Shown piece after piece: positions 1-59,265 of a stretch of DNA of 59,265 nt (position 1 is the stretch's first letter; every line of letters begins with the position of its first letter). The position numbers and the translations under genes are program-made. The stretch comes from Halorubrum saccharovorum DSM 1137 (GTDB lineage Archaea > Halobacteriota > Halobacteria > Halobacteriales > Haloferacaceae), in assembly GCF_000337915.1 (NCBI RefSeq), contig NZ_AOJE01000062.1, positions 1-59,265 of the forward strand. The letters are read 5' to 3'. The notes beneath the pieces are model-generated. The model ran no database searches, was not told where the DNA came from, and saw only the letters and a program-made list of their open reading frames with translations.

Positions 1-91
1 CCCCGCCGATGAGGAATCCGACGAGGGTCGTGACCATCATGAAGAAGGCATCGGCGATATCCTCGGCGCTGATGGGGAGGGAACGCGGCAT
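1..91 (-). CDS. Partial hypothetical membrane protein (N-terminus only)
   Basis: Only the first 30 codons lie in the window; the gene continues off the left edge. The ATG is at 89-91 on the reverse strand. The peptide begins MPRSLPISAEDIADAFF and runs into a hydrophobic stretch (MMVTTLVGFLIGG) that looks like the start of a transmembrane helix. It is too short to assign to a family. The next gene (start 472) is on the same strand, about 110 bases upstream. Confidence 0.45.
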   Translation of the reverse strand, partial: MPRSLPISAEDIADAFFMMVTTLVGFLIGG

Positions 92-199
92 ACGTCCCTC
101 TGGTGCGTGATTCACGAAAAGGGTTCTCACCGCCGTTTCCGACCCGATTCCGCTCGAATCGCTGCCGCCCGACCCGCTACCGGCCCACGCTCGCTCGAC

Positions 200-472
200 T
201 CACTCGTCGTGGATGAAGACGAGCCGCTTCGACTCGGTGTTACAGAGGCACAGATCGATCCCGTCGCGGGTCGCGCCGATCTGCTGCCAGCCGTGATCGC
301 TGACGAACAGCGTCTGAAAGACGCCGCGGTCGCAGTCGGGGTTCGGGCAGCCGACCCCCGCGGCGTTTTTGTACACGGTGGTCCCGCCGCCGGAGCTCTG
401 TCGAACCAGTCCGTCCCTCAGCGATCGAAACTCCTCGGTAGACATCGGGCCCTCGGTCTCCTCGTCTCCCAT
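200..472 (-). CDS. Small Cys-containing haloarchaeal protein
   Basis: A 90-residue protein starting MGDEETEGPM. I chose this ATG because the longer reading frame upstream is Arg-rich and looks like read-through. It has a CPNPDC motif near residue 42 and a second Cys pair (CLC) near residue 75, a pattern compatible with one zinc-binding site made from two knuckles. The protein is acidic and has no membrane segment. Homologues with this layout are, as I remember, uncharacterised haloarchaeal proteins (DUF7385-like); that name is from memory. An AT-rich patch (gtatataaac, 495-504) lies about 27 bases upstream of the start and reads as a TATA box on this strand, which supports the start. The function is unknown. 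Confidence 0.7.
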   Translation of the reverse strand: MGDEETEGPMSTEEFRSLRDGLVRQSSGGGTTVYKNAAGVGCPNPDCDRGVFQTLFVSDHGWQQIGATRDGIDLCLCNTESKRLVFIHDE

Positions 473-587
473 ACGTTCGCGTTCGCGGTCCAGAGTATAT
501 AAACCGCCTGGCTGTGGCAACTGGTGGCACGGAAGAGTGCGGTCGCCCGCGCCCCCGGTCTCGCGACCGCGCCGTGCCCCGCTTCGC

Positions 588-1544
588 TCATGACGCGTCC
601 CGCTTCGCGGCGTCGGCGTACGCGTCCGCGATCCGCGTCGGCTCCGGGAGCTTGTAGCCCGCACACAGCGCCTCGACGAGGTCGACGGTCGTCGCGGGCG
701 ACACCCGGTGGCCGGGGCTCACGTACAGGGGGTTCACGCGGCGGCTGTTCGGGTACTGCCGGGACTGGTAGGCGTGACCGATGACGGGCGCGGCGGGGGC
801 GTCGCCGTCGGCCGTGTCGCCGCCGGAGGCGTCGCCGTCGACGACAGCCGTTTCCACGGAGTCGTCCGCTCGGACCGGCGTTCGCCACCCCTCCGGTCGC
901 CCGTCGGTCGGTTCGTCGGGCACGCCGCACAGCAGGCTCTTCGCGACGCCGACGCTCGGCACGTCCAGCAGCACGCCGACGTGGGTCGCGACGCCGGCCG
1001 CCCGGAAGTGGATCCGACCGGAGCCGTCACAGACTAGGAGGTCCGGCTCAACTCCGAGGGCGTCGAGCGCCGCCAGCATCGGTTCTCCTTCCCTGAACGC
1101 GAGCAGTCCCGGGATGTAGGGGATCGAGAGTGGGGTGGTCGCGCTCGCGTGCTCGATCACGTCGCCGTCGCGGATCGCGACCGCGGCGGAGACGGCTCGG
1201 TCCTCGCCGTCGTCGGGCGTCAGAAACGCCTGATCGAGCCCCACGACGACCGGCGCGTCGGGGTCGCCCGCGTCCGAGTCCGCGTCCGTCCCCGGAAGCG
1301 TCTCTTGGCGCGCGTCCGGCGGCCCGTCGGTCAGGTCCGCGGGCTCGTCGATCGCGACCGCGGCCGGATCGATCCCGTGATCGTCCGCGAACGTCGCCGT
1401 CGCCGCCAGCTCGCGCTGGAGCGACTCCATCTCCGCGTGCGAGAGCGTCGGGTCCGGGAGGAACTCGGGGTGTGCGATATCGTCGAAGCCGAAACGAGAC
1501 GACTCGTCGGCGTCCGGATCCGGGGGGTCCGGCGTCGGAGCCAT
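588..1544 (-). CDS. nfi: Endonuclease V
   Basis: Endonuclease V cleaves DNA or RNA one base 3' of deoxyinosine/inosine and so starts repair of deaminated adenine. The 318-residue protein has the family landmarks in order: the beta-strand with the first metal-binding Asp (VVVGLDQAF), the YIPGLLAFRE block with the catalytic Glu, the CDGSGRIH block with Asp and His, LDVPSVGVAKSLL, and YVSPGHRVS near the C-terminus. An acidic N-terminal extension of about 90 residues and a gap-filling acidic insert (near residue 240) make it longer than bacterial Nfi (about 225), as is usual in haloarchaea. The start codon directly abuts the stop of the upstream rhomboid gene, so the two are probably co-transcribed. 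Confidence 0.92.
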   Translation of the reverse strand: MAPTPDPPDPDADESSRFGFDDIAHPEFLPDPTLSHAEMESLQRELAATATFADDHGIDPAAVAIDEPADLTDGPPDARQETLPGTDADSDAGDPDAPVVVGLDQAFLTPDDGEDRAVSAAVAIRDGDVIEHASATTPLSIPYIPGLLAFREGEPMLAALDALGVEPDLLVCDGSGRIHFRAAGVATHVGVLLDVPSVGVAKSLLCGVPDEPTDGRPEGWRTPVRADDSVETAVVDGDASGGDTADGDAPAAPVIGHAYQSRQYPNSRRVNPLYVSPGHRVSPATTVDLVEALCAGYKLPEPTRIADAYADAAKRDAS

Positions 1545-2510
1545 TCAGAACCGCCCGCCGGGGCCGCCCGGGCCGCCCGGTCCTCGGGGGCCGCCAGGGC
1601 CGCCCATCTGCATCCCGCCGGGGCCGCGCGCGGACCGCGCGAGGCTCTCGTTTCGCTTGCCGAACGCGAGCCCGATCGCGAAGCCGATCAGGTGCGCGAG
1701 GTGCGCGATGCCGCCGACGCCGCCCGTCCCGGTCTGGATCACGAGCACCGCCGAGATCAGCGCGATCCCCCAAGTGAGGTACTTGATCTTCATCGGGATG
1801 ACGAAGAAGAGGAGCACCTGCATGTTCGGGCGCCAGACGGTGAGCACGCCGAGGATCGCGAATCCGGCGCCGCTGGCGCCGAGCACGCCGACCGTCGGCG
1901 CGCCGGTCGCGATCGCGAACAGGACGTGGCCGAGGCCGGCGAGGATCCCCGACGCGAAGAAGAACCCGGCGAAGCGGCGGGAACCCACGGCCCGCTCAAC
2001 GAGCGGACCGAAGAACAGGATCACGACGCTGTTGCCGATGATGTGGAACGGCTGGATGCGCGAGTGCGAGAGCACGGAGGTCACCCACGTCCAGACGTTA
2101 CCGAGCGCGTCCGACCGGAGGACGAAAACCTGGCTGTGGGCGGCCTCGCCGAACAGCAGCGTCACGGCCCACTGCGCGAGGAACGTGATCCACATCGCCG
2201 CCAAGATGGCGTAGGTCGCGTTCCCGCGGAGGTAGCTCACGAGCCCGCCGGTGCTCGTCTCGCGATCGATCCGTCGCTTGATGCGGCCCGTGACGCCGGT
2301 CGACGAGCCGGAACCCGCCCTGCCCGACCCGCCGGTCTCGACGCTCTCGTCGAACCCGCTGTCGAAGACGCCGCCGGGGTCGTCCCACCCGGCGAGCCCC
2401 GGACAGTCGTGGTTCTCCGGCAGTCGGTGTTCGGCGCAGAACGTCTTGCCGCACCGTTTACACTGGTACGGGAGGTTCTCGTACTCCCCACACACGTCGC
2501 ACGTCGCCAT
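1545..2510 (-). CDS. Rhomboid intramembrane serine protease with N-terminal AN1 zinc finger
   Basis: The protein has 321 residues if ATG 2510 is used; a GTG at 2519 is also in frame. A TATA-like GCTTTACGA about 27 bases upstream of 2510 favours the ATG. Residues 4-36 form a textbook AN1-type zinc finger: C4, C7, C17, C20, C25, H28, H34, C36. A linker is followed by about six membrane helices carrying the rhomboid features: HIIGN before TM2, GASG with the nucleophile Ser, and AHLAHLIG with the partner His. The C-terminus is a Gly/Pro/Arg-rich tail (GGPGGPRGPGGPGG). The predicted role is intramembrane proteolysis. The cytosolic finger may select substrates, but that is inference. It lies immediately upstream of endonuclease V. 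Confidence 0.9.
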   Translation of the reverse strand: MATCDVCGEYENLPYQCKRCGKTFCAEHRLPENHDCPGLAGWDDPGGVFDSGFDESVETGGSGRAGSGSSTGVTGRIKRRIDRETSTGGLVSYLRGNATYAILAAMWITFLAQWAVTLLFGEAAHSQVFVLRSDALGNVWTWVTSVLSHSRIQPFHIIGNSVVILFFGPLVERAVGSRRFAGFFFASGILAGLGHVLFAIATGAPTVGVLGASGAGFAILGVLTVWRPNMQVLLFFVIPMKIKYLTWGIALISAVLVIQTGTGGVGGIAHLAHLIGFAIGLAFGKRNESLARSARGPGGMQMGGPGGPRGPGGPGGPGGRF

Positions 2511-2625
2511 TGGCGCCACTTACGGCGGCGCTCGTAAAGCGGTTTGGCTCCGTGACGCCCGAGGCGGGGAGCCAGCGAGCCGAGGGGGCGGACGAGACTC
2601 GAAACGGAACCCGGCTCCGCCGCGT

Positions 2626-2814
2626 TCAACTCAGCGCCCGTCTGGCGACGACCGCGATGGCGATCCCGGCGACTGCGACGCCGACGAGCGTCGGAACGAG
2701 CTGGCCGGACCCCCACTCCCACCCGAGAACCTGGGTTCCGACGATCGCGACGATCGCGACGAGGAGGCCGAACGCGGTGACCAGGGACGACTGAGCGCCG
2801 TTACTGAGGTTCAT
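2626..2814 (-). CDS. Small two-helix membrane protein
   Basis: A 62-residue reading frame with two clear hydrophobic segments (LVTAFGLLVAIVAIVG and LVPTLVGVAVAGIAIAVVA) joined by a short loop with GWEWGSGQ, and a positively charged C-terminus. The composition is that of a genuine small membrane protein rather than a shadow frame, and no larger frame competes here. It sits between aroD and the rhomboid gene on the same strand. The function is unknown. Confidence 0.6.
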   Translation of the reverse strand: MNLSNGAQSSLVTAFGLLVAIVAIVGTQVLGWEWGSGQLVPTLVGVAVAGIAIAVVARRALS

Positions 2815-2895
2815 CTCACCGCCCGATTTGAACGCCGAGAGTCAAAAGCGTGGGTGCCGTCGGTCGAGTCGCGGCCGTGCAGCGGGCCGCAACCC

Positions 2896-3600
2896 CTATG
2901 TTCCCGATCCGCCCTCACGAAGCCCGTCGACGAGCCGGCGGAGCGTCGCGAGCGGGTACTGGCCGGGCGCGGTCGCGTCAGCGGCGTCGACGGGCGCGTA
3001 TCCGATCCGTGAGCCGTAAATCGGCGTGACCGCGCGGGTGTGCCGGCCCGGTTCGCCCATGCACATCGTCGCGACGCGATGGCCCGCCGCGGTCGCCTCG
3101 TGGGTCGCCTCGATCATCGCGAGCGCGTCTTCGGGGCCGACCGCGGTCGTCGCCAGTTTCCCCACGTCGCCCTCTCTCGCCGCGTCGGCGAGCAGGTCGA
3201 CGAGCGCCGCGGGCTCGGGCGTCGACTCGAAGTCGTGGACCGAGACGACCACGTCGATCCCCTCCTCTCGGGCCGTGTCGCGGAGCGCTGTCGCGCGCGA
3301 CCGCTCTCCCTCGGGGGCGTTGCCGCGGAGGGCGGCGAGCTCGACGTCGACCGCGGCGACGGCGTCGTTCCCGAGCGCCGTCGAGAGCGCGTCGAACCGA
3401 CCGAGGTCGTCGGCCTCGCCGCCCTCCCACGACGCCCGGTTCGTGACGAGCAGCGGGAGCTCGCCGTCGTACGCGTCGAGCTGGGCGAGCGGATCGCTCG
3501 CCAGATCCATCCGGAACTCCACGGCGTCGGCGTGCTCGCGGGCCCGCGGCTCCTCCGAGAGGGCTGCCGTGCTCGCGGTCAGAACGAACTCCTCGAACAT
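2896..3600 (-). CDS. aroD: 3-dehydroquinate dehydratase, type I
   Basis: This enzyme catalyses the third step of the shikimate pathway, dehydration of 3-dehydroquinate through a Schiff base. At 234 residues it matches the type I family. Visible markers are EFRMD (28-32), SVHDF with the catalytic His at 122, GKLA with the Schiff-base Lys at 148, then PGRHTRAVTPIYGSRIGYA and APGQYPL near the end, which line the substrate site. A TATA-like GCTAAGTC lies about 27 bases before the ATG, consistent with a leaderless transcript. The gene appears monocistronic, or at most runs into the small membrane protein downstream. Confidence 0.95.
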   Translation of the reverse strand: MFEEFVLTASTAALSEEPRAREHADAVEFRMDLASDPLAQLDAYDGELPLLVTNRASWEGGEADDLGRFDALSTALGNDAVAAVDVELAALRGNAPEGERSRATALRDTAREEGIDVVVSVHDFESTPEPAALVDLLADAAREGDVGKLATTAVGPEDALAMIEATHEATAAGHRVATMCMGEPGRHTRAVTPIYGSRIGYAPVDAADATAPGQYPLATLRRLVDGLREGGSGT

Positions 3601-3684
3601 ACGCGAGCGTTCCGCGGCCGGGGACTTAGCTGTGTGCGTCCGGGCGGAAACGAAACCCGCGGGCGACAGAAGAAGTCGGTCGGC

Positions 3685-4659
3685 TTAGGCGACGAGGCCG
3701 TCCTCGGCTTCGAGGAGCTCGTGGTAGCGGTTCCGGATGGTGACCTCGGAGATGTCGGCGACCTCGGAGACCGCGGCCTGCGTCGTCTTCTCGTTCGTGA
3801 GGAGCGCGGCGGCGTAGACGGCGGCAGCCGCGAGGCCCACCGGCGACTTGCCCGAGTGGACGCCCTTCTCCTTGGCGTTGCGGAGGAGGCTCTTCGCGCG
3901 CATCTCGGACTCCTCGGAGAGCTCCAGGTCCGAGGCGAACCGCGGGACGTACTGCTCGGGGTCTGCGGGCTTCACTTCGAGCTTGAGCTCGCGGACGACG
4001 TAACGGTACGTCCGGGCGATCTCGGCCTTCTCGACGCGCGACACGTCGGCGATCTCGTCGAGGCTGCGCGGGACACCGGCCATTCGGGCGGCGGCGTACA
4101 CGCAGGAGGTGGAGACGCCCTCGATCGAGCGGCCCGGGAGGAGGTCCTCGTCGAGCGCGCGGCGGTAGATGACGGAGGCGGTCTCGCGGACGTTGTCCGG
4201 GAGGCCCTGCGCGCTGGCCATCCGGTCGATCTCGCCGAGCGCCTGCTTCAGGTTACGCTCCTTCGAGTCGCGGGTGCGGAACCGCTCGTTCCACTTGCGG
4301 AGCCGCTGCATCTTCTGGCGCTGACGCGCGCCGAGCGAGCGACCGTAGGCGTCCTTGTCGCGCCAGTCGATGTTCGTCGAGAGCCCCTTGTCGTGCATCG
4401 TGTTGGTCGTCGGGGCGCCGACGCGGCTCTTCTCGTCCTTCTCGCGGGAGTCGAACGCGCGCCACTCCGGCCCGCGGTCGACCGAGTCCGCCTCGACGAC
4501 GAGCCCGCAGTCGGCGCAGACGCTCTCGCCGTGCTCCTCGTCGTTGATGACGTTGCCGCCGCACTCCGGACAGCTCAGCGTCTCGTCGGTCTGTTCCGAT
4601 TCCTTCTCGTCGGTCTCCGTTCGGGAGCGACTCCCCCGGGTGTGTAATCGTTCACTCAT
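3685..4659 (-). CDS. tfb: Transcription initiation factor IIB (TFB)
   Basis: TFB bridges TBP on the TATA box and RNA polymerase and sets the start site. The 324-residue protein has a zinc ribbon (C30, C33, C48, C51), then the B-finger/linker region with the GPEWRAF block, and two cyclin-like repeats (about 120-215 and 220-320), each ending in a helix-turn-helix. The start is the ATG of MSERLHTR. Continuing the frame upstream gives non-protein-like sequence. Unlike most genes here it seems to have a leader, with a purine-rich GAGAGGGGG about 9 bases before the ATG that could act as a Shine-Dalgarno site. Haloarchaea carry several TFB paralogues; which one this is cannot be told from the sequence. 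Confidence 0.97.
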   Translation of the reverse strand: MSERLHTRGSRSRTETDEKESEQTDETLSCPECGGNVINDEEHGESVCADCGLVVEADSVDRGPEWRAFDSREKDEKSRVGAPTTNTMHDKGLSTNIDWRDKDAYGRSLGARQRQKMQRLRKWNERFRTRDSKERNLKQALGEIDRMASAQGLPDNVRETASVIYRRALDEDLLPGRSIEGVSTSCVYAAARMAGVPRSLDEIADVSRVEKAEIARTYRYVVRELKLEVKPADPEQYVPRFASDLELSEESEMRAKSLLRNAKEKGVHSGKSPVGLAAAAVYAAALLTNEKTTQAAVSEVADISEVTIRNRYHELLEAEDGLVA

Positions 4660-4725
4660 GGCTAAACCCCCTCTCGGTAACTGAACACGGTCCGAGAGCG
4701 ATCTTGTCCGATAGACGGTGGAACC

Positions 4726-4738
4726 GAACTTAAAACGA
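4726..4738 (-). promoter_or_regulatory. TATA box of tfb
   Basis: On the reverse strand this reads CGTTTTAAGTTCG, a good haloarchaeal TATA element. It lies about 70 bases upstream of the tfb ATG, which implies a leader of roughly 40-45 bases, in keeping with the Shine-Dalgarno-like GAGAGGGGG just before the start. Confidence 0.55.
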
Positions 4739-4848
4739 CCGGAACGTGTCGCCGGAATCTCGACAAAAGGACACGATCTATCACGTGTTTTCGGGGAGCG
4801 CTCAGACGACCGAAACGCTTGGGCGGGTGGCGCTCCGACTCGTTCTCG

Positions 4849-5625
4849 ATGAAGGCTCCTCGCGTCGTCTCGCTGGCGCCGAGCGCGACCGCGACCGTGA
4901 CCGCTCTCGGCGCCGCCGAGACCCTCGTCGGCGTCACGCACCACTGCGATCCCCCGGAAGAGGCGGGAACCGAACACGGAGCCGACGCTCCCGCACCCGT
5001 CGGCGGGTGGCTGAACCCCGACCTCGACCGCGTCGCCGGCCTCGCTCCCGACGTCGTCCTCACCAGCGACGGGCTCCAGAGCGACCTCGCCGACGACTGC
5101 CGCGAGCGCGGGTTCGACGTCCGCCACCGCGAGCCCGCGACCCTCGACGAGGCGGTCGCGACCTTCGCCGCCCGCGGCGCGGACGTGGGGCGACCCGAGG
5201 CCGGCGAGCGTCTCGCAACCGAGGCCCGAGCGCGCCTCGACCGGATCGCCGACGCGGTCGCGGGCCGCCCCCGCCCGACCGTCTACTGCGAGGAGTGGTC
5301 GGATCCGCCGATGGCCGCCGGCAACTGGGTCCCCGACGCCGTGCGCGCCGCCGGCGGTCGGTACCCCTTCGCCGACGCGGGCGAACGCTCCCGCGAGGTC
5401 GACCTCGCGAGCGTCGAGCAAGCCGACCCCGACCACGTCGTCGTCCACGTCTGCGGGCACGGGGACCGGATCGACCCCGCGACCGTCGAGGGGCGCGACT
5501 GGGCCGTCGACGCCCCCGTTCACGTCATCGACGACTCCCTCCTGAACCAGCCGAGCCCCGCGCTGATCGACGGCGTCGAGCGGCTGACGGGACTGCTTCA
5601 TCCGGGGATCGAGACCTATTCGTAG
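4849..5625 (+). CDS. BtuF-like cobalamin/metal-chelate binding protein without a signal peptide
   Basis: A 258-residue protein of the helical-backbone metal-receptor fold, to which BtuF and FepB-type ABC binding proteins belong. The N-terminus (RVVSLAPSATATVTALGA) is the typical first beta-strand and helix of the fold. PDVVLTS and the central long helix follow, with a WVPDAVRAAGG block in the second lobe. There is no Tat/Sec signal or lipobox before the fold, so the protein is predicted to be cytoplasmic. That is unusual for the family but common for this haloarchaeal subgroup. It may bind a corrinoid in a salvage or regulatory role, which is inference. It is transcribed divergently from tfb and followed 20 bases on by an ITPase gene. 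Confidence 0.8.
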   Translation: MKAPRVVSLAPSATATVTALGAAETLVGVTHHCDPPEEAGTEHGADAPAPVGGWLNPDLDRVAGLAPDVVLTSDGLQSDLADDCRERGFDVRHREPATLDEAVATFAARGADVGRPEAGERLATEARARLDRIADAVAGRPRPTVYCEEWSDPPMAAGNWVPDAVRAAGGRYPFADAGERSREVDLASVEQADPDHVVVHVCGHGDRIDPATVEGRDWAVDAPVHVIDDSLLNQPSPALIDGVERLTGLLHPGIETYS

Positions 5626-5645
5626 CCCGTCGCTCGATCACGGGT

Positions 5646-6200
5646 ATGCGAGTCGGCGTCGGCAGCGGCAACCCGGTGAAGCGGCGCGCGGTCGAACGGG
5701 TCTTGGAATCGTCGCGGGGAGCTGACCTCGCCGACGAGTGCTCCGAGAACCCGACGACCGTCACGGTCGAGTCGGTCCCCGTCTCGTCCGGGGTGAGCGA
5801 GCAGCCGACCGGCCACGCGGAGACGGTCGCCGGCGCCGAGAACCGCGCCGATGCGGTCCTCGAAGCGGGTGCGTACGACCTCGGCATCGGCATCGAGGGC
5901 GGCGTCGCGGGATTCGACGGCGCCGACGGGTTTTTCCTCGTCATGTGGGCGGTGGTCTCGGACGGGTCACGGACGAGTCGCGGAGCCGGGCCGAGCCTCG
6001 AGCTTCCGACCGACATCGCCACGCGGATCGCCAGCGGCGAGGAGCTCGGTCCCGTGATGGACGACGTTCTTGACGCGGAGGGGGTCGCGAGGCGCGGCGG
6101 CGCCGCGGGCGCGCTCACGAGCGGCCGCGTCGACCGCGCAGACGCCCTCGCGACCGCGGTCGCCGGCGCGCTCGGCCCGTTCGTCTCCGATCTGTACTGA
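5646..6200 (+). CDS. Inosine/xanthosine triphosphatase (YjjX family)
   Basis: A 184-residue house-cleaning pyrophosphatase that hydrolyses ITP/XTP and keeps deaminated purines out of nucleic acids. The start MRVGVGSGNPVKRRAVER is the diagnostic nucleotide-binding N-terminus, with SGNPVK the phosphate-binding loop. Later come the GIGIEGGV block (carrying the acidic metal ligand) and the VMDDVLDAEG helix. The ATG at 5646 is followed directly by this motif, so the start is secure. It fits functionally with endonuclease V in this same window, since both counter hypoxanthine. The two are not in one operon, however. Confidence 0.9.
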   Translation: MRVGVGSGNPVKRRAVERVLESSRGADLADECSENPTTVTVESVPVSSGVSEQPTGHAETVAGAENRADAVLEAGAYDLGIGIEGGVAGFDGADGFFLVMWAVVSDGSRTSRGAGPSLELPTDIATRIASGEELGPVMDDVLDAEGVARRGGAAGALTSGRVDRADALATAVAGALGPFVSDLY

Positions 6201-6376
6201 TCGGATCGCGACGTTACCGATCGGATCGCGGCGCTCCGGCCCGCGTTCGAGGATCGTACCCAAACGCAGGGTTCGCCCCCCGCCACGAGCGCTCTCACCG
6301 AGGAAAAACCGCATGACTGCGGCGTGTTAACCCGGTCTACCAACCGCCTTATGCGGTGACACGACCTGTGACCGGT

Positions 6377-6631
6377 ATGAGCACGGTCCAATCCGACGCC
6401 GTCGCCGTCGAATCAGCTGGCCTCTCCGCGAAACAGGCCCGTATCCTGCGGTACCTTCGGGAGAACGCCGCCGAGAAGACGTACTTCAAGTCGCGGCTGA
6501 TCGCGGACGAGCTCGACCTCTCGGCGAAGGAGGTCGGCGCGAACATGGGCGCGGTCGCCGACGCGGCCACCGACATCGACGTCGAGAAATGGGGTTACTC
6601 GTCGGGGACGACGTGGATGGTCACGGCCTGA
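6377..6631 (+). CDS. Small winged-helix-like haloarchaeal protein (DUF7123-like)
   Basis: An 84-residue protein. It contains a clear helix-turn-helix pattern (LSAKQARILRYLRENA, then SRLIADELDLSAKEVGANM) followed by a short beta wing (WGYSSGTTWMVTA). It is widespread in haloarchaea; I recall it as DUF7123 but cannot verify the number. CTTATG about 27 bases upstream (6351-6356) fits a leaderless start at this ATG. It probably binds nucleic acid or protein, with no known target. Confidence 0.8.
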   Translation: MSTVQSDAVAVESAGLSAKQARILRYLRENAAEKTYFKSRLIADELDLSAKEVGANMGAVADAATDIDVEKWGYSSGTTWMVTA

Positions 6632-6662
6632 CCGACCGCCATCGATTCGCGGTCGGCCGGTC

Positions 6663-7283
6663 TCAGGGGTCGTACGCGACCAGCGACGCCGCGTCGTCCG
6701 CGAAGGCGACGGCGTCGGCGTCGAAGGAATCGGCGTACCGAACCACGAGCGTGAGAAACCGCTCCGGTTCCGTCAGCGTGTAGCCGTCGGTTCGGTCGAG
6801 AAGACCGGCCTCGTCGAGGTCGGCGGCGGCGGTGCTCACGGTCGGCCGAGAGACGCCGAGTTCGGCCGCCAGCTCCGCGCCGGTCGCCTCCGGATCGCGC
6901 AACAGCGCGAGGACCATCCCGCGAGGCGTGTCGCGCCGGAGATACCCGAGCGCGCGCTTGTCGAGCTCGTCGAACCGCTCGGCGGGGAAGTACCGCCGGT
7001 AGTCGGCGTCCTTGGCCGACTCGATCTCGTCGGCCTCCTCCAGTTTCCGGAGGTGGTACTGCGCCTCGCCGGTGCCGAGGCGGAGGTCGTCACGGAGCTT
7101 CGAGAAGTGGGCGCCGGGGGTCGTCGGCACGTACCCGCGGATGGCCTCGCGGGTCGCGTTCGCGTCGGATTCTTCGCCGTTTCCGACGTCGGCGCTCGCG
7201 GTCCCGACGAACGGTGCGGCGGCTCCGATGGCGGCGAACCGCCGGAGCGTTTCCCGTTTCCGTCCGTCGATCCCGTCGGTCAC
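6663..7283 (-). CDS. Double winged-helix regulator with a Tat-like N-terminal segment
   Basis: The start is taken as GTG 7283, because a TATA-like TGTTTTTGTC lies 23-32 bases upstream, giving 206 residues. The N-terminus reads RKRETLRRFAAIGAAAPFVG and then an ASA motif, which resembles a twin-arginine signal or membrane anchor. Two winged-helix domains follow: about 45-110 (FSKLRDDLRLGTGEAQYHL, RKLEEADEI) and about 120-170 (TGAELAAELGVSRPTVS). The C-terminus is short and acidic. A DNA-binding protein with an export-like N-terminus could be a membrane-tethered regulator. If instead translation begins later, the segment would be missing. Targets are unknown. Confidence 0.75.
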   Translation of the reverse strand: MTDGIDGRKRETLRRFAAIGAAAPFVGTASADVGNGEESDANATREAIRGYVPTTPGAHFSKLRDDLRLGTGEAQYHLRKLEEADEIESAKDADYRRYFPAERFDELDKRALGYLRRDTPRGMVLALLRDPEATGAELAAELGVSRPTVSTAAADLDEAGLLDRTDGYTLTEPERFLTLVVRYADSFDADAVAFADDAASLVAYDP

Positions 7284-7417
7284 AACGCACAGTAGTTGTC
7301 GGCTCGACAAAAACACTTCGTTCGGGGTGGTATCTGGTCGCTTCGCGGAGCGGTCGTTCACGGCGGACTTGCGGACACCGACGACCTCGCCGTCGGTGGC
7401 CTGCTGGACCCCGCCGG

Positions 7418-8560
7418 TCAGCTCTCGCGTTCGGTCTCCACGTCGCCGTCGACGGCCTCCTCGTCCATCTCTTGGATGACCTCGTCGGCCGACTTGATGT
7501 CCGCGCCGGCGCCGCCGGCCTTGACCGCCTCGGCCTCCTTCTCCAGTTCCTCGACGTCCATCTCCGCGGACTCCTCGATCTGACCGAGGATCTCGTCGAT
7601 GTCGTCGAGCCCGAGCATCTTCCGGGTGTCGTCGTCGAACTCCTTCCCGTCGAGCCCCTCCATCTGTTGCACGTCGGAACCGGAGAGCGCCTTGCCGTAG
7701 CGTCCCACGAGACTCGTGAGCTCCTGCGGGAGGACGAAGGTGGTGGACTCGCCCTTGCCGATCTCTTCGAGGGTCTCCATCCCGCGCTCGATGATCGCGC
7801 GTTCGCCCATCGACTCGGCCGAGCGGGCGCGGAGAACGGTGGAGATCGCGTCCCCCTGCGCTTCCAGGATCTGGGACTGCTTCTCCCCCTGCGCGCGGAT
7901 GATGTTCGACTGCTTGTCACCTTCCGCCTGCTCGACGGCGGAGCGGCGTTCCCCCTGCGCTTCGAGGATCATCGCGCGGCGGCGGCGCTCGGCGGAGGTC
8001 TGCTGCTCCATCGCCTGCTGGACGTCCTTCGAGGGGTTGACTTCGCGGACCTCGACGCTCTCGACGCGGATCCCCCACTCGTCGGTCGGCTCGTCGAGTT
8101 CCTTGCGGATCTTCGCGTTGATCTCCTGGCGTTTGTTCAGCGTGTCGTCGAGTTCCATGTCGCCGAGGACGGCGCGGAGGGTGGTCTGCGCGAGGTTCGA
8201 GACGGCCTTCTTGTAGTCGTCCACTTCGAGGAAGGCCTTCTTGGCGTCCATCACCTTGATGTAGACGACCGCGTCCGCGGTCACCGGCGAGTTGTCCCGC
8301 GTGATCGCCTCTTGACGGGGCACGTCCAGGGTTTGCGTGCGCATGTCGAACGCGTAGGTGCGGGAGACGAACGGCGGAATGAGGTTGATCCCGGGTTCGA
8401 GCAGTTTCCGGTACTCCCCGAACACGGTGAGCGTCTTCTTCTCGTAGGCGTCGACGATCTCGAACGACTGCCAGAGCGTGACGACCACGAGCAGCAGGAA
8501 GAGCAGCCCGACGCTCACCAGGCCGAACCCGAGGCCGGATTGGAGGGTAATCGGATCCAT
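7418..8560 (-). CDS. SPFH/band 7 (stomatin-prohibitin) membrane protein
   Basis: A 380-residue protein with one N-terminal transmembrane helix (about 10-30) and an SPFH domain (about 35-200; GINLIPPFVSRTYAFDMRTQ and RDNSPVTADAVVYIKV are typical stomatin blocks). A long charged coiled coil with repeated AQGE/QAEGD units follows (about 200-270). Unusually, there is then a roughly 110-residue acidic C-terminal extension containing GKEFDDDTRKMLGLDDIDEI. Stomatin-like proteins form oligomeric membrane scaffolds, often with an NfeD partner protease; none is adjacent here. TATA-like GTATTAAC lies about 29 bases upstream. The region 8561-8714 carries divergent promoters shared with the next gene. Confidence 0.92.
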   Translation of the reverse strand: MDPITLQSGLGFGLVSVGLLFLLLVVVTLWQSFEIVDAYEKKTLTVFGEYRKLLEPGINLIPPFVSRTYAFDMRTQTLDVPRQEAITRDNSPVTADAVVYIKVMDAKKAFLEVDDYKKAVSNLAQTTLRAVLGDMELDDTLNKRQEINAKIRKELDEPTDEWGIRVESVEVREVNPSKDVQQAMEQQTSAERRRRAMILEAQGERRSAVEQAEGDKQSNIIRAQGEKQSQILEAQGDAISTVLRARSAESMGERAIIERGMETLEEIGKGESTTFVLPQELTSLVGRYGKALSGSDVQQMEGLDGKEFDDDTRKMLGLDDIDEILGQIEESAEMDVEELEKEAEAVKAGGAGADIKSADEVIQEMDEEAVDGDVETERES

Positions 8561-8714
8561 GTCCCACTCTTAGGCTATCCCGTTGTTAATACTTCGCCCG
8601 ACGCGAGACGGATGCTCCGCGAACCCCCGGACCGCACGGTTCCGGCCGCCCGTCGCCGATCTGTGCGCTCCGCAGATAACAAACCCTAAAAGCCGTCTCG
8701 GCGACCGATCCCGT

Positions 8715-9452
8715 ATGCATTTGCGGTTCGTCGGGCGGCTCGGGCTCGCGGACGCGGTGACCGTGACGAACGCGGCGGTCGGATTCCTCGCGGTCGTCGC
8801 TGCCGCCGTCGCCCCCCGACTCGCGGCCCGCCTTATCCTGCTCGCCGCGGTCGCGGACGGGCTCGACGGGGTCGTAGCGCGTCACCGCGGCTCCACCGAC
8901 GCCGGACCGTACCTCGACTCGCTGGCGGACGTGGCGTCGTTCGGGGTCGCGCCCGCCGCGCTCGTGGCGTTCGTCGTCCTCGACGCGCGCACGCTCGAGG
9001 CCGACCCGGTCTTCGTCGCCGCCGGCCTCGGCGTCGCGGCCCTGTTCGTCTCGCTGGCGGTCGCCCGGCTCGGGATGTACACGGCCTACGACACCGACGA
9101 CCGCGAGACGGTGGGCGTGCCGACGACGCTGGCGGCCACGGTGCTCGCCGCGGCCGTCATCGCCGGCTACACCGCTCCCGCGCTGCTCGTCGCGGCGACC
9201 GCCGCGTTCGCCCTACTGATGGGCTCGACCGTCACGTACCCCGACCTCCACGCGCAGGATGCCCTCGTGATGGGGGTCGTGCAGGCGGCCGTGATCCTCA
9301 CCCCGGTCGGCCACATGGTCACCTCCCTTCTCCCCGCGTGGATCGGCGAGGGGTTCGCGTTCGCGCTGCTGTTCCTCTCCGTCGGCTACCTCGTCCTCGG
9401 ACCGCGGTTCTACTGGGGCGACGGGATCCGGTCGCCGACGGACGCAGCGTGA
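8715..9452 (+). CDS. pssA: CDP-alcohol phosphatidyltransferase, PssA (archaetidylserine synthase)-like
   Basis: A 245-residue membrane enzyme with the CDP-alcohol phosphotransferase signature DGLDGVVAR followed by G, then D and D (DSLAD). This is the metal and CDP-lipid site. About seven hydrophobic helices follow. In haloarchaea members of this size and sequence are annotated as archaetidylserine/phosphatidylserine synthase, which joins CDP-archaeol to serine. The exact alcohol cannot be read from the sequence. CCTAAAAG at 8685-8692 is the TATA box about 27 bases upstream of the ATG. Confidence 0.85.
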   Translation: MHLRFVGRLGLADAVTVTNAAVGFLAVVAAAVAPRLAARLILLAAVADGLDGVVARHRGSTDAGPYLDSLADVASFGVAPAALVAFVVLDARTLEADPVFVAAGLGVAALFVSLAVARLGMYTAYDTDDRETVGVPTTLAATVLAAAVIAGYTAPALLVAATAAFALLMGSTVTYPDLHAQDALVMGVVQAAVILTPVGHMVTSLLPAWIGEGFAFALLFLSVGYLVLGPRFYWGDGIRSPTDAA

Positions 9453-9629
9453 CCTCCGGAAGCGACCGACGCGACTGACGCCGGTGGCCGTCGGCGACCG
9501 CGGCACCTAGGCTGTGGCCGTGTCACGGGCGAAAACGGAACGGACGGAACAGAATCGACGGATCAGCGATGAACCGAGCGGAACCGAACGGATCGCAGAA
9601 CGAGATCGAGGCGCTTGCCCCGGAACGCC

Positions 9630-10361
9630 TTACAGGAGGTCGTCGAAGTCCTTGTACCGGGTGATGTCGACGCCCTCGTCGGTGACGACGGCGACGTTGA
9701 TCCCGTTGCCGGACGCGAGGTCGCGCTCGACGGCGGACTGGATCGCCTTCGCGGCGATCTCGGTCGCCTCGTCGACGGTCACGTCGTCGTGGTACTCCTG
9801 TTCGAGGACACCGAGGGCGTACTGGGAGCCGGAGCCGGTGACGGTGTACTCTTCCTCGGTCGTGCCGCCGAGGGCGTCGATGGAGTAGATGTGGGCGCCC
9901 TCGTCGTCGACGCCGCCGAGGATCGGCTGGACGATGTAGAACGCGCCCGACCGGAGGAGGTTCCCGGTGAGCGTCGACAGCGCCTCCATGGACATGTCCT
10001 TGCCGCGGCGGGTCTCGTAGAGGCTCGTCTCGGCCTTCAGCGTCGAGATGAGGTGCTGGGCGGCGGAGACGGAGCCGGCGATGGTCAGCGCGCCGCGGGG
10101 GTGGACTTCCTCGACCTTCTGTACGTCCTTCGAGGAGACCATGCCGCCGAGGGAGGCGCGCATGTCGGTGGCCATCACGACGCCGTCGGCGGTCTTGATG
10201 CCGACCGTCGTGGTGCCGGTCTTCATCTCGCCCTCGCCGTCGGCCTGCGCGGCGCGGCGTTCGCTGTGTTCGAACTCGCCGATCTCCGGTCCGAAGACGG
10301 GCTGGTCGCGGCCTAACTCCTCGGCCGGTCCATCAGAGAGGTCGCCAGTCGGTGTTCGCAT
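9630..10361 (-). CDS. psmB: 20S proteasome beta subunit
   Basis: This is the catalytic subunit of the archaeal 20S proteasome. The 243-residue precursor carries an approximately 49-residue acidic propeptide ending in KTG. Autocleavage before the TTTVGIK stretch would expose the N-terminal nucleophile Thr50. Other active-site blocks are present: ATDMRAS with the conserved Asp, GSVSAAQH, SGSQYALGVLE and the Lys in the first strand. A TATA-like CCTTTATC (10388-10395, reverse strand) lies about 27 bases before the ATG, so the transcript is probably leaderless. A repeat-rich intergenic region lies upstream. Confidence 0.97.
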   Translation of the reverse strand: MRTPTGDLSDGPAEELGRDQPVFGPEIGEFEHSERRAAQADGEGEMKTGTTTVGIKTADGVVMATDMRASLGGMVSSKDVQKVEEVHPRGALTIAGSVSAAQHLISTLKAETSLYETRRGKDMSMEALSTLTGNLLRSGAFYIVQPILGGVDDEGAHIYSIDALGGTTEEEYTVTGSGSQYALGVLEQEYHDDVTVDEATEIAAKAIQSAVERDLASGNGINVAVVTDEGVDITRYKDFDDLL

Positions 10362-10559
10362 TACGCCTCCGTTGGCTCGGGGCGCTGATAAAGGCAACCC
10401 TTCGGGGACCGACCGCCGGTTCCGACGGGTCTATGCGTCGGCGAACGTCGGCGACGCCGCTTATAAGCGACTAGGTACGCGGACCAACTGCGCTCCCGGC
10501 GTTTTGGGCTCCGCTTCGACGGTTCCTCTGTCTCATACGGACCGCGTTCAGATCGTCAC

Positions 10560-10613
10560 GCGGTGGCGCTCGTCCATGCGGTGGTGCTCGTCCATGCGGT
10601 GGCGCGTGCTTCG
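10560..10613 (+). repeat. 18-bp tandem repeat; probable partial copy of the dispersed element
   Basis: The unit gcggtggcgctcgtccat occurs at 10560-10577 and again with one change at 10578-10595. A third, diverged unit (gcggtggcgcgtgcttcg) follows at 10596-10613. The third unit matches the left block of the dispersed repeat described at 14351, 37639 and 42761. It is followed at 10678 by a GNRA hairpin where the other copies have their stem. Confidence 0.6.
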
Positions 10614-10677
10614 AGAGCCCGGTAAGCGCGAAGAGGGAGAGAACGGTCTCTCAGACAGTCGGCGGCCAAGCCACCGG

Positions 10678-10699
10678 CGAGAGCACGCGAGTGCTCTCG
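10678..10699 (+). repeat. Perfect 9-bp inverted repeat with GCGA tetraloop
   Basis: CGAGAGCAC at 10678-10686 pairs with GTGCTCTCG at 10691-10699 around the loop GCGA, a GNRA tetraloop. No protein-coding frame here is convincing. It lies between psmB and the small gene ending at 10844, downstream of the latter's stop, so it could shape the 3' end of that transcript. Confidence 0.6.
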
Positions 10700-10771
10700 C
10701 ATCTTCGTCCCACCGCGGCGATCGCGTATAACAGCCGAGCGGCACAGAAACGGCGACGCTTCTGCGAGGGA

Positions 10772-10816
10772 GACGCTCTCGAAGAGGACGCTCTCGAAAA
10801 GGATGCTCTCGAAAAC
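10772..10816 (+). repeat. Three tandem 15-bp repeats
   Basis: GACGCTCTCGAAGAG, GACGCTCTCGAAAAG and GATGCTCTCGAAAAC follow each other without gaps at 10772-10816, less than 30 bases downstream of the stop codon of the minus-strand gene at 10844. The remaining intergenic DNA (10362-10843) holds the psmB promoter, a palindromic TATA-like CTTATAAG near 10461, and no gene I can support. Confidence 0.65.
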
Positions 10817-10843
10817 GAGACGGTCACGGCGGCGTCGACGCGG

Positions 10844-11017
10844 TCACTCCTCGGTGGCCTCGTACACCTCGCCGGTGGTCTCGACGAGCCGGCCGATGGG
10901 GACGTTGATACCGAGTTGCTTACGGGCGAAGACGGCTACCGGGAACAGCGAGATCCCGATTGCGACGGTCGCCTGGTGCAGCCCGAAGAGGGCTGCCGTA
11001 CGGATGCGGTCGAACAT
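10844..11017 (-). CDS. Small conserved-looking membrane protein
   Basis: A 57-residue protein starting MFDRIRTAALFG. One or two hydrophobic helices (LHQATVAIGISLFPVAVFA) are followed by a basic turn (RKQLG) and an amphipathic tail ending TGEVYEATEE. I chose this ATG over an upstream in-frame one because a strong TATA box (gtatatatatc on the plus strand, 11047-11057) lies just upstream, within the longer frame. It is a typical haloarchaeal small membrane protein with no known role. The 3' flank is full of short repeats. Confidence 0.65.
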   Translation of the reverse strand: MFDRIRTAALFGLHQATVAIGISLFPVAVFARKQLGINVPIGRLVETTGEVYEATEE

Positions 11018-11046
11018 GGGTCTTCGAACAACCCGAACGGAGGTGT

Positions 11047-11057
11047 GTATATATATC
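11047..11057 (-). promoter_or_regulatory. TATA box for the small membrane protein gene
   Basis: The reverse strand reads GATATATATAC, a strong TATA element about 30-40 bases before the ATG at 11017. The rest of the interval 11058-11323 holds a perfect 11-bp palindrome (CATAAGTTATG, 11188-11198) and the promoter of the next plus-strand gene; I see no gene in it. Confidence 0.6.
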
Positions 11058-11323
11058 TTCTGTCCGGCCGTCAGATGTGATACCGTCGCAGTCATGCGAT
11101 TCTCGGTAGTTAATTATTGTTCATGAGGCACCCTCGCCGTTCCGCCGATCGACGCATATCGACGGCGGGGCGGACACGGCTCGTTTCCATAAGTTATGCG
11201 TATCCATCGTGGCTCGTGCGCTTCGCGTTGGGGGCGTCGGCGGGCCCTCCCGGCCTGAGCGCTTCACTTCCCGATCGACGCGGACCGAACGCGATTTAAC
11301 CGGTCCGTCGCCTATCACGCGGC

Positions 11324-12013
11324 GTGCAGAACGTCACGAACCGAACGCGGAACCCGTTCGGGATGCGCCCGGACTGCGAGTCGTTCGTCCCCGGCTACGG
11401 CGACGCCAACGCCGACTTCCACGTGATCGGCGACCATCCCGGGGTCCACGGTGGCACGGACGCCGGCGTGCCGTTCACCGGCGAGCCGTGGTCGACCGCG
11501 TTCCTCTCCGCGCTGGTCGACGGCGGTCTGATCGGGGGGTTCGACGACGGTGCGGCGGATGCCCCAGCGACGACCGCCAACCCGGCCGACGACCCCGAGA
11601 CCGCGGACCCGATCGTCGCCGACGAGACGTTCTTCTCGTATCTCCACATGTGCGTCGCCGACGGCGCCCCGGACGAGGCGTCGTACGACGACATGGAGCG
11701 CTTCTTCGACGCGGAGCTCCGGGCGATCGCCGCTCACGTCCTCCTCCCGGTCGGCGCCCGCGCGACCGCCCACGTCCTCCGGCAGTACACCTCGCGGGCG
11801 CACAAGACCGAGATCGACATGGACGCGCTCCACGCCGAGGAACTGCTCGGCTCCGGGTGGCTCGTCCTCCCGATCAAAGACCCCGCGGAGTGGACCGCGG
11901 GCGACGGCGACCGGCTCGCGGCCGCGCTCCGAGAACTCCGATCGACGGACTTCCGCCGCGAGAGCGACCTCGGGCGCTTCATCGCCGGCAGCGACCCCTA
12001 CCTCGTCAGGTGA
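11324..12013 (+). CDS. Uracil-DNA glycosylase superfamily protein
   Basis: A 229-residue protein with the UDG-fold N-terminal block GYGDANADFHVIGDHPGVHG (compare the GxGxxxAxxxIVGEAP motif of family 4/5 enzymes) followed by GVPFTG. The C-terminus contains GSGWLVLPIKDP, while a canonical HPS/A loop is not obvious. It is probably a uracil or other base-excision enzyme, or an inactive homologue. I could not place it in a numbered UDG family. The GTG start is supported by the TATA-like GATTTAAC centred about 27 bases upstream. Confidence 0.8.
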   Translation: MQNVTNRTRNPFGMRPDCESFVPGYGDANADFHVIGDHPGVHGGTDAGVPFTGEPWSTAFLSALVDGGLIGGFDDGAADAPATTANPADDPETADPIVADETFFSYLHMCVADGAPDEASYDDMERFFDAELRAIAAHVLLPVGARATAHVLRQYTSRAHKTEIDMDALHAEELLGSGWLVLPIKDPAEWTAGDGDRLAAALRELRSTDFRRESDLGRFIAGSDPYLVR

Positions 12014-12249
12014 CGCGCCGCGGGACGCGGCCGGTCCCGGTCGCCGGGGACGGTCCGGGCCGTTCGCCCTCCCGATCTCGTCTTCCGGCCGGATGGATGT
12101 GCGGTTCCGTCGCGTCTGTGCGGTTCCGATCGGATTGTTCGGGTCGAATCAACGAAATTAGTGTTCGAACGTCATTTATTCGCGGAATACCGCCGTCATA
12201 TTTGTCACTACTCCCCGAATTTTATATCGGTCCGCGCTATTCGTCACCA

Positions 12250-12333
12250 GGCGCCCGATCGATCGGGCGTCGGCCGTAGGACTGGTACTCCATACGGCGG
12301 CTTGGTCAGCACCGGCCCTCACGGGCCGTTTTT
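12250..12333 (+). ncRNA. Candidate small RNA gene with own promoter and hairpin/T-run end
   Basis: A TATA element (TTTATATC, 12221-12228) is followed about 27 bases later by a perfect 18-bp palindrome (12252-12269, CGCCCGATC/GATCGGGCG). Then come 40 bases without a plausible start codon, and finally a six-pair GC hairpin (12313-12318 with 12323-12328, loop TCAC) directly followed by TTTTT (12329-12333). The unit is about 84 bases long. It lies between the UDG-family gene, about 240 bases back, and the converging asparagine-synthase-like gene. It may be an independent RNA or just the terminator region of one of the neighbours. The remainder of 12014-12220 shows no gene. Confidence 0.4.
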
Positions 12334-12354
12334 CGATCGGATCGGTCCTCGCTA

Positions 12355-13545
12355 TCACTCCGACAGCAGCGCGTCGAGGTACCGCCCGACGTGGTCGTCC
12401 ATGCGCCGCTTGAACCCCGCCCGGCGCGCGAGCCGGTCGAGCTCTCGGGAGACGTACGTCCCGTACTGGACCGCCTTCTTGTCGGCCGTCCGGACGGGTT
12501 CGGGCACGCGTCCGGTCGCCGCCCGGCGGAGCGCGATCTTGCGCTCGCCGTCGATCGCGAGCAGTTCGCCCGGCAGCGCGAGCGCGGACGCGACGATCCG
12601 GTCGTCCAAGAGCGGTGCGACCGGCTCGGCCCCGGAAGCGCGGAGCGCGAGCACGTCGCGTTCGAGCTGTTCCGGCAGCGTTCGGACGGTCTCGGTCCGA
12701 GCGCCCCGCACCGTCTCCGCCGCGACGCGGTCGTCGCCGACGGGGTCGGCGACCTTGCTGTAGCCGCCGAACAGTTCGTCGGCGCCCTGTCCCACCGCGA
12801 GCCGCCGGAACCCGTCGGCTGCGGCCGCCTCCGCCGCGAGGTACAGGGGGACCGCGATCGCGAGGTCCATCGGGTTGCGTCGTCCGGTCGCCGCGGCGAC
12901 CTCGCGGACCGCGCGCACGAGGTCGTCGTGAGTGATCTCGACGACGCGGAGGTCCAGATCCATCGACGCGGCGGCCTCGCGGGCGGCCTCGATGTCGTGA
13001 CATCCCTCGAAGCCGGCGACGTAACACGGCGCGTCCGGCACCGCGGCGGCGACGACGCCGGAGTCAACGCCGCCGGAGAAGGCGACGGCGAGGTCGTCCC
13101 CGTCCGCCTCCGTTTCGAGACCGCCGAGACCGCCCGCGTCGAGAGCGCCGAGGGCGCCGTCGAGCGCCTCGTCGACCGCGGCCTGCCCTGATTCCGAATC
13201 GACCGGTCCCTCGCCCGGAAGCGACCAGACGCGCTCGGTCCCCGCGCTCGACGCGAGGGACCCGCCCGGAACCGGTTTCGGGTCGGCGAGGTCTGTCCGG
13301 TCGAAGCTCCACGCAGCGGGTGCCGTGGGATCGCGTGCAGTCGCGGGGTCAGCGGCGCCCCGCTCGACGAACAGCGGCTGTCGGCCGAGCACGTCTCGGA
13401 CGAGCACCGGCCCCTCACGATCTGGCGGGTCACGGAGGAGCCCGGCGAACCCCCGCCCCCCGGGGAACGGGTCGCCGTCGCGGAGGGCGTCGCGGACCCG
13501 CTCGGGCGGCGAGCCGCGCAAATCGGGGGATTGAGCGTCCGCCAT
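12355..13545 (-). CDS. Asparagine synthase-like protein lacking the glutaminase Cys
   Basis: A 396-residue protein. Residues about 160-390 form an asparagine-synthase ATP-pyrophosphatase domain: P-loop AFSGGVDSG, VGQGADELFGGY, and LDDRIVASALALPGE. The N-terminal 110 residues keep only the end of a class II glutamine amidotransferase domain (VLVRDVLGRQPLFVE) and lack the N-terminal catalytic Cys, so it should use ammonia or a partner's amide. The substrate could be aspartate or another carboxylate. The gene is 5 bases downstream of a PHP-domain gene on the same strand, so they are probably one transcript. Confidence 0.85.
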   Translation of the reverse strand: MADAQSPDLRGSPPERVRDALRDGDPFPGGRGFAGLLRDPPDREGPVLVRDVLGRQPLFVERGAADPATARDPTAPAAWSFDRTDLADPKPVPGGSLASSAGTERVWSLPGEGPVDSESGQAAVDEALDGALGALDAGGLGGLETEADGDDLAVAFSGGVDSGVVAAAVPDAPCYVAGFEGCHDIEAAREAAASMDLDLRVVEITHDDLVRAVREVAAATGRRNPMDLAIAVPLYLAAEAAAADGFRRLAVGQGADELFGGYSKVADPVGDDRVAAETVRGARTETVRTLPEQLERDVLALRASGAEPVAPLLDDRIVASALALPGELLAIDGERKIALRRAATGRVPEPVRTADKKAVQYGTYVSRELDRLARRAGFKRRMDDHVGRYLDALLSE

Positions 13546-13550
13546 CGCGG

Positions 13551-14234
13551 TCAGCGGAGCGCGTTCAGCGCCCGGAGCGCGCGGCGCTTGGCGCCGCCGC
13601 CGAACTGGCGGAGCGAGACGCGCCACGGAGTCCGTTTCCCGACGACGCTGGTCCGGCCGTCGACGATGCCGTCGAGGATCGCCTCGGCCGAGCGGTCGTC
13701 GGCGCCGACCTCGGTCACGGCCTGTCCGACCATCTCCGAGATGTGGGCGTCGCTGCCGGCGGTCATCGGGAGTCGGTTCCGGATCGCGAACTTCTCGGCC
13801 TGCCGGTTCGAGCGCCCGGTGAACAGCCGGGAGTTGTACACTTCGAGGGCGTCGGCGCTCGCCAACTGCTCGTCGGTGATGTGGGCGGCGACGCCGTGGC
13901 GGGACTTCTGGAAGGGGTGTGGTATGACCGCGATCCCGCCCTGGTCGCGGATCCGATCGAGCGTCTCGTCGAAGGGGAGCCCGCTCTCGACGCGCTCGCT
14001 GATGCCGAACGCGAGGACGTGGCCGGCCGCGCAGGTCACCTCCATGCCGACGATGCCGACGAGCCCGTAATCGGGGGCCTTCTCGGCCGCCTCGATGCTG
14101 GCGTCGATCTCGTCGTGGTCCGTGACGGCGAGCGCGTCCAGCCCGACCCCCGCCGCCTGCTCCAGGAGGAGGTCGACCGGATCGCGCCCGTCGTAGGACA
14201 GCGCGGAATGCGCGTGGAGCTCGACCGATAGCAC
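13551..14234 (-). CDS. PHP-domain metal-dependent phosphoesterase
   Basis: A 227-residue protein from GTG 14234 to the stop at 13551. PHP-domain metal ligands appear in order: VELHAHSALSYDG, AVTDHDEIDA, GMEVTCAAGHVLAFG, VIPHPFQKS and AGSDAHIS. Members hydrolyse phosphoesters such as 3',5'-nucleotides or histidinol phosphate. This one is closest to the short PHP proteins of the YciV/RNase AM type, but the substrate is not readable. The GTG is supported by a TATA-like CTTTTTAAGA at 14255-14264, 26 bases upstream. It is co-transcribed with the asparagine-synthase-like gene. Confidence 0.88.
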   Translation of the reverse strand: MLSVELHAHSALSYDGRDPVDLLLEQAAGVGLDALAVTDHDEIDASIEAAEKAPDYGLVGIVGMEVTCAAGHVLAFGISERVESGLPFDETLDRIRDQGGIAVIPHPFQKSRHGVAAHITDEQLASADALEVYNSRLFTGRSNRQAEKFAIRNRLPMTAGSDAHISEMVGQAVTEVGADDRSAEAILDGIVDGRTSVVGKRTPWRVSLRQFGGGAKRRALRALNALR

Positions 14235-14350
14235 GCGCTCAACTTCGGGCGTCGTCTTAAAAAGCGCCCCGGTCCGCGGCGGTTCACGTGGATCTCGATG
14301 GATCAATCCGTGCCAGCGACACGGTACTTAAGAGGTACTTAAGAAGGAGA

Positions 14351-14666
14351 GTGCGGTGGCGCGCGCCTTCGAGCGCCCGTCGGGCGCGAGAAGCGCGTGC
14401 GAGGGAGTCGCTGGCGGCTGCCGCCGCCAGCGACGAGGCTGGGGAGGTGTGAGGCTGCGGTGCGGTTGCGGTCAGGGTGGGACTCAAAGGGGCAGTCGCG
14501 AGGACGAAGCACGGCGCAGCAAGGACCACAGGGAGCGAGTGCAACGAGCGACCGAGGACCGCAGCAAGCCGTGCGAGTCCTCGCGACTGGGGCTTTGGAG
14601 GTGTTCCCCGTCACAGCGACTGCAACAACACATAGCCGAGCGACTGGGGCTATGGCGGTGTTCACC
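14351..14666 (+). repeat. Dispersed structured repeat, copy A (extended)
   Basis: The copy opens with gtgcggtggcgcgcgcctt. A perfect 12-bp stem follows (14407-14418 with 14423-14434, loop TGCC), then gaggctggggagg (14435-14447). A second module, absent from the other copies, is a long inverted repeat: a 13-bp perfect arm (14493-14505 with 14577-14589) plus an inner 7-bp arm (14509-14515 with 14568-14574). The right block ggggctttggaggtgttc (14589-14606) occurs twice; the second version is at 14646-14666. It fills the gap 14235-14711 apart from the PHP promoter. The right end lies about 45 bases from the stop of the minus-strand gene at 14712. Open frames across it are low-complexity and unlikely to be genes. 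Confidence 0.8.
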
Positions 14667-14711
14667 GCGTCGACGACGGCAGCGATATTTAAAAAGTACC
14701 GAGCGGACCGA

Positions 14712-14978
14712 TCAGAACGCGCTCTTGCCCACCGTCTCCCGGTACGTCCCGGTACCGCGATGGCCCGCCTCGTCCCACGTGTCGATCGCGACCAGCACGC
14801 GGGTGTTCACGGCGTCGGCCGGCGCATCCTCGATCCGGAGCGTCGAGTCGCCGATGCGGGCGACGACCTCGCCGCCCTCCTCGCCGGTGACCATCACCTC
14901 GATCACGTCGCCGGGGTCGTAGTCGGGAGTCGATCCCCGGAACGACAGCCCGGCGAAGAACTTGTCGAAGCGGCTCAT
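14712..14978 (-). CDS. Small OB/TRAM-like protein
   Basis: An 88-residue acidic soluble protein starting MSRFDKFFAGL. The pattern YDPGDVIEVMVTGEEGGEVVA, then RIGDSTLRIEDAP and NTRVLVAIDTWDE, is that of a small five-strand beta barrel of OB or TRAM type. The start overlaps the stop of the upstream NhaC-type gene by four bases (ATGA), so translation is probably coupled. A role beside an ion transporter is not evident. The assignment of the fold is by eye. Confidence 0.7.
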   Translation of the reverse strand: MSRFDKFFAGLSFRGSTPDYDPGDVIEVMVTGEEGGEVVARIGDSTLRIEDAPADAVNTRVLVAIDTWDEAGHRGTGTYRETVGKSAF

Positions 14979-16609
14979 GCGCGCGACACCTCCTCGGAGG
15001 TCCGGTCGGGAATGTACTCCCGCCCGAAGCCGGTGACCGCGGCGATCAGGAAGACGATCACGAGGAACCAGCCGTGGAACACGTACGGCACGACCTCTAT
15101 GGGGTTCACCACCATCTCGGGGCCGTACTCGGCGCCGAGCCCCTCGGGACCGACCATCACCTGGTACCCGACCAGGACGCCGCCGGCCCACGGGAAGATG
15201 TACCCGAGCGCGGAGGTGTTGGCGTCCAAGATGTTCGCGCGCCGGTAGCCGTTGATGTTGAACTTCTCGCCGATCCGCGCGATGTACGGGGCGATCGCGA
15301 TCTCCGCGGCGGTGTTGATCGTGATCATCCCGTTGATCGTCGCCGTGCCGAGCACCATCGTCAGCTCGGCCCGGCGGACGTTAGTCGCGACCGAGTTCAA
15401 CAGGAACTCCTGGATCGCCGCGAAGCCGCCGCCGCGGATCATGATCTGCGCCATCGACACGATCAGAAGCGTCAGCACGATGAGCGGGAAGAACCCGGTC
15501 GCACCCGAGTAGAGGCTCCCGCCCACGCTCGCCGTCTCGCCGACCGCGACGAACGGGAGCGAGGTGAACGCCCCGGCCTCGGTCACGGTGAACACGAGGA
15601 TGTCGCTCACCGACGAGAGGCCGAAGACGAGGTTGAACGCGACGGCGACGACGAGCCCCCACGAGATCGCCTCGACGATGTGCCGGCCCGCGATCGCCGT
15701 CGCGATGACGACGCCCATCGAGAGCAGGTGAACCAGACCGAGCGCGGTCGCCGTCTCACGGAGCGCGGCCGATCCTTCGAGGCTCGCGCCCGACAGCATC
15801 GACCCCATGATCAGATAGGCGACGAACGCCGGGATCGCCGCCGCGATCGCGTACTTGAACCGCGAGGCGACGACGCCGCCGATGTCGGCGTCCTGCGTCA
15901 CCGCGCTCACGATCGTCGTGTCGCTCACGGGCGCGAGGTTGTCACCGAACACGGCGCCGGACAGGATCGCGGCGAACAGCAGCACCGGGTTCGCGCCGAT
16001 GAGGACGCCGGCCGGGAAGAAGAGCGTCACGAACGCGATGGTGGCGCCGTATCCCGTCCCGATCCCGGTCGCGAGCAGGCCGCAGAGGACGAACGCGGCC
16101 GCGGGGAACGTCGCCGCGCCGACGTTCAGGGCGTCGGCGGCGAAGATGAGCCCCTCGACGAACCCGCCGACCTGCAGCGTGTCGGCGAACATGCCGGCCC
16201 ACAGCCACGCGACGATCGCGGTCGCGGCGACGCGCTGGGTCATCCCCTCGAAGATGGTGTCGGCGTACGTTTTCCAGTCGCCGCGAGCGAAGAACATCCC
16301 GAGGATCGTCCCGACGAGCGCGCCGATCACCAGCCCGTTCGTGTCGCCGATGCCGAGGACGCCGCTCTGGAAGATGGCCCAGAGGATGAAGAAGGCGAGC
16401 GGGATCGTGCTCGCCCACTTCCCGCCGTAGAACGCGATCCGCGGCTCGGAGTCGGTCTCCGCACCGGCGCTGAGGCCACCGTCCGCCGCGAGCTCGCGGT
16501 CGGACGCCCCGGGGTCTCCCCGGTCGCGTTGACCGCCGCCGGGCGGGGCGCCGTCGGGTGGTTCGTCGCCGGTCCGCTCGATCGGGTTGCCGTCGGATTC
16601 GTCGGTCAT
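14975..16609 (-). CDS. NhaC-family Na+/H+ (or metabolite/Na+) antiporter
   Basis: The protein has 544 residues: an acidic, disordered N-terminus of about 55 residues and then about 12 transmembrane helices. The family-typical blocks are ILSGAVFGDNLAPVSDTTIV (the conserved DNxAPxSDTT ion-site motif), GTGYGATIAF and TINGMITINTAAEIAIAP. Members exchange sodium for protons or for malate/lactate. In a halophile sodium export is the likely job, but the substrate is not proven by sequence. Its stop overlaps the start of the downstream OB-like gene. Confidence 0.9.
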   Translation of the reverse strand: MTDESDGNPIERTGDEPPDGAPPGGGQRDRGDPGASDRELAADGGLSAGAETDSEPRIAFYGGKWASTIPLAFFILWAIFQSGVLGIGDTNGLVIGALVGTILGMFFARGDWKTYADTIFEGMTQRVAATAIVAWLWAGMFADTLQVGGFVEGLIFAADALNVGAATFPAAAFVLCGLLATGIGTGYGATIAFVTLFFPAGVLIGANPVLLFAAILSGAVFGDNLAPVSDTTIVSAVTQDADIGGVVASRFKYAIAAAIPAFVAYLIMGSMLSGASLEGSAALRETATALGLVHLLSMGVVIATAIAGRHIVEAISWGLVVAVAFNLVFGLSSVSDILVFTVTEAGAFTSLPFVAVGETASVGGSLYSGATGFFPLIVLTLLIVSMAQIMIRGGGFAAIQEFLLNSVATNVRRAELTMVLGTATINGMITINTAAEIAIAPYIARIGEKFNINGYRRANILDANTSALGYIFPWAGGVLVGYQVMVGPEGLGAEYGPEMVVNPIEVVPYVFHGWFLVIVFLIAAVTGFGREYIPDRTSEEVSRA

Positions 16610-16747
16610 GTGTCTTTCCCACGCATTCGGTAACCCACGACCTACGTAAACCCTCGTGTCCTGTTCCCGTCGCGCTTCGCTCTCACCCCCGCCCGCGTCG
16701 CCGACGTTCACCCCCGCCGCGCCCGCTCCAGCGACTCACAAGAACAC

Positions 16748-16988
16748 GCTTAAGAACCCCGGCGACGACCCCTCACACGGGAACAGCACAGCTGCAGATC
16801 CGACGCGCCGGGGCCTTTTCGCCCACGGCTTGGGAATGTAGCAGTGCGCCGACGCCTCCGGCGTCGCGGTCGGAGCGCCCGCTCGCACGGGCCGTCCGGT
16901 CGGACCGCTCGCTTCGCGAGTCGTCCGTCAGCCGCGCCGCGCGGAGTCGCGGTCACGTTGCGGTTGTGCCGTTCCAACCAGATACACA
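16748..16988 (+). promoter_or_regulatory. Long structured leader of the rps15 operon
   Basis: There is no TATA box at the usual 27 bases before the rps15 ATG. The nearest good one is GCTTAAGA (16748-16755), which predicts a leader of about 210 bases. The leader contains consecutive hairpins: GACGCC/GGCGTC (16851-16865, loop TCC), a GTCC/GGAC hairpin near 16894, and CTCGC/GCGAG (16908-16920, loop TTC). No credible reading frame covers it. The stretch 16610-16747 contains the NhaC-gene promoter and nothing else I can support. Autogenous control by uS15 is possible by analogy with bacteria, but this is inference. Confidence 0.45.
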
Positions 16989-17459
16989 ATGGCACGAATG
17001 CACACGCGCCGTCGCGGTTCGTCCGGTTCGGACAAGCCGGCGACGGACGAGAACCCGGAGTGGAGCGACGTCGACGCCGAGGACATCGAGTCCCGCGTCG
17101 TCGAACTGGCGGAGCAGGGCCACGACCCCAGCGTCATCGGACTCAAGCTCCGTGACGAGGGCGTCAAGGGCGTCCCGGTGCCCGACGTGAAGCTGGCCAC
17201 CGGCAAGAAGCTCACCGAGATCCTCGACGAGCACGACGCGGAGCCGGAGCTCCCCGAGGACCTCCGCAACCTGATGGCCCAGGCCGTCCGCCTGCGCGAA
17301 CACATGGCGGAGAACGGACAGGACCACCAGAACAAGCGCGCGCTCCAGAACACGGAGTCGAAGATCCGCCGTCTCGCGGACTACTACCGCGGCGACGAGA
17401 TCGACGAGGAGTTCACGTACACCCACGAGTACGCCGCCGAGCTCCTCGACGACGAGTAA
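16989..17459 (+). CDS. rps15: 30S ribosomal protein uS15
   Basis: A 156-residue archaeal-type S15. It binds the central domain of 16S rRNA and organises small-subunit assembly. The N-terminal archaeal extension starts MARMHTRRRGSSGSDKP. The helical core contains DPSVIGLKLRDEGVKGVP, LMAQAVRLREHM and NTESKIRRLADYYR, which is the rRNA-binding S15 signature. It is the first gene of a cluster with a RecJ-like protein, Pcc1 and eS1, an order conserved across haloarchaea. Confidence 0.97.
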   Translation: MARMHTRRRGSSGSDKPATDENPEWSDVDAEDIESRVVELAEQGHDPSVIGLKLRDEGVKGVPVPDVKLATGKKLTEILDEHDAEPELPEDLRNLMAQAVRLREHMAENGQDHQNKRALQNTESKIRRLADYYRGDEIDEEFTYTHEYAAELLDDE

Positions 17460-17622
17460 CGACATCGAGACCGACTCCGACGGGTAGCGACTCCGACGAG
17501 TGACCGAGACGACGCGACATCGAGTCGCGGCGAACCGACGCGACGCGCCGACTCACGGCGAATCGATCGCGACCGACACGACGCACCGACCCACGACCGC
17601 ACCACACGACCGCACCCACACA

Positions 17623-18876
17623 ATGACCGAAGCGACATCCGCCACGCCCGCCCCTGACGCCCTCGCCGACGCCCTCGCGGACGCGCCGTTCGTCCGGCTC
17701 GTCGCGACCGCCGACGGCGACGCGGTAGCGGCCGCCGGGCTGCTCGCGCGGGCGCTGCGGACGGCCGGCACGCCGTTCCAGGTCCGCGTCTCCCGCGATC
17801 CGATCCCCGCCGACGGCGACGACGCCGTCGCGGTGACTATCGGCGCGGACCGCGGGCCGCACGCGCTCCCCGGCTCGGGGCGCCCGGCGAGCACGGACGC
17901 GTTCGCGATAGCGCGCGCGCTCGGCGCCGACCCCGACCCGGTCGTCGCCCTCGCGGGCGTCGTCGCGGCCGGCTCCGTGCCCGGCACGGACGGCTCCGGC
18001 GACGCGCTGGAGGCGGCCGAGCGCTCGGACCGCGTCCGCCGACGCCCCGGCGTCGCGCTCCCGACCGCCGACCTGGCGGACGGGCTCGCCGCGTCGACGC
18101 TCGTCCGGACGCCGTACTCCGGCGACGGCGAGGCGGCGCGGGCCGCGCTCGCAGAGCTCGGGCTTCCGGCCGACCTCGACGACGACGCGCACCGGCGACT
18201 CGCGTCGCTGGTCGCCGTCGACGTCGCGGACGCGGAGGGCGCGAGCACGCGGGCCGCCTCGGCGGTCGAACGCGCGCTCCGCCCGTACGCGACGGTCGGG
18301 GACGCGGCGCCGTTCGAGACGGTCGGCGGCTACGCCGACGTCCTCGACGCGCTCGCCCGGGAGGCCCCCGGAACTGGGGTCGCGCTGGCGCTCGACCCCG
18401 ACCCGGGCGACGAGCTTCGGACCGCCGCGCTCGACGCGTGGCGGACGCACGGGCTCGCCGCCCACCGCGCGCTCGACGGCGCGACGACCGGCCGGTACGA
18501 CGGCTGTTTCGTCGCGCGCGTCGACCTCGAAGAAGACGCGGACGCCGTCCTCCCGACGATCGCCCGTCTCCTCCGGGACTTCCGGTCGCCGGAGCCGGTC
18601 GCGGTCGCGGCCGACGAGGCCGCGGGTCGGCTGGCCGCCGCAGCCACCGCGGGTGGCCGCGCAGCTGACGACGCGGCCACCGAGCCGCTCGGCCTCGGCG
18701 ACGCCTGCCGGTCGGCGGCGGGCGAGGTCGGCGGCGACGGCTGGGGGACCGCCGACCGCGGCGGGATCGCGGTCGACGCGGCCGACGCGGCCGACGAGGC
18801 GGACGGGGTCAACGAGAGCGAAGCGACCGACGGCGACATCACGGGCGCGCTCGCCGCGCTCAGGGAGGCGCTATGA
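17623..18876 (+). CDS. RecJ-like DHH-family protein, probably catalytically degenerate
   Basis: A 417-residue acidic protein. Its position between uS15 and Pcc1/eS1 is that of the haloarchaeal RecJ-like/DHH proteins. At residues 24-40, VRLVATADGDAVAAAGLL resembles DHH motif I (normally D-x-D-G), but the first Asp is not in place. I cannot find the DHH triad itself or the C-terminal GGHxxAAG motif. It may therefore be a Cdc45-like structural partner of GINS and not a nuclease. The C-terminus is long, Ala/Asp-rich and low in complexity. The stop overlaps the pcc1 start (ATGA). Confidence 0.72.
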   Translation: MTEATSATPAPDALADALADAPFVRLVATADGDAVAAAGLLARALRTAGTPFQVRVSRDPIPADGDDAVAVTIGADRGPHALPGSGRPASTDAFAIARALGADPDPVVALAGVVAAGSVPGTDGSGDALEAAERSDRVRRRPGVALPTADLADGLAASTLVRTPYSGDGEAARAALAELGLPADLDDDAHRRLASLVAVDVADAEGASTRAASAVERALRPYATVGDAAPFETVGGYADVLDALAREAPGTGVALALDPDPGDELRTAALDAWRTHGLAAHRALDGATTGRYDGCFVARVDLEEDADAVLPTIARLLRDFRSPEPVAVAADEAAGRLAAAATAGGRAADDAATEPLGLGDACRSAAGEVGGDGWGTADRGGIAVDAADAADEADGVNESEATDGDITGALAALREAL

Positions 18877-19202
18877 GCGGGGAGTCCGCTGGGGACGAGG
18901 AGTCCGCACCGGGCGAGGTGTCGAACCGGACGGCGACAGTCCGGACGACCCACGCCGACGCCCCCCTCGTTGCCGCCGCGCTCGCTCCGGACGAGACCGA
19001 CTCGATGACCACCCGCGTCGACGGCGACGCGATCGAGTGCGTCGTCGAGCGGCCCACTACCGGCGGTCTGCAGTCGACAGTGGACGACCACGTCGTGAAC
19101 CTACGCGTCGCGGACCGACTCGTCGAGCGCGCGAGCGAGCACCTCGCGGCCGACGACGGAGGGCGCCGCTCCGACACCAACGGCGACACAACCAACACAT
19201 GA
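18873..19202 (+). CDS. pcc1: KEOPS complex subunit Pcc1
   Basis: A 109-residue protein whose core (about 18-95) matches Pcc1: ATVRTTHADAPLVAAALAPD, then MTTRVDGDAIECVVERPTTG and a C-terminal helix VVNLRVADRLVERASEHL. In KEOPS, which makes the t6A modification of tRNAs reading ANN codons, Pcc1 dimerises and contacts Kae1. Both ends overlap the neighbours by four bases, so the RecJ-like, Pcc1 and eS1 frames are translationally coupled. The acidic N-terminal tail is disordered. Confidence 0.88.
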   Translation: MSGESAGDEESAPGEVSNRTATVRTTHADAPLVAAALAPDETDSMTTRVDGDAIECVVERPTTGGLQSTVDDHVVNLRVADRLVERASEHLAADDGGRRSDTNGDTTNT

Positions 19203-19846
19203 GCGAACGATCCGTATCCAAGAGCAGAGAACAGAAGCGCTGGTACACCGTGCTGGCGCCCGAACAGTTCGACCGGCAGGAGCTCGGCGAGACGCTCGCC
19301 GAGGAGCCCGACCAGGTCGTCGGCCGCACGATCACGACGACGCTGGGCGAGCTGACCGGCGACTCCGGCGCGAACAACACGAAGCTCACGTTCAAGATCA
19401 CCGACGTGGGCAGCGACACGGCCTACACCGAGTTCATCAAGTACGAGCTCACGCGGGACTACCTGCGCTCGCTCGTCCGCCGCGGCGCCTCGAAGGTCGA
19501 GGCGTCGATCACGGTGCTGACGACGGACGACTACCGCATCCGCGTGCAGCCCGTCGCGCTGACGACGAAGAAGGCCGACCGCTCGCAGGAGAAGGCGATC
19601 CGCCGCGTCATGATCGACAAGGTCCACGCGGCCGCCGAGGAGCGCACCTTCGAAGCGTTCATCGACGCCATCGTCGACGGGAACCTCTCGTCGGCGATCT
19701 ACGGCGAGGCGAAGCTCATCTATCCGCTTCGTCGCGTCGAGGTCCAGAAGCTGACGCTCGAGGCGCGCCCGTCCGAGGTCGCCGCCGAGGAGGAGACCGC
19801 CGTCGACGTCGACGCCGACGAGGTCGCGGTCGACGCCGACGAGTAA
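19199..19846 (+). CDS. rps3ae: 30S ribosomal protein eS1 (S3Ae)
   Basis: A 215-residue archaeal eS1 with SREQKRWYTVLAPEQFDRQE at the N-terminus, then GRTITTTLGELTGD, RGASKVEASITVLTTDDYRI, and an acidic, Asp/Glu-rich tail. It sits at the mRNA exit region of the small subunit. The ATG overlaps the pcc1 stop. It ends the operon; a T-rich stretch (cagttttcccgttt, near 19866) lies about 20 bases after the stop and may help termination. Immediately beyond it the base composition drops in G+C and the accessory island begins. Confidence 0.97.
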   Translation: MSERSVSKSREQKRWYTVLAPEQFDRQELGETLAEEPDQVVGRTITTTLGELTGDSGANNTKLTFKITDVGSDTAYTEFIKYELTRDYLRSLVRRGASKVEASITVLTTDDYRIRVQPVALTTKKADRSQEKAIRRVMIDKVHAAAEERTFEAFIDAIVDGNLSSAIYGEAKLIYPLRRVEVQKLTLEARPSEVAAEEETAVDVDADEVAVDADE

Positions 19847-19959
19847 CCTCGCCGAGCGCACCCGCAGTTTTCCCGTTTATCAGTCGCGTAGCGGCGGCGC
19901 CGGCGGAGGGCGTTGTGGTGAAGCAAAATCCATTAGTGATGCGCTTTGAACGAGCTTGT

Positions 19960-20319
19960 ATGCCCTCCACTAGGCGACAGATGCTCGTTCCAGTTGGAGC
20001 GTCTCTCTTGGGAGTTGCCGGCTGTCTAGGGTTGGGAGATCCGAATTTGGTGATCAACAACGAGTTGAACCAGAGGATAACCGCAAATATCGATATTACC
20101 AGGATGTCGGATATGCGGGTGGTGATGCGCACGGATCGCTCGATTGGGGCCGAAGAAACAACGAAGCTCTCGTATCCGCTTGAGGAAGCCGGCGAGTATC
20201 GAATTCAAATCACCGCTCAGGAGGGGAATGTTGGCGGAGAAACGACCGTCTTTGTCGATGAATCCGCGGTTATCCACGCCACTCTCAATCCCGATGGAGT
20301 GTCGTTTGAAACCCGATAA
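19960..20319 (+). CDS. Small Tat-type lipoprotein
   Basis: The protein has 119 residues if begun at MPSTRRQMLVPVGASLLG; an upstream in-frame start at 19915 would bury the signal. The RR pair, hydrophobic stretch and GVAGC lipobox predict Tat export and lipid attachment at Cys. The mature part (NLVINNELNQRITANIDI and IGAEETTKLSYPLEEAGEY) looks like a small Ig-like beta sandwich. Codon use is clearly more A/T-rich than in the ribosomal operon beside it, as for a recently acquired gene. The function is unknown. Confidence 0.72.
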   Translation: MPSTRRQMLVPVGASLLGVAGCLGLGDPNLVINNELNQRITANIDITRMSDMRVVMRTDRSIGAEETTKLSYPLEEAGEYRIQITAQEGNVGGETTVFVDESAVIHATLNPDGVSFETR

Positions 20320-20449
20320 CGCGTACCCCACTATCGCTCTGGGAGTCGTGTGTACTCCCGACACGGAGCGATACGTCGAGATCGTTGGTTCGATTTTCGT
20401 GCGGGTGCCGTTGATAAGGGACGCACCGAGTTCGTCTGCCGAATCACGA

Positions 20450-21322
20450 CTATCGGGGAGAGTAGCATGAGCCCGGATCGAGAGACCCTCCATGACGGTA
20501 CACGAGGACGGCCGCGACGCCCCACGCGGCGAATGCGATACCGATCATGAGCAGGTCGGGAAATCCGTCCGCCAGTGCTCCCATGCGGATCGGGTACAGC
20601 GACGAGGAGGCGTTGATAGCCGCGTGCATACACATGACGAGGAATACGCTCCCCCCAGTACCGTTGTAGAGCCAGGTTAACAGCAGACTGAACCCGAGCA
20701 CTGAGATCGCGTACGGGAGGAACAGCTGTCCGTACTGACTAGAGGCGGGGACGACGAACAGCGGGAGGTGCCAGACGGCCCACACGGCACCGATTATAAG
20801 GCTCGCTACTGCGCCCCCGTACTGTGCCTGAAGACGTGGGAGTGCGTAGCCTCGCCAACCAAGTTCCTCCTGACCGCCACCCAGCAGGAGTGCGAACCCG
20901 AACTGGATCGGGAACACGGTCAGCCGTCCAGGCAAGACTGACGGGTCCAAGGGATTGCCCAGCGCGACGTACACTCCTGTAGCGACAGCGATAAACGCCA
21001 CGGGGACGCCGAAGGCGAATAGATACCATCGCAGGTGGTGACGCCAGTCGAAGATGCTCCTGAGGAGGTCTCGAACGCGGCCCTCGCCCCGCCAGGTGAG
21101 GATCACAGCGGCGATAGCCGGTCCAAATCCCCCGACGACGATCGACGGAACCACGAGCGCATCAGGAATCGAGAGAGTCGTGAATTCGGCTAACACGGAC
21201 GGTGCCCACGCGAACCAGGACAGCGCGAGTGTCAGCGTAAAGAACGCGACGGCCGACCGGAGGCCTGATTGATCGGAGGTCGGTGCGACGGATCGGGTCG
21301 GCGTTGCAATGGTCGCTGCCAT
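20450..21322 (-). CDS. CPBP-family intramembrane metalloprotease
   Basis: A 290-residue protein with about eight membrane helices and the CPBP/Abi (CAAX-protease-like) motifs: EELGWRGYALP (EExxxR), AVWHLPLF and the C-terminal HAAIN. These place two Glu and two His near the membrane face for metal-dependent proteolysis. Members process prenylated proteins or confer bacteriocin immunity; no substrate is suggested here. The ATG at 21322 is preferred over a GTG one codon earlier. TATA-like CTTTTGATTA lies about 23 bases upstream. The interval 20320-20449 shows nothing. Confidence 0.85.
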   Translation of the reverse strand: MAATIATPTRSVAPTSDQSGLRSAVAFFTLTLALSWFAWAPSVLAEFTTLSIPDALVVPSIVVGGFGPAIAAVILTWRGEGRVRDLLRSIFDWRHHLRWYLFAFGVPVAFIAVATGVYVALGNPLDPSVLPGRLTVFPIQFGFALLLGGGQEELGWRGYALPRLQAQYGGAVASLIIGAVWAVWHLPLFVVPASSQYGQLFLPYAISVLGFSLLLTWLYNGTGGSVFLVMCMHAAINASSSLYPIRMGALADGFPDLLMIGIAFAAWGVAAVLVYRHGGSLDPGSCYSPR

Positions 21323-21364
21323 CACCGTATCGTACGGGGCCTAATCAAAAGACACCCAGAGCAG

Positions 21365-21383
21365 GACTTCAGCGCGTGAAGTC
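21365..21383. repeat. 7-bp perfect inverted repeat
   Basis: GACTTCA (21365-21371) pairs with TGAAGTC (21377-21383) around GCGCG. It lies between the CPBP gene promoter and the 3' end of the HTH/membrane module, where a terminator of the latter could be expected. The surrounding 21384-21584 shows no gene. Confidence 0.45.
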
Positions 21384-21584
21384 TTGGTCTGCCGCCGTCA
21401 CGACCACCGTTCCAATACGAATATGCGCCGGGGCATGTACGCCACATCCTCTGTCCGATCGGTGCCGTCGATCTGTCGTCGGAAGCGACGAGGGCCACAG
21501 GACCGGGGCGGGGTAGTCAGCTCGACGTGATCGTGCCGCGAGGGTCTTTCCTCCCGGCTGCGGGTTCTTCATTTTCTCGGTCTG

Positions 21585-21914
21585 TTAGACCCAGAGCCCG
21601 TAAATGATACACAGCAGACCGGCGACCTCGAACGTCTGAGTGACGATTTGTACGACGACACGACCTCCGGAAACGGGAAGCGCGAGATACGCGAGCGTCA
21701 GCACGAGCGGGACGCCCAGCGCGAGTACAAACCCCAGCGAGACGAACAGCATCGGACGGCTCTGGTTGCGGCGGTAGCCTCGCCAGGCGAGGTAGGCGAT
21801 GAACACCCCCAGCCCCGCACCGAACAGTTCGTACGCCAGCAATCCGGCTCTGAGCAGTCCCGACGGCTCACCGCTTTGGAGGACGATCGACGGGACGCGA
21901 ATGGGTCCGAGCAT
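21585..21914 (-). CDS. Haloarchaeal membrane protein paired with an HTH regulator (DUF7521-like)
   Basis: A 109-residue protein with three hydrophobic helices (LLAYELFGAGLGVFIAYLAW, MLFVSLGFVLALGVPLVL, FEVAGLLCIIYGLWV). It starts two bases after the stop of the upstream winged-helix gene. This pairing of a small ArsR-like regulator with a three-helix membrane protein is a recurrent haloarchaeal module; I recall the membrane partner as DUF7521. The partner may sense a membrane state and the regulator respond, which is speculation. Confidence 0.75.
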   Translation of the reverse strand: MLGPIRVPSIVLQSGEPSGLLRAGLLAYELFGAGLGVFIAYLAWRGYRRNQSRPMLFVSLGFVLALGVPLVLTLAYLALPVSGGRVVVQIVTQTFEVAGLLCIIYGLWV

Positions 21915-21916
21915 GT

Positions 21917-22264
21917 TTAGATCCCCTCGATGAGTCGGGTGAAGCGGTCGGTCATACGCTCGCGGCGCGTGATCTCGATCGACAGGTCCCCTTCGTCAAG
22001 GTCTATGACGATGCGATCGAGGTTCGGGGCGTACACCTGCCGGTGGTGACCGCCGTCGGGGTCAGGCCGCGTCTGTTCGGCAACGAGATCAGCCTCTCGC
22101 AACCGTTCGAGACGGCGGTAGATCGTCGGTCCCGATGCGTCACAGTGGTTTTTCAGAGTGCGTGCAGACATAGGCTCTCGACTCGTTTCGACGAGGATCT
22201 CCCGGACCGTCCGATCTTCGAGGAGGTCAGCAACGGTTTCGATGTCCGGATCGTCCCCGCTCAT
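21917..22264 (-). CDS. ArsR-like winged-helix transcriptional regulator
   Basis: A 115-residue protein beginning MSGDDPDIETVADLLED. The winged helix is visible: REILVETSREPMSARTLKNH, then SGPTIYRRLERLREADLV as the recognition helix, and a wing with GGHHRQVYAPNLDRI. The C-terminal helix (EITRRERMTDRFTRLIEGI) is a likely dimerisation element. It is the first gene of the two-gene module with the three-helix membrane protein and diverges from the gene at 22367, whose promoter it may share or control. Confidence 0.85.
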   Translation of the reverse strand: MSGDDPDIETVADLLEDRTVREILVETSREPMSARTLKNHCDASGPTIYRRLERLREADLVAEQTRPDPDGGHHRQVYAPNLDRIVIDLDEGDLSIEITRRERMTDRFTRLIEGI

Positions 22265-22366
22265 ACGCGACGTATCGATTAACGGAGGGAAAGAGCTGAC
22301 GACCGCTTCAGTGGCTGAAGCCCTGCTCACAGTTCTATTCATACGCGGATCAAACGCGAAACTGTG

Positions 22367-22780
22367 ATGACGAGACCGCCAATTCGCGAGTCACACAACG
22401 CATCGTCCACCCGACAGCGCTCACCGGAGGACGGGAACCCCGGTGACAGTCGTTTCCTTGCGATCGTCGGCTTCGCGGCGGTACTACTGAGCACGGTTGT
22501 TAGCAGCGCTGCCTACGGTTTGCTGCCGAATCAGATACGGATCCACTGGACGCTGGGAACGGGGCCGTACTACGGGCCGGAGTTCGCTCCGACGATTGTC
22601 GTCTTCACGGCGTTCCCGCTACTTGTAGCCGTGACCGCGCTCGGAGGATACTGGGGCGGAGTGCGGCTTCGTCACTCCGAGGCGTTCGCTGCCGTCCGAT
22701 CGTACTACTTCGTCGCTGTGTTCGGGACGTTCCTCTCCCTCCTTGGCGCCCAGATCGCACTCGTCATAGCGAACGTCTAG
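22367..22780 (+). CDS. Four-helix membrane protein with DUF1648-like segment
   Basis: A 137-residue protein (the GTG one codon earlier is also possible). After a polar N-terminus come four hydrophobic segments. The phrase YGLLPNQIRIHWTLGTGPYY between the first two resembles the DUF1648 motif (LPxxIxxHW) seen in SdpI-type immunity/membrane proteins. It is divergent from the HTH module and could be its target. No firm function can be given. Confidence 0.65.
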   Translation: MTRPPIRESHNASSTRQRSPEDGNPGDSRFLAIVGFAAVLLSTVVSSAAYGLLPNQIRIHWTLGTGPYYGPEFAPTIVVFTAFPLLVAVTALGGYWGGVRLRHSEAFAAVRSYYFVAVFGTFLSLLGAQIALVIANV

Positions 22781-22943
22781 TCTCGGTACGGTTCGGAGTA
22801 CGGAATTGGCGAATTGAGTGTACAATCGGGTTTCGGTCGGACATTCCAGCGAGCGACGGTAAACCCACCACTAATAGTCCCCGATCGTCATCGGATTCAA
22901 CAACGCAATCGGTTCCGGAATTAGATGGGGAACGCGGTCCCCG

Positions 22944-22988
22944 CGCTGACTACCGTCTCTATATCCTGCAAGGCGTTCCTCACAGAAG
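22944..22988 (+). repeat. Diverged direct repeat R1
   Basis: The 45-base block starting gcgctgacta is about two thirds identical, without gaps, to a block at 24102-24146. Together they bracket a roughly 1.1-kb A/T-richer segment with two small genes. Shortly after R1 comes ggctctgttgaaatac. The rest of 22781-23063 shows no coding region that I can support. Confidence 0.5.
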
Positions 22989-23063
22989 CCGGAGAGGTGG
23001 CTCTGTTGAAATACTATTCTTCAGATACATAATTGCCTGAAACAGCCAGTCGCTGAAGAGTGC

Positions 23064-23228
23064 TTACTGATACATCCGTTCGAAAACAGACTGTGTAACG
23101 ATTATAACGACGACGACGATCGTAAACCTCGACAACAGCCCAAAATCCGTCAGTGCCCGTAGGGCAACAAGAACAACGAGGGCAACCACAGCAGAGGCGG
23201 CTAGTTTCTGGTTCTCGCGGGAGACCAT
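23064..23228 (-). CDS. Tiny two-helix membrane protein (54 aa)
   Basis: This short frame starts MVSRENQKLAASAVVALV and ends in QSVFERMYQ. It has two well-formed hydrophobic helices (roughly residues 10-24 and 34-47) separated by RALTDFGLLSR, and charged ends. The pattern is protein-like and unlikely by chance. It lies in the low-G+C part of the accessory island, between direct repeats R1 and R2. The function is unknown. A longer overlapping frame on the same strand (23014-23301) has no such structure and is rejected. Confidence 0.5.
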   Translation of the reverse strand: MVSRENQKLAASAVVALVVLVALRALTDFGLLSRFTIVVVVIIVTQSVFERMYQ

Positions 23229-23550
23229 ATCGTAAATCAACAGAATTGAACAAAGTACCTACCGAAAAGTGGCTCCTCTGTACTGAGCGATCCGAACCCA
23301 TCGAATCTGATGATGGATCTATTGAGAAACGCGCCCTCTATACAGCACTAGCGGTATCAACTCCTAAGTCGCTGTCAGTAGCTACATGACCGATAGGGAG
23401 AATACATTCAGCACTGAGACTACGTTACTTTCTTCGTTTGAATCCCGGACCAACCATTGGTAGGTGCCTGCGGACGCATCTGTATGACTAGCTAAAGCAT
23501 CTGTTTGTTTCTAGATATTCTCTTTATACTCTACCGCCAAAACCACATAT

Positions 23551-23904
23551 GTGAACAGGAGAACGTATCTGTCTGTAACGAGTGCGACCGTGGCGTCTGT
23601 CCTCGGAGGGTGTTCGGCAGTGACGGGAGGCTCTGGTGATGTTCACGTCGATGACACGACACAGCGAGAACAGACGTACGAATTAGACCTACAGAAGGGC
23701 GATACAGTGAAAATCATCGTTGGAACACAGAAAGGGTCTGGTGGAGAAGTTACTCTCTCTCATGACTCGCAAGAAGTTCTCTCAAAGGCGTTCGAAACGG
23801 AGCAGACGTTTGAGCGTACAATCACGGTTACCGGTGTTCACGAACTCTCAGTGAAACCGTCCGAGTCTACTGTGATAAGTATCAAAGCTATCGTTAATCC
23901 GTAG
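23551..23904 (+). CDS. Small lipoprotein of the accessory island
   Basis: A 117-residue protein from a GTG start. The nearby ATG at 23548 is out of frame and followed by TGA. TTTATACT at 23523-23530, about 25 bases upstream, supports the GTG. The N-terminus MNRRTYLSVTSATVASVLGG followed by C is a Tat/Sec lipoprotein signal. The mature part is a beta-rich domain (EQTYELDLQKGDTVKIIVG, TFERTITVTGVHELSV) of Ig/PPC-like type. It resembles in size and layout the lipoprotein at 19960, though the sequences differ. The interval 23229-23550 carries its promoter and no gene I can support. Confidence 0.7.
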   Translation: MNRRTYLSVTSATVASVLGGCSAVTGGSGDVHVDDTTQREQTYELDLQKGDTVKIIVGTQKGSGGEVTLSHDSQEVLSKAFETEQTFERTITVTGVHELSVKPSESTVISIKAIVNP

Positions 23905-24101
23905 CGGTGGATGACAGTCGATCCCCTGTACTGACCTATTGGCTACCGTTCTCTGGAGGGGGTTCCGTGTGAAATACGCGCGCTGTATCTCGCACGGCTA
24001 TCGGGACACCTATCTGATCTGATTGAATTCTTGGCACTCAATACGCAGGCGCACTCTATCGGTAGATTCAGGATTTGTTTGGAGAAAATAACGCAGTTCT
24101 C

Positions 24102-24146
24102 GTGCTGACTATATCCTCTGTATCTTGCACAGCGCTTCTGAGAAAA
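24102..24146 (+). repeat. Diverged direct repeat R2
   Basis: This copy (starting gtgctgacta) pairs with R1 at 22944-22988. The interval 23905-24345 in which it lies is A/T-rich. An open frame on the minus strand (23943-24176) is Cys/Arg-rich and has no recognisable protein pattern, so I do not call a gene there. Confidence 0.5.
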
Positions 24147-24345
24147 TCTTGATAGATTGCAGTCTTCAGCGATCACTGTCTCACCTGTATTGACCGCAGC
24201 CGTGGCAGCATGTGTCTCCTGTTGAGGATTTCAACAGAGTCGGAGAGGGGTAAACCGACCCTATCGTCTGTGAGTATCCCGTACTGACCCCTGTCCGCGG
24301 AACGGCATCGCCACCGTTTTCAGACTCGCATCGGATGTCCGATCG

Positions 24346-24624
24346 ATGCCCTCCAACAAAGCGACAGCCGCGGCCCCGATAGCGACTGGCGTCCTTCTCG
24401 CCGGGACGGCTGCACGAGAAGTCGCACAGCACGGACTGGAACTCTGGACGACGCTGGCGCTCGCCGGTGGCCTCTCCGCGGTCGCTGTCGGCCTCGGCGT
24501 TCTGACCGGTCGCGGGTTCGACGCCGACGACGGCCGCGACGGACACCACGACCGGACGACAGTCGCGCTCGTCGGCCTCGCACTGACGAGTCTCGCCGTC
24601 GGTGCCGGGATCGCGCTGGCGTAG
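24346..24624 (+). CDS. Small three-helix membrane protein
   Basis: A 92-residue protein with hydrophobic segments at about 8-24 (AAPIATGVLLAGTAA), 33-52 (LWTTLALAGGLSAVAVGLGV) and 72-91 (TTVALVGLALTSLAVGAGIA), separated by a His/Asp-rich loop (DADDGRDGHHDR). The G+C of the codons is high again, marking the edge of the low-G+C island. The function is unknown. Confidence 0.65.
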   Translation: MPSNKATAAAPIATGVLLAGTAAREVAQHGLELWTTLALAGGLSAVAVGLGVLTGRGFDADDGRDGHHDRTTVALVGLALTSLAVGAGIALA

Positions 24625-24764
24625 ACGACGCCAACCGACCCGCGTTACGTCCTACCCGCTCAACGTCTGCCGTAGTCCGGGATACGCAGCGGCGCACGCC
24701 GCCGCAGTTTCTCGATAGGTAGCCTTCAGCCTCGATCCACTGTCGAACGCTTTAACCCGTCTTC

Positions 24765-25337
24765 TCACTCCACGTCTCGCGTCAGCTGCTCGCGGTACGG
24801 CTCGAACCCCTGCTTCTCGTAGAACGCCCGAGCCCGCTCGTTATCCACGTCGACGTCGAGCCGGAGTTCGCCGCAGTCCTGCTCGCGGGCGTCGGCCGCG
24901 GCCCGCTCGATCAGCCGGCTCGCGAGCCCGGTTCCGCGGTACGGCTCGTCGACGTAGATGTCGCCGACCACGAGCCGGTCCGGGCGGTCGAACACCTCGG
25001 GACACCCGTCGACGCTCGTCGAGACGAACGCCACGAGGTCGCGGTCCGGGTCGGGAACGCCGACGGGTTCGGGGGCCTCGGGATCGAGGCCCGCGGGGTC
25101 GACATCGCCGGCGTCGGTCTCGGCGTCGACCGCGACGACCCACAGGCGGCGGTTCGCGTCCTCGCGGAGCAGGTCGAGTCGGAACTCGGTCTCCGCGGCG
25201 ATCAGCTCCTCGTCGGCCCGGTCCGCGAGGGCGTGCGCCCCCACGCTCGCCGCGAGGTCGCGGTGATAGGGGAGCCACAGCTCCGCCGCATAGCGGCGGA
25301 GGGCGTCCTCGTCGATCGGGAGGCGTCGGATCTCCAT
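24765..25337 (-). CDS. GNAT-family N-acetyltransferase
   Basis: A 190-residue protein with the GNAT acetyl-CoA site VVGDIYVDEPYRGTGLASRL (motif A, with the Q/RxxGxG/A type loop YRGTGLA) and motif B ELRLDVDVDNERARAFYEK near the end. An acidic insertion (about 75-100) separates the first strands. The acceptor substrate is unknown. A poly-Asp/Glu surface is typical of halophiles. It is divergent from rpoL. Confidence 0.88.
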   Translation of the reverse strand: MEIRRLPIDEDALRRYAAELWLPYHRDLAASVGAHALADRADEELIAAETEFRLDLLREDANRRLWVVAVDAETDAGDVDPAGLDPEAPEPVGVPDPDRDLVAFVSTSVDGCPEVFDRPDRLVVGDIYVDEPYRGTGLASRLIERAAADAREQDCGELRLDVDVDNERARAFYEKQGFEPYREQLTRDVE

Positions 25338-25451
25338 GCCCCCGACTGCGTCCACGTCGCTTAAAAGGGCTGTCGTGGCGTGCGGGCGGTCCGCAACCTC
25401 CGAGATCCGGGAGACGAAACCTTGAAACGCGCCTCGGGCGAACCGTGAGAC

Positions 25452-25730
25452 ATGGAACTGCGGGTCATCGAGAAGACCGACACGGAACTCCGCATCGAGA
25501 TCGCCGGCGAGGACCACACGTTCATGAACGTGCTGAAGGGCGTCCTGCTGGAGACCGACGACGTCGCGGCCGCGACCTACGACATGAACCCCGAGCAGTC
25601 CGGCGGCCAGACGGAGCCGGTGCTGACGGTGAAAGCCGAGTCCGGCGACCCGCTCGACGTGCTCGCCGAGGGCGCAGCGTCGATCACAGACCGGACGAAC
25701 GCGCTGCGCGACGCCGTGAAGGCGGCCTGA
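25452..25730 (+). CDS. rpoL: DNA-directed RNA polymerase subunit Rpo11 (L)
   Basis: A 92-residue subunit L, homologue of eukaryotic RPB11 and of the bacterial alpha N-terminal domain. It dimerises with Rpo3 to nucleate polymerase assembly. The fold markers are [20 protein letters not shown] (the conserved helix of the alpha motif) and a C-terminal helix [17 protein letters not shown]. It is full length and probably leaderless. Confidence 0.95.
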
Positions 25731-25838
25731 TCGACCGCGGATCTTCTGACTGTTTTTCTCTGCTCGCCGACATCCATCGTCAGATCGAACGCGCGAACGA
25801 GGGGCATACCTAAGTGCCGACTCTCGAAACGTGGGGGT

Positions 25839-26885
25839 ATGCCGCCGAGCGTACTCATGCTGGGATGGGGGTATCCGCCGAACATCACCGGCGGGCTCGA
25901 CGTCCACGTCGGTGAACTGTTCTCGGGGCTTCGCGACGACTTCGGGGTGGACGCCACCCTCGTGTTGCCCGCGGAGTTCGCGCCGGACGACGAGCCGGGG
26001 ATCGAACCCGTCGAGACCGGGGAGGGCGACGTCGCGGCCCGCGTCGACCGCCTCAGCGACCGGTTCGCCGAGCTCGCCCCCGACCACGACGTGATCCACA
26101 CGCACGACTGGTTCGGATACGGACCCGGCCGACAGGCCGCCCGCGCGTCGGACGCGACGTGGGTGTCGTCGTTCCACTCGCTGGCGAGCGACCGCAACAT
26201 CGACCCGCCCACCCGCGAAGTCGAGACCGAACGCCGCCTCGCGAACGCCGCGGACACCAACATCGCGGTCAGCGAGCTGGTCCGCGAGGACATCCGCGAA
26301 CTGTACGACGCCGACTCCCGCGTCGTGTACAACGGCTTCTCGACGCCGAAGTTCTCGGGGAAAGACGTCCGCGAGGACCTCGGGATCGACGGCGAGATGC
26401 TGTTCTTCGTCGGCCGACACACCGACCAGAAGGGGATCTCGCACCTGCTGTACGCGATGCGGAAGCTCCACCGCCCGGACGTGACCCTCGTCGTCGGCGG
26501 ATCGGGCCACCAGACGGACCAGCTGAAGCGGTTCGCCGAGCTGCTCGGGATTCAGGACCGCGTCGAGTTCGTCGGCTACGTCCCGGAAGACGAGCTCGGC
26601 GACTACTACGCCGCCGCCGACGCGTTCGTCTCCCCGTCGTACGCGGAGCCGTTCGGAATCACGATCACCGAGGCGCTGGAGTCCGGGACGCAGGTCGTCG
26701 CGACCCGGTCGGGCGTCGCGGAGGTGCTCCCCGACGGCTGCCTCGTCGAGGTCGAGGTCGACTCCGAGTCGATCGTCGACGGGATCGCGACCGCGCTCGA
26801 CCGCGAGCGCCCCCCGGAGTACGAGCGCCGCGAGTGGTCGGACGTCACCGAGGACACGCTGGCCGTGTACGAAGACGTGGCTTAG
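25839..26885 (+). CDS. GT4-family glycosyltransferase
   Basis: A 348-residue GT-B enzyme. The N-terminal domain starts SVLMLGWGYPPNITGGLDVH, typical of glycogen-synthase-like GT4 proteins. The C-terminal domain has LFFVGRHTDQKGISHLLYAM and the donor-site EPFGITITEALESGTQVVAT (E-x7-E motif). It transfers a sugar from a nucleotide donor. It could act in glycogen-type, trehalose or surface glycan synthesis; the acceptor cannot be inferred. CCTAAG about 27 bases upstream supports the start. Confidence 0.9.
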   Translation: MPPSVLMLGWGYPPNITGGLDVHVGELFSGLRDDFGVDATLVLPAEFAPDDEPGIEPVETGEGDVAARVDRLSDRFAELAPDHDVIHTHDWFGYGPGRQAARASDATWVSSFHSLASDRNIDPPTREVETERRLANAADTNIAVSELVREDIRELYDADSRVVYNGFSTPKFSGKDVREDLGIDGEMLFFVGRHTDQKGISHLLYAMRKLHRPDVTLVVGGSGHQTDQLKRFAELLGIQDRVEFVGYVPEDELGDYYAAADAFVSPSYAEPFGITITEALESGTQVVATRSGVAEVLPDGCLVEVEVDSESIVDGIATALDRERPPEYERREWSDVTEDTLAVYEDVA

Positions 26886-26923
26886 TCCACCGAGCGTTGC
26901 CGTTTCTCGTTTCCGACCGCCAG

Positions 26924-27244
26924 CTACTCGTCGTCGCCGCGGTACACGTCGAACTCGGTGGCCGTCTCCGGGTGGGTAATTCGGAACCCGTCCGCGGTCT
27001 CGATCACGCCGCGGGTGCTCCCCGACCCGCCGCCGTACGGGCTCTCCTCACCGTCGATCCCGCTGCCGCCCTGATACGGCGAGGTGTACGGCGAGTCCGA
27101 CACGGGGTCGTCGAAGCCGGCCGGCGGGAGGTAGATCCGCTCGCCGCTCGCGGAGCGAACGACGACGGCGACGTCGCGGGTCCCGGTCACGTCGATGACG
27201 GTCCGCTCTCCCGTGACGCGCGCGTCGATGTCGATCTCGTCCAT
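26924..27244 (-). CDS. Uncharacterised haloarchaeal acidic protein
   Basis: A 106-residue soluble protein: a beta-rich N-terminal half (IDARVTGERTVIDVTGTRDV, SASGERIYLPP), a Gly/Ser/Tyr-rich flexible middle (TSPYQGGSGIDGEE), and a short C-terminal strand pair (GFRITHPETATEFDVYRGD). A TATA-like element (ggtttag on the plus strand, 27267-27273) lies about 27 bases upstream. It is divergent from the rpa operon. I do not recognise the family. Confidence 0.7.
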   Translation of the reverse strand: MDEIDIDARVTGERTVIDVTGTRDVAVVVRSASGERIYLPPAGFDDPVSDSPYTSPYQGGSGIDGEESPYGGGSGSTRGVIETADGFRITHPETATEFDVYRGDDE

Positions 27245-27363
27245 ACCCCACGTTGCGGACGGGGGCGGTTTAGCCCTACCGACCGCGCGGGTCGCGATCG
27301 GCGTGTCGGTCCGCTGGTCGGGGTGGTGAACCCTTTTGTGCGGTCGCGTCGAAGCCCGACCCG

Positions 27364-28638
27364 ATGGACGTCAACAGCCATGCCGAGGAGCTCGCCTCCG
27401 ACCTCGGCGTCGACAAAGAGGAGGTCAAAGACGACCTGCAGAACCTACTGGAGTACAGCGTCCCGATCGACGAGGCCAAACAGAGCGTCCGCCGGAAGCA
27501 CGGGGGCGGCGGCGGGGGATCGACGCCGACCCCCGACGCCGTCGACGTGGGCGAGATCACCACCGACCACGACGGCGTGACGGTCACGGTCCGCGTGCTC
27601 ACCCAGGGAACTCGCACGATCCGGTACCAGGGCGACGACCTCACGATCCGCGAGGGAGAGATCGCCGACGGGACCGGCGTCATCTCCTACACCGCGTGGC
27701 AGGACTTCGGGTTCGAGCCGGGCGACTCGCTGACGATCGGCAACGCCGGCGTCCGCGAGTGGGAGGGCGCGCCGGAGCTCAACCTCAACGACTCCACCAC
27801 CGTCGCCATCGCCGACGAGCCGGTCGAGGTCGACCGCGAGGTCGGCGGCGACCGGAGCCTCGTCGACATCGACGCGGGCGACCGCGGGCGTAACGTCGAG
27901 GTCCGCGTGCTGGAGGTCGACGAGAAGACGATCTCCGGCCGGGACGGCGAGACGGAGATCCTGGAGGGCGTCGTCGGCGACGCCACCGCGAAGCTCCCGT
28001 TCACCGACTGGCAGCCCCGCTCGGAGCTGAAGCCGGGCGCCGACCTCCGGATCGAGGACGTGTACGTCCGCGAGTTCCGCGGCGTCCCCTCGCTCAACCT
28101 CACCGAGTTCTCGACGGTGACGCCCCTCCCCGACCCCGTCGAGGTCGCGGAGGACGCGCCGCGTCTGTCGATCGCCGAGGCGGTCGCCTCCGGCGGGATG
28201 TTCGACGTGGAAGTCGTCGGGAACGTCCTCGAGATCCGGGACGGGTCCGGGCTCATCGAGCGCTGTCCGGAGTGCGGCCGCGTGGTCCAGAACGGCCAGT
28301 GCCGGAGCCACGGCGACGTGGACGGCGAGGACGACCTCCGAGTGAAGGCGATCCTCGACGACGGCACCGACACCGTCACCGTCGTCTTAGACGACGAGCT
28401 CACCGCCGAGGTGTACGGCGGCGGGCTCGACGACGCCCTCGACGCCGCGAAGGACGCGATGGACAAGGAGGTCGTCGCCGAGGAGATATCTGACTCCCTC
28501 GTCGGTCGCGCGTACCGCGTCCGCGGGAACCTCTCGGTCGACGACTACGGCGCCAACCTCGACGCCAGCGAGTTCGAACTCGCGGACGACGACCCGGCCG
28601 AGCACGCCCGCGCCGCGCTCGCGGAGGTGGGCGAATGA
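27364..28638 (+). CDS. rpa: Replication protein A, zinc-finger type (RpaA1/RpaB1-like)
   Basis: A 424-residue single-stranded DNA-binding protein. It has an N-terminal helical domain (about 1-45), a Gly linker, then OB folds at about 60-155 and 165-255, and a third at about 268-400 with an inserted zinc finger (C301, C304, C313, H316). This matches the zinc-finger class of haloarchaeal RPAs (RpaA1/RpaB1 in Haloferax), and the genetic context agrees. The next two genes, an RPA-associated protein and a phosphoesterase, overlap by four and one bases. It protects ssDNA in replication and repair. CCCTTTTGTG is the TATA box about 27 bases upstream. Confidence 0.93.
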   Translation: MDVNSHAEELASDLGVDKEEVKDDLQNLLEYSVPIDEAKQSVRRKHGGGGGGSTPTPDAVDVGEITTDHDGVTVTVRVLTQGTRTIRYQGDDLTIREGEIADGTGVISYTAWQDFGFEPGDSLTIGNAGVREWEGAPELNLNDSTTVAIADEPVEVDREVGGDRSLVDIDAGDRGRNVEVRVLEVDEKTISGRDGETEILEGVVGDATAKLPFTDWQPRSELKPGADLRIEDVYVREFRGVPSLNLTEFSTVTPLPDPVEVAEDAPRLSIAEAVASGGMFDVEVVGNVLEIRDGSGLIERCPECGRVVQNGQCRSHGDVDGEDDLRVKAILDDGTDTVTVVLDDELTAEVYGGGLDDALDAAKDAMDKEVVAEEISDSLVGRAYRVRGNLSVDDYGANLDASEFELADDDPAEHARAALAEVGE

Positions 28639-30299
28639 GCGACGACGGACCGGGCGCCCGCGAGGTCGCCCACCGGGTGTTCGCCGCCGAGTTCGACGAC
28701 GCCTCGCTCTCGTACTCCGAGAGCGACGAGGAGCGCGCCCCGAACTACGTGGTGACTCCCACGGGGGCCCGCGTGAACCGACTGTTCGTCGCCGGCGTGC
28801 TCACCGAGGTCGAGCGCGTGAACGACGAGACGCGCCGCGGGCGCGTCGTCGACCCCTCCGGCGCGTTCGTCACCTACGCCGGCCAGTACCAGCCCGAGGC
28901 ACAGACCTTCTTAGAGCGCGCCGAGCCGCCGGCGTTCGTCGCGCTCACGGGGAAGGCGCGCACCTTCGAGCCGGAGGACTCCGACCGGGTGTTCACCTCG
29001 GTCCGCCCCGAGAGCCTCAACGCGGTCGACGCCGACACCCGCGACCGGTGGGTGGTCTCCGCCGCGGAGGCGACGCTCGACCGGCTCGCCGTCTTCGAGA
29101 AAGCTCTTGACTCCAGCCTCCGCGGCGAGGAGCTCCGAGCGGCCCTCGAATCGGGCGGCGCGCCCGCGTCGCTGGCGGCCGGGATCCCGAAGGCGATCGC
29201 CCACTACGACACCTCGACCGCCTACGTCGAGGCACTTCGGCGGCTCGCCGTCGACGCCTTAGAGCTGATCGCCGGCGACCGCGACGAGGTGCGTTCGCTC
29301 GACATCGCGCCCGGCGATGGCGGCGAGACGGCGATCGGCGCGCTTCCGGAGACGGACGTGACGATCGAGGCGCCGGCGGAGTCAGTCGGCGACGAGGGGA
29401 CGGCGGAACCGGAACCCGAGAAGGCTCCCGCCGGATCCGACGAGACCGCCTCCGAACCGGAGGCGTCCGACGCCGAGTCGGAATCGGCGGTGACCGGTGA
29501 CGAGACGGGCGAGACGACCGAGACGGGCGAGACGACCGAGACGACCGAAACGACCGAGACGACCGAGACGACCGAGACGGGCGAGACGACCGAGACGACC
29601 GAGGCGGCCAAGTCCGGATCGACCGACGCCGACTCGATCGGTTCCGAAGCCGTCGACACCGCTGACGCCGCAGCTGTCGGCGCTAAGCCCGACGACGAGA
29701 GCGACGGCCTCGGCGACTTCGACGCCGGAACGGGCGCCGCCGAGACCGACGAATCCGGAGGAGGTGACGCCGCCTCTGGCGACGACCTCGACGAACCGCC
29801 GACCGAGCCTGGGTCCGACGAGATGTACGAGCTCGACGACGAGGAGCGCGAGGAGATCGAGTCGGAGTTCGGCACCGACTTCTCGACCGGGAGTGAGGTC
29901 GACGAGCCCGGCGAGGCCGACATCGACGTGCCGGAACCCGAGGAGGTGGAGGAGCTCTCGACCGCCGAAGAGGCAGCCGCGCCCGCCGAGAGCGATGGGT
30001 CAGCCGGCGGAAGCACTGACGAGACCGCGGCGGCGTCGACCGCCGACGCGGGGACGGAAGGCGAGGAGCAGCCGGCCAACGAAGCGGGCGAGCCGGCCGC
30101 TGACCTCGACCTCGAAGCCGCCGTTATCGACGCGATGGACGCCCTCGACGACGGCGACGGCGCCGACCGTGAGGCGGTCGTCGAGGCGGTCGCCGACGAC
30201 CACGGCGTCGCCGCCGACGCGGTCGAGGACGCGATCCAGGACGCCCTGATGAGCGGGAAGTGCTACGAGCCCGGCGACGGCGTGCTCAAGCCGATCTGA
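28635..30299 (+). CDS. RPA-associated protein (COG3390-type) with long acidic repeat linker and C-terminal winged helix
   Basis: A 554-residue protein. The N-terminal 220 residues form a conserved OB-like domain (NYVVTPTGARVNRLFVAGVL, SGAFVTYAGQYQPEAQTFLE) found in proteins encoded next to haloarchaeal rpa genes. It is the functional partner of RPA, like RPA32. A roughly 260-residue acidic low-complexity linker follows, including an ETTET tandem array. The last 60 residues (AAVIDAMDALDDGDGADREA to GDGVLKPI) form a winged helix similar in layout to the RPA32 C-terminus. The unusual length of the linker is the oddity. Its ATG overlaps the rpa stop. Confidence 0.87.
   Translation: MSDDGPGAREVAHRVFAAEFDDASLSYSESDEERAPNYVVTPTGARVNRLFVAGVLTEVERVNDETRRGRVVDPSGAFVTYAGQYQPEAQTFLERAEPPAFVALTGKARTFEPEDSDRVFTSVRPESLNAVDADTRDRWVVSAAEATLDRLAVFEKALDSSLRGEELRAALESGGAPASLAAGIPKAIAHYDTSTAYVEALRRLAVDALELIAGDRDEVRSLDIAPGDGGETAIGALPETDVTIEAPAESVGDEGTAEPEPEKAPAGSDETASEPEASDAESESAVTGDETGETTETGETTETTETTETTETTETGETTETTEAAKSGSTDADSIGSEAVDTADAAAVGAKPDDESDGLGDFDAGTGAAETDESGGGDAASGDDLDEPPTEPGSDEMYELDDEEREEIESEFGTDFSTGSEVDEPGEADIDVPEPEEVEELSTAEEAAAPAESDGSAGGSTDETAAASTADAGTEGEEQPANEAGEPAADLDLEAAVIDAMDALDDGDGADREAVVEAVADDHGVAADAVEDAIQDALMSGKCYEPGDGVLKPI
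29502..29600 (+). repeat. 11 tandem 9-bp units inside the RPA-associated gene
   Basis: Eleven in-frame copies of GAGACGACC or GAGACGGGC (one with GAAACGACC) encode an (E-T-T/G)n array. Because the unit is a multiple of three, slippage would change linker length without a frameshift, so length polymorphism between strains is likely. Confidence 0.9.
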
Positions 30300-31135
30300 T
30301 GGCGCCCGCCGCGCCGCCCGCCGTCGAACCGGTGGTCGGAGAACCGGCCGCCGTGGCCGACCTCGGCGGGGAGCGCGCGCTGCTCGTTGCCGATGTCCAC
30401 GCCGGCATCGAGGTCGGGCTCCGGTACGAGCGCGGCGTCGAACTCGACAGTCACGCCGACGAGCGCCGCGAGCGACTCTGCGCGCTCGTCGCCGAGACCG
30501 ATGCCGACCGGCTGGTGGTCCTCGGCGACCTCGCCCATCGGATCGCGGCGCCGGACGGCGACGAGCGCGAGGAGCTCGCCGAGCTGATCCGCGCGGTCAC
30601 GGACCGCGTCCCGATGACGCTCGTCGAGGGGAACCACGACGGCGGGGTCGCGGAGGCGTTCGCCGACGACCTCGACGTGATCGGGTCCGGGGGCGGTCTC
30701 CTGTCCGGAGGCGATCTCCTGTCCGGCGCCGGCGACGCCAGCGACGACGGGACGGCCGCCGACACTGGCGTCGGCGTCCTCCACGGCCACACGTGGCCCG
30801 ATCCCGCGCTCCTCGACGCCGACGTGGTCTGTATGGGTCACGAGCACCCGCAGGTTCGGCTGGAGGACGCGGTCGGCGGCTCTCGCGTGGAGCGCGCGTG
30901 GCTGCGCGGGACGCTCGATCCGGCGGCGTTCGTGGAGAGCGGAGAAGCCGACACGGTCGCCGGCGCGGACCCGCCCGAACTCGTCGTCTTCCCGGCGTTC
31001 AACGACCGCTCCGGCGGGACGTGGGTCAACGTCGACGGCCAGTCGTTCCTCGCGCCGTTCCTCCCGGACGCGCTCCCGTCCGGCGACGCGTACCTGCTCG
31101 ACGGAACGCGGCTCGGGGACTACCGACGAGTGTGA
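30299..31135 (+). CDS. Calcineurin-like metallophosphoesterase of the rpa operon
   Basis: A 278-residue protein whose start overlaps the previous stop (TGATG). Metallophosphoesterase motifs appear in order: LLVADVHAGIE (D-x-H), VVLGDLAHR (GD), VEGNHDGG (GNHD), VLHGHTWPD (GH-like) and MGHEHPQVRLE (GHxH). An acidic Gly-rich insert lies at about 140-160. In haloarchaea such phosphoesterases (YbbF/MPE-like) are co-transcribed with RPA genes, suggesting a role in DNA repair or end processing. The substrate is unknown. Confidence 0.9.
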   Translation: MAPAAPPAVEPVVGEPAAVADLGGERALLVADVHAGIEVGLRYERGVELDSHADERRERLCALVAETDADRLVVLGDLAHRIAAPDGDEREELAELIRAVTDRVPMTLVEGNHDGGVAEAFADDLDVIGSGGGLLSGGDLLSGAGDASDDGTAADTGVGVLHGHTWPDPALLDADVVCMGHEHPQVRLEDAVGGSRVERAWLRGTLDPAAFVESGEADTVAGADPPELVVFPAFNDRSGGTWVNVDGQSFLAPFLPDALPSGDAYLLDGTRLGDYRRV

Positions 31136-31289
31136 GGCGTCGCCGTCGGCCACGGCCCGCTTAGCCCGCGGCGGATCGATAACGTGCGCGTTCGTCGCTC
31201 GCACGCGCTGCCTCGGCCCGCTCTCTCGCTCGTCGTCGACAGGCGCATAGGCGGTACTTTCACCGGGAATCTTGGTGATTCTCACGAGG

Positions 31290-31348
31290 CAAGAACGGCG
31301 AATCGGATCTCGACAGCCGCGAGAGTGTGCGGTGAAACACCGTTCTTG
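31290..31348. repeat. Nested inverted repeat upstream of the histidine kinase gene
   Basis: The outer arms CAAGAACGG (31290-31298) and CCGTTCTTG (31340-31348) are perfectly complementary. Inside lies a smaller stem TCTCG/CGAGA (about 31307-31323). No protein-coding frame is convincing here. It lies in the 333-base gap 31136-31468, about 90 bases upstream of the kinase TATA box (gtttatctg, 31438-31446). It may be a structured 3' region or a protein-binding site. Confidence 0.4.
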
Positions 31349-31468
31349 GCTGTGTGGGGCGATTATTTCGACCTACGGAGATCGTCGAACGCACATCAGA
31401 TCGGGTCCTATTACCACGCCTGAAAATATGTCCATAGGTTTATCTGTCGAGTGTGGATTCGTCCTCGT

Positions 31469-33529
31469 ATGGGGTTTTCACCCGGTATCGTCTCTTGGGC
31501 CCTGTTCGGCATCTCTGGGCTGAACCTCGGTATCGCCGCCGTCGCGGTCCGACGCAGAGAGGTGCGCGGCGCGGTCGCGTTCTCGCTGGTGATGATCTGC
31601 GTGTCTCTCTACTCGGTGGGCACCGGAATCCGCGCCGGGAGCACGACGCTCTCGCTGTATCAGGTCGGGACGGTCGTCAAATTCGCCGGGATCCTCGGAC
31701 TCGGGCCGACCCAACTCCGATTCGGACTGATATACACCGGCCGGGAGTCACTCCTCACTCGCCGCCGCTGGGCACTCCTGCTCGCGTGCCCGGCCGCCGT
31801 CTTCGCACTCGTCGCGACCGCACCGGCACACGACCTGCTCTGGACCGTTCGCGGGTTCAGCAGCGCCGCTCCGCTGGCCGCCGTCGACCGGGCAAACGGG
31901 CCGCTGTTTTGGTTGACGCTGGCGTACACCTACACCCTGATACTCACCACGTACTCGTTGCTGCTCGTTTTCGGGATCAGGCGCGGCGGGCAATACCGCA
32001 CGCAGGTCCTGCTGATGCTCTCCGGCGGAATCATTCCGGTTATCGGCAGTTTCCTCCTCTTGTACAGCGGTAACCTGTCGTCGGCCTTCGACCCGACGGC
32101 GTTCGCCAACACGGTTACCGGCGTCGTGTTCGCCGTCGCGCTCTTCGGATTCGGCTTCCTCGACCTGGCTCCCGTCGCGAGGCATACCCTCGTCGACGAG
32201 ATGGTCGACCCGGTGTACGTCGTCGACGTCGACGATCGCGTCGTCGACGTGAACGTGGCCGGTATGGAACTTCTCGGCGAGGGAGTGGGTGAGCCAGTCG
32301 GCCGACCGGCGGCCGAGGTGGTTCCGCTGTACGACTCGTTCCACGAGAGCACCGACGACGCCGACTCGGACGTGACCGTCGAGCGCGACGGGTCGCTTCG
32401 ATTCTTCGACATCAACCGAACGACGCTGACCGACCGGAGCGGAGCGACGATCGGGTCGCTGTTGATCTACCGCGACGTCACAGAGCGACACATCACCGAA
32501 AAGCGGTTCGAACGACTCATCCAACAGTCTTCGGACATCATCGCGGTGATCGACGAGAGCGGAGACATCACGCACGTCAGCCAGTCGGTTGAAGAGATTC
32601 TCGGCTACGGCCCGACGGCGTTGATCGGTGCGAACGTCATCGAGAACGTCCATCCCAACGACCAAGACGAGCTCCGCGCCGAACTCTCCGCCCACGCCAC
32701 CGAGTACGGCTACACCAGCTCCTACAGGGTTCGGTTCCGGCACGCCGACGGAGAGTGGCGGGTCCTCGAAGTACGGGCGCGGAACCTGCTCAAAGACCAA
32801 TTCGTGGAGGGCATCGTGCTGAACTCCCGCGATGTCACCGAAAAAGAGCGGCAGAGGCGAAAGCTTGAGCGGCAGAACGAGCGGCTCGACCAGTTCGCCA
32901 GCATCGTCTCGCACGACCTCCGAAACCCGCTGAACGTCGCGACCGGTCATGTCGATATGCTCGCATCGGACGCCGGAAGCGAGCAGGAAGACTCCATCGA
33001 GACGGTTCAGCGGCAGCTCGAACGGATGGAGGCGATCATCAGCGACGCCCTCACGCTAGCTCGGTCGGGCGAGGTGATCACCGAGACCACCGAGGTGCGG
33101 CTCGAGGACATCTCTCGCACGGCGTGGCAGAACGTCGACACCGCCGAGGCCGACCTCGTCGTCGACACGTCGATCACCCTCGACGCAGACAAAGACCGGC
33201 TGCTCAACGTTTTCGAGAACCTGTATCGAAACAGCGTCGAACACAACGAGACGACGGGTCTGACCGTTCGGGTCGGGCCGCTGTCCGAGACGTTCGGGTT
33301 CTACGTCGAGGACACCGGCACGGGGATCCCCGAGGACAAGCGCGGCCAAGTGCTCGAACAGGGGTACACGACCAACCGCGAGGGGACCGGGTTCGGGCTC
33401 GCGGTCGTCAGGGACATCGTCAGGGCGCACGGGTGGCAGATCACGGTCTCGGAAAGCGACGAGGGCGGCGCGAGGTTCGAGATCGAGTGCGCCGAGGTCC
33501 CGCTGGAAGAGCAGCCCACGACAGCCTGA
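31469..33529 (+). CDS. Sensor histidine kinase: 7TM domain, two PAS, HisKA, HATPase
   Basis: The protein has 686 residues from ATG 31469, which fits the TATA box 27 bases upstream better than the GTG 18 bases earlier. It has seven hydrophobic helices (about 1-225, the histidine-kinase N-terminal 7TM module) and PAS domains at about 230-335 and 345-455 (IIAVIDESGDITHVSQSVEE, RYRVRFRHADGEWRVLEVRA-like). HisKA carries the phospho-acceptor His in SIVSHDLRNPLN, and the ATPase has N box NLYRNSVEH and G boxes EDTGTGIPE and GTGFGLAVV. A membrane-linked sensor is predicted; no response regulator is adjacent, so the output is unknown. Confidence 0.93.
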   Translation: MGFSPGIVSWALFGISGLNLGIAAVAVRRREVRGAVAFSLVMICVSLYSVGTGIRAGSTTLSLYQVGTVVKFAGILGLGPTQLRFGLIYTGRESLLTRRRWALLLACPAAVFALVATAPAHDLLWTVRGFSSAAPLAAVDRANGPLFWLTLAYTYTLILTTYSLLLVFGIRRGGQYRTQVLLMLSGGIIPVIGSFLLLYSGNLSSAFDPTAFANTVTGVVFAVALFGFGFLDLAPVARHTLVDEMVDPVYVVDVDDRVVDVNVAGMELLGEGVGEPVGRPAAEVVPLYDSFHESTDDADSDVTVERDGSLRFFDINRTTLTDRSGATIGSLLIYRDVTERHITEKRFERLIQQSSDIIAVIDESGDITHVSQSVEEILGYGPTALIGANVIENVHPNDQDELRAELSAHATEYGYTSSYRVRFRHADGEWRVLEVRARNLLKDQFVEGIVLNSRDVTEKERQRRKLERQNERLDQFASIVSHDLRNPLNVATGHVDMLASDAGSEQEDSIETVQRQLERMEAIISDALTLARSGEVITETTEVRLEDISRTAWQNVDTAEADLVVDTSITLDADKDRLLNVFENLYRNSVEHNETTGLTVRVGPLSETFGFYVEDTGTGIPEDKRGQVLEQGYTTNREGTGFGLAVVRDIVRAHGWQITVSESDEGGARFEIECAEVPLEEQPTTA

Positions 33530-33550
33530 GCGCTCGGCCTCGCCGGCCTC

Positions 33551-33973
33551 TCAGAGCGGCCGGAACCGGAACCCGTCCCACTCCTGGCTCTCCGGCTCGC
33601 GGATCCCGGCGCCCGGCTCGCGGAGCTCGTCGGCGTAGACCGGTTCGACGCGGTCGCCGATGTCGACGTCGAAGGTCTCCCCGGTGCCGTCCTCGCGCTC
33701 GGCGATCTGTCCGAGCGCGCGGACCGCGGGACCGTCGTACTCGTCCCCTAGGTCGAACTCGACGATCGCGAGGGTGTTCGGCTCGCGGACGCCCGGCGGC
33801 GTCGCCGTCGAGGTCGTCCACGTGAGGATCTCCCCCTCGTACTCCCGGAGGTCGACCGTCCCGACGCGCTCGGCGCCGTTCGGGCTCACGGTGTGGGGCG
33901 GGTACGTGACCGTTCCGTCCGCGTACTCCGCCGCTTCGAAGGTCGGTTCGTCCGCCTGAGTGTTCTCGCTCAT
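33551..33973 (-). CDS. OB-fold beta subunit of haloarchaeal-type beta-ketothiolase
   Basis: A 140-residue DUF35-type OB-fold protein (GEILTWTTSTATPPGVREP, LAIVEFDLGDEYDG). The zinc-ribbon cysteines found in many DUF35 proteins are absent. It overlaps the thiolase gene by four bases (ATGA). In Haloferax mediterranei, BktB and PhaA each consist of a thiolase alpha subunit plus an OB-fold beta subunit needed for activity. This pair has that exact organisation, so I assign it as the beta subunit. Confidence 0.85.
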   Translation of the reverse strand: MSENTQADEPTFEAAEYADGTVTYPPHTVSPNGAERVGTVDLREYEGEILTWTTSTATPPGVREPNTLAIVEFDLGDEYDGPAVRALGQIAEREDGTGETFDVDIGDRVEPVYADELREPGAGIREPESQEWDGFRFRPL

Positions 33974-35130
33974 TGGTTGCCCTCCAGAATCGCCGTTGTC
34001 ACGCAGTTCCCGAACCCGCCGACGTTGCAGGCGAGCCCCGTGTCGGCCTCAACCTGCCGCGGGCCGGCGTCGCCGGTGACCTGTTCGTATATCTCGTACA
34101 CCTGTGCGACGCCGCTGGCGCCGAGGGGGTGGCCCTTCGACTTGAGCCCGCCCGAGGTGTTGATCGGGAGCTCGCCGTCCCGGTCGGTGACCCCCTCCTC
34201 GACCGCCTTCCACCCCTCGCCCTTCTCGAAGAAGCCGAGGTCCTCGCTCTGGAGGAACTCCAGGATGGTGAACATGTCGTGGAGCTCCGCCACGTCGACG
34301 TCGTCCGGACCGATTCCGGCCATCTCGTAGGCGATCTCCGAGGAGTCGACGACGCCGCCCATCGTCGTCGGGTCCGCGCGCTCGTGGACGACGTGGGTGT
34401 CGGTCGCGCCGCCGATGCCCGAGACGACCGCGTACTCGTCTTCGGGGACGTACTCCTCGGCGACCGACTCCGGACAGAACACGAGCGCGGCGGAGCCGTC
34501 CGTGATCGGACAGAAGTCGTACAGCCGGAGCGGGTCGGCGACGATCGGCGAGTCGAGGACTGTATCGAGGTCGACCTCCTTCCGGAACTGGGCGTGGGGG
34601 TTGTCCACGCCGTTCTTGTGGTTCTTCACCGCGACCTTCCCGAGGCTCTCGCGGGGCGCGTCGTACTCGTCGAGGTAGAGCCGCGCCGTCATGCCCGCGA
34701 AGGAGGGGAGCGTGACGCCCTGTTTGTACTCGACCGGGTGCGTGAGCGACGCGATCACGTCGGTCGCCTCGGACGTGGTCCGGTGGGTCATCTTCTCGCC
34801 GCCGACTAACATTGTGAGGTCGCTCGCGCCGGAGGCGACCGACTGCCACGCGGCGTACACGCCCGCGCCGCCCGACGAGGAGGTCTGGTCGATCCGGGCG
34901 GTGTAGGCGGGCTGTGCCGCCAGGTCGTGAGCGAGCGCGTTCGGGACCCCGGTCTGTCCCTCGAACTCGCCGCTGGCCATGTTCGAGACGTACAGGTGAT
35001 CGAGGTCGTCGCCGTCGATCCCGGCGTCGTCGAGCGCGGCCGCGCCCGCCTCCGCCAGCAGCTCTCGCACCCACGCGTCACGTTGCCCGAACGGGGTCAT
35101 CGACGCGCCGATGATCGCTACGCGTTCCAT
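33970..35130 (-). CDS. Haloarchaeal-type beta-ketothiolase/thiolase alpha subunit (Ser nucleophile)
   Basis: A 386-residue thiolase-fold protein. Where bacterial thiolases have the nucleophile Cys (CxSG), this one has SSSGGAG, with Ser84 aligned. The other active-site blocks are AELHDMFTI and GLKSKGHPLGASG (His), and the C-terminal GFGNC. This matches the Ser-His-His triad described for the PhaA-alpha/BktB-alpha subunits of Haloferax mediterranei. The reaction is acyl-CoA plus acetyl-CoA condensation or cleavage: acetoacetyl-CoA for mevalonate or PHA, or beta-oxidation. Which of these applies cannot be decided because no phaC, phaB or hmg gene is in the window. Confidence 0.88.
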   Translation of the reverse strand: MERVAIIGASMTPFGQRDAWVRELLAEAGAAALDDAGIDGDDLDHLYVSNMASGEFEGQTGVPNALAHDLAAQPAYTARIDQTSSSGGAGVYAAWQSVASGASDLTMLVGGEKMTHRTTSEATDVIASLTHPVEYKQGVTLPSFAGMTARLYLDEYDAPRESLGKVAVKNHKNGVDNPHAQFRKEVDLDTVLDSPIVADPLRLYDFCPITDGSAALVFCPESVAEEYVPEDEYAVVSGIGGATDTHVVHERADPTTMGGVVDSSEIAYEMAGIGPDDVDVAELHDMFTILEFLQSEDLGFFEKGEGWKAVEEGVTDRDGELPINTSGGLKSKGHPLGASGVAQVYEIYEQVTGDAGPRQVEADTGLACNVGGFGNCVTTAILEGNQ

Positions 35131-35205
35131 AGGCGTGGGTCCACGGCGCCCGCCTAAAGCGTATCTCTCTGCGGCCGCCGGGCGGCCGGCCGCTCCTCTC
35201 CCGCC

Positions 35206-37575
35206 TCACTCCCCGCGGCGGCCCGCGTGACCGGGGTAGTCGCGCTCGAACCGCGACCCGATCTCGTCGCTGTCGAGCCGGATCACGACCGGGCGCCCGT
35301 GCGGGCAGGCGTACGGGTTCTCGCAGGCGTCGAGCCGGTCGAGGAGATCGACCACCGACCCCTCCGTCAGCGAGGTGTTCCCCGTCACGGAGGGGTAACA
35401 CGCGAGGTCAGCGAGCAGCTCGTCGACCACGTCCGTCACCGGCTCGTCGCCCTCGGCCGCGTCGTCGACGAGCGCGGAGAGCACGTCCCGGACGAGCCCC
35501 GGGTCGAGCGCGGCGTCGAACACCGCCGGGACCGACTCGACGACCACCTCGCGCTCGCCGGCTCGCTCGGCGCGGAAGCCGGCCCCCGCGAGATCCTCGA
35601 CGAACTCCTCGAACAGCGCGGCCTCCCGCGCGGTGAGCTCGATCCGGACGGGCTCGGCGAGCGCCTGCGCGGCCGCGCCGTCGGCGAAGGCGGCCTGCAG
35701 GCGCTCGTAGTTCACCCGTTCGTCGGCCGCGTGCTGGTCGATCAACACGAGCCCGTCGGGCGCCTCCGCGACGACGTACGTCTCGTGGAGCTGGCCGAGC
35801 ACCCGCAGCGGCGGGAGCGAGTCGTAGGCGCGCTCCGCGCTCGTCGGCTCGCCGTCGAGGGTCCGCTGGGCGGTCGCGGCCGAGCGCGAGTCGGTCGCCG
35901 GTCCGTGTTGGCTATCTGGCGCGTCGGCGGTGGGACCCGTCGCGTCGCCCGTGCTGGGAGCCGGCGTAGAGTCGGTTCCGGGGTCAGGTGAGGTGTCCGC
36001 GGCGGCAGAGTCCCCGGCATCGTCAGCCGGCGGGTCGCCGAAGCGGTCGAGCCCGCCCGCTTCCCCGTTCTCGGTCTCGTCGCCACCGACCCCGTCGGCG
36101 TCGTCGTCTCCCGCACCGTTCCCGGCGTCGTCCGGCTCCAACTGCCAGTTCCGCGGCGAGGGGCGGTCGGACGCGGAACCCGAGGAGTCGACGGGACCCG
36201 CGGAATCCGCGGTACCGGTCGAGTCGTCGGCGCGGTCCGCGAACGACTCACTCGGATCGACGGCGTCGTCCGACCCCGCGTCGCCGACCGTCCACGCCTC
36301 CTCGTCGGCGGGGTCCAGTTCGGACGCGTCGGCCGCGGATCCGGCGATCGGACCGTCGCTGCTGCCCCGTTTCTCGGCGTCTCGGCCGTTTCCGTCTCCG
36401 TCGCCGTCGTCCCGGTCCTCGCCGTCTCGACCGCCGAGCGCGGCGCGCTCGTGGTCGGTTCCGGCGCCGCCGACGGCCTCGGTCTCCGGCCCCTCGGGAC
36501 TGATCTCGGTCTGATCGGGCGCAGACTGGCCTCTGGGTGCCGACGAGCGGATCAGCCCGTGGTCGAGCAAGGCCCCCTTCACGGCGTCCTCGACGGCCTC
36601 GCGCACCGCCGGCTCCTCGTCGAACCGGACCTCCAGCTTGCGGGGGTGGACGTTCACGTCGACGTCGCCGGGCGGGACCTCGACGAACAGCACCGCGAAG
36701 GGGTAGCGATCGGGGGCGAGCTGGCCGCCGTACGCGTCGAGGACGGCCTCGCGCAGGGCGCTCGCGGTGACGTACCGACCGTTGACGTAGGTCGCGAGGT
36801 ACTCGCGAGTCGACCGGGTCGTCTCCGGGTGCGAGACGAGACCGGTGACGCCGCGGACGGGAGGATCGGCGTCAGAAGCGTTCGGTTCCCACTCCACGTC
36901 CACCATCGCCTCCGCGACCTCGCGGCCGTAGACGGCGAGGACGGCCGACCGGAGGTCGCCGTTCCCCTCGGTCGCGAACGTCTCCCGCCCGTCGTGTTCC
37001 AGTGAGACGGCGACGTCGGGATTGGCGAGCGCGTAGCCGGTGACGACCGTGTTGACCCGGTCGAACTCGGTCGCGGTCCGCTTGAGGAACTTCTTCCGGG
37101 CGGGGGTGTTGTAGAAGAGGTCGTCGACCTCCACGGTCGTTCCCTCGGGACAGCCCGCCGGGCGTATCTCCCCCACTTGGCCGCCCTCGACGGTGATCTC
37201 CGCGCCCGCGTCGGCGCCCGGCGGGCGGGACCGGAGAGTGAGCCGCGAGACCGCGCCGACGGTGTACAGGGCCTCGCCGCGGAAGCCGAGGGTGCCGACG
37301 CCGCGATCGAGGTCCTCGATGTCGCCGATCTTTGAGGTGGCGTGCTCGGCGACCGCCGCCTCCAGTTGGTCCTCGGGGATGCCCACGCCGTCGTCGCGGA
37401 CGCGGATCCCCTCGGTACCGCCGGCCTCGACGGACACGGCCACGCGCGTCGCGCCCGCGTCGAGGCTGTTCTCGATCAGCTCCTTGACGACGCTGGCCGG
37501 GCGCTCGACCACCTCGCCGGCCGCGATGCGCTGGACGGTCCGCTCGTCCAACCGTTCGATGTTCGGCGGCTCCAT
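35206..37575 (-). CDS. mutL: DNA mismatch repair protein MutL, endonuclease type
   Basis: A 789-residue MutL. The N-terminal GHKL ATPase has AAGEVVERPASVVKELIENS, RDDGVGIP, ATSKI and GFRGEALYTVGAV, then DLFYNTPARKKFL. A roughly 220-residue acidic, Ser/Gly-rich linker (about 350-580) is followed by the dimerisation/endonuclease domain with DQHAADERVNYE (near residue 613, the metal-binding motif) and ACPHGRP near 756. It should therefore nick DNA like non-methyl-directed MutL proteins. mutS is not in the window, although these genes are often adjacent in haloarchaea. Confidence 0.95.
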   Translation of the reverse strand: MEPPNIERLDERTVQRIAAGEVVERPASVVKELIENSLDAGATRVAVSVEAGGTEGIRVRDDGVGIPEDQLEAAVAEHATSKIGDIEDLDRGVGTLGFRGEALYTVGAVSRLTLRSRPPGADAGAEITVEGGQVGEIRPAGCPEGTTVEVDDLFYNTPARKKFLKRTATEFDRVNTVVTGYALANPDVAVSLEHDGRETFATEGNGDLRSAVLAVYGREVAEAMVDVEWEPNASDADPPVRGVTGLVSHPETTRSTREYLATYVNGRYVTASALREAVLDAYGGQLAPDRYPFAVLFVEVPPGDVDVNVHPRKLEVRFDEEPAVREAVEDAVKGALLDHGLIRSSAPRGQSAPDQTEISPEGPETEAVGGAGTDHERAALGGRDGEDRDDGDGDGNGRDAEKRGSSDGPIAGSAADASELDPADEEAWTVGDAGSDDAVDPSESFADRADDSTGTADSAGPVDSSGSASDRPSPRNWQLEPDDAGNGAGDDDADGVGGDETENGEAGGLDRFGDPPADDAGDSAAADTSPDPGTDSTPAPSTGDATGPTADAPDSQHGPATDSRSAATAQRTLDGEPTSAERAYDSLPPLRVLGQLHETYVVAEAPDGLVLIDQHAADERVNYERLQAAFADGAAAQALAEPVRIELTAREAALFEEFVEDLAGAGFRAERAGEREVVVESVPAVFDAALDPGLVRDVLSALVDDAAEGDEPVTDVVDELLADLACYPSVTGNTSLTEGSVVDLLDRLDACENPYACPHGRPVVIRLDSDEIGSRFERDYPGHAGRRGE

Positions 37576-37638
37576 TGTTACTCCGGTCGGGCGAGCGCGC
37601 ACTTGAACCCGTTGTCGCGGGGGCTTACAGATCGAACC

Positions 37639-37871
37639 GCGGTGGCGCGTGCCTCCGAGCGCCCACGGGGCGCGAGGAGCGCCGCGCGAGGTCGCCGGCG
37701 CTGCGCGCCGGCTGCCAGAGGGACCTCCGGTCCCTCGCTGGAGTCGGTCGTCCGGAGCAACGCGGAGGACGACCGACGAGGCTGGGGAGGCGTGAGGTGC
37801 GGGGCGGTGCTGTGCGGGGCGGTGCTGTGCGGGGCGGTGCTGTGCGGGGTGGGGATTTGGAGATGTTCACC
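37639..37871 (+). repeat. Dispersed structured repeat, copy B
   Basis: The copy starts gcggtggcgcgtgcctccgag and contains a perfect 11-bp stem (37743-37753 with 37767-37777). Its sequence differs from that of copies A and C but it is followed by the same gaggctggggagg. Next come three tandem copies of a 15-bp unit gtgcggggcggtgct (37797-37841), then the right block ggggatttggagatgttcac (37851-37870). It fills the gap between mutL and the permease gene. The right block lies about 90 bases from the permease stop codon at 37958. Confidence 0.8.
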
Positions 37872-37957
37872 CGACCCGTCGCCAGCGCCCTATAAGTCCG
37901 AGAAACCGTGAGAACGAGAGAACGCAGAGGGAGGGCAAACAGACCGCGTCGGTCCGC

Positions 37958-39040
37958 CTATCCCTCCATCCCGCCGAACGAGAGCCCGTCTTCGACGGAG
38001 CGCTGCGCCGCGAAGTAGACGATCGCGACGGGGAGCGCGAACAGGTTCGCGAACGCCGCGAACCGCGTCCACGGCGTGGAGAACCGCCCCTCGGTCGCGA
38101 TGTTGTACAGCTCCACCGAGAGCGGGTAGTTCTCGGGGCGCAGCAGCGTCTGCGCGATGATGAACTCGTTCCAGCCGGCGAGCCAGACAAAGATGAGCAC
38201 GACGGCGAGCCCCGGCTTCGTCAGCGGGAGGATCACCTCCCGGATCGTGTCCAGGAAGCTCGCGCCGTCGACCATCGCCGCCTCCTCGTAGGAGACGGGG
38301 ATGTTGTCCATGTACGTCTTCAGCAGCCACGTGTTGAACGGGATCGCCGACGCGGCGTAGAACAGCCCGAGGATGAACAGGTTGTTCGTGAGCCCGTACG
38401 TGCTGAACAGCGAGTAGAGGGCGACGAGCGTCGCGATCGACAGCCCGGCGCCGATCTGGGTGAACAGCACGTAGCCGTAGAGGATCCGCTTGCGACCCAC
38501 GAACTGCCGGCGCGAGAACGCGTACGCGGCCGGGACGATCATCCCGAACCCGGCGACGAGCGTCACGCTGACGATGTAGAGGCTGTTGAACACCGCGCCG
38601 GGACCGGTCTCGGTGCCGGCCCACCGGAAGTCCACCGGCCCGCTCTCCCCGCCGAGGACGAGCTGGGGGTACCCCCAGTCGCCGTCGACGAAGAAGAAGT
38701 CGGACTCGAAGATCACCCACCGGTACGCGCCGAGGTTGTACGTCGACGGGTCCGGGAAGATGCCGCTCGTGTTGAACAGCCGCGATCCCTCCGCCAGCGA
38801 CGCGGTCGTGATCCAGAACAGCGGGAACAGCAACACGAGCACCATCGCGAGCCCGAACAGGCTCATCAGAACGCTCTTGGTAACGTCCCACGCGGTGCGC
38901 TTCCCGGTGCGAACGTCGTATATCGCCCGCTGGATCATGACGACGAACCGCTGTGGAGCGGTCGCGAGCGCGACCAGCTTCGAGCGGACCAGCGCGGCGA
39001 CGGAGGCCGCCAGCGCGACCGCGGATGCGAGCGCGCTCAT
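37958..39040 (-). CDS. Carbohydrate ABC transporter permease (MalG type)
   Basis: A 360-residue permease with an N-terminal hydrophobic extension and six core helices. The EAA loop that docks on the ATPase is EEAAMVDGASFLDTIREVIL, followed by PLTKPGL, as in MalG. A periplasm-side insertion (near 110-140) is longer than in E. coli MalG. It is the last gene of the binding protein/MalF/MalG operon, overlapping the malF-like gene by four bases. The imported sugar is not identifiable. Confidence 0.9.
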   Translation of the reverse strand: MSALASAVALAASVAALVRSKLVALATAPQRFVVMIQRAIYDVRTGKRTAWDVTKSVLMSLFGLAMVLVLLFPLFWITTASLAEGSRLFNTSGIFPDPSTYNLGAYRWVIFESDFFFVDGDWGYPQLVLGGESGPVDFRWAGTETGPGAVFNSLYIVSVTLVAGFGMIVPAAYAFSRRQFVGRKRILYGYVLFTQIGAGLSIATLVALYSLFSTYGLTNNLFILGLFYAASAIPFNTWLLKTYMDNIPVSYEEAAMVDGASFLDTIREVILPLTKPGLAVVLIFVWLAGWNEFIIAQTLLRPENYPLSVELYNIATEGRFSTPWTRFAAFANLFALPVAIVYFAAQRSVEDGLSFGGMEG

Positions 39041-40032
39041 TCGTCACCCACCCCCTCGGCGAGGCCGCCGTAGCGCACGGCGACGTACATGAACATGCCG
39101 ACGAACGCGATGCCGACTATCAGAATCGCCGCCGATAAGCCGAACTGGTTGAACGTGATCGCCTCGCGGTAGCCGTAGACGATGATCAGCTCGTTTTGCC
39201 TCGATGGGCCGCCCTGGTTGAACACCCACGGGATCAGGAACTGCTGGAACGACGTCGCGGCCGTGAGGATCGACGCGAACAGTACCGGTCCCTTGATCGC
39301 GGGCAGCGTCACGGTGCGGAACCGCTGGAGTGCCCCCGCGCCGTCGACCATCGCGGCCTCGTGGAGCGACCGGGGCACGTCCTGCAGCGCGCTCACGATG
39401 ATGATCACCATGAACGGGTACGCCAGCCACACCTCCGTGGTGACGTACGCGAAGAACGCCTCCCAGCGGCCGCTGAGGAAGCCGATCGGCACGTCGAAGA
39501 GGAGGAGTTCGGGGGCCGACAGCGATGACATGAACTCGTTGTACCGGCCCAAGATCGTGTTGAACACGCCGTAGCGCGCGTCGCTGAACATCCCGCGCCA
39601 GACGGTGATCGTGAAGATCCCGGGGAACCCCAGCGGGACGATCACCGCCGCGCGCATGTACCGCTTGCCGGCGACGCGCACGTGGTTCAACAGGAGCGCG
39701 ATCCCCACCGCCAGAAACACCTTGAGCACGAGCGAGACGGCGACGAACAGCCACGTCGTCGTCATCGACGTCCAGAACTGCGAGTCCGCGAGCAGCTGGG
39801 CGTAGTTGCCCAGACCGATCAGCTCGGCACCGCCCCCGATCACCGACCCGGCGAACGTCGCGTCGGTGAGCGAGATGTAGAAGAGGTAGAAGATCGGATA
39901 CAGCATGAAACTGGAGAAGAGGAGGACTCCGGGGGCGACGAGCAGGAGTCCCCAGTCGCGGTTAGAGAAGGGCAACGCTGCGCGGAGGCGCGACAGCCCG
40001 CTGACGTCGGTGCCGATTTGCGAAGAGGCCAT
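39037..40032 (-). CDS. Carbohydrate ABC transporter permease (MalF type)
   Basis: A 331-residue permease with six helices; LLLVAPGVLLFSSFMLYPIF is typical of MalF-like N-terminal helices. The EAA loop reads LHEAAMVDGAGALQRFRTVT, followed by LPAIKGP. It partners the MalG-type permease encoded next. The binding-protein gene is 15 bases upstream. Confidence 0.9.
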   Translation of the reverse strand: MASSQIGTDVSGLSRLRAALPFSNRDWGLLLVAPGVLLFSSFMLYPIFYLFYISLTDATFAGSVIGGGAELIGLGNYAQLLADSQFWTSMTTTWLFVAVSLVLKVFLAVGIALLLNHVRVAGKRYMRAAVIVPLGFPGIFTITVWRGMFSDARYGVFNTILGRYNEFMSSLSAPELLLFDVPIGFLSGRWEAFFAYVTTEVWLAYPFMVIIIVSALQDVPRSLHEAAMVDGAGALQRFRTVTLPAIKGPVLFASILTAATSFQQFLIPWVFNQGGPSRQNELIIVYGYREAITFNQFGLSAAILIVGIAFVGMFMYVAVRYGGLAEGVGDE

Positions 40033-40047
40033 GGCTCCGAGAGAGAT

Positions 40048-41343
40048 CTACAGCGCCTCCCGGATCTCGGAGGCGGCCTGGTCGAGCGCGGCGTCGCTGT
40101 CCTGCTCGCCGTTAAAGACGCGCTCCAACGCCTCCGTCACGGGCGTCCAGACGCTGTCCATGTCGGGGTGCGTCGGGATGGGGACGCCGTGATCGACCTG
40201 CTGGGCGAACGCCTGGACCTCGCTGGAGAGGTCGTCGTTGCCCACCACGTCGGCGAGCACCGGGATGTACCCCTGCTCTTCGGCGTTGGTCTGGATGACG
40301 TCCTCGCTGGTCGTGTACCACTCGGCGAGCCCGGTCGCGGTGTCGACCGTCGACTGGTCCGCGTCGGCCAGCATCGCGCTGAAGTAGAACAGCTGGATCC
40401 CCGAGTACGAGCGCGGGTTGTTCCCGTCGACGGTCGGCAGCGTCGTGACGCCCAGATTGTCGATCTCCCCTTGGAGGTTCCCGAGCTCCCACGGACCGTT
40501 GATCGCGAACGGCGCGAGCCCGTCCGCGAACGCGACGATCTGCGACTCGTAGCCCGGGTCGGACGGGACGTAGTCGAACAGCGTTTCGAGTGCGTCCATG
40601 CCTCGTTTACACGCGTCGCTGTCGACGGTGACCTCCCGGTTCTCCTCGTCGAAGATGTTCCCGCCGTACGCCTGGATGAACCCGCTGACGAAGTAGGGGT
40701 CAGTCACGGGGTACGAGAGCCCGTACTGCCCGTTCTCCGGATCGTGGTGCTCGTCCATGATCGAGACCATCTCCTCCATCGTCTCGGGCGGCTCGTCAAC
40801 CATGTCCTCGTTGTAGAACAGCGCGACGGTCTCGGAGGCGAACGGGAGCCCGTAGAGCGCGCCGTCGAACTGGGCCGCCTGTCGGGCGGTCTCGGTGTAG
40901 CTGTCGAGCGAAACGTCGACATCGTCGCTCGCGTCGTACAGGAACGGCGGGTCCTCGCGGACCGCGAACCGACCGACCCAGTCGTGCGCCCAGATCCACG
41001 AGTCGGGGCCGTCGCCGGCCGGAATAGCCGTCTCGAGCTGCTGGTCGAGCTCCCCGCCGGGCGCCTCTTTGTTGATGGTGTTGCCGGACTCCGACTCGTA
41101 CTCGTCGATGTAGCCGGACATGGCCTCGTCCTCGGCGTCGGAGAGGTCGACCCACAGCCTCGCGGTACCCGTGGCACCGCCGGTTGACCCGTCGGAGCCG
41201 TCCGATCCGTCGGAGCCGCCCGACCCATCGGAGCCGTCCGACCCGTCCCCGCCGTCGCCGCCGGTGCTGATACAGCCCGCGAGCGCCGCGAGTGCGGTCG
41301 ATCCTCCCATCGCCTTCAGGAGCGTTCTACGTTTCTCGTTCAT
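40048..41343 (-). CDS. Extracellular solute-binding lipoprotein of the sugar ABC importer
   Basis: A 431-residue MalE-type binding protein. The N-terminus EKRRTLLKAMGGSTALAALA ends in a GC lipobox, a Tat lipoprotein signal. A Gly/Ser/Asp repeat tether (GSDGSDGSGGSDGSDGSDGS) follows, and then the two-lobe fold with LPFASETVALFYNEDMVDEP and GLAPFAINGPWELGNL, characteristic of family 1 sugar-binding proteins. Maltose/trehalose-like oligosaccharides or glucose are plausible ligands. The promoter overlaps an inverted repeat at 41360-41376. Confidence 0.92.
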   Translation of the reverse strand: MNEKRRTLLKAMGGSTALAALAGCISTGGDGGDGSDGSDGSGGSDGSDGSDGSTGGATGTARLWVDLSDAEDEAMSGYIDEYESESGNTINKEAPGGELDQQLETAIPAGDGPDSWIWAHDWVGRFAVREDPPFLYDASDDVDVSLDSYTETARQAAQFDGALYGLPFASETVALFYNEDMVDEPPETMEEMVSIMDEHHDPENGQYGLSYPVTDPYFVSGFIQAYGGNIFDEENREVTVDSDACKRGMDALETLFDYVPSDPGYESQIVAFADGLAPFAINGPWELGNLQGEIDNLGVTTLPTVDGNNPRSYSGIQLFYFSAMLADADQSTVDTATGLAEWYTTSEDVIQTNAEEQGYIPVLADVVGNDDLSSEVQAFAQQVDHGVPIPTHPDMDSVWTPVTEALERVFNGEQDSDAALDQAASEIREAL

Positions 41344-41359
41344 GTGTCTTCAACAAACG

Positions 41360-41376
41360 ATGAATTACATATTCAT
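41360..41376. promoter_or_regulatory. Inverted repeat overlapping the promoter of the binding-protein operon
   Basis: ATGAAT and ATTCAT flank TACAT, giving a perfect 17-bp dyad centred about 25 bases upstream of the ATG, just where the TATA box of the leaderless minus-strand transcript must lie. A repressor bound here would block TBP. The divergent ATPase gene has its own TATA (ACTAATATG, 41507-41515). The known TrmB consensus (TACT-N7/8-GAGTA) is not present. Confidence 0.5.
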
Positions 41377-41538
41377 ACATTTAGTACTTTGGGTCGGGTT
41401 CGCAGGGGCTCCGATAAGTCCGCGTCGACGCCGGCTGTACCGCGATCGACGCTCTGTCAATATCTAAGATGAGATCGTTCCTCACATATCGGCAAAACAG
41501 CAAAGAACTAATATGCCCGTGGGACCGTTCTCCTGGAA

Positions 41539-42672
41539 ATGGCACGAGTCACGCTCGACACGCTCCGGAAGGAGTTCGACCGGGGGACCATCGTCGCCGT
41601 CGACGACATCGACTTGGAGATTGAGGACGGCGAGTTCGTGACGGTCGTCGGGCCGTCGGGCTGCGGGAAGACGACCACGCTCCGAATGGTCGCGGGACTG
41701 GAGGAGCCCACGTCGGGCGCCGTCCGGTTCGACGACGAGGACGTCACCGAGGTCCACGCGAAGGAGCGCCCCGTCGCGATGGTGTTCCAGAACTACGCGC
41801 TGTACCCCCACAAGACGGTGATGGGGAACATGGAGTTCGGGCTCAAGATGAGCACCGACATGACGCCGGACGAGCGCCGGGAGCGCGTGACCGAGATGGC
41901 CGAGATGATGGGGATCGAAGACCTGCTCGACGACAAGCCGGACGAGCTGTCCGGCGGGCAGAAACAGCGCGTCGCCCTCGGTCGCGCCATCGCCCGCGAA
42001 CCCGAGGTGTTCCTGTTCGACGAGCCGCTCTCGAACCTCGACGCCAAACTCCGCACCGAGATGCGCGCGGAGATCCAGAAGCTCCAGAAGGAGTTCGGCG
42101 TCACCGCGATGTACGTCACCCACGACCAGGAGGAGGCGATGACGATGGGCGACCGCCTCGCGATCCTGAACGACGGGGAACTCCAGCAGGTCGGGAAGCC
42201 CACCGAAGTGTACGAGAATCCGGTCAACGAGTTCGTCGCCGGCTTCATCGGCTCGCCCTCGATGAACTTCATCGACGTGGCGGTCGAGACTGACGGCTCG
42301 TCGGCCACGATCCGAGACGACGACGCCGGGCTCGCGTTCGATCTCAGCGACGAGTACGTCGCGGGCCACGAGTTGGAGAACGCCCCCTACACCCTGGGAA
42401 TCCGCCCCGAGAACATTCGGATCGTGGAGAACCCGACCGGCGACGAGACGCTCACCTCGACCGTCGAGGTCGTCGAACCGATCGGCTCCGACAACTACGT
42501 CCACCTCGCGATCAACGAGGACTTCCTCGCACGGTCGCCCCCGGACGTCCTGCCCGAGCCCGGCGACGAGGTGGGCGTGGCCTTCGACGAGGCGGACATC
42601 CACCTGTTCGACGCCGAGACCGGCGAGGACGTGTTCCTGACCGACGAGGAGATCGCGGCCGCGGTGGCCTGA
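41539..42672 (+). CDS. Sugar ABC transporter ATP-binding protein (MalK/UgpC type)
   Basis: A 377-residue ATPase with Walker A GPSGCGKTT, Q loop VFQNYALYP, signature LSGGQKQRVALGRA, Walker B VFLFDEPLSNLDAKL and H loop YVTHDQEEA. The C-terminal TOBE domain (about 245-370; LGIRPENIRI) is typical of MalK. It is transcribed divergently from the binding protein/permease operon and completes the importer. The repeat copy C follows the gene. Confidence 0.94.
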   Translation: MARVTLDTLRKEFDRGTIVAVDDIDLEIEDGEFVTVVGPSGCGKTTTLRMVAGLEEPTSGAVRFDDEDVTEVHAKERPVAMVFQNYALYPHKTVMGNMEFGLKMSTDMTPDERRERVTEMAEMMGIEDLLDDKPDELSGGQKQRVALGRAIAREPEVFLFDEPLSNLDAKLRTEMRAEIQKLQKEFGVTAMYVTHDQEEAMTMGDRLAILNDGELQQVGKPTEVYENPVNEFVAGFIGSPSMNFIDVAVETDGSSATIRDDDAGLAFDLSDEYVAGHELENAPYTLGIRPENIRIVENPTGDETLTSTVEVVEPIGSDNYVHLAINEDFLARSPPDVLPEPGDEVGVAFDEADIHLFDAETGEDVFLTDEEIAAAVA

Positions 42673-42760
42673 TAAACTTCGGTTCCTCGACGCGTGGTCG
42701 CGTTCGTCGCCGTCGACGTGTCGCGCGTTTTCTTGTAAACGACGACTGCCAGATCGACGG

Positions 42761-42894
42761 CGAACGCCGCCAAAGCCCGCACCGCATAGCCTCACCCCTC
42801 CCCAGCCTCGTCGCTGGCGGCTGTCGCCGCCAGCGACTCCCTCGCGCGTGCTCCATCGGCCGCACAGCGGCCTCGGAGGCACGCGCCACCGCAC
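42761..42894 (-). repeat. Dispersed structured repeat, copy C
   Basis: Read on the minus strand, it starts gtgcggtggcgcgtgcctccg (42894 downward). It then has the identical 12-bp stem of copy A (42810-42821 with 42826-42837; loop differs), gaggctggggagg, and the right block gcgggctttggcggcgttcg (42780 to 42761). It lies between converging genes. The right block faces the stop codon of the ATPase gene at 42672. Confidence 0.8.
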
Positions 42895-42948
42895 TGGCCA
42901 GGATTCAAAAATCGAGTTATAAGCCGCTTTGTCAGTCGCGTCAGCCCC

Positions 42949-43980
42949 TCAGTCCGCCGCGTCCGGCGTCGGTGCCTCGCCGCCGAGCCGGTCGCGGTCG
43001 TGGGCCGCCTCCCAGTCGAGGTCGGGCCCCCGCGCGATGATTCCGGAGGGGGTCACGTCCGGGTGGGTCGTGTAGTAGTGCTCCTTGATGTGGCTCATGT
43101 TCACCGTCTCGGCGACGCCCTCGGTCTGGTAGAGGTCGCGCAGGTACGGCCAGAGGTGCTCGTACTGGTGGACGAACTTCTTGTTACACATGAAGTGGGT
43201 GTGGTACACCTGATCGAACCGGACCAGCGTCGTGAACATGCAGATGTCCGCCTCGGTGAGCGAGTCGCCGACGAGGTAGCGCTGGTCGGCGAGGTGGTCG
43301 TTCCAGCGGTCGAGCGCGCCGAACAGCTCGTCGATCGCCTCGTCGTAGGCCCCCTGCGACTTCGCGAAGCCGGCGCGGTAGACGCCGTTGTTGACGGGCT
43401 CGTAGATCTCGGTGATCACCTGGTCGACCTCGGCGACGGTCGCCTCGTCGTCGGGATCGGGGAGCAGCGACGCGTCGTTGCCGAACTCGTCGAACGCGGT
43501 CGAGAGCATCCGGAGCACCTCGCGCGACTCGTTGTTGACGATCGTCTCCTCCTCGGTGTCCCACAGCACGGGGACGGTCACCCGGCAGGTGGCGTCGGGG
43601 TCGGCCGCGACGTACAGCTCGCGGAGGTAGTCGCTGTCGTGAAGCTTGTCGGGGGTACACCCCTCCTTCTCGGGGGTGAACTGCCAGCCGCCCTCGGCGC
43701 GGTACGGGTCGACGACCGAGACGTCGATCGCGTCTTCCAGTCCGAGCAGCGACCGCGCGAGCAGCGTCCGGTGCGCCCACGGGCAGGCGTACGAGACGTA
43801 CAGGTGGTACCGGCCCGCCTCGGGCTGGAACCGCTCGTCCGGCTCGGCGTCGACGTGGTCGGGCACGTCGCTGCCGGCGATCCAGTTCCGGAAGGTCGTC
43901 TCGCCGCGCTGGAACGAGCCGTCGTCGTCGGTCGCCTCGTACGCGTCCGTCCGCCACTCGCCGTCGACGAGCTGATTCAT
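42949..43980 (-). CDS. Glutathione S-transferase-like protein (glutathionyl-hydroquinone reductase/Xi class)
   Basis: A 343-residue protein of the ECM4/YqjG type. The N-terminal thioredoxin-like domain carries the catalytic Cys in SYACPWAHRT, and TVPVLWDTEEETIVNNESRE binds the thiol peptide. The C-terminal helical domain includes LVGDSLTEADICMFTTLVRF and THFMCNKK. These enzymes reduce glutathionyl-hydroquinones. Haloarchaea mostly use gamma-glutamylcysteine in place of glutathione, so the physiological thiol is probably that one (inference). The gene has its own promoter upstream of 43980 and no partner. Confidence 0.9.
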   Translation of the reverse strand: MNQLVDGEWRTDAYEATDDDGSFQRGETTFRNWIAGSDVPDHVDAEPDERFQPEAGRYHLYVSYACPWAHRTLLARSLLGLEDAIDVSVVDPYRAEGGWQFTPEKEGCTPDKLHDSDYLRELYVAADPDATCRVTVPVLWDTEEETIVNNESREVLRMLSTAFDEFGNDASLLPDPDDEATVAEVDQVITEIYEPVNNGVYRAGFAKSQGAYDEAIDELFGALDRWNDHLADQRYLVGDSLTEADICMFTTLVRFDQVYHTHFMCNKKFVHQYEHLWPYLRDLYQTEGVAETVNMSHIKEHYYTTHPDVTPSGIIARGPDLDWEAAHDRDRLGGEAPTPDAAD

Positions 43981-44109
43981 ACCGATCCTACGGGCGCGAG
44001 CCCCATAACGTGGGCGGGGACGCGCGTGTCACCGGGGAGCCATTCCGTCTCGGGGACCCGCGGACGCGCGCCGATAAGAATTATTTGACGCCCCCGATAG
44101 ACACCAGTC

Positions 44110-45162
44110 GTGCCTGAGTTCCTTACGCCTCCCCCTGTCGAACCCGGAGACAAGGTCGCGGTTGTCGCACCGGCATCGAACGCGCCCGAATCCGCGCGGT
44201 TCATCTACGAACTCGGTCTCGAACGAATGCGCGAGGGTTTCGACCTCGATCCGGTTGAGTATCCGACCGCGACCGCCGACCCGGAGTGGCTCGCGGACAA
44301 TCCGGAGGCACGCGCCGAAGAGGTTATGAACGCCTTCCGCGACCCGGACATCTCGGCCGTGATCGCTAATATCGGCGGCCACGATCAGATCGCGATCCTC
44401 CCGTATCTCGACGGGGACGTACTCCGCGAACACCCGACGCGATTCTACGGGTACTCGGACAACACGAATCTGGCCCTGTTTCTCTGGAATCACGGGATCG
44501 TTTCGTACTACGGCGGATCGACGCTGCTCGAATACGCGATGGACGGCGAGATGTTCGACTACACCGAAGAGTACCTCCGGCGTGCGCTGTTCGAGGATTC
44601 TCTCGGTGAGTGGACCGAAGCAGCGGTGTTCACCGACGAGGCCGGTGACTGGGACGATCCAGAGTCAGTCGAAACCACGCGCGAGATCGAACAGTCTGAT
44701 GGCCGAATCTGGCGTGGTGGTGAAGAGCCCGTCTCGGGTCGAATCTGGGGCGGTTGCTATGCAGTCCTCGTCGAGCAGTTCCTCGCCGACCGCTACCTGC
44801 CCAATCCCGACGCACTGAACGGCACTGTCCTTGCGTTAGAGACGAGCGAACTGATCCCTGACCCGGCCGTCGTCGGTGCGAACCTCCGGGCGCTCGGCGA
44901 ACGCGGTCTTCTCGAACGATTCGACGGTGTGCTCGTCGGACGCGCCGCCGCACGCTCACACGCTGAAGAAAACCCACGAGAATGGCGAGTGGAGTATCGA
45001 GAGCGCCAGCGCGACGCGATCGCTGACGTGCTCGACACGTACAATCCGACCGCGCCCGTCGTCTTCGACTGCGAGTTCGGACACACGTATCCGACGTGTC
45101 CCATTCCGATCGGCGGTGAGGTCGAAATCGAACCCGCAACCGAATCCATTCGCCTTCCTTGA
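44110..45162 (+). CDS. S66 peptidase (LD-carboxypeptidase/MccF family)
   Basis: The protein has 350 residues from a GTG start, supported by a TATA-like ATTATTTG about 27 bases upstream. S66 signatures are GDKVAVVAPAS, the nucleophile Ser in YGYSDNTNL, Glu in VLALETSE, and His in EFGHTYPTCPIPIGG. The last resembles MccF, which cleaves toxic aminoacyl-nucleotide peptides. Archaea have no peptidoglycan, so LD-carboxypeptidase activity on murein is unlikely. Detoxification of a peptide-nucleotide or another amide is a better guess. Codon use is a little more A/T-rich than in the neighbours. Confidence 0.9.
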   Translation: MPEFLTPPPVEPGDKVAVVAPASNAPESARFIYELGLERMREGFDLDPVEYPTATADPEWLADNPEARAEEVMNAFRDPDISAVIANIGGHDQIAILPYLDGDVLREHPTRFYGYSDNTNLALFLWNHGIVSYYGGSTLLEYAMDGEMFDYTEEYLRRALFEDSLGEWTEAAVFTDEAGDWDDPESVETTREIEQSDGRIWRGGEEPVSGRIWGGCYAVLVEQFLADRYLPNPDALNGTVLALETSELIPDPAVVGANLRALGERGLLERFDGVLVGRAAARSHAEENPREWRVEYRERQRDAIADVLDTYNPTAPVVFDCEFGHTYPTCPIPIGGEVEIEPATESIRLP

Positions 45163-45525
45163 TCTCACGGCAGGTTGGAACCCTGTGGGTCACTGGCCTG
45201 CTAACGGTGGGATTTTCGATAGCTAATAGGCACGAGATGACATCAGACGTTAGGTGTCAGATGGAGTTTCCGTATGCAACACGCCGATTCAGTCGGGAAC
45301 TGAGGAGTTCAACAGCGCCGGTGGCACACGCGACGGAAATATTGCCGCGTCGCGACGGGTTTATCCGCCACACGCGACTACCGATGTCCAGTCATGGCCG
45401 CACAGGCGATGGATCGCGTTCCGCGATCGTGATGAGGTCTTCTCCGTGAGTATCGACACCGTGTGCCGAACTGACGCGCCGCGCCGGAGAGCGGCCGCGC
45501 CGCCGTCCGACGGGGTGGTCGCCCG
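45163..45525 (+). other. Intergenic region with promoter and overlapping mini-frames
   Basis: There is no full-length gene. A TATA-like gtttatcc lies at 45358-45365. Downstream, a 21-codon frame (ATG 45384) ends in TGA overlapping a GTG (45446), which opens a 28-codon frame ending in ATGCTGA. That stop overlaps the ATG of the next gene (45526). These may be coupled leader peptides or chance. The part before 45350 shows only a weak dyad (TGACA/TGTCA near 45238). Confidence 0.3.
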
Positions 45526-46344
45526 ATGCTGACCGGGCGCGAGGCGGTCGCCCGGACCGGCATCGACGCCGCCGCGCTGAAGCCGGCCGAGTGCGACGTC
45601 TCCCGCGCAGTCGACCTCCCGGTCGATCGGGTGGCGATCGACTACGAGGGGCGCGAGCACCTCCCGGACGCGGAGACGCTCGGCCGGCTGGCCGACGAGA
45701 CGGAGCTGTACGTCACCACGCCGGTCCGCGCCGACGGGTTCGACCCGCTCGGCGACGACTCGCTGCTCGATCGGATCCCGGACGCGGCCCGCCGGGTGCT
45801 CGTCGCGGGCCACGGCGCGTACCTCTCTGACAAGGAAGCCTCTCGCGCGGTCGCCTCCCGGCTCGGGGCCGCGCGGCGCGACGCCCCCGACGCGTGGGTC
45901 GGCACGGAGGGCGTCGAGCGCGTCGCGCTGGCCGCCGGCGGGACCCAGTTCGAACTGCTCTCCCGGTCGACCGATCGGGACGTGCGCGCGCTCCGCGCCG
46001 CCGGGTTCGATGGCGAGGTCGCCGTCTACGCCCCGACCGTCCTGACCGACGACGAGGACGCGGTCCTCGACGCCGTGGGCGCGTACGTCTCCCGGCGCCG
46101 TCCCGTCGCCCGCGCGCTCCCGGACGGGAACGGAAGCGGGGGCGGCGACGGGAGCGACGCCGCCCCGCCCACGGACGCCTCGGCGACGGGACGCGCCCGC
46201 GAGGTGCTCTCGGCGGCCGCGCGAGACTTCGCGCTCGTCGGCTCGCCCGAGACGGTTCGCGAGCGCGTCGACGACCTCCGCGAGGTCGGCGTCGACCACG
46301 TGGTCGGCTACCCCGCACGCGGGATCGACGAGTTCCTGTCGTAG
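45526..46344 (+). CDS. Luciferase-like-fold haloarchaeal protein (DUF7388-like)
   Basis: A 272-residue protein. The last 35 residues (FALVGSPETVRERVDDLREV, GVDHVVGYP) are the typical end of bacterial-luciferase/F420-dependent monooxygenase-like proteins, in which a gap-filling helix closes the TIM barrel. The rest (ELYVTTPVRADGFDPLGDDS) is less clear and shorter than in real monooxygenases. It is a known haloarchaeal family whose number I recall as DUF7388. It is 44 bases upstream of an FAD oxidoreductase gene, possibly functionally linked. Confidence 0.7.
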   Translation: MLTGREAVARTGIDAAALKPAECDVSRAVDLPVDRVAIDYEGREHLPDAETLGRLADETELYVTTPVRADGFDPLGDDSLLDRIPDAARRVLVAGHGAYLSDKEASRAVASRLGAARRDAPDAWVGTEGVERVALAAGGTQFELLSRSTDRDVRALRAAGFDGEVAVYAPTVLTDDEDAVLDAVGAYVSRRRPVARALPDGNGSGGGDGSDAAPPTDASATGRAREVLSAAARDFALVGSPETVRERVDDLREVGVDHVVGYPARGIDEFLS

Positions 46345-46388
46345 CCGGCGGCCACCGTTTTTAACACGACGCACCGCGACGCGTCGGC

Positions 46389-47660
46389 ATGACCCGAGAC
46401 GCGTCGCCGGAGAGCGCTCGGCACTCCGAGGGTGAGGCCCCGGCGGTCGCGGTCGTCGGCGGCGGCGCCGTCGGCGTCACCGCGGCCGTCGACCTCGCGG
46501 CCCGCGGCGCCGACGTGACGCTATACGACCGGGGAGGGCTCGGCGCTGAGAGTTCCGGACGCGCGGCGGGCGTGCTGTACGACGCCTACGCCGAGGACGT
46601 CGACGCCGCGCTGGCCGCCCGCGCGATGGAGCGGTTCAGGTCGTTCGACCGGACGCTCCCCGGATTCTCGTTCACGCCGTGCCCCTACGTCATCGCCGCC
46701 CGCGAGGGCGACCCGGACGCCGAGGCCGTCCCGGCCATGGTGGATCGCATGCGCGCACACGATCGAGACGTCTCGCTCGTCGACCCCGCGACCCTCGGCG
46801 AGCGGTTCCTCCTCGCGAGCGACGACCTCGCGGTCGCCGCGGTGGCCGAGGGCGCCGGCTGGTGTGATCCCGCGAGCTACGTCGCCGCGATGGGCCGTCG
46901 CGCGCGCCGCGAGGGGGTCGCCGTCGAGACCGAGACCCCCGTCTCGCTCGCGGGCGTCGATCCCGAACTACGGGTCGGCGACGTTGGCGAAGGCGGGGAC
47001 CGATCCGGGGACGGCCGAGCGTTCGACGCCGTCGTCGTCGCCGCCGGCGCGCACACCGCCGCCCTCCTCGGCGACGCGGGGATCGAGGTCCCCGTGGTCC
47101 CGTACCGCGTGCAGGCGCTGACGGCGGGGATCGGTGGCAACGGCCCGGCGAGCTACGACGGGCCGATGGTGTACGACGCGACCGCCGGCGCGTACGTCCG
47201 ACCGCACCCGACCGGCCTGCTCGCCGGCGACGGCACGGAGCCGGTTCCGGCCGACCCGGACGGCTACGACCCGACCGGCGACGCCTGGTTCGTCGAGTCG
47301 GTCTCGGCGACGCTCCGCGAGCGCCTCGACGCGGTCGGGCCGGAGTCCCTGGCGGTCGAGCGCGCGTGGGCCGGCCTCTGTACGGCCACGCCCGACGGCG
47401 ATCCGCTCGTCGGGCCGGTCGGCGACCACGCCGGCCGGCTGTTCGTCGCCGCCGGCTGGCAGGGCCACGGGTTCATGCGCGCGCCGGCGATCGGCGAGCT
47501 CGTCGCCGAGGGGGTGCTCGCCTCGCTCGACGGGATCGAAGCGAAAGACCCGGGATCGCCGTGGATCGACGCGTTCGATCCCGACCGCTTCGGCGGGGAC
47601 GAGGAGTTCGAGATCGCGGAGGGGATGTCGGTGGAGAGTCGGGCGGGGGATGGGGAGTAG
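46389..47660 (+). CDS. FAD-dependent oxidoreductase (DAO family)
   Basis: A 423-residue DAO-type flavoprotein. The dinucleotide-binding motif is AVVGGGAVGVTAAVDLAARG, followed by VTLYDRG, then SSGRAAGVLYD (the FAD pyrophosphate loop). The C-terminal VAAGWQGHGFMRAPAIGELV closes the FAD site. It probably oxidises an amino acid or related amine. TTTTTAACA about 27 bases upstream supports the start. It is not obviously part of a pathway cluster. Confidence 0.9.
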   Translation: MTRDASPESARHSEGEAPAVAVVGGGAVGVTAAVDLAARGADVTLYDRGGLGAESSGRAAGVLYDAYAEDVDAALAARAMERFRSFDRTLPGFSFTPCPYVIAAREGDPDAEAVPAMVDRMRAHDRDVSLVDPATLGERFLLASDDLAVAAVAEGAGWCDPASYVAAMGRRARREGVAVETETPVSLAGVDPELRVGDVGEGGDRSGDGRAFDAVVVAAGAHTAALLGDAGIEVPVVPYRVQALTAGIGGNGPASYDGPMVYDATAGAYVRPHPTGLLAGDGTEPVPADPDGYDPTGDAWFVESVSATLRERLDAVGPESLAVERAWAGLCTATPDGDPLVGPVGDHAGRLFVAAGWQGHGFMRAPAIGELVAEGVLASLDGIEAKDPGSPWIDAFDPDRFGGDEEFEIAEGMSVESRAGDGE

Positions 47661-47686
47661 TCGGGGAGTGAGAGGAGAGGCCGAGG

Positions 47687-48145
47687 TCAGGCGGCGTCGG
47701 CCGGGTCGCGTTCCGCGTCGGAGTCCGTCTCGTCCTCTTCTTCTACGACGGCCACGTCGCGGCCGTCGTCCGTCTTCGGGATCTCGACCTGGAGGGTGCC
47801 GTTCCGCGTGAGCGTCGCGTTCGCGCCTTGGGGAGTCACGTTCGCGTCGCGGGGGAGTTCGGCGCTTCCGGAAAGCGAGACGCCGCGGCCGGGGAACAGC
47901 ATCTCGTAGCCGTCGTAGAAGTCCCGGAAGCGGTCGAGTTCGACCTCGACGGTGTGGTCGAGAAACGTCACGCTGAGGTCCTCGCCGCGAACGCCGGGGG
48001 CGTCGAAGACGACGAGGTACGCGTCGTCGCTTTCGAGGAGGTCGCACGAGAGCGGCCGTCGCTCCTGCATCTTGCTCCACCCGCGGCCGACGCGTTCGAG
48101 CGCGCGGCGGACGATCGACCTCCCCGTCTCGACGAGTCCGCTCAC
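47687..48145 (-). CDS. Small heat shock protein (Hsp20/alpha-crystallin)
   Basis: The protein has 152 residues from a GTG start, three bases after the stop of the zinc-ribbon gene upstream. The alpha-crystallin domain covers about 30-125: CDLLESDDAYLVVFDAPGVR, LDRFRDFYDGYEMLFPGRGV and ATLTRNGTLQVEIPK (the GxLxxxIP closure). It is an ATP-independent chaperone that holds unfolding proteins. The tail is strongly acidic. Co-transcription with a small zinc-binding protein may suggest shared stress control. Confidence 0.9.
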   Translation of the reverse strand: MSGLVETGRSIVRRALERVGRGWSKMQERRPLSCDLLESDDAYLVVFDAPGVRGEDLSVTFLDHTVEVELDRFRDFYDGYEMLFPGRGVSLSGSAELPRDANVTPQGANATLTRNGTLQVEIPKTDDGRDVAVVEEEDETDSDAERDPADAA

Positions 48146-48148
48146 GGG

Positions 48149-48304
48149 TTACACCTCGATCTCGGTGAGGTTGCTCCCGCCGCAGTACGGGCACGACAGG
48201 TCCTCGACCGCGTGGTCGTCGGGCACGTCGTAGGTGTAGTGGTTCTCGAACATGTCGAGATCGCAGTCGTCGCTCTCGCATTTGACCTCCATCGTCGATG
48301 GCAT
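48149..48304 (-). CDS. Small zinc-ribbon protein (51 aa, DUF7559-like)
   Basis: A 51-residue protein starting MPSTMEVKCESDDCDLDMF and ending LSCPYCGGSNLTEIEV. Four cysteines (KCESDDC and CPYC) make a zinc ribbon. TATA-like GTTTAAGC (48332-48339 on the reverse strand) lies about 30 bases upstream. It is a widespread haloarchaeal mini-protein (I recall DUF7559) of unknown function, here leading a two-gene operon with Hsp20. Confidence 0.8.
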   Translation of the reverse strand: MPSTMEVKCESDDCDLDMFENHYTYDVPDDHAVEDLSCPYCGGSNLTEIEV

Positions 48305-48366
48305 ATACCGACAAGTTGTGTCGGCGAGGGCTTAAACGGCGTGGCGGCGGCGGTCGCGTCCTCGTC

Positions 48367-49851
48367 TCAGGCGACCGTATCGGTGCGGACCTCGATCCGC
48401 GCGCCCTCGGCCCCCTCGACCGCCTCGACCTCCCACTCGTGCGCCTCGGCGATCCGCGAGACGATGCCGAGCCCGAACCCGGTGCCGTCCGCGGCCGTGG
48501 TGAAGCCCGCGTCGAACACTCGACCGCGCGCGTCCTCCCGGATCCCCGGACCGTCGTCGGCGACGAAGAACCCCCGCCCGTCGTCGAGCACGCCGACGCG
48601 GACGGCGACGCTCTCGCCGCCGTGCTCGACGGCGTCGCCGGACTCTGTCCGGCTGCCAGTGGAGCCGTGCTCCACGCTGTTGCGGACGAGGTTCTCCAGC
48701 AGTTGGACGAGCCGCTCCCGGTCCGCCTCGACGGTCAGGTCCACGTCGGCGTCGAGGGTCGCCTCGCCCGTGGCGATCCCCGACCAGCAGCGCTCGGCCG
48801 CGGCCGCCAGATCGACCGGCTCGGTGTCGGTCACGCGCTCCCCGTTCCGCGCCAGGGTGAGGAGCTGCTCGATCCGCTCTTCCATCCGGTCGTGCGCGCG
48901 GGCGGCGACGTCGAGGTCGTCGTCGTCGCCGTGCCGCTCTCGCGCCAGTCCGACCCGCCCCTTCGCCACCGACAGCGGGTTCCGGAGGTCGTGGGAGACG
49001 ACGCTCGTGAACGCCTCGAGCTCACGGTTCCGCCGTTCGAGCTCGGCCTCGTACTCCTTCCGCTCCGTCACGTCCGTGATGAACCCCTCCAACACCGCGG
49101 TCCCGTCGACGGTCGACTCGACGAGACAGCCGCGCTCCCACATCCAGCGGACCGCGCCGTCCCGCGTGCGGATCCGGTACGTGACCTCGAACTCCTCGCC
49201 CGTGTCGATCGCCTCCTGCACGACCGCCCACGCCCGCTCCTTGTCGTCAGGGTGGATGACCTCCTCGCCCCAGACGACCGCGTCGCTGGCGAGTTCCTCC
49301 GTCGTGTAGCCGGTGATCGGCTCGCTCTCGCCGCGGACGAGCTCCATCGGCCACCCCGGGGCGTTCCGACAGCGGTAGACGAACCCGGGGAGGTTGCCGA
49401 TGAGCGTCTCCAACCGCCGCCTGTCGCGTTCGCCGTCGCTCCCGTCGTCGCGGCGTCCGCGCCTCGCCGCCGCGCGGACGCGGTCGCGCAGCGTCTCTCC
49501 GTCGTCGATCACTTCCCCCGAGGCGTCCAGTCGCACGTAGTCGCTGACCCCCGCGGCGATCGCCGCGCTCGCGACCGCCTCGGAGCCGGCCGCGGTCGCG
49601 AGCACGAGCGGCACGTCCGGGTCGCGGTCGCGGACCTCCCGGAGCAGTTCGACCCCGTTCCGGTCCGGGAGGTCGTAGCCGGCGACGACGCAGTCGAACG
49701 ACTCCCGCCGCAGCCGCTCCGCCGCGGCGTCCGCGTCCGGTTCGAGGACGACCTCGAACTCGCCGTCCGCCCAGTCGGAACCGGGGTCCCGTCGGTCGCC
49801 AGTCTCCGGAACGCTGAGGACGCGGATCCGCTCGCCGACGGCCTCGGCCAT
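48367..49851 (-). CDS. Hybrid sensor: receiver-like domain, PAS, histidine kinase
   Basis: A 494-residue soluble protein. It begins with a receiver-like domain (about 1-120; the Asp region reads FDCVVAGYDLPDRNGVELL, where the usual phospho-Asp position appears to be replaced by Gly-Tyr-Asp). A PAS domain follows (about 140-265; ITGYTTEELASDAVVWGEEV, VIHPDD), then HisKA with SVVSHDLRNPLS, and an ATPase domain (NLVRNSVEH, DDGPGIRE, GTGFGLGIV). There are no membrane segments. TATA-like AATTATCC lies about 27 bases upstream of the ATG. The output partner is not in the window. Confidence 0.9.
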   Translation of the reverse strand: MAEAVGERIRVLSVPETGDRRDPGSDWADGEFEVVLEPDADAAAERLRRESFDCVVAGYDLPDRNGVELLREVRDRDPDVPLVLATAAGSEAVASAAIAAGVSDYVRLDASGEVIDDGETLRDRVRAAARRGRRDDGSDGERDRRRLETLIGNLPGFVYRCRNAPGWPMELVRGESEPITGYTTEELASDAVVWGEEVIHPDDKERAWAVVQEAIDTGEEFEVTYRIRTRDGAVRWMWERGCLVESTVDGTAVLEGFITDVTERKEYEAELERRNRELEAFTSVVSHDLRNPLSVAKGRVGLARERHGDDDDLDVAARAHDRMEERIEQLLTLARNGERVTDTEPVDLAAAAERCWSGIATGEATLDADVDLTVEADRERLVQLLENLVRNSVEHGSTGSRTESGDAVEHGGESVAVRVGVLDDGRGFFVADDGPGIREDARGRVFDAGFTTAADGTGFGLGIVSRIAEAHEWEVEAVEGAEGARIEVRTDTVA

Positions 49852-49895
49852 ATTCGCCTGTCGCCGCTGGGTGGGATAATTGTTGGGGCCCGCGG

Positions 49896-50279
49896 TCAGA
49901 CGCTCCGGGCGCGGTACCGGTCGGGGACGACGGTTCGCTCGGCCAGCAGGGCGAGGCCCCCGCCGCAGGTGATCCCGATCACGGCCGCGTCGGCGGTCGG
50001 CAGGATCGGGATATCGAGCACGAGCGCGACCCCGTACCACAGGGGGAGCGAGGCCATCCCGGCGACGAGGGCGAGCCGACTCAGGATACCGCGCCGGTCG
50101 TCGTCGATCCGCGTCCGAGCGAGCCACGCCGCCGGGCCGACGGCGACCGCGGCGACGACCGCGACGGCGGCCACGGTCGCCCACGGCACCGAGCCGGACG
50201 CGAGGAGCCGCCCCGCGCTCAGCGACGCGAAGAGGGCGACGAACCCGTACGTGAGGAGGGTCGCGCGGCGTGGGGACAT
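49896..50279 (-). CDS. Four-helix membrane protein
   Basis: A 127-residue protein with four hydrophobic helices (TLLTYGFVALFASLSAG, VPWATVAAVAVVAAVAVGPA, ALVAGMASLPLWYGVALVL, AAVIGITCGGGLALLA) and a basic C-terminus. ATTTATCA lies 27 bases upstream, so the start is well supported. It lies upstream of, and on the same strand as, the hybrid kinase gene. The function is unknown. Confidence 0.75.
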   Translation of the reverse strand: MSPRRATLLTYGFVALFASLSAGRLLASGSVPWATVAAVAVVAAVAVGPAAWLARTRIDDDRRGILSRLALVAGMASLPLWYGVALVLDIPILPTADAAVIGITCGGGLALLAERTVVPDRYRARSV

Positions 50280-50414
50280 GGGCGGTCGTACGCGGGCGGA
50301 TCTGATAAATCGGCCGGCGCGATCCCCTCGATCGCGTCCGACCTGACCTCCTGCACGCGTCCGGCGCGACCTTCCGCACGCTTTTCCCGTCTCGGCCGAC
50401 TACGGTGGGTCAAC

Positions 50415-52292
50415 ATGACCGATTCGCCCGCGTCGGACCGGGGATCGCTCCCGGCCGACCCGAACGACCTCTCCGTCACCATCGTCGACGGCTACGTCGA
50501 CGAGCCGGCACACTTCGGCGTGCCGCCCTACATCTCGACGTACCCGCGGTACACCGCCGGCGCGCTCGTCGACGCGGGCGTCCCCGAGTCGCGGATCACC
50601 TACCACACCATCGACGAGCTCCGCGACGACCGGAGCAAGCACGCCGACGTGGCCGACGCCGACCTCATGGTGTACGTCGGCGGGATGACGGTCCCCGGGA
50701 AGTACGTCGGCGGGACCCCCGCCGAGCCGGACGAGGTGCGCGAGCTGGGGTGGACCGCGGACGGCGTCACCCTGCTCGGCGGCCCCGTGCGGTTCGGGGT
50801 CGGCGACGAGAACGCGGGCGCGACCGAGACCGAGCGCGACGACCTCGACTACGACTTCGTCGCCATGGGCGACGTGGAGGCGGCCGCCTACGACCTCGTC
50901 CGCGAGGGGTTAGAGGGGTTCGGCAACCGGATGCGCGACAACGCGGAGATCGACCGATGGGCCGAGAAGGGCGCGTTCGTCGTCGAGCAACACCCCAACC
51001 ACCCCGACTACCTCATCTGCGAGATGGAGACCTCCCGCGGGTGCGCCTACCGCTGCTCGTTCTGCACGGAGCCGCTGTACGGCGATCCGGCGTTCCGCGA
51101 GGCGCAGTCGGTCGTCGACGAGGTGGACGCCCTCTCCGGCCGGGGGGTCAAACACTTCCGGCTCGGCCGGCAGGCCGACATCCTCGCGTTCGGCGGCGAC
51201 GGCGAGGCGCCGAACCCCGACGCGCTCCGAGAGCTGTACGGGGGGATCCGCGAGGTCGCTCCCGACCTGCGGACGCTCCACCTCGACAACATGAACCCGG
51301 TGACGATCACCGACTACCCCGAGGCGTCCCGCGAGGCGATCCGCGTGATCGCCGAGCACAACACGCCCGGCGACACCGCGGCGTTCGGGCTGGAGTCCGC
51401 GGACCCGCTCGTCCAGGAGGAGAACAACCTGCTCGTCACCGCCGAGGAGTGTCTGGAGGCGGTCCGCGTCGTCAACGAGGAGGGCGGGTGGCGACCGGGC
51501 GACACGCCGGAGGCGACGCCCGGCAGCGACGATCGGGTGACCGGGCCCTCGACCGGCCCGGACGCCTCCCCGCGGCTGCCGAAGCTCCTCCCCGGGATCA
51601 ATCTCGTCCACGGGCTCGCCGGCGAGCGCCCGGAGACGTACGAGCACAACAAGGAGTTCCTCCAGACCGTCTACGACGAGGGACTCATGCTCCGCCGGAT
51701 CAACATCCGGCAGGTGATGGCGTTCGCGGGCACGGAGATGGCCGAGACGGGCGCCGACATCGCACAGGAGCACAAAGACCAGTTCCAGGCGTACAAGAAG
51801 GAGGTGCGCGAGACCGTCGACAACCCCATGCTCGACCGCGTTGTCCCGCCGGGAACGGTCCTCCCGGACGTTCACCTGGAGTACCACCAGGACGGCAAGA
51901 CGTTCGGGCGCCAGCTCGGCACGTACGCGCTCCTCGTCGCGGTGCCGGGCGAACGCGAGCTCGGCACCGCGATCGACGTGGCGATCACGGACCACGGCTA
52001 CCGCTCCGTGACGGGCGTCCCGTACCCCCTCGACGTCAACGCCGCGTCGATGGACGAACTGACCGCGATCCCCGGAATCAACCGGAGCAAGGCGGGCGAT
52101 ATCGTCGTCGGACGCCCGTACGGCTCGGTCGGCGAGGTCGACTCCGGCGTCGCCGACCTCTCGCGGTTCGCCGTCGCCGGCGACGCCGACGTGCCGATCC
52201 CGGGACGCGAGCGGGCGGGATCGGGTCCCGGCCCCGCCGCGCGCTCTCTGCTTGACCGGCGCGACGGCCCCTCCGTCGGCCGCGGGGACTGA
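50415..52292 (+). CDS. Radical SAM protein with C-terminal helix-hairpin-helix (COG1031-like)
   Basis: A 625-residue protein. The N-terminal part (about 20-190) is Rossmann-like (LMVYVGGMTVPGKYVGGTPA, YDFVAMGDVEAAAYDLV), like the B12-binding or MiaB N-domain. The radical SAM core carries the cluster ligands in ETSRGCAYRCSFCTEP. Near the end is a TRAM-like barrel, and then a helix-hairpin-helix DVNAASMDELTAIPGINRSK. Archaeal members of this family are uncharacterised; RNA/tRNA modification is a fair guess from the TRAM-like and HhH parts. Its stop is 4 bases before an MBL-fold gene. Confidence 0.85.
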   Translation: MTDSPASDRGSLPADPNDLSVTIVDGYVDEPAHFGVPPYISTYPRYTAGALVDAGVPESRITYHTIDELRDDRSKHADVADADLMVYVGGMTVPGKYVGGTPAEPDEVRELGWTADGVTLLGGPVRFGVGDENAGATETERDDLDYDFVAMGDVEAAAYDLVREGLEGFGNRMRDNAEIDRWAEKGAFVVEQHPNHPDYLICEMETSRGCAYRCSFCTEPLYGDPAFREAQSVVDEVDALSGRGVKHFRLGRQADILAFGGDGEAPNPDALRELYGGIREVAPDLRTLHLDNMNPVTITDYPEASREAIRVIAEHNTPGDTAAFGLESADPLVQEENNLLVTAEECLEAVRVVNEEGGWRPGDTPEATPGSDDRVTGPSTGPDASPRLPKLLPGINLVHGLAGERPETYEHNKEFLQTVYDEGLMLRRINIRQVMAFAGTEMAETGADIAQEHKDQFQAYKKEVRETVDNPMLDRVVPPGTVLPDVHLEYHQDGKTFGRQLGTYALLVAVPGERELGTAIDVAITDHGYRSVTGVPYPLDVNAASMDELTAIPGINRSKAGDIVVGRPYGSVGEVDSGVADLSRFAVAGDADVPIPGRERAGSGPGPAARSLLDRRDGPSVGRGD

Positions 52293-52296
52293 GCCG

Positions 52297-53214
52297 ATGG
52301 CGGCGCCGGACCCGAGGCCGTCGGTCACTCGCGTCGAGCTCCCGGTCGACACCCGCGCGCTCGGCGGAACGACGAACGCCTACCTCGCGGCCGGCCTCCT
52401 CGTCGACCCCGCGGCCCGTATCGAAGCGCTCGACGCCGCGGTCGGCGTCGACGAGTCGGGCGTTGCGGCCTCCTCGTCGACCACCGCGGTCGACGCGATC
52501 GCCGTCACCCACACGCATCCGGACCACGTCGGCGCGGTCGCCGAGTACGCCGACCTGACGGGCGCGCCCGTGTACGCGCACGCCGACCACGTCGACCGGT
52601 TCACTGCGGCCACCGGCGTCGTGCCGGACGGGACGTTCCGCGACGGCGACCGCGTCGACGACACCCCGATCCGCGCGGTCGAGACGCCCGGCCACGCCCC
52701 GGATCACGTCGCGTTCGCGGTCGAATCGGATGCCGGCGGCGACGGCGAGAGCGGCACCGGCGGCGACGGCGAGAGCGGCACCGGCGCCGACGGCGACGCA
52801 GCCGGCGCGACGCGCGACCTCCTCTGTGGCGACCTCGCCGTCGCTGACGGAAGCGTCGCGGTGGCCGCGCCCGACGGCGATCTCCGCGAGTACCTGGACA
52901 GCCTCGAACGCGTCCGCGAGGCGGGCTACGACCGACTCCGCCCGGGACACGGACCCGCGATCGATGACCCCGAGCCGGTCTGTCAGCGCCTGACCGATCA
53001 CCGGCTGGACCGCGAACGGGCGGTCCTGGCGGCGGTCGAGGGCGGCGCGAACGACGTGGAGAGCGTGGTCGACGACGCCTACCAGAAGGACCTGACCGGC
53101 GTCGGCGACCTCGCGCGGGCGACGGTCGTCGCGCACCTCGAAAAACTGGTCGCGGAAGAGCGGATCAACGACGGATGGGCGGAGCGGATCGGGGGCGGCG
53201 CGCCCGGCGAGTAG
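52297..53214 (+). CDS. Metallo-beta-lactamase-fold hydrolase
   Basis: A 305-residue protein (start ATG 52297, 4 bases after the previous stop). MBL ligands are THTHPDHVGAV, ETPGHAPDHVAFA, CGDLAVAD and LRPGHGPAI. A C-terminal winged-helix-like segment (DLARATVVAHLEKLVAEERI) follows, the LACTB2/MBL RNase-like layout. A Gly/Asp repeat insert sits at about 145-168. Coupling to the radical-SAM gene suggests a shared pathway, but neither substrate is known. Confidence 0.87.
   Translation: MAAPDPRPSVTRVELPVDTRALGGTTNAYLAAGLLVDPAARIEALDAAVGVDESGVAASSSTTAVDAIAVTHTHPDHVGAVAEYADLTGAPVYAHADHVDRFTAATGVVPDGTFRDGDRVDDTPIRAVETPGHAPDHVAFAVESDAGGDGESGTGGDGESGTGADGDAAGATRDLLCGDLAVADGSVAVAAPDGDLREYLDSLERVREAGYDRLRPGHGPAIDDPEPVCQRLTDHRLDRERAVLAAVEGGANDVESVVDDAYQKDLTGVGDLARATVVAHLEKLVAEERINDGWAERIGGGAPGE
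52735..52782 (+). repeat. Two perfect 24-bp tandem units in the MBL gene
   Basis: Two identical 24-base units (52735-52758 and 52759-52782) encode GGDGESGT twice, forming a flexible acidic loop inserted in the metallo-beta-lactamase domain. They are in frame, so copy number can vary harmlessly. Confidence 0.85.
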
Positions 53215-53276
53215 TGCACGTTCGGCGAGTCGCGGCGAGTAGGCATCTTCCTGCGGGCGGCCGGCCCCGCCCCGCT

Positions 53277-53897
53277 TCAGGGCTCCGCTTCGAGATGGGC
53301 CGCCAGTTCGTCGAGCGGCGTCTCGGTCACGTCCACGAACCGGCCGCCGACGCCCTCGACGCCGCCGTCGACCTCGGGGTCGTCGCCGACGTGGACCAGC
53401 GACGCGGCCCCGACGCCGAGCGCGTCGGCCGCCGTCTCGAACGCCTTCGGGTGGGGCTTCCGCCAGCCGCAGCCGATGCTCGTCGTGACCGCGTCGAACT
53501 CGCCGCGGAGGCCGGCGCGGATCAGGGTCTTGGACACTAGTTCGGGCACCGCGCAGTTCGAGAGGAGGCCGACCGGGCCGCGGTCGCTCACGTCGCGGAC
53601 GGCCTCCAGCGCGCCGTCGCGTCGGGTCACGTCCGGATCGAAGGCCGCGACGACGGCGTGCCGGACGACGTTGTCCGCGGCCTCGACGCCGCGGGAGTCG
53701 AGCGCGTGCGCCACGTGCGCGGGCAGGGGGACCTCGGCGCCCACCGGGGCGTCCACGTGTCGCTCGCCGTACGCGACGTGCCAGTCGTCCGGTACCTCGA
53801 CGCCGCGCGACTCCAGTTCGCGCGCGACGATCTCCGCGGGGTCTGACGGGTACTCCACGTCGACGAGGGTCCCGAACAGGTCGAAAGTGACTGCCAC
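53277..53897 (-). CDS. HAD-superfamily hydrolase
   Basis: The protein has 206 residues from a GTG start (MAVTFDLFGTLVDVEYP). HAD motifs are FDLFGTL (nucleophile Asp; the second acidic residue of the usual DxD is Phe here, as in haloacid dehalogenase-like members), LLSNC, WRKPHPKAF (Lys) and VHVGDDPEVDGG (metal Asp pair). A helical cap lies between motifs one and two. The substrate is unknown. The intervals on both sides are short and show nothing. Confidence 0.88.
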   Translation of the reverse strand: MAVTFDLFGTLVDVEYPSDPAEIVARELESRGVEVPDDWHVAYGERHVDAPVGAEVPLPAHVAHALDSRGVEAADNVVRHAVVAAFDPDVTRRDGALEAVRDVSDRGPVGLLSNCAVPELVSKTLIRAGLRGEFDAVTTSIGCGWRKPHPKAFETAADALGVGAASLVHVGDDPEVDGGVEGVGGRFVDVTETPLDELAAHLEAEP

Positions 53898-54002
53898 GAT
53901 ACTGGGGGTACGGCGAAAACGGGATTGAACCTGTCGGTCGGTGCGGTCGATGCCGGGTTCCGAGACCGACCCGGCGATCGGCTCCTCGACGGCGGCCGCC
54001 CG

Positions 54003-54485
54003 TCAGAGAGCCGGCGCGACGTGGAGCGCGTAGAGCCGGTAGAGCCCGGTCACCCACGCGCAGAGCCAGAGGAGCATGAAGCCGGCCACGCCGGCGCGGA
54101 GCCGCGCTCGCCAGTGCCCCATGTCCTCGTGGATCTCGTCGATGTCGACGTCGGGGTCCTCGTAGGCGTCGGCGTTGCGCTTCGCCTGCAGGATCCGGGC
54201 GATGCCCGTGAGCGCGAACGCCAGCAGCGCGTACGCCTGCACGCCGAGGAACGCGTGGATCACGGCGAGTCCGGACAGGTGCATGAAGAGGCGCGGGATC
54301 ATCCACCCGACGATCGGGACGGTCGTCAACACCAGGCCGACGCCGATGTATCGCAGGTGGCGCATGAGAACGGTCCACGTCACGGTCTCGGTGTCGATCA
54401 TGATCCACGCCCCGTACACCAGGAACGGGAGGCTCGCCGTCACCGACAGCCCGGCCGCCGCCGCGATAACCGACTCGTCGACCAT
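54003..54485 (-). CDS. Haloarchaeal membrane protein next to the respiratory cluster (DUF7321-like)
   Basis: A 160-residue protein with about four helices (AAAGLSVTASLPFLVYGAWI, YIGVGLVLTTVPIVGWMIP, LAVIHAFLGVQAYALLAF, GVAGFMLLWLCAWVTGLY) and a charged loop with DPDVDIDEIHEDMGHW. The His residues in HLSG and IHAFLG lie within helices and could bind haem, but this is only a suggestion. It is divergent from the halocyanin/cytochrome b genes. I recall its family name as DUF7321. Confidence 0.78.
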   Translation of the reverse strand: MVDESVIAAAAGLSVTASLPFLVYGAWIMIDTETVTWTVLMRHLRYIGVGLVLTTVPIVGWMIPRLFMHLSGLAVIHAFLGVQAYALLAFALTGIARILQAKRNADAYEDPDVDIDEIHEDMGHWRARLRAGVAGFMLLWLCAWVTGLYRLYALHVAPAL

Positions 54486-54626
54486 TACCCGCGGTTGGAT
54501 CTCCGACGCGTAAAGCCCCCCGATCCGCGGTTCCGCGGTCGCCGTATCCCCGCCCGGGTCGCCCGACGCAGATCGCCCCGCCCGCAGACGAAAACAGTTA
54601 GCGTCCGGAGCACGTATCGCCGGGCA

Positions 54627-55454
54627 ATGGAGGACACCTCGACGGAACCGGATCCGGGGTCGCGACCCGACCGGGCGCCGGGCGAGTCCGCCGGCGGCGA
54701 CGGGTCTCGCGGGGCCGACGACGCTCCCGACGACGCGGACGACCTCGCCGCGCTCCGCGAGCGGGTCGATGAGGAGTACGACTTCGACGACTTCGGCCCC
54801 TCCGACATGGCGCAGATGAGCGCCGAGGAGTGGGACGCCGCGTTCGATCCGGAGTCGTGGATCACGGGTGACCGGCTGCTCGCCCGCGCCGAGGCGGAGC
54901 TGAAGTCCCGTATCGCGCGCCGGGAGGTGTTCGGCGTGTTGGAGCGCGTCCGCGAGGACGGCGAGGATCGGATCCTCGTGTACTCCGACGAGGGATACGC
55001 GATCGTCCGACCGACGGGCGAGGTGACCGGACAGGGGACCGTGCTCCGCGACATCGAACCGATCGTCGCGCTCGCGGCGATGGAGTCGTACGACGTGCCC
55101 GAGCCGCCGGACGACTGGTCGCTTCCGCACCCGGACTCCGTTCCGGAGGGGTCGGGCGAGTTCGGCAACCTGATGATCCAGGTGATCGCGGTCGTACAGG
55201 TACTCGCCGGGGCGGCGCTGCTCGTCGCCTCCTTCGTCGCCGACCTGAACACGATCGTCGCGCCGGCGATGGGGATCGTCTTCCTGCTCATCGGCCTGCT
55301 GCTTTTCCTCATGGTCGCGAACGCGCGGCTCTCCGATCGGTTCCGCTCGGAGGAGTACCGCGAGCGGCTGCGGGCCCTCCGACAGGCCAAGGAGCGACCT
55401 GACTTCGTGCCGGTCGAAGGCGGGGTCGTGAACGAGAGCGAGAGAGACGAGTGA
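54627..55454 (+). CDS. Two-helix acidic membrane protein of the respiratory cluster (DUF7319-like)
   Basis: A 275-residue protein: an acidic, disordered N-terminus (1-55), a soluble mixed domain (about 60-165; ITGDRLLARAEAELKSRIAR, VLVYSDEGYAIVRPTGEVTG) and two C-terminal transmembrane helices (VIAVVQVLAGAALLVASFVA and PAMGIVFLLIGLLLFLMVA). It is the first plus-strand gene of the cluster and is conserved beside halocyanin/cytochrome b genes in haloarchaea (DUF7319, from memory). Its role is unknown. Confidence 0.78.
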   Translation: MEDTSTEPDPGSRPDRAPGESAGGDGSRGADDAPDDADDLAALRERVDEEYDFDDFGPSDMAQMSAEEWDAAFDPESWITGDRLLARAEAELKSRIARREVFGVLERVREDGEDRILVYSDEGYAIVRPTGEVTGQGTVLRDIEPIVALAAMESYDVPEPPDDWSLPHPDSVPEGSGEFGNLMIQVIAVVQVLAGAALLVASFVADLNTIVAPAMGIVFLLIGLLLFLMVANARLSDRFRSEEYRERLRALRQAKERPDFVPVEGGVVNESERDE

Positions 55455-55549
55455 ACTGCCGATATCACGGGACACAGGCCTTGTAAACCCCTCCGCGTCG
55501 ACGGGTTCAGTCGGTGGGTTTAAGCGCACCCCGTCCCGAGTGAACCTGT

Positions 55550-56197
55550 ATGAAAAGGCGGGAATTCGTGCGCACGGCCGGCGGTGCGACCGCCGTGGCC
55601 GCGGCCGGTGCCGGGGCGGCCGGGACGGCCGCCGCACAGGAGCAACAACCGGTCTGGCCGAGCGGGGTCACGAGTGGGAACCTCGGGTCGTATCGAGACG
55701 CCCGCGGCGAGAGCGAAGTGACCGTACAGGTCGGCGCGGGCGACAGCGGGCTCGCGTTCGATCCGACCATGCTGTGGGTCGACACCGGGACCACGATCAC
55801 GTTCGAGTGGACCGGGAACGGGGGCGACCACAACGTCCAGACCGTCGAGGGCGGCGGGCCAGCCAGCCTCGACAGCGGCGACCCGGTCGGCGAGGAGGGA
55901 TACACCTACGAGTACGAGGTGACCGAGGAGGACGCCGGCATCACCCACTACCACTGCGTGCCCCACACCGCGGTCGGCATGCACGGCGGCCTCGCCGTCG
56001 GCGGCGACATCGAGACTGAGTCAACAGGAGGCGGGAACACGGGGTGGCCGGAGAACATCGCTCACGTCGGCGTTCCGCTGCACGCCCACTGGGTCGGCAT
56101 CGCGGCGATACTCGGTATCGCGCTGACCTTCGTGTTCACCTTCTACCTGCTGAAGTACGGTGAGTCGGCACACACCGGCCACGGGGGTGCCCAATGA
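55550..56197 (+). CDS. Membrane-anchored halocyanin (blue copper protein)
   Basis: A 215-residue protein. The Tat signal KRREFVRTAGG is followed by a hydrophobic stretch and an AAA-type cleavage site. The plastocyanin-like domain (about 52-150) has the type 1 copper ligands H94 (DHNV), C136 and H139 (HYHCVPH) and M144 (GMHG). One transmembrane helix near the C-terminus (about 180-203) fixes it to the outer membrane face. It passes electrons at the membrane surface and, by position, serves the cytochrome b pair encoded downstream. TTTAAGC about 27 bases upstream is the TATA box. Confidence 0.92.
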   Translation: MKRREFVRTAGGATAVAAAGAGAAGTAAAQEQQPVWPSGVTSGNLGSYRDARGESEVTVQVGAGDSGLAFDPTMLWVDTGTTITFEWTGNGGDHNVQTVEGGGPASLDSGDPVGEEGYTYEYEVTEEDAGITHYHCVPHTAVGMHGGLAVGGDIETESTGGGNTGWPENIAHVGVPLHAHWVGIAAILGIALTFVFTFYLLKYGESAHTGHGGAQ

Positions 56198-56583
56198 GCT
56201 CCGGCGGCTCCTCGTACGGTGACATCCACCGGTACGAGCCCGCACGTGAGAGCACCGCCGCCGCGATCGCGATCGTGCTCCTCACCGTCATCGAGGTCGT
56301 GTTCGTCTCGTTGTTCGTCTTCGGGCTCATGTCCGCCTGGGCTTCGACGGAGTTCGGGAACATGTTCACCGGCGCGCTGCTGGCGATGATTTTCATCGAC
56401 CTCGCCTTCATCCTCCTCCTGTACCGCAAGGAGTTCCTGCCGGACGTGATGATCGTGAAGAAGCGTCGTCGCAAGTGGGAGGATCTCTACGTCCGCGAGG
56501 AGGACAAAGACGGCGTCGGCGTCGACACCGGGAACCTGACCGAGACGCTCAAACAGGCCGTCTACCCGTACTACAAAAAGTAA
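56194..56583 (+). CDS. Small membrane protein of the respiratory cluster (DUF7318-like)
   Basis: A 129-residue protein with two helices (AAAIAIVLLTVIEVVFVSLF and LLAMIFIDLAFILLLY) and a basic cytoplasmic segment (VKKRRRKWEDLYVREEDK). Its start overlaps the halocyanin stop by four bases. It is likely an accessory subunit of the cytochrome b complex. The family name DUF7318 is from memory. Confidence 0.85.
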   Translation: MSSGGSSYGDIHRYEPARESTAAAIAIVLLTVIEVVFVSLFVFGLMSAWASTEFGNMFTGALLAMIFIDLAFILLLYRKEFLPDVMIVKKRRRKWEDLYVREEDKDGVGVDTGNLTETLKQAVYPYYKK

Positions 56584-56590
56584 CCCGACA

Positions 56591-57400
56591 ATGAGCCTCA
56601 AAAAACAAGACGAGATGGACCACAACGCGTGGCTCAAAAACCAGGATCTGACGGTCATCGAGACCGCGTTCCTCACCACGCTCATCTGGCTCGACAAGCG
56701 GCTCCGCATCGTCGACTACCTCGAACTGCTGGAGACGATGTACTACCGCGCGAACCTCCAGATGCCGAAGAGCCACACCGAACAGTACGACCTCGACAAC
56801 AAGTTCTGGTACTGGTACCCCCTGTACTCGCTCGGATCCCTGTCGATCGTCGCGTACCTCGTCGCCGCGGTCTCCGGCGCGTTGTTGGGCTTCTACTACG
56901 CCCCATCGACCGCCGGCGCCGCCGTGCAAGGCGACCCGACTGCCGCGTACGACTCGCTCGTGATGATCATGAAGGACGTTCAGTTCGGGTACATGCTCCG
57001 CTCCATCCACCGCTGGGCGGCCCAGTTCATGGTCGCCGCGGTGTTCCTGCATATGCTTCGCGTGTACTTCACCGGCTCCTACAAGGAGCCCCGCGAGGTC
57101 AACTGGATCCTCGGGATCGTCCTCATCGGGCTGACGCTGCTGTTCGGCTTCTCCGGGTACGTGCTCCCGTGGAAGCAGCTGTCCTACTGGGCCGCGCAGA
57201 TCGGCGTCGAGATGGCGCTTGCGACGCCCATCGTGGGCGAGTGGGCGGCGCAACTCCTGTTCGGCGGCTTCACGCTCGGACAGGCGACGCTCGTGAGAAT
57301 GTACATCCTGCACGTGTTCGTGTTGCCGTTCGTGGTGACGGGGCTCATCGCCCTCCACGTCGGCATCGTCTGGGTGCAGGGCATCGCGGAGCCGCACTAA
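56591..57400 (+). CDS. Cytochrome b, N-terminal (b6-like) subunit
   Basis: A 269-residue protein with four core helices after an amphipathic N-terminus. Haem b ligands are H140 and H154 (second helix) and H241 and H256 (fourth helix). The spacings of 14 and 15 residues match cytochrome b6 and not mitochondrial cytochrome b (14/14). FGFSGYVLPWKQLSYW is part of the Qo-side region. It would oxidise a menaquinol and pass electrons to the copper protein. The next gene supplies the C-terminal half. Confidence 0.94.
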   Translation: MSLKKQDEMDHNAWLKNQDLTVIETAFLTTLIWLDKRLRIVDYLELLETMYYRANLQMPKSHTEQYDLDNKFWYWYPLYSLGSLSIVAYLVAAVSGALLGFYYAPSTAGAAVQGDPTAAYDSLVMIMKDVQFGYMLRSIHRWAAQFMVAAVFLHMLRVYFTGSYKEPREVNWILGIVLIGLTLLFGFSGYVLPWKQLSYWAAQIGVEMALATPIVGEWAAQLLFGGFTLGQATLVRMYILHVFVLPFVVTGLIALHVGIVWVQGIAEPH

Positions 57401-57404
57401 TCCA

Positions 57405-58193
57405 ATGACCGACAACGACACCCCCATGACGGACGGAGGAACCGACACGGAAGCGCGCACGGACGGTGGGCCGCCGGCCACCGTGCCGCCGGACGACGAG
57501 ACGCCCACGTGGAGCGATCGCAAGGAGCGCTCGCAGGGGCTCGCACAGCTCACCTACCAGTACTTCGAGCGCTCGCGCCGCGAGGACGAGAACCTCCGCG
57601 CCGAGTCGACGTACGTCGAGCGCGACGTGCTCGGGTTCCCGACGTGGCCCCACGAGACGCTCCGAAACCTCGCGATCACGAGCTTCTTCGTCGGAATCAT
57701 GATCCTCGTCGCGGCGCTGATGCCGGCGCACTTCGGCGAGCCCGCCAACGCCGGCTCGACGCCGGCGATCATCCTCCCCGACTGGTACCTCTACTGGTCG
57801 TTCGGGCTGCTGAAGCTCAACCCGATCAACCCCGAGCTGGCCGTGCTCGGCGGCAACATTGTGATGGGGAACGAGCTGCTCGGGATCGTCGCCCACGGGG
57901 TCATCTTCGGCGTCATCGGGCTCGTGCCGTTCCTCAACAAGGGGAGCGCGCGCCGCCCCGTCGAGCAGCCGTTCTGGGCCGCCGTCGGCGTGACTGGCGT
58001 CGTCCTGGCGTTCACGCTCGCGGCGCTCGCGATCCAGAACTTCTTCCCGATCTCGCTCGACCTGCTCATCACCCTCACGTTCCTGCTGCCCGTACTCGGC
58101 GGCATCATCACCTACGCGGTGTTGAAGACGATGCGTGAAGGGTACATGTACGACCTGAACCGGCGGTATTACATGCTGCGGCCCCCGAAGTAA
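57405..58193 (+). CDS. Cytochrome b C-terminal (subunit IV-like) protein
   Basis: A 262-residue protein: an acidic soluble N-terminus (1-80) and then about four to five helices. PDWYLYWSFGLLKL is the PEWY quinol-oxidation motif with Asp in place of Glu, as in many Gram-positive and archaeal bc complexes. The gene starts 4 bases after the cytochrome b6-like stop, so translation is coupled. No Rieske protein with CTHLGC/CPCHGS motifs is encoded in the window. Confidence 0.92.
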   Translation: MTDNDTPMTDGGTDTEARTDGGPPATVPPDDETPTWSDRKERSQGLAQLTYQYFERSRREDENLRAESTYVERDVLGFPTWPHETLRNLAITSFFVGIMILVAALMPAHFGEPANAGSTPAIILPDWYLYWSFGLLKLNPINPELAVLGGNIVMGNELLGIVAHGVIFGVIGLVPFLNKGSARRPVEQPFWAAVGVTGVVLAFTLAALAIQNFFPISLDLLITLTFLLPVLGGIITYAVLKTMREGYMYDLNRRYYMLRPPK

Positions 58194-58232
58194 CCGCCCG
58201 ACGAACACCGATTCTGCGGTCACCGTTTCCCG

Positions 58233-58664
58233 ATGTCACAACCATCCGACACCGACGACACACAGGCGTTCGACGAGACGGGCGATCCCGTCGCGAAGGA
58301 CGCTGACGAGGACCCGCGGAACGAACCGACGGGGCCGCGCGTCGGTCCCGGCGGTCGAGAGATCGTCGTCCCGTTTCGGCTGTACAAGGCCGTGACCGTC
58401 TTCTCTACGCTCGCCGCCGTGATCGCGTACCTGATCGGCTTCACGCTGATCGACGCGGCGACGCTACAGATCAGCTTCGTCCGGACCGCGATCGTCTACC
58501 TGCTCAACAGCGCCGGGCTCTACCCGTCAGACGACCTGCTGGTCGCGGTCCTCGCGATCACCGGGATCGGGTTCCTGGTCGCGGGAACGGCGGTGTACGT
58601 TCTCGGGACGCGGTTCCGCGGGCAAGGGATGGGAAAGCCTCAAGGCGATTCCAGCGAAACCTGA
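58233..58664 (+). CDS. Two-helix membrane protein of the respiratory cluster (DUF7315-like)
   Basis: A 143-residue protein: an acidic N-terminus, then two to three helices (AVTVFSTLAAVIAYLIGFTL, ITGIGFLVAGTAVYVLG) and a basic tail. It follows the cytochrome b gene by 39 bases. It is conserved in this order in haloarchaea. Its function is unknown; it is perhaps an assembly or accessory subunit. Confidence 0.82.
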   Translation: MSQPSDTDDTQAFDETGDPVAKDADEDPRNEPTGPRVGPGGREIVVPFRLYKAVTVFSTLAAVIAYLIGFTLIDAATLQISFVRTAIVYLLNSAGLYPSDDLLVAVLAITGIGFLVAGTAVYVLGTRFRGQGMGKPQGDSSET

Positions 58665-58668
58665 GATA

Positions 58669-58947
58669 ATGGCAGACGAGTTCATCAAGGGGTTCGCCCT
58701 CTTCACGCTCGGCGGTCTGGGATGGCTCACCTTCGGCGGCTGGTACCGGACGCCTTCGTACTACGACGTCGTCCAACTCGTCAATCCGGCCGAGGGGGTC
58801 AACACGGCCTACGGCGAGATCGGGCTGGTCGTCGGCGACGCGTCCTTCTGGCTGATGATCCTCGGTGCGCTCACGTTCTGGGTGTTCATCCCGGTGAGTC
58901 GCCAGCTCCGCGACATGCTCGGCGACGAGGCCGAGGCCGCGAACTGA
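58669..58947 (+). CDS. Two-helix membrane protein of the respiratory cluster (DUF7314-like)
   Basis: A 92-residue protein starting MADEFIKGFALFTLGGLGW, with two helices (first about 7-25, second about 60-77, FWLMILGALTFWVFIPV). It is 4 bases after the previous gene. It ends the recognisable operon; after the stop, T-runs (cttcgtttttgacc near 59050) could terminate it. The function is unknown. Confidence 0.82.
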   Translation: MADEFIKGFALFTLGGLGWLTFGGWYRTPSYYDVVQLVNPAEGVNTAYGEIGLVVGDASFWLMILGALTFWVFIPVSRQLRDMLGDEAEAAN

Positions 58948-59217
58948 CCGCGATCGCTTCCCCTCCGATTTTCACCCTCTGCCCTCCGTTTTCCGTCGTA
59001 TCGCCGACTCTACGCTTCGATCCGTTCGTCGCTCTGTTGACCTCGCTTCGTTTTTGACCCTGACTCGGTGGCCCGCGGTACCGCATCGACAGAGCGTATC
59101 GAACGACACAGACCGCCTGAATTGCCTCAGTTGTTTCTCGTCCGGAACGGGCAGCCGCCACAGGTGCTTCTCGATCGATAGCGGGAGTGAGTATTGCAGA
59201 TCGCCGATCGGGATTCA

Positions 59218-59262
59218 GTATTTAAATACCCGCGAGCGACGGCGACGATCGCTTATAAATAC
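59218..59262 (+). promoter_or_regulatory. Two TATA boxes pointing out of the window
   Basis: GTATTTAAATAC (59218-59229, a perfect palindrome) and CTTATAAATAC (59252-59262) lie 35 bases apart at the right edge, presumably tandem promoters of a gene just beyond. The preceding stretch 58948-59217 shows no gene. Confidence 0.55.
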
Positions 59263-59265
59263 AAC

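Follow-up and report, generated by a model that had tools for sequence, protein, structure and literature searches.

What is the structured repeat that occurs three times in 59,265 nucleotides of Halorubrum saccharovorum DSM 1137 (contig NZ_AOJE01000062.1, positions 1 to 59,265; the whole stretch analysed, hereafter the window), and does it act as DNA, as RNA, or as both? A preliminary description made from the sequence alone placed three elements with common parts at 14351, 37639 and 42761 and proposed an element of modular RNA or DNA structure that would be either a miniature piece of mobile DNA or an untranslated RNA. The three elements and their common parts were confirmed, the third lying on the minus strand. 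The proposal itself is supported, and both of its alternatives are probably true; transcription has not been shown.

Architecture of the element

The anatomy was derived by reading about 45 copies. The order of the element is P1, P2, the fixed linker GAGGCTGGGGAGGYGTGAGG, P3 and the right block, and the conserved core measures ~250–300 nt. At the 5′ end a TTTATAA-like box and GGTG precede P1, which has the form GCGCGYGCC-NNN-GA-GCGSCC...GGSCGC-GA-NNN-GCRYGCGC and is followed by GAGGGA. The sequence of P2 is swapped outright from copy to copy. A G-rich spacer separates the fixed linker from P3 (CAAAG-GGG-CAGTCGCGAGGAC ... GTCCTCGCGACTG-GGG-CTTTG), the inner part of which consists of 2-bp helices separated by tandem GA/GA mismatches. 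P3 reaches beyond its 13-bp stem as far as CTTTG, and the right block, GGGGCTTTGGAGGTGTTC, is therefore the 3′ strand of P3. In approximately one third of the copies with a right block, the block is repeated in at least one additional 57-nt unit. Tandem arrays of this unit lie 3′ of the core at loci L033, L041 and others; each unit has its own TTTATAA-like box, and up to six right blocks are seen in a single copy.

Copy A (14351–14666, plus strand) has the full-length core with two right blocks. It lies between a DUF7513 gene ending at 14712 and a PHP-domain gene starting at ~14306, both on the minus strand. P1 spans 14359–14400, with the tandem GA/GA mismatch formed by 14371–14372 and 14388–14389. 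P2, the exchangeable stem, spans 14407–14434 (12 bp) and is followed directly by the conserved linker GAGGCTGGGGAGGTGTGAGG at 14435–14454. The long hairpin P3 (14485–14597) is closed by CAAAG/CTTTG and contains a GGG/GGG 3×3 loop, the 13-bp stem (14493–14505 with 14577–14589) and the inner 2-bp helices split by tandem GA/GA. Right block 1 (14589–14606) is the 3′ strand of P3 plus a tail; right block 2 (14646–14663) belongs to a single repeat of the 57-nt 3′ unit.

Copy B (37639–37871, plus strand) consists of P1, two inserted hairpins, P2, the linker (37778–37797), an expanded short-repeat linker and the right block. It has mutL on one side and an ABC-transporter permease gene on the other. 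P3 is lost; between 37797 and 37855 it is replaced by a short tandem repeat of the GTGCGGGGCGGTGCT type. Copy C (42754–42896, minus strand) consists of P1, P2, the linker (42790–42809) and the right block (42762–42779), again with P3 lost. It is located between convergent ABC-transporter ATPase and glutathione-S-transferase-like genes, while A and B are upstream of minus-strand genes (PHP-domain and mutL, respectively). A perfect 12-bp stem, GTCGCTGGCGGC/GCCGCCAGCGAC, is common to copies A and C. The RNA folding z-scores are −5.1 for A, −3.3 for B and −3.0 for C.

The preliminary description had reported the 12-bp stem shared by A and C and, for copy A, a 13-bp inverted repeat together with two right blocks; all of this was confirmed. 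It had also regarded the long hairpin of copy A as extra, and here it failed. The 5′ strand of P3 is present in 177 of the 203 copies with a right block; B and C are therefore reduced forms, and P3 is a standard part of the element that these two copies have lost.

Covariation and strand polarity of the core

Through compensatory mutation the core keeps P1, P2, P3 and the fixed single-stranded motifs, across species and genera. Within this genome, 95.1% of the cells of the P1 alignment are paired and 48 cells show double changes, against 15.8 in shuffles. For P3 the corresponding values are 92.0% and 86 against 23.1, with double changes in 20 of 35 pairs. Neither of these alignments was fitted to the structure, and sliding the partner by 1–3 columns reduces pairing to 9–61% (P1) and 30–42% (P3). 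Across species and genera, P1 is 96.3% paired in 97 sequences (162 double-change cells against 36.5) and P3 is 94.6% paired in 71 sequences (375 against 104.7). Double changes occur in 29 of the 35 P3 pairs, and the slid controls are at most 45% paired. The cross-species alignments were fitted to models and are biased towards the structure; the structures themselves were derived from the same sequences that were analysed. Cores fold with a mean energy of −204.8, compared with −197.9 for equally GC-rich control windows. Folding energy says little in GC-rich DNA, and the case for the fold rests on covariation rather than on stability. Stem mutations that break pairing would have refuted the preliminary description; the opposite was found, compensatory changes keeping the stems.

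These data bear on the simplest alternative, that the copies are inert repeats (dead MITEs) and that their pairing reflects nothing more than recent common origin. In its favour, truncated or degenerate copies exist (B, C and several partial matches), as do near-identical recent ones. Against it, double-sided substitutions are far above the shuffled and slid controls in alignments of 97 and 71 divergent copies drawn from many species, and at sites with 93–96% identical flanks, stems have been replaced outright yet are still paired. We disfavour this explanation and regard it as very unlikely.

The stems are Watson–Crick blocks joined by tandem G-A/G-A mismatches. The GA/GA steps are invariant in P1 (35 of 35 copies) and nearly so in P3 (20 of 21 and 21 of 21). 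Among wobble pairs, G-U outnumbers A-C by 32 to 15. When 254 distinct cores were folded on both strands, the top strand gave 562 GA/GA 2×2 loops and the bottom strand 22, with 51 in 298 control windows. As tandem GA/GA mismatches are stable on one strand only, selection acts on the element as a single strand rather than on a double-stranded palindrome. The strand polarity is thus established by the data. That the single strand is RNA is an inference from the complexity of the conserved motifs, made without transcript data; a one-strand bias would also be expected from a fold of single-stranded DNA.

Spread, mobility and fixed sites

The family is dispersed and abundant. In a blastn search of its own assembly (3.42 Mb, 72 contigs) at E ≤0.001, copy C gave 46 matches, with E-values down to 9e-29 for other copies in the same genome, and copy A gave 63. 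The covariance model R1, which describes the 5′ domain, has 71 matches in this genome and 118 in G012, the closest relative; E-values from the short calibrations of the covariance models are rough. R1 matches were found in all 52 congeneric (Halorubrum) genomes searched and, more weakly outside the genus, in 18 of 47 genera in all; this cross-genus search scored at most 33 candidates per genome. Diverged members are present in Haloparvum, Halobellus, Halobaculum, Halorussus and Halosimplex. A search of species genomes for the exact linker returned mostly Halorubrum together with Haloparvum, Halobellus, Halorussus and Halosimplex, and several of these keep the order of P1, linker and P3-like hairpins. 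An absence of further copies in related genomes would likewise have counted against the preliminary description; dozens per genome were found across the genus.

Several simpler identities were rejected. Chance and coding explanations are ruled out by the copy number and the covariation. No phage record searched with copy A and no viral contig searched for the exact motif gave a match, and haloarchaeal plasmids gave four, none annotated under the match; a plasmid or phage origin was rejected on these results. One Halobaculum and one Halorubrum plasmid hold copies in unannotated intergenic DNA. With Rfam 15, no element in the window matched at the gathering threshold and copy A had no match at E up to 5; a known RNA family was rejected on this basis. 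The sole Rfam match in the window is an S15-Halobacteria ribosomal protein leader (RF03143; 16777–16847, plus strand, 71.6 bits). The open-access literature searched contained no description of the family. It appears to be undescribed; no Rfam family, phage record or paper that we found accounts for the elements.

The family is mobile and has spread recently in related genomes, as shown by near-identical copies at different loci, a version with inverted repeats, and empty sites. G012 contains groups of near-identical copies at unrelated loci (L325–L327 and L335–L338). Copies in these groups have common ends, the left terminal repeat CGGGAGTGAGTGTTGCAGATCGG and, ~433 bp away, ACTCCCG on the right. 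This mobile version is ~435 bp long and has terminal inverted repeats, CGGGAGTG, of ~45 bp. It occurs in several species with CGGGAGTGRGTGTTGCAG on the left and ACTCCCG on the right, 418–476 bp apart, and its ends are frequently extended outwards by GATCGATAG. No such repeats were found flanking copies A, B or C. There are seven arm matches in this genome, where most copies lack the inverted-repeat arms. At the end of the window (59164–59265, plus strand) lies one left arm of the mobile version, with its CGGGAGTGAGTATTGCAG inverted repeat, and the contig breaks where the core would begin. The same arm is found at the start of contig C61 (6–93), the assembly breaking at arm repeats in both places. 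In an arm search of five genomes, the loci examined held only short elements, and no transposase was recognised between the arms. Arms with little or no core are seen at L361 and L432. At L432 (G024, 1500–1640) the coreless arms have a single TTATAA, while copies with a core have two; this locus could represent an empty precursor, or it could have arisen by deletion between direct repeats.

When ~260 kb of this genome was set against the corresponding part of G012, all shared sites had the same orientation and other sites were occupied in one genome only. At one locus, congeners hold the element in either orientation. Three aligned empty sites confirm insertion or loss of ~450 bp; no clean target-site duplication was found at them, the junctions having diverged. 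TTATAA as a target duplication of the core, suggested by L432, was rejected because the empty sites at C15:50357, C15:90960 and C15:231591 have no single TTATAA at the junction. A further dispersed repeat end, GGCTCTGTTGAAATACTATTCTTCAGA...CAGTCGCTGAAGAGTGCTTACTGAT, is present in the window at 23005–23070. In several congeners this sequence sits immediately beside the inverted repeat of the mobile version, and it might be the end of an insertion sequence.

A possible alternative is that the fold works as single-stranded DNA, making the element kin in kind of the palindrome-associated transposable elements (PATEs), REPINs and IS200/IS605-type ends. A Y1 (HUH) transposase would read the one-strand hairpins during replication and move the element as a single-stranded DNA circle. 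The strand-polar hairpins and the lack of visible target duplication fit this mechanism, PATEs are abundant in the haloarchaeon Haloquadratum (PMC3119063), and the coreless versions, joined at TTATAA, recall the core deletions reported for PATEs, which are mediated by repeats. On the other hand, the mobile version has terminal inverted repeats, which are absent from PATEs. The core was found near only 1 of 30 TnpB loci in four genomes, which is the chance expectation at this density, and an association with TnpB or omega-RNA was rejected on this count. The long linear motifs and the GGG/GGG loop conserved between genera also exceed what hairpin recognition needs.

Some sites are long-lived, although their content changes. 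Among the congeneric loci compared, 21 of 30 at site A and 15 of 27 at site C contain a recognisable core, and its orientation never differs from that in this genome; site A is occupied in most congeners and site C in many. The remaining loci include some diverged or truncated copies and a few empty sites. The site A copy of G000 resembles the G012 copy at that site (85%, rank 20 of 27) no better than it resembles others, despite flanks that are 93–94% identical. Nearest neighbours came from the same genome in 38 of 66 cases, against 33.1 expected (347 of 2000 shuffles). Homogenisation within the genome was rejected, since nearest neighbours are not preferentially from the same genome, and exchange would therefore draw on a pool common to the species. 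The simplest reading, an inference, is that gene conversion or re-insertion exchanges whole copies or stems among sites and among species.

Gene neighbours, called with a simple codon-position gene finder, could be assigned for 44 copies, of which 20 lie between convergent genes, 8 between divergent genes and 16 between co-directional genes. The elements could in principle be cis-acting boundary devices, strong intergenic hairpins that stop or insulate transcription between neighbours. Such a role would explain persistence at fixed sites in a fixed orientation, and both the 20 convergent placements and the constancy of sites A and C speak for it. However, a convergent spacer is also where any mobile DNA can land most safely, approximately half of the copies lie elsewhere, and a copy is often missing at the site in a sister species. 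A boundary device would also have no need for conserved linear motifs or for GA/GA mismatches confined to one strand. We consider this role unlikely.

An exact TTATAA/TTTAAA box is located within 40 nt upstream of P1 in 50% of copies, compared with 0.9% of controls. Its spacing peaks at 9–11 nt before the GGTGG block and ~14 nt before the first P1 pair. The usual archaeal distance from TATA box to transcription start is longer than this. The box is unconvincing as the promoter of an RNA that starts at P1, the spacing being too short; it may instead mark a module boundary, or the transcript may start elsewhere. GGAGGTG was considered as an anti-Shine–Dalgarno-like partner and dropped, its positions varying among copies.

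Interpretation and comparison with known systems

On balance we favour, with moderate confidence, reading these as non-autonomous haloarchaeal mobile elements that carry a conserved structured RNA; transcription, the mobilising enzyme and the role of the RNA are untested. In this model the core (~250–300 nt) would specify a folded RNA read from one strand and would act as that RNA, not as single-stranded DNA. The element would be mobilised in trans by an unidentified transposase. Exchange with other copies would overwrite older copies at fixed sites, and this would account for the persistence of site and orientation despite changing sequence. Selection on the fold would imply that the RNA is needed either by the element, for its own mobility or for being tolerated, or by the host. 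A bolder version is conceivable, in which the family is a haloarchaea-wide class of mobile RNA genes. Each would encode a large folded RNA built mostly of tandem sheared G-A steps, with a conserved GGG/GGG loop and interchangeable stems. This RNA might take part in its own movement by serving a transposase or recombinase as guide, primer or bait, and might overwrite older copies at fixed addresses.

Should the RNA reading be true, the family would be among the most abundant haloarchaeal structured RNA families while missing from Rfam and from the papers we found, and a non-autonomous mobile element would have been held to an RNA fold over long times. A fold held so long would point to an RNA-dependent step in the life of the element, or to use by the host. 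With stems that change fast and keep their pairing, the family offers a natural experiment in RNA structure. Because its addresses stay fixed while their content is exchanged, gene conversion between dispersed repeats could be tested directly in haloarchaea that are amenable to genetics.

PATEs of Haloquadratum walsbyi are short, palindromic, abundant and transposase-free and make no target duplication (PMC3119063). The element resembles them in being haloarchaeal, short, non-coding and transposase-free, with many copies, palindromes and no target duplication visible at the three empty sites; deletion of the core between direct repeats and the company of other mobile DNA are further likenesses. 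It differs in the terminal inverted repeats of its mobile version, which PATEs lack, and in a core whose multi-helix architecture, covariation and fixed motifs are conserved across genera. No link of the core to IS605/TnpB ends was found. REP/REPIN and ERIC sequences are likewise dispersed, intergenic, palindromic and non-autonomous repeats with tens to hundreds of copies, whereas the present element is archaeal and has a much longer core, three helices, stems built with tandem GA and 3′ tandem units.

The omega-RNAs associated with TnpB include the haloarchaeal sotRNAs (Rfam RF02656/RF02657; PMC12558985). They too are structured RNAs specified by a haloarchaeal mobile element at many loci per genome, the RNA being inferred in our case. 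The present element, however, has no match to RF02656/RF02657 and does not adjoin tnpB, and what follows its right block is a conserved sequence, not a variable guide. It thus fails membership of the PATEs, by its inverted repeats and the lack of an IS605 link, and of the omega-RNAs, by the lack of tnpB and of an Rfam match.

In outward form the element also resembles MITEs: the mobile version is a non-coding unit of ~435 bp with terminal inverted repeats and multiple near-identical copies in congeners. Traits of this type here include lengths of 250–480 bp, intergenic and non-coding location, and 71 and 118 matches in two genomes. The interior of a MITE, in contrast, is not expected to hold an RNA-like fold in the long term. 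Here, moreover, no target duplication or parent transposon was identified and most copies in the genome lack the arms; the features of a MITE are seen in the mobile version only. We therefore classify the family as non-autonomous mobile elements whose core is conserved and RNA-like.
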